Under the pieces are notes generated by a model that was not told the DNA's origin, did not search any database, and was given only the letters and a program-made list of their open reading frames with translations. A program made the position numbers and the translations under genes. 41,355 nt of DNA, taken from the NCBI GenBank assembly GCA_902570675.1, contig CACFYZ010000010.1, positions 1 through 41,355 on the forward strand, given 5' to 3'. The stretch's first letter is position 1, and every line of letters begins with the position of its first letter. Positions 1 through 41,355 of the stretch are shown piece by piece. Source of the stretch: an uncultured Pelagibacteraceae bacterium. Its GTDB lineage: Bacteria; Pseudomonadota; Alphaproteobacteria; Pelagibacterales; AG-422-B15.

Positions 1-362
1 GGGACATTGTTTGATCTTACTTTAGAAAAATATAAAGGTAATAAAACATTGTCGACAACATTTGCATAAGGCAGCAAGTTAAACTGCTGAAATATAATTC
101 CTATATTGTCTGCACGATACTCATCTTTAGTTTTTGAGGAAAGTTGGTTAATAGTCTTACCCTTGATAAATATATTTCCTGATAATGGATTAAGAAAACC
201 ACATATCAGAGAAAGGATGGTGGTTTTGCCTGAACCACTTTCTCCCAATAAGAGAACTTTTTCACCTTTTTTAATTTCTAGGTTCGGAACAAATATTTTG
301 AAATTACTTTTTTTTGACCAATAAAATTTTACTGTATCAATTTTAATTATACTTTCATTCAA
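1..362 (-). CDS. ABC transporter ATPase, LolD/MacB-like (partial, zinc-linked)
   Basis: The N-terminal 120 residues of an ABC ATPase are present; the gene runs off the left edge. The Walker A motif reads GESGSGKTT, and the Q-loop region reads FQQFNLLPYANVVDNV, which is typical of the LolD/MacB/FtsE-like subfamily that drives FtsX-type permeases. The frame opens with TTG at 362, immediately after the stop codon of the ZrgA-like gene, and no ATG precedes the Walker A region in this frame, so a TTG start with translational coupling is inferred. In Vibrio the ZrgA zinc-uptake protein is encoded with an ABC ATPase and permease, so this is probably the energising subunit of the same system; its permease would lie beyond the edge. 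Signature and Walker B motifs are outside the window. Confidence 0.85.
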   Translation of the reverse strand, partial: MNESIIKIDTVKFYWSKKSNFKIFVPNLEIKKGEKVLLLGESGSGKTTILSLICGFLNPLSGNIFIKGKTINQLSSKTKDEYRADNIGIIFQQFNLLPYANVVDNVLLPLYFSKVRSNNV

Positions 363-1037
363 TTAGATTTTCCCTTTTAAGTCTATGAAAGGCTTATCAC
401 CCTCCACTTCAAAACTTGTTGAACCAAGCTCAGATACAAATTGTATCTCAAGTTCCCCAGAGTTAGGAAAAGTAGTAAAATATGGAAAGTTAATTCTGTC
501 AATTTCTTTTATATTTCCGCAACTAAATGAGTAGTGTGCGATAAACTCATTATGAGCCTCTTCTTCGTGCTCATCATGTTCGTCATGATCATCATGCTCA
601 TCATGTTCATCGTGCTCATCATGATCATCGTGTTCGTCATGATCATCGTGCTCATCATGTTCGTCATGATCATCGTGCTCATCATGTTCGTCATGATCGT
701 GCTCGTCTTCGTGCTCTTCACCCTGATTAATGCTTACCTCGGCTTTAACTAAGTTACAATTTGAGGCATTAGGAATCGAAAAAATGTTACTAAACTCATC
801 AAATTTTATCAGAGCATCGTCAACCATAGCTCTATCAGAATCACTTTTTGCTATGTATTCAAAACCGACTATGTCTGCACCTGGAATCATAAATTCTAGA
901 TCCATAGAATTACCTTCTACAGCAATATTTAATTCTCCAACTCCATGCTCATGTTTGTCAACTTGCCTTGTTTCTTCAGCTGCTGAGGTAGATACCAGTG
1001 CCGATAAAAGTAATGAATAGTAAATATTTTTTCTCAT
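363..1037 (-). CDS. zrgA: ZrgA-like (DUF2796) periplasmic zinc-binding protein
   Basis: A 224-residue protein with an N-terminal signal peptide (about residues 1-20, cleaved near SAA-EE), then the DUF2796 hallmark KHEHGVGELN at 28-37. A very His/Asp/Glu-rich segment fills about residues 109-160, and a C-terminal beta-rich part carries Cys173. ZrgA of Vibrio is a periplasmic zinc-uptake protein under Zur control, and the family pairs with an ABC ATPase and permease, as here. A Zur-box-like palindrome lies 62 bases upstream, and the ATPase gene starts directly at its stop codon. The His-rich segment would buffer or hand over Zn(II). The family assignment is firm; the zinc role comes from the family and the context. 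Confidence 0.85.
   Translation of the reverse strand: MRKNIYYSLLLSALVSTSAAEETRQVDKHEHGVGELNIAVEGNSMDLEFMIPGADIVGFEYIAKSDSDRAMVDDALIKFDEFSNIFSIPNASNCNLVKAEVSINQGEEHEDEHDHDEHDEHDDHDEHDEHDDHDEHDDHDEHDEHDEHDDHDEHDEHEEEAHNEFIAHYSFSCGNIKEIDRINFPYFTTFPNSGELEIQFVSELGSTSFEVEGDKPFIDLKGKI
641..694 (-). repeat. 27-bp tandem repeat coding for the His-rich segment
   Basis: Two exact 27-base copies (641-667 and 668-694) lie in a longer imperfect run of about 560-715 that codes for HDDHDEHDE-type units of the ZrgA-like protein. The same DNA words recur in znuA, including an identical 23-base string. The repeat keeps the frame, so copy-number change would only lengthen or shorten the metal-binding segment. 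Confidence 0.8.
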
Positions 1038-1098
1038 TTAAACTCCATAGCATTAATTATTGAAAATTTTATTGAAAAAATTTTTACGTGTCTAGACA

Positions 1099-1117
1099 AA
1101 TGTTATTTTATAACATT
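1099..1117. promoter_or_regulatory. Predicted Zur operator of the zrgA-like operon
   Basis: The sequence AATGTTATTTTATAACATT is an 8-3-8 inverted repeat with perfect arms. It matches the core of the proteobacterial Zur box (ATGTTAT-N3-ATAACAT) and the box in front of znuA/znuC (right arm identical, left arm differing at two bases). It sits 62 bases before the zrgA-like start; a TATAAT hexamer on the minus strand (1123-1118) overlaps its edge, so bound Zur would block the promoter. The basis is motif similarity and context; binding is inferred. Confidence 0.8.
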
Positions 1118-1147
1118 ATTATAAATAAATGATTAGCATATAAAGCT

Positions 1148-1543
1148 TCATGTCTTGCAGGTTTTGCAAGTCCCAAATAATTCTAAGTTGTATCCACTTA
1201 ATTCAATCCCATTCATATCTTTTATATCTGATAAAAATTTAAAAAGTTCAGTATTACTAACTTCTTTTGTTTGATCACAACTTTTACAAATTGAAAATAT
1301 CGTACCATTCGGTTCGATACATTTTGAATTGCATGCCACGAAAGAGTTAAGGCTTTCAATTTTATGAATTTCACCAACTTCCATCAATTTTTCCAACGCT
1401 CTATAAACTTGAGGAGGGGCTTTCAATCCTTTCTTGCTAACGTTTGATAAAATTGAATACGCCTTAACTGGTTTATTGCTTTTTTGAATGAAATCTAAAA
1501 CAATTTTTTGATTTTTTGTTAATTCTTTTTTCTTATCTTTCAT
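1148..1543 (-). CDS. zur: Zur, Fur-family zinc uptake regulator
   Basis: A 131-residue Fur-family repressor. The winged-helix part includes KAPPQVYRALEKL (41-53), the usual recognition helix of Zur, and IESLNSFVAC (62-71) follows. Structural zinc Cys pairs are visible at C86-x2-C89 and C126-x2-C129. Its start overlaps the end of znuB by 11 bases, so it is read as the last gene of znuC-znuB-zur and would be autoregulated through the box at 3107-3125. Oddly, the stretch after C71 reads NSKCIEPNG and lacks the histidines that many Zur proteins have there, so the regulatory metal site may differ. Zur rather than Fur is supported by gene context and the two Zur-type operators. Confidence 0.9.
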   Translation of the reverse strand: MKDKKKELTKNQKIVLDFIQKSNKPVKAYSILSNVSKKGLKAPPQVYRALEKLMEVGEIHKIESLNSFVACNSKCIEPNGTIFSICKSCDQTKEVSNTELFKFLSDIKDMNGIELSGYNLELFGTCKTCKT

Positions 1544-2333
1544 GTTTTTTTTTACCGATTCTTATTAATGATAAGATAAATAAAATTAGAGCAACTACAA
1601 CAATTGATGGTCCGGAGGCTGTATTTATTTCAAATGAGGCATATAATCCAATAAATACAGAGAGTAATCCCCCAATAATTGAAAGTGCAACCATTTGCAT
1701 TGGGTTATTTGATAAATTACGAGCCATTGCAGTTGGTATAATTAATAGGCCAGTGATAAGTAATACGCCAATCATCTTGATTGATATAGCAATTAAGGCT
1801 GCTAATAAAATTGTAAATATAGTATTTACTCTCTCAGGATTCATACCCTCCGCTTCAGCAAGTTCATAATTGACAGTTGAGGCAAATAAGGGCCTCCAAA
1901 TATAAAATAGGACTGCGAGTATCAGTCCTCCACCAATCCAAATAAATAGTAAGTCGTTAGTGTTTACTGATAGAATATCTCCAAATAATACTCCCAAAAC
2001 ATCAAATCTTATAAAAGACAAAAAACCCAATATCACTAACCCAATTGCTAACGAGGAATGTGATATTAAGCCAAGTAAGGAGTCTCCAGCCAAATTAGTT
2101 GACTTTTCCAACCTAAGCAAAAGAAGTGCTACGAGAGATGATACAACAAAAATTGTTAATGAAAGGTTAATATCAAGAGAAATTGAAAGTAAGACACCAA
2201 GTAATGCGGAATGAGCGAGCGTATCACCAAAAAAAGACAAACGTCTCCAGACTACAAAGCACCCAAGAGGTCCTGTAACAAGCGCTATCCCAATACCAGC
2301 TATTATTGCTCTAATCAGAAAATCATCTAACAT
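1533..2333 (-). CDS. znuB: ZnuB, zinc ABC transporter permease
   Basis: A 266-residue, very hydrophobic protein of the ABC-3 permease family with about seven or eight membrane segments. It shows the family N-terminus (DDFLIRAIIAGIGIALVTGPLG), the LAHSALLGVLL segment and the conserved GVLLITGLLIIPTAMARNL block near residues 188-206. It forms the membrane channel for Zn(II) delivered by ZnuA and powered by ZnuC. The start lies 2 bases after the znuC stop and the end overlaps zur by 11 bases, so the three genes form one transcript. The size is normal for the family. Manganese permeases of the same family look alike; Zur and the His-rich ZnuA favour zinc. Confidence 0.93.
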   Translation of the reverse strand: MLDDFLIRAIIAGIGIALVTGPLGCFVVWRRLSFFGDTLAHSALLGVLLSISLDINLSLTIFVVSSLVALLLLRLEKSTNLAGDSLLGLISHSSLAIGLVILGFLSFIRFDVLGVLFGDILSVNTNDLLFIWIGGGLILAVLFYIWRPLFASTVNYELAEAEGMNPERVNTIFTILLAALIAISIKMIGVLLITGLLIIPTAMARNLSNNPMQMVALSIIGGLLSVFIGLYASFEINTASGPSIVVVALILFILSLIRIGKKKHER

Positions 2334-2335
2334 AC

Positions 2336-3085
2336 TTATTTCGCATCTTTCATGATATTGCCATCTGAGGAATGTACGTGATCATGATTATGCTCGTATA
2401 TTGATAGCAGTTCAGCTGATTTCTCTCCAAATAATTCTTTATAATGTTCACTTTTTGCGACATCTTTCGGTGATCCACTACAACAGACGTGGCCATTCAG
2501 GCATACAACATAATCTGTAGCAGACATTACCACATGTAAATCGTGAGAAATTAGAAGAATTCCACAACTTAATTTCTCTGAGATTGCTTTTATTAGAGAA
2601 TATAACGCAACCTCTCCTGTAAAATCTACTCCCTGAACAGGTTCATCCAGTACCAAAAGATCAGGCTTTTTCGCAATTGCGCGCGCTAACAAAACTCTTT
2701 GGAATTCTCCACCTGATAAATCTCTCAGATTGTTATTCCTTAAATGCTTTACACCAGTTAAATCCAAAGCTTCTGATATATCATCTTGTCTAAGATTTTG
2801 CGTTAATACCATAAAGTCAATAACTCTTACTGGTAAGGCCCAATCAATTGAAACTTTTTGAGGGACATAAGATATATTTTCTGTGTACCGCTCCACATTT
2901 CCATTTATATTTTTGTAAATCCCCAGAGCAATTTTAGCGGTTGTCGTTTTACCGGAACCATTTGGACCAATTAATGTTACAATTTTTCCTTTATTGACTT
3001 CTAGATCAACATCTCGAACAAGCCATTTTTTATTTTTAAAAATTCCTGCTTTCGATAATCTTATTAGAGTATTCCCATTGTTCAT
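2336..3085 (-). CDS. znuC: ZnuC, zinc ABC transporter ATPase
   Basis: A 249-residue ABC ATPase. Walker A is GPNGSGKTT (40-48), the Q-loop region reads YVPQKVSIDW (73-82), the signature is LSGGEFQRVLLARA (123-136), Walker B with the catalytic Glu is LLVLDEP (143-149), and the H-loop His is in LLISHDLH (177-184). The C-terminal tail carries a small His cluster (HNHDHVH, 232-238), often seen in ZnuC. It powers ZnuB in the inner membrane. It is the first gene of the znuC-znuB-zur unit, and its promoter region holds the Zur-box-like palindrome shared with divergent znuA. Confidence 0.94.
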   Translation of the reverse strand: MNNGNTLIRLSKAGIFKNKKWLVRDVDLEVNKGKIVTLIGPNGSGKTTTAKIALGIYKNINGNVERYTENISYVPQKVSIDWALPVRVIDFMVLTQNLRQDDISEALDLTGVKHLRNNNLRDLSGGEFQRVLLARAIAKKPDLLVLDEPVQGVDFTGEVALYSLIKAISEKLSCGILLISHDLHVVMSATDYVVCLNGHVCCSGSPKDVAKSEHYKELFGEKSAELLSIYEHNHDHVHSSDGNIMKDAK

Positions 3086-3106
3086 AAATAAAGCTTGCTA
3101 AAATAT

Positions 3107-3125
3107 TTTGTTATAATATAACATT
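3107..3125. promoter_or_regulatory. Predicted Zur operator between znuC and znuA
   Basis: The sequence TTTGTTATAATATAACATT contains a perfect 15-base palindrome (3109-3123, centre 3116). It matches the known Zur box core and the box at 1099-1117. It lies in the 71-base divergent gap, so one site could repress both znuCB-zur and znuA-DUF1826. For znuA, TTGCTA (3095-3100) and TATAAC (3117-3122) with a 16-base spacer could be the promoter, with the -10 inside the operator. Confidence 0.85.
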
Positions 3126-3156
3126 ACCTTCAACTAACAATGAAAGCAATAAATCT

Positions 3157-4230
3157 ATGAAATTACAACTCAAATTTGGACTTATACTATCAACAATTTC
3201 TTTATTAGCATATTCATCATTTGCAAATGCTGAAACAAAAGTTATTGCCTCAATTAAACCATTGCATTCATTAGTTAGCTACGTAATGGACGGTGTCGGC
3301 AAACCAGGTATACTGGTTGACGGAAGCGCCTCCCCACATACGTTTCAACTTAAACCCTCCCACGCAGAAATGTTACAAGAGGCTGATATTGTTTTTTGGA
3401 TAGGCGAGGACTTAGAGTCATTTTTAGAAACTCCTCTAGAATCGATAGCTGTAAATTCAAAGCACATAGAGTTGATGGAGTCAGACGAAATCGAATTATT
3501 AAAATTTAGAGAAAAGAATATTTTTGGTGAACACGATGATCATGACGAACATGAAGGTCACGATGATCATGACGAACACGAAGACGAGCACGGTCATGAA
3601 GAACACGATGATCATGACGAACACGAAGACGAGCACGGTCATGAAGAACACGATGATCATGACGAACACGAAGGTCATGATGATCACGACGAACACGAAG
3701 GTCACGATGATCACGCTCATCATCACGGCGAATTCGATATACATTTCTGGTTAGACCCAGAGATTGCGAAAACAATTGTGAATATTACTGCAAAGGAACT
3801 ATCTGAAATTGATCCTGCTAATAAATCTACTTACGAGTCCAATGCTCAAGACGCCATCAATGACCTTAATCAATTGATTGACAATACAAGTGCAAAAATT
3901 AACAGTGATGCATCTTACGTTGTATTTCATGACGCCTATCAATATTTTGAACAGAGATTTGGGATTGAAGTTGTGGGTGCACTAACCGTAAATCCTGAAG
4001 TATTGCCTGGAGCAAAACAACTTGCAGAAATTAGAGAGGTGATTGAACATGAAGAAGTGAATTGCTTATTTACTGAGCCTCAATTCAACCCAAGTATTGC
4101 TGAAATAATAGCAAGTGATACGGGTGTTAAATCAGCAGTCCTTGATCCTCTTGGAGCTGAACTAGAACCTGGAAAAGATCTCTATTTTGATCTTATTGGC
4201 AATATGGCAATTTCATTTGAAGATTGCTAA
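3157..4230 (+). CDS. znuA: ZnuA, periplasmic zinc-binding protein
   Basis: A 357-residue cluster A-I solute-binding protein with a signal peptide (1-25, FANA-ET). The likely zinc ligands are H61 in SPHTF, H196 in DIHFWLD, H258 in VVFHDAYQYF, and an acidic residue late in the chain (E307 in FTEPQ or D330). Between the first two ligands lies a long His/Asp/Glu loop (about 125-190) built from HDDHDEHEG and HDDHDEHEDEHGHEE units; such a loop marks zinc rather than manganese binders, though this one is unusually long. It delivers Zn(II) to ZnuB. The gene is divergent from znuC across a Zur-type operator and is followed after 21 bases by a DUF1826 gene. Confidence 0.95.
   Translation: MKLQLKFGLILSTISLLAYSSFANAETKVIASIKPLHSLVSYVMDGVGKPGILVDGSASPHTFQLKPSHAEMLQEADIVFWIGEDLESFLETPLESIAVNSKHIELMESDEIELLKFREKNIFGEHDDHDEHEGHDDHDEHEDEHGHEEHDDHDEHEDEHGHEEHDDHDEHEGHDDHDEHEGHDDHAHHHGEFDIHFWLDPEIAKTIVNITAKELSEIDPANKSTYESNAQDAINDLNQLIDNTSAKINSDASYVVFHDAYQYFEQRFGIEVVGALTVNPEVLPGAKQLAEIREVIEHEEVNCLFTEPQFNPSIAEIIASDTGVKSAVLDPLGAELEPGKDLYFDLIGNMAISFEDC
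3561..3650 (+). repeat. 45-bp tandem repeat in the ZnuA His loop
   Basis: Two exact 45-base copies (3561-3605 and 3606-3650) are followed by the first half of a third. Each codes for a 15-residue unit of the type HDDHDEHEDEHGHEE. Identical copies point to recent duplication by slippage or recombination. Flanking units (3525-3560 and 3651-3720) are related but diverged. Confidence 0.9.
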
Positions 4231-4251
4231 TAGCTTAATTTTTTTGGCTGG

Positions 4252-4899
4252 ATGAGTATCTATAAAGCAGATAGTCTTCAATCGCTGATAAAATTTAGAG
4301 ACTCAACTCTTCAATTAGGCATATTTGAACGTCGACAGCCGGAAGGTGGAGCCTCTTTTTTCAAAAATCTTATGAAACAAGATTTTGAAATCAAGGGGAC
4401 TATAAATCTCATGAACGTTCATAATGACCTGAGAAAATTGCTACTAAAAATTATAGACCCTTCTTTAAGAGTGAACGATTTTTACAATTATTGGCTTTCA
4501 GATATGGAAGAAGTCTGCAAAACCTTTTGTTATATGGAAAACACAAACTCATTAAGTTTTTGGCTGGGTACAAGACGAGGATGTAGGCGATATCACGTTG
4601 ATAATGTATCAAAGCGTTTACTTGTCACCTATGCTGGTCAAGGTACCGAATGGATACCGAATAATTCTGCAGATCGACACGCTTATGAGGCAGGAGAACC
4701 AAACAAAAATATTATCAGGAACAAAAACGATCTCAATTTTATAGATGAATGGAGTATCGCAATTTTCAAAGGTGGCTCTGATGGTATCCTCCATCGCACA
4801 CCTGACACAGCATTAAATGGCCCCTCAATATTGATGCGTCTTGATCACCCTGATTTTTTATTAAAAACATATACAGCAGATACTTTTGAATTGAATTAG
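4252..4899 (+). CDS. DUF1826 protein, zinc-regulon associated
   Basis: A 215-residue soluble protein without a signal peptide. It fits the DUF1826 family: CRRYHVDNVSKRLLVTYAGQGTEW (111-134) followed by HRTP (181-184) and a late MRLDHP (195-200). DUF1826 genes are known from Zur regulons of other proteobacteria, often near COG0523 zinc GTPases, but their reaction is unknown. Here it follows znuA by 21 bases and presumably shares its Zur control. H115-x-D117 ... H181 ... R196 are spaced like the iron and cosubstrate residues of 2-oxoglutarate dioxygenases; this is only a resemblance. The 3' end overlaps the convergent carbonic anhydrase gene by 4 bases. Confidence 0.8.
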   Translation: MSIYKADSLQSLIKFRDSTLQLGIFERRQPEGGASFFKNLMKQDFEIKGTINLMNVHNDLRKLLLKIIDPSLRVNDFYNYWLSDMEEVCKTFCYMENTNSLSFWLGTRRGCRRYHVDNVSKRLLVTYAGQGTEWIPNNSADRHAYEAGEPNKNIIRNKNDLNFIDEWSIAIFKGGSDGILHRTPDTALNGPSILMRLDHPDFLLKTYTADTFELN

Positions 4900-5519
4900 A
4901 TTCGTTCAAATTCTTTTTTTTGAGTATTATATGACTCTAAAGAACCAGTACCAATATCGTTCCATACACCATAGAGTTTGACCGCATCTGAATTTAAACC
5001 ACTTTTAATAAAAGGATAGTCTCTTAAATTCTCTAAAGAAGTAACAATATTAATTTTTTCTAACTGACTTATATTTTCCCTGTCATTTGTATCTTTTATT
5101 TTATGATAGGATGGCATGATTAAGCTCAGCCAATTTGAAATTGGTGAGCTGTTATCAAATATGTCATCTTTGCACATATGATATCCATTCTTAATCCCTC
5201 CACATCCTGAGTGACCAACAATGATAATATTTTTAATATTTAAGACAGTTACACCAAATTCGATAGCCGCAATCGTTCCACTATGTTCTCTTAAATGACT
5301 ATAAGGCGGTACTATATTTGCAATATTTCTATGAACTAACAGCTCCCCTGCTTTGGACTTAAATATAGCATTTGGATCCACTCTTGAGTCGACGCATGAA
5401 ATGATAATGTATTGAGGTGATTGCCCCTCTTTAGCAAGTTTTTCAAAATATTCTTTTTCTTTTGAGAATATATTCTCTTTCCAATCCCGATACTTATTTA
5501 TGAGGTCTTTTGGTAGCAT
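4896..5519 (-). CDS. Beta-class carbonic anhydrase
   Basis: A 207-residue beta-carbonic anhydrase, which interconverts CO2 and bicarbonate in the cytoplasm. The zinc ligands C42, H103 and C106 are visible (SCVDSRVDP and GHSGCGG), as are D44 and R46 of the catalytic dyad. The length is normal for the family. It ends in a 4-base convergent overlap with the DUF1826 gene and is divergent from the Rieske gene. A zinc enzyme next to zinc uptake may be more than chance, but only a half-site resembling the Zur box lies before it, so it is probably regulated separately. Confidence 0.93.
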   Translation of the reverse strand: MLPKDLINKYRDWKENIFSKEKEYFEKLAKEGQSPQYIIISCVDSRVDPNAIFKSKAGELLVHRNIANIVPPYSHLREHSGTIAAIEFGVTVLNIKNIIIVGHSGCGGIKNGYHMCKDDIFDNSSPISNWLSLIMPSYHKIKDTNDRENISQLEKINIVTSLENLRDYPFIKSGLNSDAVKLYGVWNDIGTGSLESYNTQKKEFERI

Positions 5520-5633
5520 TATATTTGTTATTTTTTATTCATATTGGTGAGAGGTGCTAAATAATTAAATCCAATGCATTTTTCTCATAATATCTAGTCA
5601 TAGACAATATAAGGGTATAAAATTTTTACAAGC

Positions 5634-6785
5634 ATGTCTGAAGGATATATTTTAAAAAAAACTGAGAAATCTTTACCATTAAATTGGTATTTCAATCAAA
5701 AACAATTCGATAAAGAAATAACAAAAGTACTCTCAAAAGAGTGGCTATATGTTTGTCATGTAGATACAATTTCAAAGCCTCTATCGTTTCATACGGTTGA
5801 AATTAGCAAGTTAAATATTTTAATTATTCGAGACAAAGACAGAGATATAAATGCTTTCTATAACTCATGCAGCCACAGAGGTTCAATTTTAAAAAAAGAA
5901 AAAAGTGGAAAACTTAAGTCGAATTTATTAATTTGTCCTTACCATCAGTGGTCATACAATGCTAGTAATGGAAATCTTGTAAGAACTTCTTCAATAACTA
6001 ATCCTGAAAACTTTAAAAAACACAAAAACTGTTTAACAAAAATTAAAATTAAGATTTGGAATGGACTGATTTTTATTAATCTGAATAGTTCTGCAAAATG
6101 GAATGTAAAAAAAGTATTTCCAGATTACAGTGGTGCATTTTCTCAACTGAATGTCAGTGAATATCAAATCGGCCATACTTGGAAAAAAAAAATAAAGTGT
6201 AATTGGAAAATTTTTTGGGAAAATTATAGCGAATGTTTGCATTGTCCCAATCTTCATCCAGAATTGTCAGATCTTGTGCCTATTTATGGTCGAAGACTCG
6301 TCGATATCAAAGATGACCCAAATTGGAAAAGATTTATTCATCATGAAGACCCAAAGTATAAAGGTGGTATGAAAAAAGGAACCGAAACTTGGTCAATGGA
6401 TGGCAGTGCGCAAGGTCATCGAGTAGAATACTTAGAAAAGCAATCAGATTTTCCTGGTTACATATACATGACTACCTGGCCTTCAATGTTTTTAGCAATA
6501 TTTACAGATCATATACGGATGGTAAGAATACTCCCTCTATCAAATGAACTTACAGAAGTTACTGCTGAGTGGATATTCCGAAAAGAAACTCTTAGAGATA
6601 AAAATTATTCAATGAAAAATGTCGTTGATTTTGCTGTTTTGGTAATGAAACAGGATGCCGAGGCTTGTGAACTTAATCAAAAAGGCATACATAATCCCAC
6701 AAGAAAAAACGGTACGTTAATGCCTGAAGAGTATGAGATAAAAAGATTTCATAGGTGGCTAAAACAGAAACTTAAAATAGCGTAA
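5634..6785 (+). CDS. Rieske non-heme iron oxygenase, alpha subunit
   Basis: A 383-residue ring-hydroxylating-type oxygenase. The Rieske [2Fe-2S] ligands are C79-x-H81 (SCSHRG) and C101-x2-H104 (CPYHQW). The catalytic iron site is H203 and H208 in NYSECLHCPNLHPEL plus D341 in KQDAEACELN. The layout resembles the choline monooxygenase/glycine-betaine demethylase branch rather than classical aromatic dioxygenases. One base separates it from the M20 gene, and the ectoine-hydrolase-like gene follows, so it probably acts on a nitrogenous solute in the same pathway. No reductase or ferredoxin gene lies nearby. The substrate cannot be told from sequence. Confidence 0.88.
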   Translation: MSEGYILKKTEKSLPLNWYFNQKQFDKEITKVLSKEWLYVCHVDTISKPLSFHTVEISKLNILIIRDKDRDINAFYNSCSHRGSILKKEKSGKLKSNLLICPYHQWSYNASNGNLVRTSSITNPENFKKHKNCLTKIKIKIWNGLIFINLNSSAKWNVKKVFPDYSGAFSQLNVSEYQIGHTWKKKIKCNWKIFWENYSECLHCPNLHPELSDLVPIYGRRLVDIKDDPNWKRFIHHEDPKYKGGMKKGTETWSMDGSAQGHRVEYLEKQSDFPGYIYMTTWPSMFLAIFTDHIRMVRILPLSNELTEVTAEWIFRKETLRDKNYSMKNVVDFAVLVMKQDAEACELNQKGIHNPTRKNGTLMPEEYEIKRFHRWLKQKLKIA

Positions 6786-6786
6786 T

Positions 6787-7950
6787 ATGAATTCAGTAAC
6801 TCAAACTTATGAAAAAGAAATGATTGCGTGGAGGCATGACTTCCATGCTCATCCGGAACTAAACTTTGACTTAAATATAACTTCTGCAAAAGTTGCTGAA
6901 ATTCTAAAAAGTCTCGGATTAGATGTATACGAAGGTATTGGAAAAAAGGGAATAGTTGCTGTTCTCAAGAATGGAGACAGCAATAAAAGTATTGGTATAC
7001 GTGCGGATATGGATGCTCTACCTGTAAACGAAGAAAATAATTGCACATATAAATCTACTCATGAAGGAAAAATGCATGCGTGTGGTCACGATGGTCATAC
7101 GGCGATGGCTTTGGGTGCCGCAAAGTATCTAGCTGAAACTAAAAACTTTGATGGTACAGTTTATTTTATATTTCAACCCGATGAAGAAAAAACACAAGGT
7201 GCTCAAGCAATGATTGACGACGGGTTGTTTGAGAAATTTTCAATTGATGAAGTTTATGCTTTTCATAATTTACCTGGAATGGAACTTGGACATTTTGCAA
7301 CTCGGGCAGGTACAATAACCGCAAGTGAAAGTTTATTTAAAATAGAATTAATGGGACAGGGGGGTCACTCAGCTTTGCCACATATGGGCATTGATACAAT
7401 CACAGTGGGCACACAAATAATTACAGCACTTCAATCAATTGTCTCGCGAAAACTTAATCCAGCAATGAACGGCGTAGTATCAGTCACAAAGTTTGAGTCC
7501 GATGGAAATGAAAATATACTACCTGGTTATTCGTTAATTTCAGGCGATGCAAGAGCACTATCCCCTGAAGCAAATCAAATCATTGAACGTAGTATGAGAG
7601 ATATTGTTGAGGGTACAGCCAGAGCTCATGGGATAGAATGTAGATTTGAATATATCACGCGAACAAACATGACGATCAATGCAAAAGAGCAGGCAGCAAT
7701 CGCAAGCAAAGTTGCAGAAGATCTATTTGGAGAAAGAAAGGTTGATGGCAACTGTGATCCAAAACTTTTTTCAGAAGATTTTGCGCAAATGTTAATGGTT
7801 AAGCCGGGCTGTTATGTTTTAATTGGTAATGGAATCGACGGACCGCATGGTCAATCTCTTCACTCCTCTACATATGACTTTAATGATAAACTTCTAGTAA
7901 TTGGATCAACCTTTTGGTCGAAGCTAGTCGAGAAACGACTAAGTGATTAA
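6787..7950 (+). CDS. M20 amidohydrolase, DoeB2-like N-acetyl-diaminobutyrate deacetylase
   Basis: A 387-residue M20 metallohydrolase. Visible metal or catalytic residues are C99 and H101 in HACGHDGH, E133-E134 in QPDEEKTQGA, H160 in YAFHNLPG, and a C-terminal His in GQSLHSSTYDFND. The dimerisation lid begins near GQGGHSALPHMGID. From memory it is closest to aminoacylase-like M20 enzymes called DoeB2, which remove acetate from N-acetyl-L-2,4-diaminobutyrate, the product of ectoine hydrolysis. The downstream gene, overlapping by one base, is an ectoine-hydrolase-like protein, which supports this role. A general hippurate or N-acyl-amino-acid hydrolase remains possible. Confidence 0.8.
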   Translation: MNSVTQTYEKEMIAWRHDFHAHPELNFDLNITSAKVAEILKSLGLDVYEGIGKKGIVAVLKNGDSNKSIGIRADMDALPVNEENNCTYKSTHEGKMHACGHDGHTAMALGAAKYLAETKNFDGTVYFIFQPDEEKTQGAQAMIDDGLFEKFSIDEVYAFHNLPGMELGHFATRAGTITASESLFKIELMGQGGHSALPHMGIDTITVGTQIITALQSIVSRKLNPAMNGVVSVTKFESDGNENILPGYSLISGDARALSPEANQIIERSMRDIVEGTARAHGIECRFEYITRTNMTINAKEQAAIASKVAEDLFGERKVDGNCDPKLFSEDFAQMLMVKPGCYVLIGNGIDGPHGQSLHSSTYDFNDKLLVIGSTFWSKLVEKRLSD

Positions 7951-9119
7951 TGATATTCTCCAAAAGTGAATATAGTGATCGACTAAATAAGGTGAAAAAA
8001 TCAATGCAAGCAAAAGGTATTGATTTACTGATCTCGCAGGACACTGCGAATATTAATTATCTTACTGGTTACGATGCTTGGTCTTTTTATTATGCGCAAT
8101 GTGTTATTATTCACGCAGACCTTGAGGAGCCTCTACTTTTTGTGCGTGACCAGGATGCTGGTGGGGCGTTTTTACAAAATTGCTGGTCTCAAGAAAATAT
8201 TATTATTTATGCTGAAAAGTATATTCATACCTGGCCTAATCATCCATATGATTACTTAATTGAAATCATTAAAAACAAAAAATGGGATCAGTTATCCATT
8301 GGACTTGAGATGGACAGTCATTATTTCACAGCATTTTGCTATAAAAAATTGCTTGATGGACTTCCTGATGCTTCACTTAAGGACTGTGAACGATTAGTAA
8401 ATTGGGTACGATTTATAAAATCTGATGCAGAAATAGAATTAATGAAGAACGCGGCTTTAATAACAGACAACGCTATGAGCACGGCACTTGAAGTTATTAA
8501 CCCAGGCGTAAGACAATGTGATGCGGTCGGCGAAATACAAAAAGCCATGTTTTATGGAACTTCAGAATTTGGAGGAGAATATTCTAGTATTACAACATTA
8601 CTACCCACTGGTACCGGAACATCCTCATCACATTTAACAGCCACTCAAAAAAAATTTATCAAAGGTGAGGCGACAATAATAGAACTTGCTGGAGTCTTTA
8701 AAAGATATCACGCGCCATTAGCCCGCACGGTTCTTTTAGGTAAAGCCGAACAAAAAAAAATAGATGCTATGGATGCTACAAATGAAGCATTGAATGAAGG
8801 TATATCCGTAATTAAACCTGGAAACACAGCAAATGATGTTGCACAAAAATTTTGGGGTATTTTAGATAAGCACGGTATCAAAAAGGACTCCCGAACAGGC
8901 TACTCTATTGGTATTGGATACCCTCCTGATTGGGGTGAGCATACAATAAATATTTCAAAAGGCGATCAAACAGTATTGTTTCCTAATGTAACCTTCCATA
9001 TGATTGCAGTAATGCAGTTTGGAGATTGGGGAGTTGAGGCCAGTCATTCAATACGAGTTACTGAGCATGGATCAGAAAAGTTTTCAGATTTCTCAAGCGA
9101 TTTATTCATAAAAGAATAA
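7950..9119 (+). CDS. doeA: M24-fold ectoine hydrolase-like protein (DoeA/EutD)
   Basis: A 389-residue pita-bread-fold protein with a creatinase-type N-domain (1-155) and an M24 C-domain. Long stretches fit the DoeA/EutD ectoine hydrolase family, among them YLTGYDAWSFYYAQC (37-51), KRYHAPLARTVLLG (251-264) and the late KKDSRTGYSIGIGYPPDWGEHT. The two Asp that bind metal in ordinary M24 peptidases are not at their usual places (ELAG and HAPLART instead), as expected for a ring-opening hydrolase of this branch. The start overlaps the M20 stop by one base. DoeA opens ectoine to N-acetyl-diaminobutyrates for the deacetylase. The later genes (doeC, doeD) and a transporter are not in the window. Confidence 0.78.
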   Translation: MIFSKSEYSDRLNKVKKSMQAKGIDLLISQDTANINYLTGYDAWSFYYAQCVIIHADLEEPLLFVRDQDAGGAFLQNCWSQENIIIYAEKYIHTWPNHPYDYLIEIIKNKKWDQLSIGLEMDSHYFTAFCYKKLLDGLPDASLKDCERLVNWVRFIKSDAEIELMKNAALITDNAMSTALEVINPGVRQCDAVGEIQKAMFYGTSEFGGEYSSITTLLPTGTGTSSSHLTATQKKFIKGEATIIELAGVFKRYHAPLARTVLLGKAEQKKIDAMDATNEALNEGISVIKPGNTANDVAQKFWGILDKHGIKKDSRTGYSIGIGYPPDWGEHTINISKGDQTVLFPNVTFHMIAVMQFGDWGVEASHSIRVTEHGSEKFSDFSSDLFIKE

Positions 9120-9214
9120 GTATCCATAAGAATTGAGCTTTTAATTGCATACCTTGTTTTTACTAGAGAATCTTCTAAATATTGTATAAAGTAGCGCAAT
9201 TCATGGAGTTAATT

Positions 9215-9403
9215 ATGGGTATTCATCACGATTATAAATCAAAGCGTGGCGAGAGAGCTATGGCTAAGCAGCAAAAGCGAGAGTCGAAGTTGCATGATAA
9301 CACCGATAAGAAAGAAGAAGAGAAACTCATTAAAGAGCTTAAAAAAGCAGGTTTAAATAAAGATGAAATCAAACAATTCCTCGAAGGAAGAGCGAAAGGA
9401 TAA
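9215..9403 (+). CDS. Small charged protein, 62 residues
   Basis: Unrecognised. ATG at 9215 is preceded by GGAG at the right distance; an upstream in-frame TTG (9182) has no such site. The product is strongly charged: MGIHHDYKSKRGERAMAKQQ, then an acidic/basic helix-forming half with [20 protein letters not shown] and FLEGRAKG at the end. No membrane segment or Cys is present. Its 3' end overlaps the next small gene by 41 bases in another frame. The context (before dcd-murA) and the ribosome-binding site suggest a real gene; no function is proposed. Confidence 0.6.
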   Translation: MGIHHDYKSKRGERAMAKQQKRESKLHDNTDKKEEEKLIKELKKAGLNKDEIKQFLEGRAKG

Positions 9404-9497
9404 AAAGCTCAATAACTCAGAAAGACTTGCTGAAGCGTTAAGACAGAACTTGAGAAAAAGAAAAGAATTTCAAAGAAAACAAAACAAGGAAGATTAA
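9363..9497 (+). CDS. Small basic protein, 44 residues, upstream of dcd-murA
   Basis: The reading frame codes for 44 residues with the core [20 protein letters not shown]. Small proteins with a LAEALRxNLxRRK core are common just before murA in Alphaproteobacteria, which is why this short frame is called. The stop is one base before the dcd start, so translation is probably coupled. The Lys/Arg-rich amphipathic helix could bind RNA or a larger partner, but no function is known to me. It overlaps the previous small gene by 41 bases. Confidence 0.6.
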
Positions 9498-9498
9498 T

Positions 9499-10053
9499 AT
9501 GACGATTATGTCAGATAATTGGATCAAGAAAAAAGCCCTTGAAGAAGGTATGATCGAACCATTTGTTGATGGTCAAAAAAAAGAGGGCACAATATCTTTT
9601 GGCCTTTCATCATATGGATATGACGCAAGAGTTTCAGAAGAATTTAAGATTTTTACAAACGTAGACTCTGCTTTGGTTGACCCTAAAAACTTTGACGATC
9701 GAGGATTTGTAGATCGTCCAGGCAAAGAGTGCATTATACCACCAAACTCATTTGCTCTTGCACGTACGGTTGAGTATTTTAGAATCCCTAGAGACATTCT
9801 AGTGGTATGTTTGGGGAAATCAACTTACGCCAGATGTGGAATAATTGTGAATGTTACACCTCTTGAACCTGAGTGGGAGGGTCATGTGACACTTGAATTT
9901 TCTAATACAACACCTCTTCCCGCAAAAATCTATGCCAATGAAGGAGCGTGCCAGTTTTTATTTTATAAAGGAGAGGCGCCGCCTGAAGTATCATATAAAG
10001 ACCGTAAAGGTAAATATATGAAACAGACCGGAGTTACTTTACCAAAGCTGTAA
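9499..10053 (+). CDS. dcd: dCTP deaminase
   Basis: A 184-residue dCTP deaminase that makes dUTP from dCTP for thymidylate synthesis. It shows the family blocks [14 protein letters not shown] (31-44), [23 protein letters not shown] (about 105-127) and [27 protein letters not shown], with the catalytic Glu in LEFSN. The length matches the alphaproteobacterial enzyme. The ATG at 9499 follows the small basic gene by one base; a second ATG three codons on is an alternative. murA follows after 7 bases, a usual alphaproteobacterial order. Confidence 0.95.
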
Positions 10054-10060
10054 ACTTTAG

Positions 10061-11323
10061 ATGCAAAAAATTGTTATAAATGGAGGTAACTTTCTCCAGG
10101 GCAAGATTAACGTTAGTGGATCAAAAAATGCGTCGCTGCCAATCATGGCCGCGAGCATCCTGACAGATGAAATACTAGAATTAGAGAATGTCCCTGATTT
10201 AGTTGATGTCCATACGATGTCCCAAGTCTTGTCATCGCTTGGGGTAAGTGTAGTTTCACAAAATGAGAGTAAAAATAATCTTTCTCTCACTTATTCTGAC
10301 TCTGACAGTGTAATAGCTGAGTATGATTTGGTTAGAAAAATGAGAGCTAGCATCTTAGTTCTTGGCCCACTTCTAGCGCGCAAAAGGCACGCTAGTGTCT
10401 CACTTCCCGGTGGATGCGCTATAGGAGCAAGACCTGTTGATTTACATATTAATGCTCTTACAAAACTTGGAGCATCATTTGAATTAGAGAGTGGATACAT
10501 AAAATGTAATGCTCCAAACGGTTTAATTGGAAACAAAATAAATTTTGACAAAGTTTCTGTGGGTGCAACAGAAAATATCGTTATGGCAGCCTCACTAGCT
10601 AGAGGTGAAAGCGAAATTACAAATATAGCGCTTGAGCCAGAAGTCATGGATCTCATCAGTTGTTTAAACAAAATGGGAGCAAAAATTGAACTTGGAGATA
10701 ATCGAAACATTTTTATCGAGGGTGTAGATCGGCTGAAAGGAACAGTGCACTCTATAATTCCAGATCGAATTGAGGCAATCACCTATATCATAGCGGGGGC
10801 CTTAATTGGAAAAAACTTAGAAATTACAAACATAAACATAGAGCACGTTAGCAATGTCTTGGAAATATTAAATGAGCTTTCAATTAATTTTGCAATGAAG
10901 GAGAGTTCTATTACTGTTGAGCAATCTAGCATTTCAGATGGAATAACTATCGACACAATGGAATATCCTGGTTTTCCAACAGATGTTCAAGCTCAAATGA
11001 TGGTTTTATTGTCACTCGGAAAATCAGTGTCTAAAATTAGTGAAAATATATTTGAAAACAGATTTATGCATGTTCCTGAATTAAATAGAATGGGTGCTAA
11101 TATTGAAGTAAATGGCAAAACAGCAGTTATTAATCCTTGCCATGAGTTTATTTCAGCTCAAGTAATGGCTACTGATTTAAGAGCATCCGTAAGTTTAATA
11201 CTCGCTGGATTAGTCGCAAAAGGGACAACAACATTAAATCGTATCTATCATCTTGATCGAGGCTATGAAAAAATTGAGGAAAAACTGCTAGCGTGTGGAG
11301 CAGATATTCAGAGATTAACATAG
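10061..11323 (+). CDS. murA: UDP-N-acetylglucosamine 1-carboxyvinyltransferase
   Basis: A 420-residue MurA, the first committed step of peptidoglycan synthesis (enolpyruvyl transfer from PEP to UDP-GlcNAc). K22 in SGSKNASLP and the catalytic C119 in LPGGCAIGARPVDLH are visible; a Cys here predicts sensitivity to fosfomycin. Later blocks include VGATENIVMAA, DRIEAITYIIAGAL, PGFPTDVQAQMM and DLRASVSLILAGLVA. Length and order are normal. It lies in a tight run dcd-murA-DUF2948-hisD. Confidence 0.97.
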   Translation: MQKIVINGGNFLQGKINVSGSKNASLPIMAASILTDEILELENVPDLVDVHTMSQVLSSLGVSVVSQNESKNNLSLTYSDSDSVIAEYDLVRKMRASILVLGPLLARKRHASVSLPGGCAIGARPVDLHINALTKLGASFELESGYIKCNAPNGLIGNKINFDKVSVGATENIVMAASLARGESEITNIALEPEVMDLISCLNKMGAKIELGDNRNIFIEGVDRLKGTVHSIIPDRIEAITYIIAGALIGKNLEITNINIEHVSNVLEILNELSINFAMKESSITVEQSSISDGITIDTMEYPGFPTDVQAQMMVLLSLGKSVSKISENIFENRFMHVPELNRMGANIEVNGKTAVINPCHEFISAQVMATDLRASVSLILAGLVAKGTTTLNRIYHLDRGYEKIEEKLLACGADIQRLT

Positions 11324-11330
11324 AGATTGA

Positions 11331-11753
11331 ATGAATCTTAATGCAATTGATACAGACGATTTAAAAATTATATCTACAATTCTTCAAGATGGACTTATTG
11401 AGGTGAATGATATTAAGTATCTACCATCAATAAGATCATTTTTTTTGATGATCACCCGATTTATGTGGGAAGAAAAGATTGTTAATAAAGTTGACCAAAG
11501 AATAAGAGCAGTGCTCAGTTTTGAGGATGTTTTATCTGTATATTCAAAAAATATTGACCAATTGAATAAAAAAAAGACTTTAGAGCTAGTAACTTTCAAT
11601 TATTACCCAAACGATTCTAAAAATATAGAAATTGAATTGCTTTTCAAAAATGATGCAACTATAAAGCTCGAAACCGAAATAATTAGATGCAAGCTAGAAG
11701 ATCAGGGAGAGCCTTGGAAAATAGAAAAAATAAATAATGACAAAAGTAATTAA
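11331..11753 (+). CDS. DUF2948 family protein
   Basis: A 140-residue protein of the DUF2948 family, found almost only in Alphaproteobacteria between murA and hisD, as here. Family features visible are DDLKIISTILQDGLIEVNDIKYLP (9-32), the RFMWEE segment and the C-terminal IRCKLEDQGEPW. No signal peptide or membrane segment is present. Its end overlaps hisD by 17 bases. The function is unknown; the fixed neighbourhood suggests a housekeeping role. Confidence 0.85.
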   Translation: MNLNAIDTDDLKIISTILQDGLIEVNDIKYLPSIRSFFLMITRFMWEEKIVNKVDQRIRAVLSFEDVLSVYSKNIDQLNKKKTLELVTFNYYPNDSKNIEIELLFKNDATIKLETEIIRCKLEDQGEPWKIEKINNDKSN

Positions 11754-13032
11754 TTCTAACAATAAAAATTTTGAGGAAGACTTTAATGATCTTCTTATTA
11801 TGAATAGGTCAAGTGATACAAATGTTACTGAAACTGTATCATCAATTATTGCAGATATTAGAAGTGATGGAGATGATGCTCTCTTAAAGTATACTCATCA
11901 ATTTGATAAGAATGAGCTTACAATTGAAGAGATTGTGCTTGATGAAGAAGAAATTAATAAACAATCTGCAAATATAACTGATGATTTAAGTAATGCTCTT
12001 AAAGTATCAATGGAAAGAGTTCGTGATTATCATAAAAAACAGTTGCCTGAAGACCTAATTTTCGAGGACGATTTAAATTCAAAGTTAGGATATGTTTGGC
12101 GAGCCGTAGAGTCTGTTGGCATTTATGTTCCTGGAGGAACTGCTAGTTATCCAAGCACGGTAATAATGAATGCAATACCCGCTATTGTTGCGGGAGTAGA
12201 GAAGATTTCGATGGTTACTCCAATGACCGATGAATATATAAACCCTTCAGTTTTATATGCTGCAAAAATTTGTGGAATTAAAAAAATATTTTGTATTGGT
12301 GGAGCTCAAGCTATTGCCGCCTTGGCTTATGGAACAAAAACTATTAAACCTGTTAATAAAATTGTAGGACCTGGTAATATATATGTTGCGGAAGCAAAAA
12401 GACAAGTTTCGGGTTTTACAGGCATTGATATGTTTGCAGGTCCCTCCGAGGTTGTCATCATCGCTGATGAAAAAAATGATCCAAAAATTGTTTCAGCTGA
12501 TTTAGTTGCTCAAGCTGAGCATGATGAAAGTGCACAAAGTATTCTTATAACAATTGATGAACAGTTAGGTAATGACGTAAATAAGGAAGTAGTGTCTCAA
12601 ATAAACTCACTACCACGAAAAGATATCGCTGCTTCAAGTTGGGAAAATAATGGCAAGATAATAATAGCGAAAAGTCTTGATGAAGCGATTGCGTTATCTA
12701 ATAGGTTAGCACCCGAACACCTAGAATTGTTGATTGATAATCCGCAGGAAAGTATCAAAAAAATTAAAAATGCTGGAGCTATTTTTATGGGACGAAATAC
12801 TCCTGAAGCACTAGGCGATTACCTCGCTGGGCCAAGTCATGTTTTACCAACTTCCAGAAGTGCTAAATTTTCTTCTGGATTATCAGTTTTCGATTTTCTA
12901 AAAAAAATATCACTTGTTGAATTTTCAAAAGAAGGTATTGAACAAATAGGTGATAGTGCTATTAAAATTGCTGATAATGAAGGTCTTGACGGTCATTCAA
13001 GATCAATAGAATATAGGCTTGCAAAAAAATAA
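11737..13032 (+). CDS. hisD: Histidinol dehydrogenase
   Basis: A 431-residue HisD, which oxidises histidinol to histidine in two NAD-dependent steps. NAD and catalytic regions include VGPGNIYVAEAKRQV and DMFAGPSEVVIIAD. Zinc ligands are Gln and His in AQAEHDESAQ, Asp in ALGDYLAGPSHVLP and His in GLDGHSRSI, and the catalytic Glu-His pair is in LAPEHLEL. The size is as in E. coli. The gene overlaps DUF2948 by 17 bases and is apart from hisSZG, so it is probably not under the leader described at 15684. Confidence 0.97.
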   Translation: MTKVINSNNKNFEEDFNDLLIMNRSSDTNVTETVSSIIADIRSDGDDALLKYTHQFDKNELTIEEIVLDEEEINKQSANITDDLSNALKVSMERVRDYHKKQLPEDLIFEDDLNSKLGYVWRAVESVGIYVPGGTASYPSTVIMNAIPAIVAGVEKISMVTPMTDEYINPSVLYAAKICGIKKIFCIGGAQAIAALAYGTKTIKPVNKIVGPGNIYVAEAKRQVSGFTGIDMFAGPSEVVIIADEKNDPKIVSADLVAQAEHDESAQSILITIDEQLGNDVNKEVVSQINSLPRKDIAASSWENNGKIIIAKSLDEAIALSNRLAPEHLELLIDNPQESIKKIKNAGAIFMGRNTPEALGDYLAGPSHVLPTSRSAKFSSGLSVFDFLKKISLVEFSKEGIEQIGDSAIKIADNEGLDGHSRSIEYRLAKK

Positions 13033-13035
13033 TTT

Positions 13036-13254
13036 ATGTCAAAAGAAGAAATATTAGAGTTTAAAGGTAAGGTTACAGACCTCCTTCCAAACGCAATGTT
13101 TAAAGTAGAATTAGAGAATGGTCATGAGGTATTAGCTCACACAGCTGGAAGAATGAGAAAGAACAGAATTAGAGTACTGGCTGGAGATGAAGTTTTAGTT
13201 CAAGTAACACCATACGACCTCACAAAGGGTCGTATTATTTTTCGATATAAGTAA
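13036..13254 (+). CDS. infA: Translation initiation factor IF-1
   Basis: A 72-residue single OB-fold protein, full length. It shows [33 protein letters not shown] and the C-terminal block [24 protein letters not shown], both diagnostic of IF-1, which blocks the ribosomal A site during initiation. It starts 3 bases after hisD, with maf downstream, the standard alphaproteobacterial order. Confidence 0.97.
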
Positions 13255-13266
13255 TTTGAGATTATT

Positions 13267-13833
13267 TTGAATCTAATCTTAGGCAGTGCATCTCCAAGAA
13301 GACTTGAATTGTTATCCAAAATTAACATTATTCCAAATGAAATTATTTCTCCAAATGTAGATGAAACTATAGATAAAAATGAGTTACCACTTAATTACTG
13401 TAAACGTATCGCTCTCAATAAAATGAAACAATTTCAAAATAAATTTAATGACGCAATTATTTTAACAGCTGACACAATTGCATATACAGGACGAACTATA
13501 ATAGACAAGACTGAGGACAGAAATATTGCTTTAAAGAACTTACAAAGATTATCTGGAAAGAGACATAGAGTGAGTACTTCTGTTTGCATAAGAAATCTAG
13601 ATAATAAGATTTTCAAAAAAACTATTACAACATCTGTTAGTTTCAAAGTTTTAAAAAAAGACGATCTTGAGAATTATATGAAAACAAGCGAATGGCAAGG
13701 AGTTGCTGGATCTTATAAAATTCAAGGTATTGCAGAGTCTTTTATTAAATCTATAAATGGATCGTATTCTAATGTTGTTGGTTTACCATTATTAGAAGTA
13801 AATAATCTCCTTATTTCGGCTGGATATAAATGA
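13267..13833 (+). CDS. maf: Maf-family nucleotide pyrophosphatase
   Basis: A 188-residue Maf protein, which hydrolyses non-canonical or methylated nucleoside triphosphates (dTTP/UTP type or m7GTP type). The N-terminal LGSASPRRLELL (5-16) is diagnostic; the catalytic acid lies in LTADTIAYTGR (71-81), followed by SGKRHRVSTSV and the C-terminal GVAGSYKIQGIAESFIKSI block. The start is TTG at 13267, the only plausible start just before the conserved SASPRR loop. The gene ends in a 4-base overlap with the next one. Confidence 0.92.
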   Translation: MNLILGSASPRRLELLSKINIIPNEIISPNVDETIDKNELPLNYCKRIALNKMKQFQNKFNDAIILTADTIAYTGRTIIDKTEDRNIALKNLQRLSGKRHRVSTSVCIRNLDNKIFKKTITTSVSFKVLKKDDLENYMKTSEWQGVAGSYKIQGIAESFIKSINGSYSNVVGLPLLEVNNLLISAGYK

Positions 13834-14186
13834 CTGATCTAATTTTTATTTATAATGCAAAAAGTGGTATAGCAAATGCATTTATTGACTGGGGTCATAA
13901 AATAGTCTCCCCTGAGACATATGACTGTAATTTATGCTCAATTACTTATAATAATTTTGGAAAAGAAAAAAAGTGGAGTGATTTTCTAAAAAAAATTAAT
14001 ATTCAAAGTCGTTTTTACTATATTGATCATTTAAAAGATCTAACTTTTGTTAATGATGATACTAAGTTGCCATGTATATTTATTAAGCAAGACAATGAAT
14101 TCAAATTAATAATTGACTCAAAAGAGCTCAATACTTTTGTTAGCGTTGATCAATTAATCACTAGATTAAAGGATTTTTTAGTTTGA
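13830..14186 (+). CDS. Conserved hypothetical protein, 118 residues
   Basis: The start overlaps maf by 4 bases, so it is translated from the same message. The N-terminal part reads LIFIYNAKSGIANAFIDWGHKIVSP, then YDCNLCSITYNNF with Cys33 and Cys36. The C-terminal part resembles PCIFIKQDNEFKLIIDSKEL and ends in a helix with LITRLKDFL. Proteins with the same YNA.SG..NA...HKI.SP..Y.CNLC..TY pattern occur in several bacterial phyla as uncharacterised proteins. The Cys pair could bind metal. I cannot give a function. Confidence 0.75.
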   Translation: MTDLIFIYNAKSGIANAFIDWGHKIVSPETYDCNLCSITYNNFGKEKKWSDFLKKINIQSRFYYIDHLKDLTFVNDDTKLPCIFIKQDNEFKLIIDSKELNTFVSVDQLITRLKDFLV

Positions 14187-14255
14187 CAGTATTCGTAATA
14201 TTTTCTTTGCACGAATTAATGTAATAGAATAAAAGACTAGGATCGTAATTTAGAT

Positions 14256-14331
14256 GGCTCGATAGCTCAGTTGGTAGAGCAAAGGACTGAAAATCCTTGT
14301 GTCGGTGGTTCAATTCCACCTCGAGCCACCA
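14256..14331 (+). tRNA. tRNA-Phe (GAA)
   Basis: A 76-base cloverleaf. The acceptor stem GGCTCGA pairs with TCGAGCC (14321-14327), the discriminator is A14328, and CCA is encoded. The D-arm AGCTCAGTTGGTAGAGC is present, the anticodon loop CTGAAAA has anticodon GAA at 14289-14291, and the T-loop reads GGTTCAATTCC. It is 5 bases ahead of tRNA-His, so the two are probably co-transcribed. Confidence 0.97.
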
Positions 14332-14336
14332 CGTAT

Positions 14337-14413
14337 GCAGCTGTAGCTCAGTTGGTTAGAGCGCCTGGTTGTGGTTCAGGAGGTCGGTAGTTCGAATCTA
14401 CCCAGCTGTACCA
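14337..14413 (+). tRNA. tRNA-His (GTG), lacking G-1
   Basis: A 77-base tRNA. The acceptor stem GCAGCTG pairs with CAGCTGT with a G1:U72 wobble, the discriminator is A73 (14410), and CCA is encoded. The anticodon loop TTGTGGT has anticodon GTG at 14371-14373, and the T-loop reads TAGTTCGAATCTA. Almost all organisms add or encode G-1 opposite C73 in tRNA-His; a large alphaproteobacterial group has lost it together with a change in HisRS, and this tRNA fits that derived type. Its 3' end overlaps the convergent MFS gene by 16 bases. Confidence 0.95.
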
Positions 14414-15588
14414 GTAATAATTTTTTTTACGGGAAGACTTAACACAATTAAAAATGTAATAATCATAACAAATCCAAAGATTAAATAAAGCACTCCAAAT
14501 TCACCTGTTAGATCATAACTACTTGAAATCATAATCAAGGCGATTGGGCCTACAGTAAAAGAAACTATAAATTTAATACCATATACTAGACTTTGGTACT
14601 TTTCAGGAGAAAATTTAGCAAGAAGTAAATTTTCTGCTGGAAGAACACTTGAATTAAAGGCAACTATCGCAAGACTTAGTACAATCAGCCAGTGATTTGT
14701 AAGGCTTACAATTAAAAGTAGCAGTATTCCCTGCCCAATTATTCCAATTGCGTAAATAAGTTTTTCAGAATATTTATCAGTTAGAATTCCACCAACATAA
14801 TTCATTAATCCACTTACAATGTAAATGGCAGCAATAATATAACCAATATCAGAGGTCGAAAGATCAAGACTATCGGCCAGCCTGATATCAATCACTTTAG
14901 GAAGGCTAGTTTGAAGAATTTGGTAAACAAAACTCAAACAAGTAATACTTAGTAACATGATAATCGCTATTTTAAGCATTTGATTTTTTTCTGGATTCTC
15001 TCTGAATTGCTCTGATGATATATTTTTAATCGAAATCTTCCCTGATTTTAGATGATATGTAAGACATAATCCGACAATTAATGAAATTAATCCAGGGAGC
15101 ATGAAAGCAGCTTGCCAATTAATCTGATCAATCAGTATTCCTGCAAGAAAGGCACCTAACCCGATGCCAACCCCACCAAAAATATTATTAAAACCTAATG
15201 CTCTTCCTGTTTCTTTGGAAGTATTAACCACCCATGATATTCCAGCAGGGTGATAGATCGCACAAAACAATCCAAGCAATGACAAGCTGATAAATAATGA
15301 TACCTTGTTACCACTTAGACCACATAGTATTGAGCTAGTTCCTAGACCGATGAACATAACTGCAATCATTCCTGATCGACTCCATCGATCACTAATCCAC
15401 CCTGCAGGAAGAGCTCCTAAACCTACAAGCAAAGATCCTAAGAACCAAAGGTTTAACAATTCATCATAGCTGTATTGCCACACATCCTCAATTGCGAGAA
15501 CAATTACAAAGTAGAAGGCAGCAAACATATGCATTAGTAAATGTCCCAAGGCGGCATAGGTCACTGTTAATTTGCTGTTATTTTCCAT
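14398..15588 (-). CDS. MFS transporter
   Basis: A 396-residue major facilitator with about 12 membrane segments in two halves and a central cytoplasmic loop (about 190-210). The motif A analogue GALPAGWISDRWSRSGMIAV (58-77) and its second-half counterpart VGGILTDKYSEKLIYAIG are visible; LLGLFCAIYHPAGISWV in the first half is typical of the fosmidomycin-resistance/nitrate-type branch of MFS. The substrate cannot be told. The last codons and the TAG stop lie inside the antisense of tRNA-His, so the message runs into the tRNA gene. It is divergent from the his leader. Confidence 0.85.
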   Translation of the reverse strand: MENNSKLTVTYAALGHLLMHMFAAFYFVIVLAIEDVWQYSYDELLNLWFLGSLLVGLGALPAGWISDRWSRSGMIAVMFIGLGTSSILCGLSGNKVSLFISLSLLGLFCAIYHPAGISWVVNTSKETGRALGFNNIFGGVGIGLGAFLAGILIDQINWQAAFMLPGLISLIVGLCLTYHLKSGKISIKNISSEQFRENPEKNQMLKIAIIMLLSITCLSFVYQILQTSLPKVIDIRLADSLDLSTSDIGYIIAAIYIVSGLMNYVGGILTDKYSEKLIYAIGIIGQGILLLLIVSLTNHWLIVLSLAIVAFNSSVLPAENLLLAKFSPEKYQSLVYGIKFIVSFTVGPIALIMISSSYDLTGEFGVLYLIFGFVMIITFLIVLSLPVKKIITGTAG

Positions 15589-15607
15589 ATTAAAAACTCT
15601 TTAAAAA

Positions 15608-15637
15608 TAGACCGATTTTTGAAAATTTTAATATAAT
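15608..15637 (+). promoter_or_regulatory. Candidate promoter of the his leader-hisSZG operon
   Basis: A perfect -10 hexamer TATAAT (15632-15637) is preceded by TAGACC (15608-15613), a 4/6 match to TTGACA, with an 18-base spacer. The implied start near 15644 leaves about 40 bases before the leader ATG at 15684. The region is very AT-rich, so a chance match is possible. Confidence 0.45.
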
Positions 15638-15683
15638 TATTAAATAAATTGACTTTTGTAACTAAATAAGTCATTTCAACATC

Positions 15684-15719
15684 ATGTTTAATTTTAAACA
15701 TCATCATTATCATATTTAA
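15684..15719 (+). CDS. hisL: Histidine leader peptide (hisL-like)
   Basis: A short frame starting with ATG codes for MFNFKHHHYHI and a stop: four His codons in five consecutive positions, all CAT. It lies 88 bases before hisS, the first gene of hisS-hisZ-hisG, and ends 3 bases before a hairpin (15723-15742). Runs of codons for the regulated amino acid before an alternative hairpin are the hallmark of transcription attenuation, as in the enterobacterial his operon. The leader start overlaps an 8-2-8 dyad, ATGTTTAATTTTAAACAT (15684-15701). No clear ribosome-binding site is visible, which weakens but does not exclude translation. The peptide is visible directly; the regulation is inferred. Confidence 0.75.
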   Translation: MFNFKHHHYHI

Positions 15720-15720
15720 G

Positions 15721-15759
15721 TTCGCTGAAAAAATCATCAGCGGGCCATAACCCCTTTTT
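15721..15759 (+). promoter_or_regulatory. Putative his attenuator hairpins
   Basis: The stem CGCTGA (15723-15728) pairs with TCAGCG (15737-15742), extendable by two T-G wobbles outward, with an 8-base loop. It starts 3 bases after the leader stop. Next, GGG (15742-15744) can pair with CCC (15751-15753) ahead of a T5 run (15755-15759), a weak terminator-like element. The shared G15742 makes the two helices partly exclusive. By eye I cannot show the full terminator/antiterminator switch. Confidence 0.5.
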
Positions 15760-15807
15760 ATATTAAATAACCATGCTTTGTAGTATCTTAGTAACTATAG
15801 GAGACCA

Positions 15808-17196
15808 ATGAGTAAAAATAAGAATAATCCAAAGGCAATTTTGCCTAAGGGTTTTAAAGATAGTGATATTGAAATTTTAAATCTTAGAAAGAGAGTAACT
15901 AAGATTATAGAAAACGAATGCCAAAAATACGGATTTATTGAACTTGATACAGCCACAATTGAATTTACTGAGAGTATTGGTAAATTCTTACCTGATGTAG
16001 AAAGACCAAGTGGGGGTGTATTTTCATTTCAAGATGATGATGAAAAATGGTTATCTTTACGATATGACTTAACCGCACCTCTTGCTAGATATGTTGCTCA
16101 AAATTATCAAAATCTTGTCAAACCCTTTAAACGCTATCAATCGGGATTAGTTTGGAGAAATGAAAAACCTGGACCTGGACGATATAGGGAATTTTTACAA
16201 TTTGATGCAGACATAGTTGGTATCGACTCAGCTCTCATTGACGCTGAGTTATGCATAATGGTTTGTGATATTTTAACAAAACTTGGTCTTAATACTTCGC
16301 AATTTGAAATAAAATTCTCCAATAGAGAAATTTGGAAAAATTTATTTTTAACCTTAAAGATTGAAAAAGACACTGAAACAAAAATATTAAGGGCTGTAGA
16401 TAAAAAAGACCGATTGGGCATGGGTGGCGTTAAGGAATTATTACAAGCTGGGAGAAAAGATACATCTGGTGATTATATGGACGGTGTTGGCCTTAGTGAC
16501 GACGTTGCGGACAAAATTATTTCCTTTATGAGTGATCTTAATCAGTCAAACGCCCAAATTGAAGAATTTAATTCTTATATTTCAAATTTTTCCAGCTATC
16601 CAATAAAATTTGATCCATCTGTGGTTCGCGGGCTCGATTATTATACTGGTATGATATTTGAAGCTGAGCTTCTTATTGATGTTACAAATGATAAAGAAGA
16701 AAAAATTGTCTTTGGTTCAATTGCTGGAGGCGGCAGATATGACAAACTCATTTCACGGTTTGGTAAAGATGATGTTCCAGCAACAGGTATATCCATAGGT
16801 GTTGATAGGCTTATAATGGCCTTGAAGCAGCTAGATCTCTTAAAAGCTGAAACAAAACCTTTAGTTGTTATTGCTAATATAGATGATCAAAATATGCCTG
16901 AATATATATCAATGGCCAGAGAAATAAGACGCGAAGGTATTGCATGTGAAATTTCTTTTGACTCTAAAAATCTAGGAAAACAATTAAAGTATTGTGATCG
17001 AAAAGGTGCAAGCATAGTTCTAATAGCTGGGGAAGAAGAGATAAAAAAAGGTGAAATTTCAATAAAAGATCTTGATAAGGGAAAGCAAGTTTCAAAAGAT
17101 ATAACTGATCGAGATAAATGGAAAGAAGCAAAAGCTGGTCAACAAACAATTAAACGGAGTGAATTATTAATCGCCCTAAAAAAAGTTTTGGGTTAA
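15808..17196 (+). CDS. hisS: Histidyl-tRNA synthetase, alphaproteobacterial type
   Basis: A 462-residue class II synthetase charging tRNA-His. Motif 2 reads WRNEKPGPGRYREFLQFDAD, the His-binding signature is VRGLDYYTGMIFE, motif 3 carries GISIGVDRLIMAL, and a C-terminal anticodon-binding domain starts near KPLVVIANI. The motif 2 loop (GPGRYREF with WRNEKP) is that of the divergent HisRS of Alphaproteobacteria, which recognises tRNA-His without G-1 and with A73, matching the tRNA at 14337. A strong ribosome-binding site (AGGAG) precedes ATG 15808. First structural gene of hisS-hisZ-hisG and probably controlled by the histidine leader upstream. Confidence 0.96.
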   Translation: MSKNKNNPKAILPKGFKDSDIEILNLRKRVTKIIENECQKYGFIELDTATIEFTESIGKFLPDVERPSGGVFSFQDDDEKWLSLRYDLTAPLARYVAQNYQNLVKPFKRYQSGLVWRNEKPGPGRYREFLQFDADIVGIDSALIDAELCIMVCDILTKLGLNTSQFEIKFSNREIWKNLFLTLKIEKDTETKILRAVDKKDRLGMGGVKELLQAGRKDTSGDYMDGVGLSDDVADKIISFMSDLNQSNAQIEEFNSYISNFSSYPIKFDPSVVRGLDYYTGMIFEAELLIDVTNDKEEKIVFGSIAGGGRYDKLISRFGKDDVPATGISIGVDRLIMALKQLDLLKAETKPLVVIANIDDQNMPEYISMAREIRREGIACEISFDSKNLGKQLKYCDRKGASIVLIAGEEEIKKGEISIKDLDKGKQVSKDITDRDKWKEAKAGQQTIKRSELLIALKKVLG

Positions 17197-17201
17197 TTAA
17201 A

Positions 17202-18329
17202 ATGTCAATACAAGAACTTAATATCAACTTAAAAAATTATTTCATCAAGTCTGGTTTTGATTATGTAGAACTTCCTTTACTATACGATACTGGTATTTTC
17301 TTTGAAACTTCAGGTGAAGAAATAAGAAGGAAAATGTACTCTTTTATTGATAATACTGGGAAAGAAAAATGCCTAAGACCAGATATGACAGTTCCAACAT
17401 GTCAAAGTTTTATAAATAGTTCGAGTAAAAATGGTGAAGCTAAATTATGTTACAGTGGTCCAGTATTTAGATCCTCACAAGAAAACTCTAATCACTCAAT
17501 TGAATTAAATCAATCTGGTATAGAAGTTATTTTCTCTGAAAAAAATCTGAATAATATTCATGAAATGGATGTTTATATTTTAAAAACAGCAGAAGAAACA
17601 ATTACCCGTTTGGGTCTTAAGAAATTTAGAGTTAAAGTAGGAAGTCTAAAATTATTTAATCAGTTTATTAATACGCTCAAATTACCTGATAGATGGAAGC
17701 AGCGATTAGTAAGACATTTTTTTAGGAGAAACTATTTTGCTAGTTTATTGGAAAGATTAAGTGAAGGTGTAGGATACGATAATGAAAAAAAAGATAGTAT
17801 TCTTAAAGAAAAATTTAATATTGATACGCTTTCTAATGAAAGCTTAAAAGAATTAATTGACCCACAAAATGTAAGAGGATTAGGCTCAAGAACAGCATCA
17901 GAAATCATCGATCGATTTCAATTAAAAAGTCTGAATGTAATAAGTAAATCGGACGGAAAAAAATTTGTTGATTTAATAAATAATTTTTTAAATCTTAGTA
18001 GTAATCTATCAGATTACCCATCTTTACTTCGTGATTTTGTTAAATTAAATAAAATTTCATCTTTTGAAAATGAAATATTGCAAATAGAAAATTTTGTTAA
18101 TTTGATTTCAGAAAAATGTAACTTAGAGAATTTTTATTTTGACAATGATTTTGGACATTCAATTGAATTCTACGATGGTATGATGTTTGAAATTTATGAC
18201 CCTACTGGCCAACATAATTTAATCAGTGGAGGAAGATATGATAAATTGCTTATTGATCTAGGATCTAAAGAAAATTTATCTGCTGTAGGTTTTGCAACCA
18301 ATAACAACAATATAATTAAGCTAGTATAA
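17202..18329 (+). CDS. hisZ: ATP phosphoribosyltransferase regulatory subunit
   Basis: A 375-residue HisRS paralogue that lacks aminoacylation activity and forms a hetero-octamer with short HisG. It has the class II core: LRPDMTVPTCQSF (an RxDMT motif 1/2 analogue), LCYSGPVFR, a late HSIEFYDGMMFEIYD in place of the His-binding loop, and SGGRYDKLL. It starts 5 bases after hisS and ends 2 bases before hisG. The neighbouring short hisG needs HisZ for activity, which supports the call. Confidence 0.93.
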   Translation: MSIQELNINLKNYFIKSGFDYVELPLLYDTGIFFETSGEEIRRKMYSFIDNTGKEKCLRPDMTVPTCQSFINSSSKNGEAKLCYSGPVFRSSQENSNHSIELNQSGIEVIFSEKNLNNIHEMDVYILKTAEETITRLGLKKFRVKVGSLKLFNQFINTLKLPDRWKQRLVRHFFRRNYFASLLERLSEGVGYDNEKKDSILKEKFNIDTLSNESLKELIDPQNVRGLGSRTASEIIDRFQLKSLNVISKSDGKKFVDLINNFLNLSSNLSDYPSLLRDFVKLNKISSFENEILQIENFVNLISEKCNLENFYFDNDFGHSIEFYDGMMFEIYDPTGQHNLISGGRYDKLLIDLGSKENLSAVGFATNNNNIIKLV

Positions 18330-18331
18330 AG

Positions 18332-19033
18332 ATGAGTCCACAAAATAAATTACGAATTGCATTACCTAGCAAAGGTAGACTTAGACAAGACATGCAAACT
18401 CTATTTGAAGAAAAGAAATTAGTTTTCAGTAATCTTGAAAATGATAGAGATTATATTGCAGCTATAAAAGGGATTGATAATGCAGTTGTGTATTTCTTAA
18501 GTGCAAAAGAAATTACGAATAGACTTGATGAGGGATCAATCCATGTTGGTTTAACAGGCGATGATTTAGTACAAGAAAAAATAATTAACTATCGCAATAA
18601 GATTTCAAAAAAACTTAAACTCAACTTTGGAAATGCAAAACTAGTTGTAGCTATACCTGATCTATGGATTGATGTGATGACTATGGCAGACTTAGAAGAA
18701 ATTTGTCATAGTCACAGAACAAAGTTCTCTAAAAGATTGAGAGTTGCTACTAAATATACGAATTTAACTAATGAGTATTTTTCAAATTGCGGCGTTGTTG
18801 ACTACAGAACAGTAGAAAGTGATGGGTCTACTGAAAGTGCTCCATTTAATGGGTTTGCTGAAATTATCACCGATATTACATCAAGTGGCGATACCTTAAG
18901 AGCGAACAACTTAAGAGTACTTAATGATGGTCTTATTTTAGATTCTTCCGCAAATATATTTACTTCCAACGTCGCGGAATGGAATAATGACTTAGAAAAG
19001 ACCTTAGAAGTCTTTATTAATCAAATTGTATAA
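18332..19033 (+). CDS. hisG: ATP phosphoribosyltransferase, short form
   Basis: A 233-residue HisG_S, the first step of histidine synthesis (ATP + PRPP). The start shows LRIALPSKGRL, the middle has the TGDDLV block, and the PRPP-binding loop is in VESDGSTESAPFNGFAEIITDI followed by SGDTLRAN. The C-terminal ACT-like regulatory domain of long HisG is absent, so allosteric control must come through HisZ. The stop codon runs directly into the terminator at 19034-19060. Being the first pathway enzyme, it is the logical target of the upstream histidine leader. Confidence 0.96.
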   Translation: MSPQNKLRIALPSKGRLRQDMQTLFEEKKLVFSNLENDRDYIAAIKGIDNAVVYFLSAKEITNRLDEGSIHVGLTGDDLVQEKIINYRNKISKKLKLNFGNAKLVVAIPDLWIDVMTMADLEEICHSHRTKFSKRLRVATKYTNLTNEYFSNCGVVDYRTVESDGSTESAPFNGFAEIITDITSSGDTLRANNLRVLNDGLILDSSANIFTSNVAEWNNDLEKTLEVFINQIV

Positions 19034-19060
19034 AAAAACCCGGCATGGCCGGGTTTTTTT
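19034..19060. terminator. Bidirectional terminator between hisG and groEL
   Basis: The stem CCCGGC (19039-19044) pairs with GCCGGG (19048-19053) around an ATG loop, flanked by A-runs on the left and T7 on the right. The hairpin works for both strands and lies between the convergent hisSZG and groESL operons. It is the only strong GC-rich terminator noticed in the window. Confidence 0.95.
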
Positions 19061-19083
19061 ATACTTAGTAAATATATTTAAAT

Positions 19084-20745
<1,662 letters not shown>

Positions 20746-20759
20746 TTATTTAATAGTAA

Positions 20760-21083
20760 TTATTTCTTTTTTGTTTTTGATTTAGATTTAGATTTTTTTT
20801 CAATTACACCCATGATATCGGACTCTTTCATGATGCATAGCTCTTCGCTATCTACCTTAACTTCTGTTCCTGACCACTTTCCAAAAAGAACAATATCTCC
20901 AACCTTTAGATCCAATGGGGTCACTTTACCATCTTCACTTTTGGTTCCGTTGCCTACAGCAACAATTTGACCTTCTTGTGGTTTCTCTTGAGCTGTATCG
21001 GGTATGATAATACCTCCAGCAGTTTTTTCTTCTGTATCAAGTCTTCGGACAAGAACTCGATCGTGTAAAGGTCTGAAATCCAT
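20760..21083 (-). CDS. groES: Co-chaperonin GroES
   Basis: A 107-residue GroES. The start is taken at 21083 ([14 protein letters not shown]), because AGGAGAG lies just before it and homologues begin here; an in-frame ATG 30 bases upstream would add an unmatched lead. The mobile loop is in [21 protein letters not shown], and the roof-forming and late [33 protein letters not shown] blocks are normal. Unlike most GroES, it continues after MGVIE with 12 residues rich in Lys and Ser ([12 protein letters not shown]). It precedes groEL in one operon. Confidence 0.96.
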
Positions 21084-21129
21084 TTTTTCTCTCCTAAAAA
21101 TATGTTTGTACAACGCTTAATTTACTAGG

Positions 21130-21159
21130 CATATAGTGATTTGATGTAAAAGTGTCAAG
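21130..21159 (-). promoter_or_regulatory. Promoter of groES-groEL
   Basis: On the minus strand, CTTGACA (21159-21153) is followed by TATATG (21135-21130) with a 17-base spacer, or CTATAT with 16. The -35 is a perfect TTGACA. The CTTGA-N-CTATAT pattern would also suit a heat-shock sigma factor. No CIRCE inverted repeat was found nearby, so control by HrcA looks unlikely. The 5' leader to ATG is about 40 bases. Confidence 0.65.
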
Positions 21160-21218
21160 GGGGCGAAAAATATTAGATAATTTTGAAAATTATTAAAAAA
21201 CCTTGTTTTTTGGCTATT

Positions 21219-21992
21219 TTACGATTGTTCTGACTCTCCTCCATCTATAACAATGTTTTGTCCAGTCATAAATGAGCCGGCGTTTGAGGCTAAATACACA
21301 GCTGCCCCTGCAATTTCATCAGGCATGCCAATCCTTTTTAATGCAGATTTAGCAGTTGTAGCCTTTAAAATGCTTTCATTCTCCCACAACGCTCTGGCAA
21401 AATCAGTCTTAATTAAACCAGGAGAAATACAATTAGCTCGAATATTGTTTCTTCCATACTCAACAGATATGTTTCTGGCCAATTGAGAGTCCGCAGCTTT
21501 TGAAATTGCGTAGGCGCCTAACAGACTGCTTCCATGCAAACCAGCGATTGAGGAAATAATTATTATGGAACCATTTTTCATTTTAATCATATCAGGAAGT
21601 ACTTCATTACAAAGCCAAAAATTACTCTGTACGTTTGATTTCATTATTTTCTCAAATGCTTCGTCAGGTATTTTATTTGATGGTCCGAAATATGGATTAA
21701 TAGCAGCATTACAAACTAAAGTTGAAATACTGCCACAAAAGTCCAAAGATTTTTTGTAAAGATTTTGCAATTGTTCTTTATCAGAAATATTGCAAGCAAT
21801 AGAAGTAGCATGTCCCTCTCCAAATGTATCATTAATTTCCTTTGCAACTGCTTCACATGCGTCTAATTTGCGACTTGTTATAATAACCTTTGCACCGTGC
21901 TCTGCCATTCTATAGGCAATTGCTTTTCCAATTCCTCTAGAAGAACCTGTTATTATTGCATTTTTGTCTTTTAAATTAAAAAGTGATTCCAT
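21219..21992 (-). CDS. SDR family oxidoreductase
   Basis: A 257-residue classical short-chain dehydrogenase. The cofactor motif is TGSSRGIG (15-22), NAAI lies at 95-98, and the catalytic triad is S148, Y161 and K165 (YAISK). The late block ends IVIDGGESEQS. The Ser-Arg after the first Gly and the R41 region suggest NADP(H). It resembles the DHRS4/glucose-1-dehydrogenase-like group; the substrate cannot be told. It lies between the groESL promoter and the divergent HAD gene, with no operon partner. Confidence 0.87.
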   Translation of the reverse strand: MESLFNLKDKNAIITGSSRGIGKAIAYRMAEHGAKVIITSRKLDACEAVAKEINDTFGEGHATSIACNISDKEQLQNLYKKSLDFCGSISTLVCNAAINPYFGPSNKIPDEAFEKIMKSNVQSNFWLCNEVLPDMIKMKNGSIIIISSIAGLHGSSLLGAYAISKAADSQLARNISVEYGRNNIRANCISPGLIKTDFARALWENESILKATTAKSALKRIGMPDEIAGAAVYLASNAGSFMTGQNIVIDGGESEQS

Positions 21993-22055
21993 TTAATAAA
22001 ATTTCAAATAATTTATAAGAAGATTATAAATTTATTGGATAATTACAATATAATT

Positions 22056-22910
22056 ATGGAAATTTACGAAATTGATAATGTAACTGAGTACTCACTTTCC
22101 TATAAAATTATACTTTGTGATTTATGGGGCGTTATTCATAATGGAGTAAAATTATTTGACGATGCAGAGTCCTACCTTAAAAATATGAAACAAAATGGTA
22201 TTGATGTATATTTGATTTCAAATGCTCCAAGACCAGAAGAGGTAGTAAGTAAAGGTTTGATAAATAAACTTAATCTCAATAAAGATTTATTTAAAAAAAT
22301 CTATACTTCAGGTGACATTGGAACAAAATTTATAAACTCTAAAATTCACGGGGAGACGTATTTTCACTTAGGGCCAGAAAAAGACCGTGATTTATTAGAA
22401 AACATAAAAATTCATAAATCAGAAGACATAAATAGATCAGAATTTGTTGTATGCACCGGTCTATATGATGATCATAAAGAGGGTCCAGAAGACTATAGAG
22501 ATTTTTTTAGTAGCTTATTAATCAATAACAAAGAGATGGTATGTGTTAATCCAGATGAAATTGTCTATAGAGACTCAAAGAGAATATACTGCGCTGGTGC
22601 TCTTTGTAAATTTTATGAGAAAATGGGTGGTAAAGTAACTTACTATGGAAAACCTCATCCGGAAATTTATAATCACGTTATTAGTGATCTTTTAGACAAA
22701 ACTAAGGCTTCAAAAAAAGATATACTAGCCATAGGGGACAGTATAAAGACTGACTGCTTAGGCGCCTGTCAATCAAATCTCGATTTTGTATTCATAAAGA
22801 ATGGTATACATAAAAATGAAATATCAAATAGAGATGATTTGATTGCATTATCAGAAGCTATTCTTCCTAAATCTCTAGAAAGTATAACTTATTCTGAAGA
22901 GCTGAAGTAA
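22056..22910 (+). CDS. HAD-IIA family hydrolase (TIGR01459 type)
   Basis: A 284-residue HAD-superfamily protein with the class IIA layout: LCDLWGVIHNG near residue 20, YLISNAPRP, GKPHPEIY and AIGDSIKTDCLGA late. In motif I the second Asp of DxD is Trp (D-L-W), as in the alphaproteobacterial TIGR01459 group. ATG 22056 is chosen over an upstream TTG (22035) because homologues begin about 20 residues before the first Asp. It is 4 bases ahead of ribF, a conserved pair in Alphaproteobacteria, which hints at a role in flavin or sugar phosphate metabolism; the substrate is unknown. Confidence 0.85.
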   Translation: MEIYEIDNVTEYSLSYKIILCDLWGVIHNGVKLFDDAESYLKNMKQNGIDVYLISNAPRPEEVVSKGLINKLNLNKDLFKKIYTSGDIGTKFINSKIHGETYFHLGPEKDRDLLENIKIHKSEDINRSEFVVCTGLYDDHKEGPEDYRDFFSSLLINNKEMVCVNPDEIVYRDSKRIYCAGALCKFYEKMGGKVTYYGKPHPEIYNHVISDLLDKTKASKKDILAIGDSIKTDCLGACQSNLDFVFIKNGIHKNEISNRDDLIALSEAILPKSLESITYSEELK

Positions 22911-22914
22911 AAAA

Positions 22915-23877
22915 ATGAAAGTTTTTAAAAATTTTAATAGTAGTACTTATAAATACACAACAAACTCAACCTTAATAATTGGAAACCTTGATGGTGTTCA
23001 TAAAGGTCATCAATCAATAATTAAGTCTGCAAAAAGAATTGCGAATGAACAAAAATCTAAAATTGGAGTTTTACTTTTTGATCCACACCCAAGAAAATTT
23101 TTTAATAAACATAGTCCAAATTTCTTATTAACTCAAATTAATGAACGCATTAAAATCTTAGGAACGTATGGGATAGATTATGTGATGATAATAAAATTTA
23201 ATAAAAAAATATCCTCTATGTCACCTAATGTTTTTTGTAATCAAATTTTGCTTTCAGGAATAAATATGAAAAATATTTTAGTTGGTAAAAATTTTAAATT
23301 TGGCAAACAAAGATCAGGAGACTACAAATATTTACTTAATTTCGGCAAACAAAATAATTTTCAAGTTACCCCGATAAAATTGTTGAAAACTTCACCTTCT
23401 CTTTTCAAAAAAACTAAGATGAAAATATATTCATCCACAAATATTAGAGAACTTATAAAAATTGGAAAAGTGAAACTTGCTAATGATTTTCTTGGTAACA
23501 GCTACAGTGTAACTTCAAAAGTTATAAAGGGTGATCAAAGAGGCCGACAAATTGGTGTCCCAACCGCTAATCTTAAGTTGGAAGAACATGTTGCTCCAAA
23601 GTACGGAGTATATGCTGTAAAGGCCTCCCTTACGAAGAATTCAAAAAAGCGGATTATCAATGGGATTGCAAATTTTGGTATCAGGCCAACATTTGGAAAA
23701 AAAGAAGAAATACTAGAGGTACACCTCTTTAGATTTAAATTGAATATTTATAATTCTTTGTTAAAAGTCGAGTTTGTTGATTTTATAAGAGAAGAGAAAA
23801 GATTTTCAGGGATTGAAACCTTAAAAAAACAGCTAAAATCAGATATTTCGAAAGCACAAAAAATTTTAAGTAAATAA
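22915..23877 (+). CDS. ribF: Bifunctional riboflavin kinase / FAD synthetase
   Basis: A 320-residue RibF that makes FMN from riboflavin and then FAD. The N-terminal nucleotidyltransferase domain shows IGNLDGVHKGHQ (22-33) and LLFDPHPRKFF. The C-terminal kinase domain shows GVPTANLKL, the PTAN motif for nucleotide and flavin binding, and IANFGIRPTF. Motif order and size are normal. It lies 4 bases after the HAD gene and 2 bases before ileS. Confidence 0.95.
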   Translation: MKVFKNFNSSTYKYTTNSTLIIGNLDGVHKGHQSIIKSAKRIANEQKSKIGVLLFDPHPRKFFNKHSPNFLLTQINERIKILGTYGIDYVMIIKFNKKISSMSPNVFCNQILLSGINMKNILVGKNFKFGKQRSGDYKYLLNFGKQNNFQVTPIKLLKTSPSLFKKTKMKIYSSTNIRELIKIGKVKLANDFLGNSYSVTSKVIKGDQRGRQIGVPTANLKLEEHVAPKYGVYAVKASLTKNSKKRIINGIANFGIRPTFGKKEEILEVHLFRFKLNIYNSLLKVEFVDFIREEKRFSGIETLKKQLKSDISKAQKILSK

Positions 23878-23879
23878 TA

Positions 23880-26696
23880 ATGAACGCTAAAAACGATAAC
23901 ATAGATTTTAGTGAGACTCTATTTTTGCCAAAAACTTCATTTGCAATGCGTGCAGGTTTACCTGAGCAAGAACCCAAAATATTAAATGGTTGGGCTAAGG
24001 CAAATATCTATCGTCAATTAAGACAACAATCGCAAGACAGAAAAAAATTTATATTGCATGACGGCCCTCCATACGCAAATGGCCACTTACATATGGGACA
24101 TGCACTGAATAAAATTTTGAAAGATTTTGTGATTAGATCTCAACAGATGCTCGGTAATGATAGTTCTTATATTCCTGGTTGGGATTGTCATGGTTTACCC
24201 ATCGAGTGGAAGATTGAGGAACAATATAGAGAAAAGGGAAAGAATAAAGATGATGTTGATATAATTCAGTTCCGTAAAGAATGTAGAGAATTTGCAGACA
24301 AGTGGATAAATATTCAGCGAGAAGAGTTCATTCGCTTAGGGATAAATGGTGATTGGTTCTCACCATATACGACTATGTCTTATGAGGCTGAGTCAATTAT
24401 TGTAAAAGAATTCTTTAAATTTCTGGAAAATGAAAGTTTATACCGTGGATCAAAACCTGTTATGTGGTCAACGGTTGAAAAAACTGCATTGGCTGAAGCC
24501 GAAATTGAATACAAAGAGCATAAGTCAACCACTATTTGTGTAAAATTTCCTGTTCGAGAATGTTCTGATAAGTCTTTTCAGGAAGCAGCAATTGTTATCT
24601 GGACTACTACTCCATGGACTATTCCTGGCAATAGAGCAATTGCTTATAGTACCGAAATAAACTACTCAATGTACAAAGTAGAGAGCATTGCTGAACACAG
24701 CACACTTCGCGTTGGAGATAAAATTATTTTTGCCGATGAACTTTTGGAAAACGTTAAAACACAATGTAAACTTTTAGATTTAACAAGAATTTCAGAGGTA
24801 AAAGATTTTGGAAGCTTTGTTTGTGATCACCCTTTTAGAAAATCAGGTTATAATTTTGATGTGAAATTGTATGACGCAGACTTTGTTACTTTAGAGCAAG
24901 GAACTGGCTTTGTTCACATTGCACCTGGTCATGGAGCTGATGATTATATTTTAGGAACAGCAAATAACATTGATGTACCTGATACTGTCGATGAAAACGG
25001 AGAATATTTTGATCATGTGCCACTATTTAATGGAAAAAAAATATTTAATGAAGACGGTTCAGATGCTGATGCAAATATTGCAGTAATCATTGAATTAAAA
25101 AAACACGAAAATTTAGCAGGAAAAAGTTCTTTACGTCATAGCTACCCGCATTCATGGCGATCAAAAGCACCAGTAATATTCAGAAATACACCCCAGTGGT
25201 TTATCAGCATGGAAAAGAACCAATTAAGAGATAAAGCACTAAAAGAAATTGAAAAAGTAAAGTGGTATCCTAAGCAGGGTAAAAATAGAATTTATTCCAT
25301 GATTGAAGAAAGGCCTGATTGGGTTGTATCAAGGCAAAGAGCGTGGGGGGTTCCCTTATCTATTTTTTATAATATTAAAACTGGCAAGCCACTTGTTGAT
25401 AAAGAAATAAATGAAAGGATCATTAAACTATACAAAGAAGAAGGTTCTGATGCATGGTTTAAATATTCTAAAGAAGAATTATTAGGCTCTAAATACAATT
25501 CAAATGAATTTAAAAAAGTTGATGACATTTTGGATGTTTGGTTTGATTCAGGTTGTACACATGCATTTGTACTGGATGGTAAAGATGATCAAATATGGCC
25601 TGCGTCAATATATCTTGAGGGAACAGATCAGCATAGAGGATGGTTTCACTCCTCACTTTTAGAGTCATGTGGAACGAGAGGTATTGCACCATATGAGTCG
25701 GTTCTTACTCATGGTTTCATACTTCACGAAGATGGATTAAAGATGAGTAAATCTTCATCAAATACTGTTTCTCCTGCAGAAATTATTGAAAAATCTGGTG
25801 CGGATATATTAAGACTTTGGGTGGCTAGTAGTGATTATTCTGAAGATTTGAAGATAGGGCCAGAGATTATTAAAAGTAATATAGATAGTTACCGAAGATT
25901 ACGGAATACATTGAGATTTATTTTAGGCAACCTTTCGGATTTTAATGAAAAAGAAAAAATACCCCTAAACAATCTTGATGAGTTAGAATTATATATTCTA
26001 TCTGAATTAGAAATTTTAAAGAAAGAAGTAATCAGTAATTATAAAATTTTTGAATTTCAGAGAGTTTTTTCATCAATATTTAATTTTTGTACAAATGATC
26101 TCTCTTCATTTTATTTTGATATTAGAAAGGATACACTTTATTGCGATACTAAAGAAAATAAAATTCGTCGATCAACCCGTACGGTATTAGATATATTATT
26201 TCATAATCTAATAAGTTTACTCGCTCCAATATTGTGCTTTACCTCTGAGGAAGCATGGCAAAGTAGATTTGGATTTGATACTAGTATTCACCAGAAAGAT
26301 TTCCCAAAATTAGATGGCAGTTTAATTAATAAAAATCTATCAACAAAATGGGAAACATATAAAAAATTAAGAAAAGCCATCAATGGTGCCATTGAAATTA
26401 AAAGAAAAGAAAAAGTTCTTGGATCAAGCCTCGAAGCATCAGTTTTACTTTATTGTCCAAAGGAAGAGTCATTACAAATTGAAAATACGATATTAGAGAA
26501 TATTTCAATTATAAGTGAATTAAAAGTTGTTCACGATAAACCACAAAACAACTGTTACATATCTGAGTCTGATAAAAATATTGGAGTATATGTAAGCAAA
26601 GTTGATGGCAGTAAATGTGAGCGATGTTGGAAATATTTTACAAATTTAAATAATAGTATTTGTTCAAGATGTGAAGATGCTATTAGTTGTTTATGA
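23880..26696 (+). CDS. ileS: Isoleucyl-tRNA synthetase
   Basis: A 938-residue class I synthetase. The HIGH motif is HMGH (71-74, in PPYANGHLHMGHALNK), the KMSKS motif is in LKMSKSSSNTVSP, and an editing domain (CP1) includes WTTTPWTIPGNRAIA. The C-terminal zinc finger is CERCWKYF ... CSRCEDAI, as in the bacterial type that is mupirocin-sensitive in other species. No Ile-rich leader was seen before it, since it sits inside the HAD-ribF-ileS-lspA run. It ends with a 4-base ATGA overlap with lspA. Confidence 0.97.
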   Translation: MNAKNDNIDFSETLFLPKTSFAMRAGLPEQEPKILNGWAKANIYRQLRQQSQDRKKFILHDGPPYANGHLHMGHALNKILKDFVIRSQQMLGNDSSYIPGWDCHGLPIEWKIEEQYREKGKNKDDVDIIQFRKECREFADKWINIQREEFIRLGINGDWFSPYTTMSYEAESIIVKEFFKFLENESLYRGSKPVMWSTVEKTALAEAEIEYKEHKSTTICVKFPVRECSDKSFQEAAIVIWTTTPWTIPGNRAIAYSTEINYSMYKVESIAEHSTLRVGDKIIFADELLENVKTQCKLLDLTRISEVKDFGSFVCDHPFRKSGYNFDVKLYDADFVTLEQGTGFVHIAPGHGADDYILGTANNIDVPDTVDENGEYFDHVPLFNGKKIFNEDGSDADANIAVIIELKKHENLAGKSSLRHSYPHSWRSKAPVIFRNTPQWFISMEKNQLRDKALKEIEKVKWYPKQGKNRIYSMIEERPDWVVSRQRAWGVPLSIFYNIKTGKPLVDKEINERIIKLYKEEGSDAWFKYSKEELLGSKYNSNEFKKVDDILDVWFDSGCTHAFVLDGKDDQIWPASIYLEGTDQHRGWFHSSLLESCGTRGIAPYESVLTHGFILHEDGLKMSKSSSNTVSPAEIIEKSGADILRLWVASSDYSEDLKIGPEIIKSNIDSYRRLRNTLRFILGNLSDFNEKEKIPLNNLDELELYILSELEILKKEVISNYKIFEFQRVFSSIFNFCTNDLSSFYFDIRKDTLYCDTKENKIRRSTRTVLDILFHNLISLLAPILCFTSEEAWQSRFGFDTSIHQKDFPKLDGSLINKNLSTKWETYKKLRKAINGAIEIKRKEKVLGSSLEASVLLYCPKEESLQIENTILENISIISELKVVHDKPQNNCYISESDKNIGVYVSKVDGSKCERCWKYFTNLNNSICSRCEDAISCL

Positions 26697-27196
26697 TCAG
26701 AGGAGTTAGTAGATTTGCAATTATAACTTTGACTATTTTTGCCGCTGATCAATTATCTAAATTATTTATTATAAAATCATATAATATTGATGTCACAAAT
26801 TTGAATTCTCAATTTTTAATCTCAATTAATGAATTCTTAAACTTTCATTTGATTTGGAACAAGGGTTTTGCATTTGGAATGTTTCAAAATGATATTGAGT
26901 TTGTAAATAATATTTATATGACGATAATAGCTGCAATCATAATATTTATTTTTGTGTATGCACTGTTGATAAACAAAAAAACTTACTATCTAGGTTTTGG
27001 TATGATCCTAGGGGGAGCTCTAGGCAATCTTCTTGATAGGTTCCAATATTCTGCAGTTTTAGATTTTATCGATATTCATTATGGCAATTACCATTGGTAT
27101 GTATTTAACATTGCTGATATAAGTATTTCGCTTGGTTGTATACTGATCATAATTTTAGAATTATTTTTTGGAGAAAAAAAAATTAGTATTAAATAA
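26693..27196 (+). CDS. lspA: Lipoprotein signal peptidase
   Basis: A 167-residue, four-helix membrane aspartyl peptidase that cleaves prolipoproteins. Catalytic Asp are D124 in VLDFIDIH and D142 in FNIADISI; GGALGNLLDR (108-117) and the AADQLSK helix start are typical. The start is the ATG that overlaps the ileS stop (ATGA) rather than an upstream TTG. The next gene codes for a lipoprotein, a likely substrate. Confidence 0.95.
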   Translation: MIRGVSRFAIITLTIFAADQLSKLFIIKSYNIDVTNLNSQFLISINEFLNFHLIWNKGFAFGMFQNDIEFVNNIYMTIIAAIIIFIFVYALLINKKTYYLGFGMILGGALGNLLDRFQYSAVLDFIDIHYGNYHWYVFNIADISISLGCILIIILELFFGEKKISIK

Positions 27197-27198
27197 TT

Positions 27199-27513
27199 AT
27201 GAAAAAAAATATTTTTATGCTGATCTTATTTTTTGTAATAGTCGCATGTACAAACAAAACCGTGAGTGACTACACTTCATTAAAACAAAAAGCTCTCGAG
27301 ATTCCTCCAGATTTCCAATTGTTACCTCCATCCGACAAAACAGAAGCCGAGGCAGCTGAAATGGCTTCAGATACTGTAAAAGACTCAGATTTAAAAAATA
27401 TACTTCTAGAAGGCAATGAAGAAGATATGAGTGCTGAAAACAATAATAGTGGTGATGATTTACAAGATTTCATTGATTCAAATTTCTCAACCGAAAAAGA
27501 GGAAATTAATTAA
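27199..27513 (+). CDS. DUF3035-like lipoprotein
   Basis: A 104-residue lipoprotein. The signal segment (1-16) ends in the lipobox IVAC with Cys17. The DUF3035 hallmark follows as LEIPPDFQLLPPSD (33-46), where homologues read L.IPPDY.LRPP. The rest is acidic (many Asp, Glu and Ser) and probably disordered. It starts 2 bases after the lspA stop; this lspA-DUF3035 order is conserved in Alphaproteobacteria, but the usual M16 peptidases do not follow here. The function is unknown; envelope anchored. Confidence 0.8.
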   Translation: MKKNIFMLILFFVIVACTNKTVSDYTSLKQKALEIPPDFQLLPPSDKTEAEAAEMASDTVKDSDLKNILLEGNEEDMSAENNNSGDDLQDFIDSNFSTEKEEIN

Positions 27514-27529
27514 AGTAAGTTAATGTTTA

Positions 27530-28525
27530 ATGTTTAAATTTTTTTTTGATCCTAAGTGGTATTTGTGGGCATATGGCGGTTCAGCAATAGTTTTAGTTTC
27601 TATATGGTTGCAAGTTCAGATTGATGTTCAAATAAATTACTGGTTTGGTGATTTCTATGACTTAATTCAAGTCGCGCTGGGAGAGCCTAATGCTATCACA
27701 ATGGATGAATACTTTGGGTCGCTTATCGTTTTTGGTCAATTTGCTGCAATGTGGATAGGTTTGTCACTTTTTTCTTCTTTCTTTGCTTCACACTATTTAT
27801 TTCGTTGGCGAACAAGTATGGTTGAGTACTATCATAGTGTTTTTGAGAAAGCCCGTCACATTGAAGGAGCTTCTCAGCGTGTTCAAGAAGATACAATTAA
27901 ATTTAGCAGAATAATGGAATCTCTTGGAACAAGTTTATTTGAAGCAATTTTAGTATTGTTCGAATTTTTTCCAATTCTAATGACTATCTCAATTGGTTTA
28001 CCAATTCTTTGGTTTGGAGAGTGGGAATATGGATTGGTAACAGGAGCACTTATATGGTCTGTAGGTGGTACTTTATTTATGGTATTATTAGCGTGGGTAC
28101 TTAGGTTAGTTGGCATTGAATACGATCTTCAAAAGAAAGAAGCTGCCTATAGAAAAATATTAGTTATTGCTGAAGATGACGGCTCTGTAAGACCAAAATC
28201 ACTTGAAGAATTATTTGAAGGTGTTCGATCTATTCACTTTAAAAGTTATCTTTACTATCTTTATTTTAATATCGGAAGATTAGCTTACTTACAGGCAAAT
28301 GTATTGTCAGCTTACATTTTAATTGCTCCAGCTATAGTTGCAGGTCTAATGACATTAGGAGTTATGCAACAGTTAGTCAGAGCATTCGGAAGAGTTGAAG
28401 GCTCGCTTCAATATCTTTTTCAGTCATGGCCTACATTAATAGAATTAGCTAGTGTCTATAAGAGATTAAGAGAATTCGAAAGAAGGATAGACGTGGTCAT
28501 AGGCGAGGAAAAGAGTAGGGCTTAG
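27530..28525 (+). CDS. SbmA/BacA-family peptide transporter, short form
   Basis: A 331-residue inner-membrane protein of the SbmA/BacA family, which imports peptides, including antimicrobial peptides, with the proton gradient. Strong family blocks are NYWFGDFYDLIQ, SHYLFRWRTSMVEYYHSVFEKARHIEGASQRVQEDT, the AAYRKILVIAEDD segment, LYYLYFNIGRLAYLQ and the late SVYKRLREFERRID. Compared with E. coli SbmA (about 400 residues) it lacks the first membrane segment, as do some alphaproteobacterial members. BacA of rhizobia also affects very-long-chain fatty acids of lipid A. It lies 1 base before pgi. Confidence 0.88.
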   Translation: MFKFFFDPKWYLWAYGGSAIVLVSIWLQVQIDVQINYWFGDFYDLIQVALGEPNAITMDEYFGSLIVFGQFAAMWIGLSLFSSFFASHYLFRWRTSMVEYYHSVFEKARHIEGASQRVQEDTIKFSRIMESLGTSLFEAILVLFEFFPILMTISIGLPILWFGEWEYGLVTGALIWSVGGTLFMVLLAWVLRLVGIEYDLQKKEAAYRKILVIAEDDGSVRPKSLEELFEGVRSIHFKSYLYYLYFNIGRLAYLQANVLSAYILIAPAIVAGLMTLGVMQQLVRAFGRVEGSLQYLFQSWPTLIELASVYKRLREFERRIDVVIGEEKSRA

Positions 28526-28526
28526 A

Positions 28527-29549
28527 GTGAAACACAGTTTTTTAGACTTTGCCAAATTAGTATCTGATTACCAAAAGTCTAATAAAATTTTACATCAAAA
28601 TTTTAGTAATATTATCGTGGTAGGAGCTGGAGGATCTACTCAAGGGTCTAAGGCTATAACTTCTTTCCTTTGTGAAAAAAGAGTAATTTATTTTGACCAT
28701 TTAGATTCTTTTTTGATTGATGAAACAATTAATAAAATAGAAATAAAAAATACCTGTTTTATGTTTATTTCAAAATCAGGAGAAACATCGGAAATACTGA
28801 CTATTTTTGAGTACTTAAAACGTAAACTCGAAAAAAAAATTGTAATTAAAGATAATTTTATTGTACTAACTGAGGTAAAGTCCTCAACTCTAGGAAATCT
28901 TGCACTTCAAAACATGATTAAAACGATCGAGTATAATAAGGACATTGGTGGACGTTTTTCAATTTTTAGTAATGTATCTTTGTTGCCAGGTTTTTATTAT
29001 CAAAGAAATTTAGTAGAAAATTTTCTCAATGGTGGAAAGAAAGCACTAGACAAAATAAATGATGCTCAATCAGAAGCAAAAAAAGAATTTACACAATTGA
29101 AAAACGATAGAAATATCTTTGCATTTTTGACATATGGATACGAATTAACAGAGTTGGCACTTTGGAAAAAGCAACTTTATTCAGAATCTCTTGGTAAAAA
29201 TAAAAAAGGAATTGTGCCTATTTGGTCAGAAATGCCTAAGGATCAGCATAGTATGCTCCAACTATATTTAGACGGTCCCGATAATATATACTTTGAAATT
29301 TTAGGGATAGATTACGAAGAAATTAATATGATTAATATGACTTTAACAAATCATATGAATGCAACATTTCAATCAATAACTGAAAAAGACTTTCCTTGTA
29401 AAATGTCGATATTTAAAAAAAATAATATAGAAAATTTTGGTTATTACTGTGGTTTTGAAATGATTAAAGTTGTATTTCTTAGTGAGTTAATGGGTGTTAA
29501 TCCTTTTGATCAACCAGCTGTTGATAATCAAAAAAAATATCTAAATTAG
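28527..29549 (+). CDS. pgi: Glucose-6-phosphate isomerase, shortened
   Basis: A 340-residue Pgi; bacterial forms are usually about 440-550. Active-site elements remain: GAGGSTQGSKA (33-43), the phosphate loop SKSGETSE (82-89), GGRFS (141-145), the catalytic E220 in QLYSESLGK, H241 in DQHSMLQ and K336 in the last residues (FDQPAVDNQK). The missing parts are the N-terminal helical region and several insertions. GTG at 28527 is used, 1 base after the transporter stop. The complete catalytic set says it is active, not a pseudogene. It ends in a 9-base convergent overlap with rsmD. Confidence 0.88.
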   Translation: MKHSFLDFAKLVSDYQKSNKILHQNFSNIIVVGAGGSTQGSKAITSFLCEKRVIYFDHLDSFLIDETINKIEIKNTCFMFISKSGETSEILTIFEYLKRKLEKKIVIKDNFIVLTEVKSSTLGNLALQNMIKTIEYNKDIGGRFSIFSNVSLLPGFYYQRNLVENFLNGGKKALDKINDAQSEAKKEFTQLKNDRNIFAFLTYGYELTELALWKKQLYSESLGKNKKGIVPIWSEMPKDQHSMLQLYLDGPDNIYFEILGIDYEEINMINMTLTNHMNATFQSITEKDFPCKMSIFKKNNIENFGYYCGFEMIKVVFLSELMGVNPFDQPAVDNQKKYLN

Positions 29550-30110
29550 TTTAAAAAAGCTAAATTTAGTATTACCTAGTTTTTTAACTCTTAATAATTC
29601 AATTTCAGAAAGCTGAACGGATGGAGATCTAAGTTCTTCTTCGAGAATGATCAACGAATTTTTTTCAAGTAAATTTTTTTTGATTAAATTTTTAATACTT
29701 CGTTTACCAAGATTTTTGTTATATGGAGGATCTATAAATACTAGATTAAATTTTGGATTTATTGAGTCCTCTTCAAATGAACAAGCATTACTATTTAAAA
29801 CTGATATTTTATGAAGGTATCCTAATTTAGTTGCAGATTTATATATCATATCAATCATCATTTCGTTATTTTCTACCATGGTGGTATTACGAGCTCCTCT
29901 AGAAAGAGCCTCAAAACTGAATGAACCAGTTCCTGCAAAAAGCTCTATTATCCTACAGTTATCTAATTCAAAATTACTCTGAATAATTTCTTTTCCATGC
30001 AAAATAATATTAAAGATTGTTTCTCTGTTTTTATCTGATAACGGTCTTACATCCTTACTTTTATAACTATAAAAAGAGTGCCCCTTCTTTTCACCACTTA
30101 TAATTCTCAT
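29541..30110 (-). CDS. rsmD: 16S rRNA (guanine966-N2)-methyltransferase RsmD
   Basis: A 189-residue SAM-dependent methyltransferase. N-terminal MRIISGEKKGHSF and RPLSDKNRETIFNII (22-36) match the RsmD lead (RPT.DR.RE..FN.L). The SAM motif I is IIELFAGTGSFSFEALSRGA, and the catalytic motif DPPY sits in LVFIDPPYNKN. It methylates G966 of 16S rRNA. The start overlaps the rluB stop by 4 bases (ATGA), a conserved pair. Confidence 0.93.
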   Translation of the reverse strand: MRIISGEKKGHSFYSYKSKDVRPLSDKNRETIFNIILHGKEIIQSNFELDNCRIIELFAGTGSFSFEALSRGARNTTMVENNEMMIDMIYKSATKLGYLHKISVLNSNACSFEEDSINPKFNLVFIDPPYNKNLGKRSIKNLIKKNLLEKNSLIILEEELRSPSVQLSEIELLRVKKLGNTKFSFFKLI

Positions 30111-30796
30111 AATTTTATATTCTTCACTATACCCTTGGGTAAGTTACCTAATTTATATTTGCCATAAGACACTCTGATTAATCGAGTAACTGTTAAGTTT
30201 AAGGACTCAAAAATATTTCGGATCTCTCTATTCTTTCCCTCGGTGAGCGTCATCATTAGCCATGTATAGGTCTTCGTATTATTTGTAATATAGGCCTTAA
30301 TAGGTTTATATTTAAAATTATTTATTCGATATCCAAGTGCCAGTTTTTGTATAATTTTCTTATCTACAGTACCTTGTACTTTTACTTTATACACTCTTTC
30401 TAAATTACTACTTGGCAATTCAAGTTTTCTTTTTAATTCACCATTGTTTGTTAATAATAATAAACCTTCTGTATTGTAATCAAGTCTTCCAACGCTCAAT
30501 AGGTTATTATGATTTTTCTTTAAAAAATCATAAATCGTTTTCCTATTTTTTGGATCTGATTTTGTTACAAGACATCCCCTAGGCTTGTGAAAAAGATAAA
30601 TGCTATTTAATTCGCTATCTTTTTTTAACGATATAATTTTTTGATTAATTTTAACTTTGCTGTTTACATTAATCTTACAACCTTTGCTTAATATTGTCTT
30701 TCCATCAATTTCAACTGCTCCCTCATCTATTAATCTATCGATATCTCTTCGGGAGAAGCCAGTAGATCGTGCAAGTACCTTGTTTATTCTTTCCAT
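30107..30796 (-). CDS. rluB: RsuA/RluB-family rRNA pseudouridine synthase
   Basis: A 229-residue pseudouridine synthase. An S4 RNA-binding domain comes first (RINKVLARSTGFSRRDIDRLI), then the catalytic block SVGRLDYNTEGLLLLTNNGEL with the essential Asp, and the late LTEGKNREIRNIFESLNL motif. ATG 30796 is preferred to a TTG three codons earlier. RluB acts on 23S rRNA, RsuA on 16S; synteny with rsmD fits RluB, but sequence alone does not fully separate them. Confidence 0.88.
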   Translation of the reverse strand: MERINKVLARSTGFSRRDIDRLIDEGAVEIDGKTILSKGCKINVNSKVKINQKIISLKKDSELNSIYLFHKPRGCLVTKSDPKNRKTIYDFLKKNHNNLLSVGRLDYNTEGLLLLTNNGELKRKLELPSSNLERVYKVKVQGTVDKKIIQKLALGYRINNFKYKPIKAYITNNTKTYTWLMMTLTEGKNREIRNIFESLNLTVTRLIRVSYGKYKLGNLPKGIVKNIKL

Positions 30797-30850
30797 ATAT
30801 GACAAATGAGTTTGTTTAAAATGAATTTAACTTATTATATAAAATGAATT

Positions 30851-31300
30851 ATGAAAAAAAATATTTATATGAGGGAGGCAATTCTTCTTGCGCATAAAAG
30901 CAAAGATAGTGGTGAAATTCCCGTTGGTTGTATAATTGTTGATAAATATAATAAAATTATATCAAGAGCATTTAATACAGTAAAAAAAGATAAAGATCCT
31001 ACAGCTCATGCTGAAATTAATGCTATTCGTATTGCCTGTAAAAAATTGAAGACCGACCGCCTAATAGACCATGATATGTATGTTACCTTAGAACCATGCG
31101 TAATGTGCGCTGTGGCTATTTCAAGAGCCAAAATAAGAAGACTTTATTATGCAGCAGATGATTTGCAATATGGTTCAATCAATGGTAATTTTGATTTTTT
31201 TCAGTCAAAAAACTGTAATCACATACCAGAAATTTATGATAATATTGATAAAAATGAGTGTGAAAATATTCTAAATAATTTTTTTAAGGACAAAAGATAA
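30851..31300 (+). CDS. tadA: tRNA-specific adenosine deaminase
   Basis: A 149-residue zinc deaminase that makes inosine at the wobble base of tRNA-Arg(ACG). Zinc ligands are H53 (with catalytic E55 in TAHAEINAI) and C83/C86 in EPCVMC. The size and the [13 protein letters not shown] block are typical. It is divergent from rluB and overlaps the acyl-CoA dehydrogenase start by one base. Confidence 0.93.
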
Positions 31301-32505
31301 TGACAATTTCTGCAAAAGCTAAACAAACAACCGATCGACTAAATAAATTTATGGATCAACATGTTTATCCAAATAACGAGACATATCATCAGCAAATTGA
31401 AGATTTTGGCGATGATCGATGGCAAGTTGTTCCAATAATTGAGGATTTAAAAAAAGAAGCAAAGAAAGACGATCTCTGGAATTTATTTTTACCAGATAGT
31501 GATTACGGGCATGGTCTAACAAATGCTGAGTATGCACCAATGTGTGAGATTATGGGAAGAGCTATGTGGTCAGCCGAAGTTTTTAATTGTTCCGCGCCCG
31601 ATACAGGAAATATGGAAGTAATAGTGAGATATGGAACTGAGGAGCAAAAAGAAAAATATTTAAAACCACTTTTGGATGGTGAGATAAGGTCAGCATTTGC
31701 GATGACAGAGCCTGCGGTTGCTTCTTCTGATGCAACAAATATCGAAAGTGAAATTAAAAAAGAAGGAAACCAGTACGTTTTAAATGGAACTAAATGGTGG
31801 ACTTCTGGAGCAATGGATCCTAGATGTAAGTTTTTTATTTTCATGGGTAAGACAGATCCAGATAACCCAGACAGACACAAACAACAATCAATGATATTAG
31901 TGGATAAAGATACTCCAGGTATCAAGATTAAACGTCACCTTCCAGTTTTTGGTTTTGACGATGCTCCTCACGGACACGCAGAAGTAGAATTTAAAGATGT
32001 CAAAGTTCCACCTGAAAATATGCTACTTGGTGAGGGTAGAGGTTTTGAAATTGCTCAAGGTAGACTTGGTCCAGGAAGAATACATCATTGTATGAGAACC
32101 ATAGGGCTTGCTGAAGTCGCACTTGAAGCAATGTGTAAAAGATTAATGACAAGAAGAGCTTTTGGTAAAGAGGTTGTGAGACATTCGGTATGGCAAGAGA
32201 GAATCGCCGATGCAAGAATTAATATTGAAATGACTAGATTGCTTACATTAAAAGCTGCTTCAATGATGGATGAAGTCGGAAATAAAGTCGCAAAAAATGA
32301 AATAGCGATGATCAAAGTTGCAGCCCCTAATATGGCTTTAAAAATTATTGATGATGCAATACAAGCTTTTGGTGGGGCGGGTGTTACGACTGACCCACAT
32401 TTAGCACAAGCTTATGCAGGTATGCGAACCTTGCGGCTTGCGGATGGCCCTGATGAGGTACACAGATTATCTATTGCAAGAAATGAACTAAAAAAATACC
32501 TATAA
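31300..32505 (+). CDS. Acyl-CoA dehydrogenase, ACAD10/ACAD11-like
   Basis: A 401-residue FAD acyl-CoA dehydrogenase. It has [17 protein letters not shown] and [21 protein letters not shown] in the middle domain, [17 protein letters not shown], the QAFGGAGVT block and a C-terminal DGPDEVHR. These fit the ACAD10/ACAD11-type branch. In mammals ACAD10/11 fuse such a dehydrogenase to an aminoglycoside-phosphotransferase-type kinase that prepares 4-hydroxyacyl-CoAs for removal of the 4-OH group; a kinase of that type lies 1.4 kb away (33914-34978). It starts on the tadA stop. Exact substrate inferred, not shown. Confidence 0.87.
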
Positions 32506-32507
32506 CA

Positions 32508-32675
32508 TTGATCAAAAAAAAGAAAGCATACCAAAAAGACGTATATGGTCGATATGTGAATTCGAAAGAATTTAATACATATTGGGATGATTACCATAAT
32601 TTAGAAGATATATCGATGAAAGAGTCAATCAGACAAAAAAAGGAACGTGAGGAAAAATTTAAAAACCCTAAATAA
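32508..32675 (+). CDS. Possible small protein, 55 residues
   Basis: A TTG-started frame 2 bases after the dehydrogenase stop, fully open to 32675. It codes for a very charged peptide beginning MIKKKKAYQKDVYGRYVNSK with a Tyr/Trp patch (FNTYWDDYH) and a Lys/Glu-rich end. It fills the whole gap and overlaps the convergent PLP gene by 8 bases. No family is recognised and no ribosome-binding site is clear, so it may be real or chance. Confidence 0.35.
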   Translation: MIKKKKAYQKDVYGRYVNSKEFNTYWDDYHNLEDISMKESIRQKKEREEKFKNPK

Positions 32676-33909
32676 CTCTGTCTAAAAACTCAGTTAGCCT
32701 TCTTACTTCTTGCATTGTGTTATAATGAACCATTGATACCCTTACGACACCATCATTTGGTTCAATGCCTAGTCCCTCAAGACATCTCCACGCATAGAAT
32801 TCACCATTTCTGATGCCAATATTATTTTGTCCTGCGTCTCTCGCTATTTGATATGAACTTTTATTTGTTACTGTAAACGAGACAGTAGGCATACGTTCTT
32901 CGCGAGAAGAGGACTTTTTTCCAATCATTTTTATATTTTTTTTCGTTTGTAAAAATTGGATCAGTTCTCTCATGAGGACCTCTTCGTGCTTAGCTATTAG
33001 TTTGAAAATTTTTTTACCCTTGTGGTGAAGATTTAAATCACTTTCATCAAAATGATGATGATACAAAGTCTCATAATAATCTGTTATACCTGACAAACAC
33101 CCCAATTCCTCATGATTAGGGCCACCAGGATTAAGTGTGTAGGGTACTTGGCCAGCAAGAAATTCATGGTTTAGATTTTTAGTTTGTTCGAGTAATTCTT
33201 TCTTCCCATATAAAAGTGCTAGATGAGGTCCATAAGTCTTATACAAACTGAATCCATAAAAATCGATATCTAAATCTTTCAAATCTACAATATCATGGGC
33301 CATATATGCGACTCCATCTCCAACAACTTTAATATCGTTATCGTGCGCAAGAGAAATAATTTCCTTTAAATTATTTATTGAAGCAACAACATTAGATGTA
33401 TGACATACGCAGATAAACTTTGTTTTTTTTGAAATTAATCTTTTTAACTCATCGATTTCTAGATCAGCTGTATTGGGATTAAATTGCCACTCCTTTATTT
33501 TTACTCCGTATTCTGATAACTTTCTCCATGCTCCAATATTCGCCTCGTGATCTTGATTTGTAACTATTATTTCGTCATCTTTTTTAAGCCACGTTTTAAT
33601 TGCGTTTGATAATAAAAACATATTCATCGTTGTCGACGGACCTATCATAAATTCCTCTTTGTTTATATTGAGTAGTTCTCCTATTTTACTTAGACTATTA
33701 TCCATCTCTGAACCCGCTTCAATGGATGGGCCAAAATCTCCGTAAGGTTGAACTTTTTTTGTAATCATAAAATCATTCAATTTATTTATTACCTGTTTAG
33801 GAACGTAAGTACCGCCTGCGTTTTCAAAGAATGCGAAATCAGATGTTCTAGAATCTTGAAACACTGGAAATTGACTCCTTACAAAAGCTGTATCAAGTTC
33901 ACTCTTCAT
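32668..33909 (-). CDS. Class V PLP-dependent enzyme, cysteine-desulfurase-like (TIGR01976 type)
   Basis: A 413-residue fold-type I PLP enzyme. The likely PLP Lys is K224 in SLYKTYGPH; D198 in VGDGVAYMAH and H121 in NQDHEAN contact the cofactor in this family. N-terminal VRSQFPVF and FFENAGGTYVP match TIGR01976 proteins, called cysteine-desulfurase-like but with no proven reaction; I see no clear catalytic Cys loop. ATG 33909 is used, 4 bases after the kinase stop. It lies between the ACAD and the kinase, read with the kinase and purD. Selenocysteine lyase or an isopenicillin-epimerase-like role is also possible. Confidence 0.8.
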   Translation of the reverse strand: MKSELDTAFVRSQFPVFQDSRTSDFAFFENAGGTYVPKQVINKLNDFMITKKVQPYGDFGPSIEAGSEMDNSLSKIGELLNINKEEFMIGPSTTMNMFLLSNAIKTWLKKDDEIIVTNQDHEANIGAWRKLSEYGVKIKEWQFNPNTADLEIDELKRLISKKTKFICVCHTSNVVASINNLKEIISLAHDNDIKVVGDGVAYMAHDIVDLKDLDIDFYGFSLYKTYGPHLALLYGKKELLEQTKNLNHEFLAGQVPYTLNPGGPNHEELGCLSGITDYYETLYHHHFDESDLNLHHKGKKIFKLIAKHEEVLMRELIQFLQTKKNIKMIGKKSSSREERMPTVSFTVTNKSSYQIARDAGQNNIGIRNGEFYAWRCLEGLGIEPNDGVVRVSMVHYNTMQEVRRLTEFLDRVI

Positions 33910-33913
33910 TTTA

Positions 33914-34978
33914 TTAATTATTTTCCTCCACAATATTCCAACCGAGTTTACCTAAAATAGGAACAAAACTTGCATAATTTTTTGCCTCTGAGCTTGCTGC
34001 TGTTCCATCTCTTACTCTGCCAACTATCCCTTGAGCGATACCCGCTAATCTGAATATATTATATGCCATGTAAAAATCCCAATTCTCAACTCGACTTCTT
34101 CCAGTTTTTTTATAATACATCTCGGCGTATTCATTTTCGGAAGGAATGTTTAATTCTTTTAAATCTGAACCCATCATTCCAAGACCTTTAGCTCCAACAG
34201 GTAATCTCCAAGACATCATATGATATGTAAAATCAGCAATTGGATTTCCAAGTGTTGACAACTCCCAATCCAATATGGCTTCGACCTGATTTGTGTCTTT
34301 ATTAAAAATCATATTGTCTAGTCGAAAATCTCCATGAACTATTGAAGTTTCATTGTCTTTAGGTATATTTAATGGAAGCCACTCTATTAAATTATCAATT
34401 TCTGGTATCTTTTGTGTTTCAGAGTCTTTGTACTGTTTACTCCATCTATAAATTTGCCTATCCATATAATTTTCGTGTTTTCCATAATCACCTAAACCGA
34501 TACTTTTAAAATCTACATTATGGAGTTTTGCAATTGTATCATTCATTGATGCATAGATTTCTCCTCTTTGTTTTTTATCTGCATTTGGTAATAAAAGCTC
34601 CCAAAATATATTTCCATCGACGTGATCCATTAGAAAGAACTCAGTGCCAATAATATCGTCATCTTCACAAAAACAATATGTCTCTGGAACAGGAACGTTT
34701 GTCTTACCTAAAGCTGTAATTACTCTATATTCTCTATCTACTGCATGAGCAGATTTAAGTAATCTTCCTGGAGGCTTTCTTCTCAAAACATAATTTTTTT
34801 TCTTTTCTTCGATTAAATATGTTGGATTTGATTGACCACCCTTAAACTGCTTGACACTTATAATGTTAAAATCATTTCCAATTATATCTTTCAAATACTG
34901 ATTTAGATTAGCGGAGTTAAATTTTAATTTTTCATCAACGTCTTTTGTACCCGAAAAAATATCATCACGAGATGTCAT
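33914..34978 (-). CDS. APH-fold phosphotransferase, ACAD10/11 kinase-like
   Basis: A 354-residue kinase of the aminoglycoside-phosphotransferase/choline-kinase fold. The ATP-binding region has GGQSNPTYLI (57-66 area) and VLRRKPPG, and the catalytic loop is HGDFRLDN (225-232) followed by LDWELSTLGNP with metal-binding D247. The RRKPPG and DWELSTLG words are typical of the kinase half of ACAD10/11 rather than antibiotic-resistance enzymes. The start overlaps the purD stop by 4 bases (ATGA). Together with the dehydrogenase at 31300 it suggests use of 4-hydroxy fatty acids. Confidence 0.85.
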   Translation of the reverse strand: MTSRDDIFSGTKDVDEKLKFNSANLNQYLKDIIGNDFNIISVKQFKGGQSNPTYLIEEKKKNYVLRRKPPGRLLKSAHAVDREYRVITALGKTNVPVPETYCFCEDDDIIGTEFFLMDHVDGNIFWELLLPNADKKQRGEIYASMNDTIAKLHNVDFKSIGLGDYGKHENYMDRQIYRWSKQYKDSETQKIPEIDNLIEWLPLNIPKDNETSIVHGDFRLDNMIFNKDTNQVEAILDWELSTLGNPIADFTYHMMSWRLPVGAKGLGMMGSDLKELNIPSENEYAEMYYKKTGRSRVENWDFYMAYNIFRLAGIAQGIVGRVRDGTAASSEAKNYASFVPILGKLGWNIVEENN

Positions 34979-36237
34979 GACAATGCTTTCTTGCCAATAT
35001 CTTTTCTATAGTAGCCCTCTGGCCATTCTAATTGAGAAATTGACTCGTAAATAATATTCAATGCTTCTGATAACGTCTCATTTTTCGCTGTAAGTGATAG
35101 GACCCTGCCTCCAGTTGCTAACAAGTTACTACCATTATGACTTGTTCCGGCATGAAAGACTTGAAAGATATCACTGCTTTCTAATTTTTCAATTCCATGA
35201 ATGATTGTATTTTTTTTGTATTCTCCAGGATAGCCTTTTGACGCCATTACAACGGTTGCACAATTATCATCTGCCCATTCAATTTGAGTTTTATTAAGCT
35301 TACCGTCTATACAATCTAAAATTAATTGAACTATGTCATTTTTCATTCTTAACATTAAAACTTGACATTCTGGATCACCAAATCTGATATTGTACTCAAC
35401 TAATTTTGCGTAACCATCTTTAATCATTAATCCTGCATAAAGAATTCCTTTATAAGGATTACCACTTTTTTGAAGAGCTTTAAGGGTGGGAATAATGATT
35501 TCATTGTCTACTTGTTGCTTGATTTTTGAATTAAATATTGGCGCTGGAGAATATGCACCCATGCCACCAGTATTTGGGCCTGTGTCGTTTTCGCCAATTC
35601 TTTTATGATCTTGAGCACTTTCAAGCGAAACAAAATTTTCACCATCAGCACAAACAAAATAGCTTGCTTCCTCTCCATCCATAAACTCCTCTATGACAAC
35701 TTCCATATTCGCTCCAAATTTTTCGTTAAAAATGTCAATTATTGCTTGTTCAGCAATTTCCATAGATTCTGCAACTGTGACTCCTTTGCCAGCAGCTAAG
35801 CCATCTGCTTTGATCACAATTGGTAAAGATTGATCTTTTAAATAATTAATTGAGTCAGCCTTATTATTGAATCTGGCATAGTTTGCTGTTGGTATATTAT
35901 TTTGTTGGCAAAGATCTTTCATAAATCCTTTAGAACCTTCTAATTGTGAAGCATATTTATTAGGGCCAAATATTTTAATCCCTTTAATTTCAAAGAAATC
36001 TACAATTCCTTCAACTAAGGGAACTTCAGGACCAACAATAATCAAGTCGACCGTATTCTTTTGACAAAAACTGTATATTTCCTCAAAATTACTTTGATCA
36101 ATTTTTATGCATTCTGCAAGTTGACTAATGCCATAGTTACCAGGAATAGCGTATATTGATGATACGAGTGGACTTCGTGAGATCGAATAGCATAATGAGT
36201 GCTCACGAGCCCCACTTCCAATTACAACAATTTTCAT
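34975..36237 (-). CDS. purD: Phosphoribosylamine-glycine ligase
   Basis: A 420-residue GAR synthetase of purine synthesis. It begins MKIVVIGSGAREHSLCYSI, then IIVGPEVPLVEG, the ATP-grasp core IVIKADGLAAGKGVTVAES and GPNTGGMGAYSPAPIF, and metal-binding RFGDPECQVLMLR. Length is normal. It is divergent from xseA across 52 bases, a pairing often seen in Alphaproteobacteria, and overlaps the kinase gene by 4 bases. Confidence 0.97.
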   Translation of the reverse strand: MKIVVIGSGAREHSLCYSISRSPLVSSIYAIPGNYGISQLAECIKIDQSNFEEIYSFCQKNTVDLIIVGPEVPLVEGIVDFFEIKGIKIFGPNKYASQLEGSKGFMKDLCQQNNIPTANYARFNNKADSINYLKDQSLPIVIKADGLAAGKGVTVAESMEIAEQAIIDIFNEKFGANMEVVIEEFMDGEEASYFVCADGENFVSLESAQDHKRIGENDTGPNTGGMGAYSPAPIFNSKIKQQVDNEIIIPTLKALQKSGNPYKGILYAGLMIKDGYAKLVEYNIRFGDPECQVLMLRMKNDIVQLILDCIDGKLNKTQIEWADDNCATVVMASKGYPGEYKKNTIIHGIEKLESSDIFQVFHAGTSHNGSNLLATGGRVLSLTAKNETLSEALNIIYESISQLEWPEGYYRKDIGKKALS

Positions 36238-36289
36238 AAAGTATATTTATAATTTTATTGATATATTATCACATTAATAAATATATTAA

Positions 36290-37594
36290 ATGGTAAGAGA
36301 AAATATCAAAGAGTATACTGTAACTGAAATTTCGACATCAATTAAAAATTCGCTTGAGGAGAATTTTGGATATGTGAAAGTACGAGGTGAAGTATCTAAT
36401 TTAAGCAAACCAGCCTCGGGACATATTTATCTGAACCTTATAGATGATAAAGCAATTATTAAGGCAATCGCATGGCGAAGCATCGTTTCAAGACTTAGTT
36501 TTATACCAGAAGAGGGACTTGAGGTAATATGTTCTGGAAGACTTTCGACAGGATATTCTGATAGATATCCTGGAAGGTCAGATTATTCTATTATAATTGA
36601 AAGCATTGTACCAGCAGGTGAAGGTGCTCTTATGGCCTTGCTTGAGAAAAGAAAAAAACAACTCTTCGCCGAGGGACTTTTTAATCAGGAGTTCAAAAAA
36701 TCTCTTCCTCTCTATCCTGAAACCATTGGGGTAATAACATCTCCTACAGGAGCGGTAATTAAAGATATAATTCACAGACTTGAGGATCGCTTTCCATGTA
36801 ATCTGATTTTATGGCCCGTACCGGTACAGGGGGATGACGCAGCACATTTTATAGCGGATGCATTAAAAGGTTTTAATAAATCTCATATAGATACTGACTT
36901 CAAAATCCCAGATGTAATTATAGTTGCTCGTGGTGGAGGTAGCATAGAGGATCTATGGCCTTTTAATGAGGAAATAGTTGTCAGAGCAGTGTTCGAGAGT
37001 AAAATACCGGTTTTATCAGCGGTTGGACACGAAACTGATACCACTCTAATTGATTTTGTTTCTGATCTAAGAGCTCCTACGCCAACAGCAGCAGCTGAAC
37101 TTTGCACCCCAAATATTGATGATTTAAAAATGAACTTAAAAAGCTATCAAAAAAATCTTTTTGACTCTATCAACAACTATATTGAAGACAAATTTAAGTT
37201 ATATAAAAATTTAAGTGATAGATTACCTGTATCACTAAAACTATTTACTAAAAGTTTACTTTCAGAATTTAAAGATTTAACACAATCTTTAAATTATAGA
37301 ATTTTAGAGGAACAAATAAATAATTATCAGGAAAGATTATACGTCTCTGTTGAGAGTCTGAACAAGTCAACTAAATTATATTTTGAAAATATGTATAAGC
37401 TCCTCAGCCAAAATAAAAAACTACTGGATAATATGAGCTATAAGTCAGTATTAAATAGAGGTTATTCAGTTATTAAGAATTCTAAAAATAAAATTATTAC
37501 CTCTTCCAGTGATTTAGAAAAAGATGAGAGAATAGTTGCTGAAACTAGTTTTGCAAAAATTAGAGCTAAAGTTGAAGGTATGGAAAATGAATGA
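36290..37594 (+). CDS. xseA: Exodeoxyribonuclease VII large subunit
   Basis: A 434-residue XseA. The N-terminal OB-fold shows VKVRGEVSNLSKPASGHIYLNL. The nuclease domain shows GVITSPTGAVIKDI, ARGGGSIEDLWPFN and SAVGHETDTTLIDFV, diagnostic of the catalytic core. A coiled-coil region follows (about 290-390), and the C-terminus contains the family block LNRGYSVI. The small subunit XseB is not in the window. The end overlaps DUF2093 by 8 bases. Confidence 0.95.
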   Translation: MVRENIKEYTVTEISTSIKNSLEENFGYVKVRGEVSNLSKPASGHIYLNLIDDKAIIKAIAWRSIVSRLSFIPEEGLEVICSGRLSTGYSDRYPGRSDYSIIIESIVPAGEGALMALLEKRKKQLFAEGLFNQEFKKSLPLYPETIGVITSPTGAVIKDIIHRLEDRFPCNLILWPVPVQGDDAAHFIADALKGFNKSHIDTDFKIPDVIIVARGGGSIEDLWPFNEEIVVRAVFESKIPVLSAVGHETDTTLIDFVSDLRAPTPTAAAELCTPNIDDLKMNLKSYQKNLFDSINNYIEDKFKLYKNLSDRLPVSLKLFTKSLLSEFKDLTQSLNYRILEEQINNYQERLYVSVESLNKSTKLYFENMYKLLSQNKKLLDNMSYKSVLNRGYSVIKNSKNKIITSSSDLEKDERIVAETSFAKIRAKVEGMENE

Positions 37595-37796
37595 TTTAAA
37601 AACCAAAGCAGAAGTCCTTTTGCATCACGGACAGTTTCAATTAAAAAGTCCAGGTGATTATGTAGAGTGCTCAGTAACAAAAGAAAAAATCGCAATAGAA
37701 AATTTAAAATATTGGAATGTCGATCTACAAGAAGTATATGCTTCACCAGAAGTTGCATTAAAAAGATATAAAGAGCTCAATGATATTAATAATTAG
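37587..37796 (+). CDS. DUF2093 protein
   Basis: A 69-residue protein of the DUF2093 family, typical of Alphaproteobacteria and usually next to xseA. It shows LLHHGQFQLKSPGDYVECSVT and IENLKYWNVDLQEVY. ATG 37587, which overlaps the xseA end by 8 bases, gives the family start; an earlier in-frame start adds 17 unmatched residues inside xseA. The function is unknown. Confidence 0.85.
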   Translation: MNDLKTKAEVLLHHGQFQLKSPGDYVECSVTKEKIAIENLKYWNVDLQEVYASPEVALKRYKELNDINN

Positions 37797-38583
37797 ATTT
37801 TTATTAATTTATTTAAGCTTTAATTATCATACATTCGCATTAGATTTGCCAGAAACTGCTCCACAAGGAAGCTTAATTATTGGTGAAAGCTCGACAGCGG
37901 ACATGATATTAGTTGATGGAGAGTCTATAAAGATTAGTCCCGATGGTTTTTATGTTTTTGCTATATCTCGCGAACAAGTTGAACCAGTAAATGTTACTTT
38001 TATTCGTAGCAACGAAATTATTAATTTAGAGCAAATTTTTGTAGAAGAGCAAGATTTTGATATTCAAAGAATTGATGGACTACCAGAGCAAATGGTCACT
38101 CCTTTAGGTGATGATGTTATAAAGCGAATTATAAAAGAGAATAATTTTATCAAGGATGTTAAGAAAATGGATTTGGACTTTACGTTTTTTAAAGAGAAGT
38201 TTGTTATGCCTACCAATGGAATAATTACCGGAGTATTTGGTAGTCAAAGAATTCTTAACGGCATTGCGAAAAGTCCACATCGAGGTATTGATATTGCTGC
38301 TGAAAAGGGGTCACGTGTAATCGCATGCAATGATGGTATCGTTATTCACGCTGAAAATGATCTTTATTATACTGGTGGAACAATAATTTTAGATCATGGT
38401 CATGGTGTTAAGTCAATTTATGCTCATCTTTCTTCAGTAGATGTAGTCTTAAATCAGCAAGTTAGTAGAAACGAAATTATAGGAAAGGTAGGTTCCACTG
38501 GTAGATCGACAGGCCCTCATTTACATTGGGGTGTCATGGTTTTTGATACTTATGTGGACCCGTTATTGTTAAAATATAATTAA
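37780..38583 (+). CDS. M23 (LytM) peptidoglycan endopeptidase
   Basis: A 267-residue exported protein with a signal peptide (about 1-20). The C-terminal LytM domain (about 142-265) has zinc ligands H167 and D171 in HRGIDIA and H249 in HLHWG, with H216 and H247 catalytic. It is full catalytic type, not a degenerate activator. The N-domain (about 30-125) is beta-rich. It starts inside DUF2093 (17-base overlap) and its end overlaps the convergent acyltransferase by 4 bases. A likely cell-wall hydrolase. Confidence 0.9.
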   Translation: MILIIRFLLIYLSFNYHTFALDLPETAPQGSLIIGESSTADMILVDGESIKISPDGFYVFAISREQVEPVNVTFIRSNEIINLEQIFVEEQDFDIQRIDGLPEQMVTPLGDDVIKRIIKENNFIKDVKKMDLDFTFFKEKFVMPTNGIITGVFGSQRILNGIAKSPHRGIDIAAEKGSRVIACNDGIVIHAENDLYYTGGTIILDHGHGVKSIYAHLSSVDVVLNQQVSRNEIIGKVGSTGRSTGPHLHWGVMVFDTYVDPLLLKYN

Positions 38584-39458
38584 TTTATTTTCCATCTGTT
38601 ATGGAACCAAAAATATTGATCAGGATATTTTTCAATCATACTTTCATAATAAGAAATTATTTTTTTTGAAATCTTAACCACACTTTCTTGATTGTCTTCC
38701 AATGCATTTGGGTAGATTGCCTCATGAATTTCAAATTCAAAAGATCCATTAGTTTTTCTTATTGGCCAGCCTAAGAAAATTTTACACTTTGATTTGAGAG
38801 AGAGCTGCGCTGGTAATGTTGAAAATTTCATTTTCCTATTAAAAAAATCAATTTCTATTCCTGAAGATAGCTGAAGATCAGCAAGCAATGCAATTGACTC
38901 CCCTTTTTTAAAATTAGACAATAACTGTCTTGTGCCTTCTCTATTTTTACTCAGGCATTTCAAACTGTATTTGTTTCTTAATCTCTTTAAAACAAAATTT
39001 ATAAGAGGATTGTTGGGTTCCCTGACAATTGCCGAAGCTGGATGCATGATTTTGCGAAGAGACATACCAGGAATTTCCCAATTTGAATTATGAGCAGACA
39101 CAATAATTGACTTTGTGTGACTTTTAAATGCCTCTTTAAAAAGGTCATTCCTAACCACGTTTACTTTATTGTGCAGTATATTTTTTAAATGAGAATATTC
39201 TGCTATCGTATACCCAAAGTTTACCCAAACCTTTTTAACAGTTTCTTTGATCCAAATATCGTCTTTGTCTTTAAAAGCATACTTAAGATTTTTTTCAATT
39301 ATTTTGTTAACCGAAAAAAATGGCCCTATCAATAAAGCTAAAAATACCCCAAGTTTTCTTGAGACTGTTAGAGGAAGAATTTTGAATATCGTATAGAAAA
39401 TAATAAATAAAAAAAATTCTAGGGGATATCTGATGTAAGTTTTTAAAAATTTACTCAT
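38580..39458 (-). CDS. Lipid A late acyltransferase (LpxL/HtrB family)
   Basis: A 292-residue LpxL/LpxM-type acyltransferase with one N-terminal membrane segment (about 12-30). The catalytic pair is H123 and E128 in SAHNSNWEIPG (HX4E). The later SIALLADLQ, a WP region and the C-terminal QYFWFHNRWK are typical of the family. It adds a secondary acyl chain to Kdo2-lipid IVA. It follows lpxK by 4 bases in the waaA-lpxK-lpxL run. Whether it is LpxL or LpxM type cannot be decided here. Confidence 0.88.
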   Translation of the reverse strand: MSKFLKTYIRYPLEFFLFIIFYTIFKILPLTVSRKLGVFLALLIGPFFSVNKIIEKNLKYAFKDKDDIWIKETVKKVWVNFGYTIAEYSHLKNILHNKVNVVRNDLFKEAFKSHTKSIIVSAHNSNWEIPGMSLRKIMHPASAIVREPNNPLINFVLKRLRNKYSLKCLSKNREGTRQLLSNFKKGESIALLADLQLSSGIEIDFFNRKMKFSTLPAQLSLKSKCKIFLGWPIRKTNGSFEFEIHEAIYPNALEDNQESVVKISKKIISYYESMIEKYPDQYFWFHNRWKIN

Positions 39459-39462
39459 TTTT

Positions 39463-40434
39463 CTAATTAGTAAGTTTATTTATGAGTTCATTCATTTTGT
39501 CTAATGCGATTTCAATTTTGAGACATTCTATACCGAGTCTAACTTCTTCAGGTATTCTTACGAAATCTTTTTCGGTAGTAATTAGAGTTAGATTATTAGT
39601 GGCAGCAATTTTATTGAGACGATTAAGGTCTTCTTTTGAAAAATAATGGTGGTCTGGAAATTCGATTGTTTTAAAAACTGAATAATCATTTTGTTTAAGA
39701 GTATTAAAAAAACTTTGATTATTTCCGATACCACTAAACGCTAAATAATTTTTATTTTTATCAATATTGACCACATTAATAACAGCTGAATAGGTAACAA
39801 TATCAGTATTTTTTAATTTGATATCGATGCGAGTATCATCTTCTCCAACAATAATTAAAAAGTCAGCTTTTTTGATTGCTGGCTTAATAAGTTCTCTTAA
39901 TGGTCCAGCAGGTAAACATAAACCGTTTCCAAAACCTCTCTGTCCATTCACCATTAAAATATTTTTATCTTTGAAAACTGATTTATCTTGAAAACCATCA
40001 TCAAGAAAAATGAAATCTGGAGAAATTTCTTCTTTTATTTTTATCAAGGCGTTTTTTCTATTATTTGCAATATAAGTAGGCACGCAATTTGAGTAAAGAA
40101 TTGCCTCATCCCCTGTAACTTGCACAGAATCACTTGGTAGAACTTTTTTAAAACCAGTTTTTTGACCTCCATATCCTCTTAATAAAACACAAACTTTTTT
40201 TCCTGAAGCTGATAATTGTTTTACTATCGATAACAAAGTTGAAGTTTTTCCTGTGCCACCTACATTTATATTACCAATACAAATAACCGGAATACCAACA
40301 TTATACTCTTCTCGAAATAATTTAGGTATATAAAATGCTAAAATATAAACAAAAGATAAAGGTAACAGTAAGTAAGAAATAATATTGTAATAAATTTTGT
40401 TTGAGTACCAAATTTTAAGTATAAATTTTTCCAT
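39463..40434 (-). CDS. lpxK: Tetraacyldisaccharide 4'-kinase
   Basis: A 323-residue LpxK, an inner-membrane kinase that phosphorylates the lipid A disaccharide. An N-terminal membrane helix (about 17-37) precedes the P-loop GNINVGGTGKT (54-64). LLRGYGG and the catalytic/metal motif FLDDGFQD follow, with LPAGPLRE later. Size is typical. It lies between waaA (5-base gap) and the acyltransferase. Confidence 0.95.
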   Translation of the reverse strand: MEKFILKIWYSNKIYYNIISYLLLPLSFVYILAFYIPKLFREEYNVGIPVICIGNINVGGTGKTSTLLSIVKQLSASGKKVCVLLRGYGGQKTGFKKVLPSDSVQVTGDEAILYSNCVPTYIANNRKNALIKIKEEISPDFIFLDDGFQDKSVFKDKNILMVNGQRGFGNGLCLPAGPLRELIKPAIKKADFLIIVGEDDTRIDIKLKNTDIVTYSAVINVVNIDKNKNYLAFSGIGNNQSFFNTLKQNDYSVFKTIEFPDHHYFSKEDLNRLNKIAATNNLTLITTEKDFVRIPEEVRLGIECLKIEIALDKMNELINKLTN

Positions 40435-40439
40435 TAAGG

Positions 40440-41355
40440 CTATTGATATTGATAAATTGTTTTCAAGGTTTTTTTAATTGCATCATCGCCTTCTTTTTTT
40501 AATTTACTGATCTTTATATCTTTGTTGATAAACTTTAAATTATCAAAAGCATCATTGATGAAATATTCGAGTTGACGTTCATTTTCAATTTGTTTGGTAA
40601 ATTTTAATTGCTCTAAAATTTTATATACGTCAGGAAAATTTTGGATATATTTACCGTGAAATATTTTTTTTCCAAGATAGGCTGCTTCTATTGGGTTTTG
40701 ACCACCATGAGGAACTAAGCTTCCGCCAATAAATATAACATCTGCCAAATTATAAAAAATATTTAATTCCCCAACAGTATCAGCTAAATAAAGATATGTT
40801 TTGTCTCTTATCTGCTGATTTTTTGATCTTTTAGCTAAGCCCAATCCCCTTGTTGAAGTAAAATAAGACTCTCTATTTACATGTCTAGGCACAATAATAG
40901 TCAGTATATTTTTTTTTGTTTTTTTTAAATTAAGTGTAATATTTTTTATTATTTCTTCTTCACCAGGGTGCGTGCTTGCAGCTAAAAAAACTTTTCTTCT
41001 TCTAGTAAGAGACTTTAATTTCTTAAACTCATTTAAATTTATATCATTAGGTCTGTAGGCAAATTTAAGATTTCCTGCATTAATTGTATTAGCAATTCCT
41101 AATTTTTTATAAAAAAAAGTACTATCACTATTTTGCGAACAACAAGCACTAATATTTGAAAATAATTCTTTAGAGTAACTCTTTAGTAAGGACCATCTTT
41201 TAAAACTCTTAAGAGTCATTCGTCCATTAACTATGATTGAATGTATCCTTCGATTTTTTAGCTCATACAAAAAATTTGGCCAAATTTCTGACTCGACAAA
41301 AATCGCAATTGACGGATCCCAATGGTTGAGAAATCTTTTGACATAATACGGAACA
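40440..41355 (-). CDS. waaA: Kdo transferase WaaA (partial, 5' end off the window)
   Basis: The C-terminal 304 residues are present; the frame is open to the right edge, so the start is outside. The visible start reads VPYYVKRFLNHWDPSIAIFVESEIWPNFL, the diagnostic WaaA block before the linker. The donor-domain motif IFIGGSLVPHGGQNPIEAAYLGK binds CMP-Kdo. It transfers Kdo to lipid IVA. The N-terminal membrane anchor and catalytic Glu lie beyond the window. First gene of the waaA-lpxK-lpxL run. Confidence 0.93.
   Translation of the reverse strand, partial: VPYYVKRFLNHWDPSIAIFVESEIWPNFLYELKNRRIHSIIVNGRMTLKSFKRWSLLKSYSKELFSNISACCSQNSDSTFFYKKLGIANTINAGNLKFAYRPNDINLNEFKKLKSLTRRRKVFLAASTHPGEEEIIKNITLNLKKTKKNILTIIVPRHVNRESYFTSTRGLGLAKRSKNQQIRDKTYLYLADTVGELNIFYNLADVIFIGGSLVPHGGQNPIEAAYLGKKIFHGKYIQNFPDVYKILEQLKFTKQIENERQLEYFINDAFDNLKFINKDIKISKLKKEGDDAIKKTLKTIYQYQ

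Follow-up and report, generated by a model that had tools for sequence, protein, structure and literature searches.

A conserved histidine leader peptide and abutting hairpin upstream of hisS-hisZ-hisG in SAR11 bacteria, a probable sensor of charged tRNA-His

Histidine leaders are described upstream of hisG in gammaproteobacteria, upstream of hisZ and a hisS paralogue (hisS*) in Bacillus, and upstream of hisZ in Clostridioides difficile (PMC2965389, PMC4833913, PMC9413887); the authors report no sequence similarity between the leaders of Firmicutes and those of proteobacteria. In the alphaproteobacterium Sinorhizobium meliloti, transcription of trpL begins at its AUG (PMC10117765). A survey of structured RNAs in Pelagibacter published in 2009 mentions neither histidine nor leader peptides (PMC2704228), and in the open literature apart from two older surveys, we found no histidine leader described for SAR11 or alphaproteobacteria, for a housekeeping hisS-hisZ-hisG arrangement, or upstream of a tRNA gene. 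The original prediction for the locus studied here was a histidine leader attenuator of a previously undescribed arrangement. This claim of novelty has to be narrowed, since His leaders have been described for Bacillus, before hisZ and before a hisS paralogue, and for C. difficile, before hisZ (PMC2965389, PMC4833913).

The window, i.e. the whole stretch of 41,355 nt (41 kb) that we analyzed, comes from an uncultured Pelagibacteraceae bacterium of the SAR11 group; among named genomes, those most closely related to it are Pelagibacteraceae single-cell genomes, e.g. AG-422-B15 and SAG-MED32. The gene calls for hisS, hisZ and hisG were all confirmed by protein family models (Table 1); hisZ scored below the curated cut-offs, but HisZ was its best match and it is located between hisS and hisG. 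Upstream of hisS, positions 15684-15719 read ATG TTT AAT TTT AAA CAT CAT CAT TAT CAT ATT TAA, with CAT at codons 6, 7, 8 and 10, and the stop codon is separated from the hisS start by 88 nt. No other ATG ORF in the window combines a length of up to 30 codons with four or more His in five codons, while the chance expectation for such an ORF, based on dinucleotide shuffles, is 0.055 per 41 kb on both strands.

Table 1. Coordinates of the features at the leader-hisS-hisZ-hisG locus and of the tRNA-His gene in the window
Feature	Position	Strand	Remarks
tRNA-His(GUG)	14337..14413	+	about 1.3 kb 5' of the leader
-35 element TTGACT of the leader promoter	15649..15654	+	TTGAC invariant in 34/34 distinct family sequences
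-10-like element CATTTC	15672..15677	+	17 bp after the -35 element, 6 nt before the leader ATG
His leader ORF, MFNFKHHHYHI and stop	15684..15719	+	11 codons
Hairpin 1, 9 bp, abutting the stop codon	15720..15745	+	pairing, covariation, folding energy
GGG/CCC + T5, weak alternative hairpin	15742..15759	+	shares bases with the 3' arm of hairpin 1; candidate terminator, specific to the subclade
ACCCC motif	15750..15754	+	invariant in the family; 4 nt past hairpin 1 in the window
hisS, histidyl-tRNA synthetase	15808..17196	+	TIGR00442, 375 bits
hisZ, ATP-PRT regulatory subunit	17202..18329	+	HisZ models best match, below curated cut-offs
hisG, ATP phosphoribosyltransferase	18332..19033	+	TIGR00070, 163 bits
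Canonical intrinsic terminator past hisG, CCCGGC ATG GCCGGG T7	19039..19060	+	-12.9 kcal/mol

We compared the stretch before hisS among 44 genomes of the window's family, 37 from the same genus and seven from three other genera, with HisS identities as low as 57%. All 44 loci have a leader whose length is exactly 11 codons and which includes three or more His, so that a translatable ORF with tandem codons cognate to the pathway, as is expected for ribosome-mediated attenuation, is found throughout the family. Among the 22 distinct leader ORFs, His6 and His7 are each kept in 21, His8 in 18 and His10 in all 22, with synonymous swaps between CAT and CAC and with the stop varying between TAA and TGA. 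The amino acids at codons 2-5 and 9 vary freely; the constraint is thus limited to the His codons, the length, Ile11 and the stop. The predicted 11-codon frame with four CAT codons in five positions is present in the window, and its length and His codons are conserved in the family; the lack of conserved His codons in close relatives that would have spoken against the prediction was thus not seen. An 8-2-8 dyad over the leader start, ATGTTTAA-TT-TTAAACAT (15684-15701), does exist in the window as predicted, but it is lineage-specific.

The stop codon is directly followed by hairpin 1, formed by GTTCGCTGA (15720-15728) and TCAGCGGGC (15737-15745), with a folding energy of -11.7 kcal/mol. A start of this hairpin three bases past the stop, as originally noted, applies to its CGCTGA/TCAGCG core alone. 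In the family alignment, 100% of the cells of hairpin 1 are paired, compensatory double changes (CG/UA, GC/AU, AU/GC and others) occur at four of the nine pairs, and the covariation score was reached by none of 500 shuffles. The alignment thus bears out the predicted coupling of a histidine leader peptide to hisS-hisZ-hisG in an alphaproteobacterium, by conserved codons, a conserved stop position and a covarying hairpin past the stop. As hairpin 1 abuts the stop in a fixed register, its geometry appears compatible with position-dependent folding. Scanning genomes with a covariance model of the leader and hairpin 1, we detected one strong copy, at the hisS leader, in each of the six family genomes scoring above noise, and no paralogous copy above noise elsewhere in these six.

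The leader is preceded by a promoter with a weak -10 element. A -10-like hexamer CAWWTC/G, 17 bp past the invariant TTGAC element and 6 or 7 nt before the leader ATG, was found in all 34 distinct family sequences, and the groES promoter in the same window (TTGACA-N17-TATATG) has the same 17-bp spacing. The family sequences share no Shine-Dalgarno sequence with a constant spacing to the leader ATG. Because the spacing from promoter to ATG is so constant, the sequence pattern suggests that the transcript probably starts at or beside the leader AUG, i.e. that the mRNA is leaderless, rather than past 15719, where a start would have spoken against the original prediction.

Judging from the sequence comparisons, the leader very probably senses a shortage of charged tRNA-His for hisS-hisZ-hisG in SAR11. 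In the mechanism that we propose, a ribosome would begin the 11-codon ORF at once, on a transcript presumably starting at the leader AUG. Ribosomes cover about 12 nt downstream of the A site; thus, a ribosome at His6-8 would leave hairpin 1 free, while one at the stop would cover the whole 5' arm. A shortage of His-tRNA-His would make the ribosome stall at His codons 6-8, leaving a gap of more than about 12 nt to hairpin 1, which would then fold between the ribosome and RNA polymerase. With ample His-tRNA-His, the ribosome would reach the stop codon and physically cover the 5' arm, and hairpin 1 would be absent as RNA polymerase passes through the ACCCC/AU-rich stretch. The constant leader length of 11 codons is in keeping with such gating of hairpin 1 by ribosome position. 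By analogy with attenuators, the hairpin state would be the ON state for hisS, hisZ and hisG, and the gated step would most likely be transcription elongation into the operon.

A sister family of the order, which we infer to be Pelagibacteraceae proper (SAR11 clade I), has the gene order leader - tRNA-His - hisS - hisZ - hisG. Its leaders are unlike that of the window, being mostly 24-26 codons long with usually three or four His, e.g. MIKNVKITVNPHRHHFHAGCTLAI. All of the 30 loci tested have a stem, 6 bp or longer, that touches the last His codon, compared with 1.8 of 30 in shuffles, and there are ten distinct stem sequences among these loci. By inspection, a -10-like hexamer and the ATG following it are 7 nt apart in several loci of this family, and no clear intrinsic terminator was seen before its tRNA-His. 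In loci L081-L093 and L165-L184, tRNA-His is located a few nt before hisS, in an apparent leader-tRNA-synthetase-HisZ-HisG unit. In the window, in contrast, the tRNA-His gene lies apart from hisS, and an MFS transporter gene (14398-15588, minus strand) is located between the tRNA-Phe/tRNA-His pair and the leader-hisS unit. This tRNA-His (14337-14413) lacks a templated G-1 and has A73, i.e. it is of the derived alphaproteobacterial type, as has been described for most SAR11 (PMC3937112).

A leader encoding MNTxLHHHHHHA precedes hisS-hisZ in many genomes of a third alphaproteobacterial family, which is GC-rich and comprises G398 and its relatives (L133-L151), and a hairpin CGCGCC/GGCGCG begins at the stop of this leader. 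Blocking of the 5' arm allows an alternative hairpin (about -13 to -21 kcal/mol) to form in this family, so that the two folds are mutually exclusive; they are not accompanied by a U-tract. Since the two-state logic is explicit here, it supports the sign of the response assumed for the window's family. The peptides of the three families are unrelated, sharing only the His run and the abutting hairpin before the same genes. A His leader was missing in most other sampled alphaproteobacteria with hisS beside hisZ, in a class-wide survey of the best-scoring HisS loci.

According to the original prediction, the leader acts by classical attenuation, so that hairpin 1 would be the antiterminator and a GGG/CCCC-T5 element the intrinsic terminator. 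In the window, hairpin 1 is followed by CATA-ACCCC-TTTTT (CCCC at 15751-15754, T5 at 15755-15759). AGCGGG in the 3' arm can pair with the CCCC before T5 in the window and its close relatives, to the exclusion of hairpin 1, and the G-U pairs kept there in place of A-U would fit selection for terminator pairing. However, the stem has only 3 bp and an energy of -3.4 kcal/mol in the window and L003, which is far from the value of the operon's own terminator, whose -12.9 kcal/mol hairpin with T7 suggests that the organism uses canonical terminators. Furthermore, the stem energy is zero in L025, L036, L074, L075 and L077, the stem is limited to the window's subclade, with the G-run missing in the other subclade of the genus and in other genera, and the U-tract after ACCCC is lost in two genera (g2 and g3). 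Outside the window's subclade, no alternative partner was found for the 3' arm of hairpin 1; the family therefore appears to be without the two-state fold that defines classical attenuators, and both an intrinsic terminator before the first structural gene and exclusive antiterminator/terminator folds are confined to weak candidates in this one subclade. Thus, the predicted element does exist in the window, but it is weak and its pairing does not hold across the family, and we consider classical attenuation an unlikely reading. An intrinsic terminator after hairpin 1 was also rejected as the mechanism of the family as a whole, since no U-tract is adjacent to the hairpin and neither the U-tract nor the GGG is conserved. 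The invariant ACCCC is single-stranded in most relatives, and no conserved pairing partner for it was found across the family. Pairing with a GGG 5' of the leader ATG was dismissed, because it is perfect (8 bp) in L036 and broken elsewhere, and this region is probably untranscribed; in L036 (G042), AAATAGGG 5' of the ATG is fully complementary to CCCTATTT past hairpin 1, and the complementarity is partial in other relatives. Pairing with tRNA-His was discarded as well, as the tRNA-His of this genus has no GGGG, and an H-type pseudoknot between the A-rich loop and T5 is, by inspection, lost in g2 and g3.

The lack of a conserved terminator would also agree with translational or mRNA-stability control, where the stalled ribosome or the hairpin alters hisS translation or shields the 5' end; the AU-rich stretch past the hairpin could be a nuclease site, and stalled ribosomes can, as a matter of general knowledge, stabilize mRNA. 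However, the predicted accessibility of the hisS start was equal, within 0.1, for ribosomes at the His codons and at the stop in 10 of 10 representatives, and masking the 5' arm of hairpin 1 left it unchanged, so these predictions do not show leader-dependent sequestration of the ribosome-binding site. A second hairpin before the hisS start (AGTATC..GATACT) is suggestive in some relatives, but mostly not clearly above shuffles, and we do not claim it. In the sister family, the leader is separated from hisS by a tRNA that needs to be excised. This favors a step in transcription and makes a purely translational effect on hisS unlikely in that family; for the element in general, we regard translational or mRNA-stability control as rather improbable. 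A conserved short gene with an incidental hairpin and no His sensing, such as a translation-enhancing or metal-binding mini-protein, is very improbable: nothing specific speaks for it beyond the general knowledge that His-rich peptides of 11 residues can bind metals, whereas the constraint on the leader and the unrelatedness of the peptides in the three families, aside from the His run and hairpin, both speak against it.

The reading that we favor, and hold to be reasonably probable, is that a ribosome-gated hairpin senses charged tRNA-His and controls transcription into hisSZG by a non-canonical step, either Rho-dependent or of the pause type. In the window's subclade, a weak candidate for an intrinsic terminator overlaps the 3' arm of hairpin 1. 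Since no intrinsic terminator exists outside this subclade, Rho-dependent termination or hairpin-controlled pausing would be the likeliest effector there, by elimination; Rho is encoded. More tentatively, SAR11 may possess a terminator-less, leaderless, single-hairpin form of leader-peptide control, with ribosome position at His codons gating RNA polymerase through Rho or pausing; in the sister family, a single element of this kind might jointly govern the tRNA-His gene, its synthetase and the enzyme that starts histidine synthesis, and the charged level of a tRNA would then control its own gene. Few regulators are known from SAR11, whose cells rank among the most abundant on Earth, and the element offers a concrete and testable route by which these cells could adjust tRNA charging and histidine synthesis according to supply. 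With it, His leader control would reach alphaproteobacteria and a housekeeping HisRS, as well as a tRNA gene in the sister family, and a conserved hairpin without a terminator raises the question of how leader peptides act without the textbook terminator switch.

By its sensor, the element is a case of leader-peptide control as far as its sequence can tell, while it lacks the terminator and the two-state fold of a classical attenuator. Like the gammaproteobacterial his attenuator (hisL; Rfam His_leader), it has a short tandem-His ORF before his genes, at which stalling senses charged tRNA-His in hisL. However, the SAR11 element would control hisS-hisZ-hisG, has a single hairpin directly past the stop and no conserved terminator, and is probably leaderless; the Rfam His_leader covariance model gave no match to the SAR11 leader region, even at E 5. 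The His T-box 5' of hisS in Firmicutes likewise couples charged tRNA-His to hisS, but it is a tRNA-binding RNA without a leader ORF, and no T-box of Rfam matched the SAR11 leader region. The leaders of Bacillus and C. difficile are similar in placing a His leader peptide before a HisRS paralogue or hisZ, but the parts of the papers considered describe them with a terminator and an antiterminator, unlike in SAR11, and do not report coupling of the cell's only HisRS with HisZ, HisG or tRNA-His. The trpL/rnTrpL attenuator of S. meliloti (PMC10117765) is a Trp leader of trpE that yields an attenuator sRNA, with premature termination established there and not in SAR11; what it shares with the element described here is an alphaproteobacterial leader peptide and, probably, a transcript starting with AUG.
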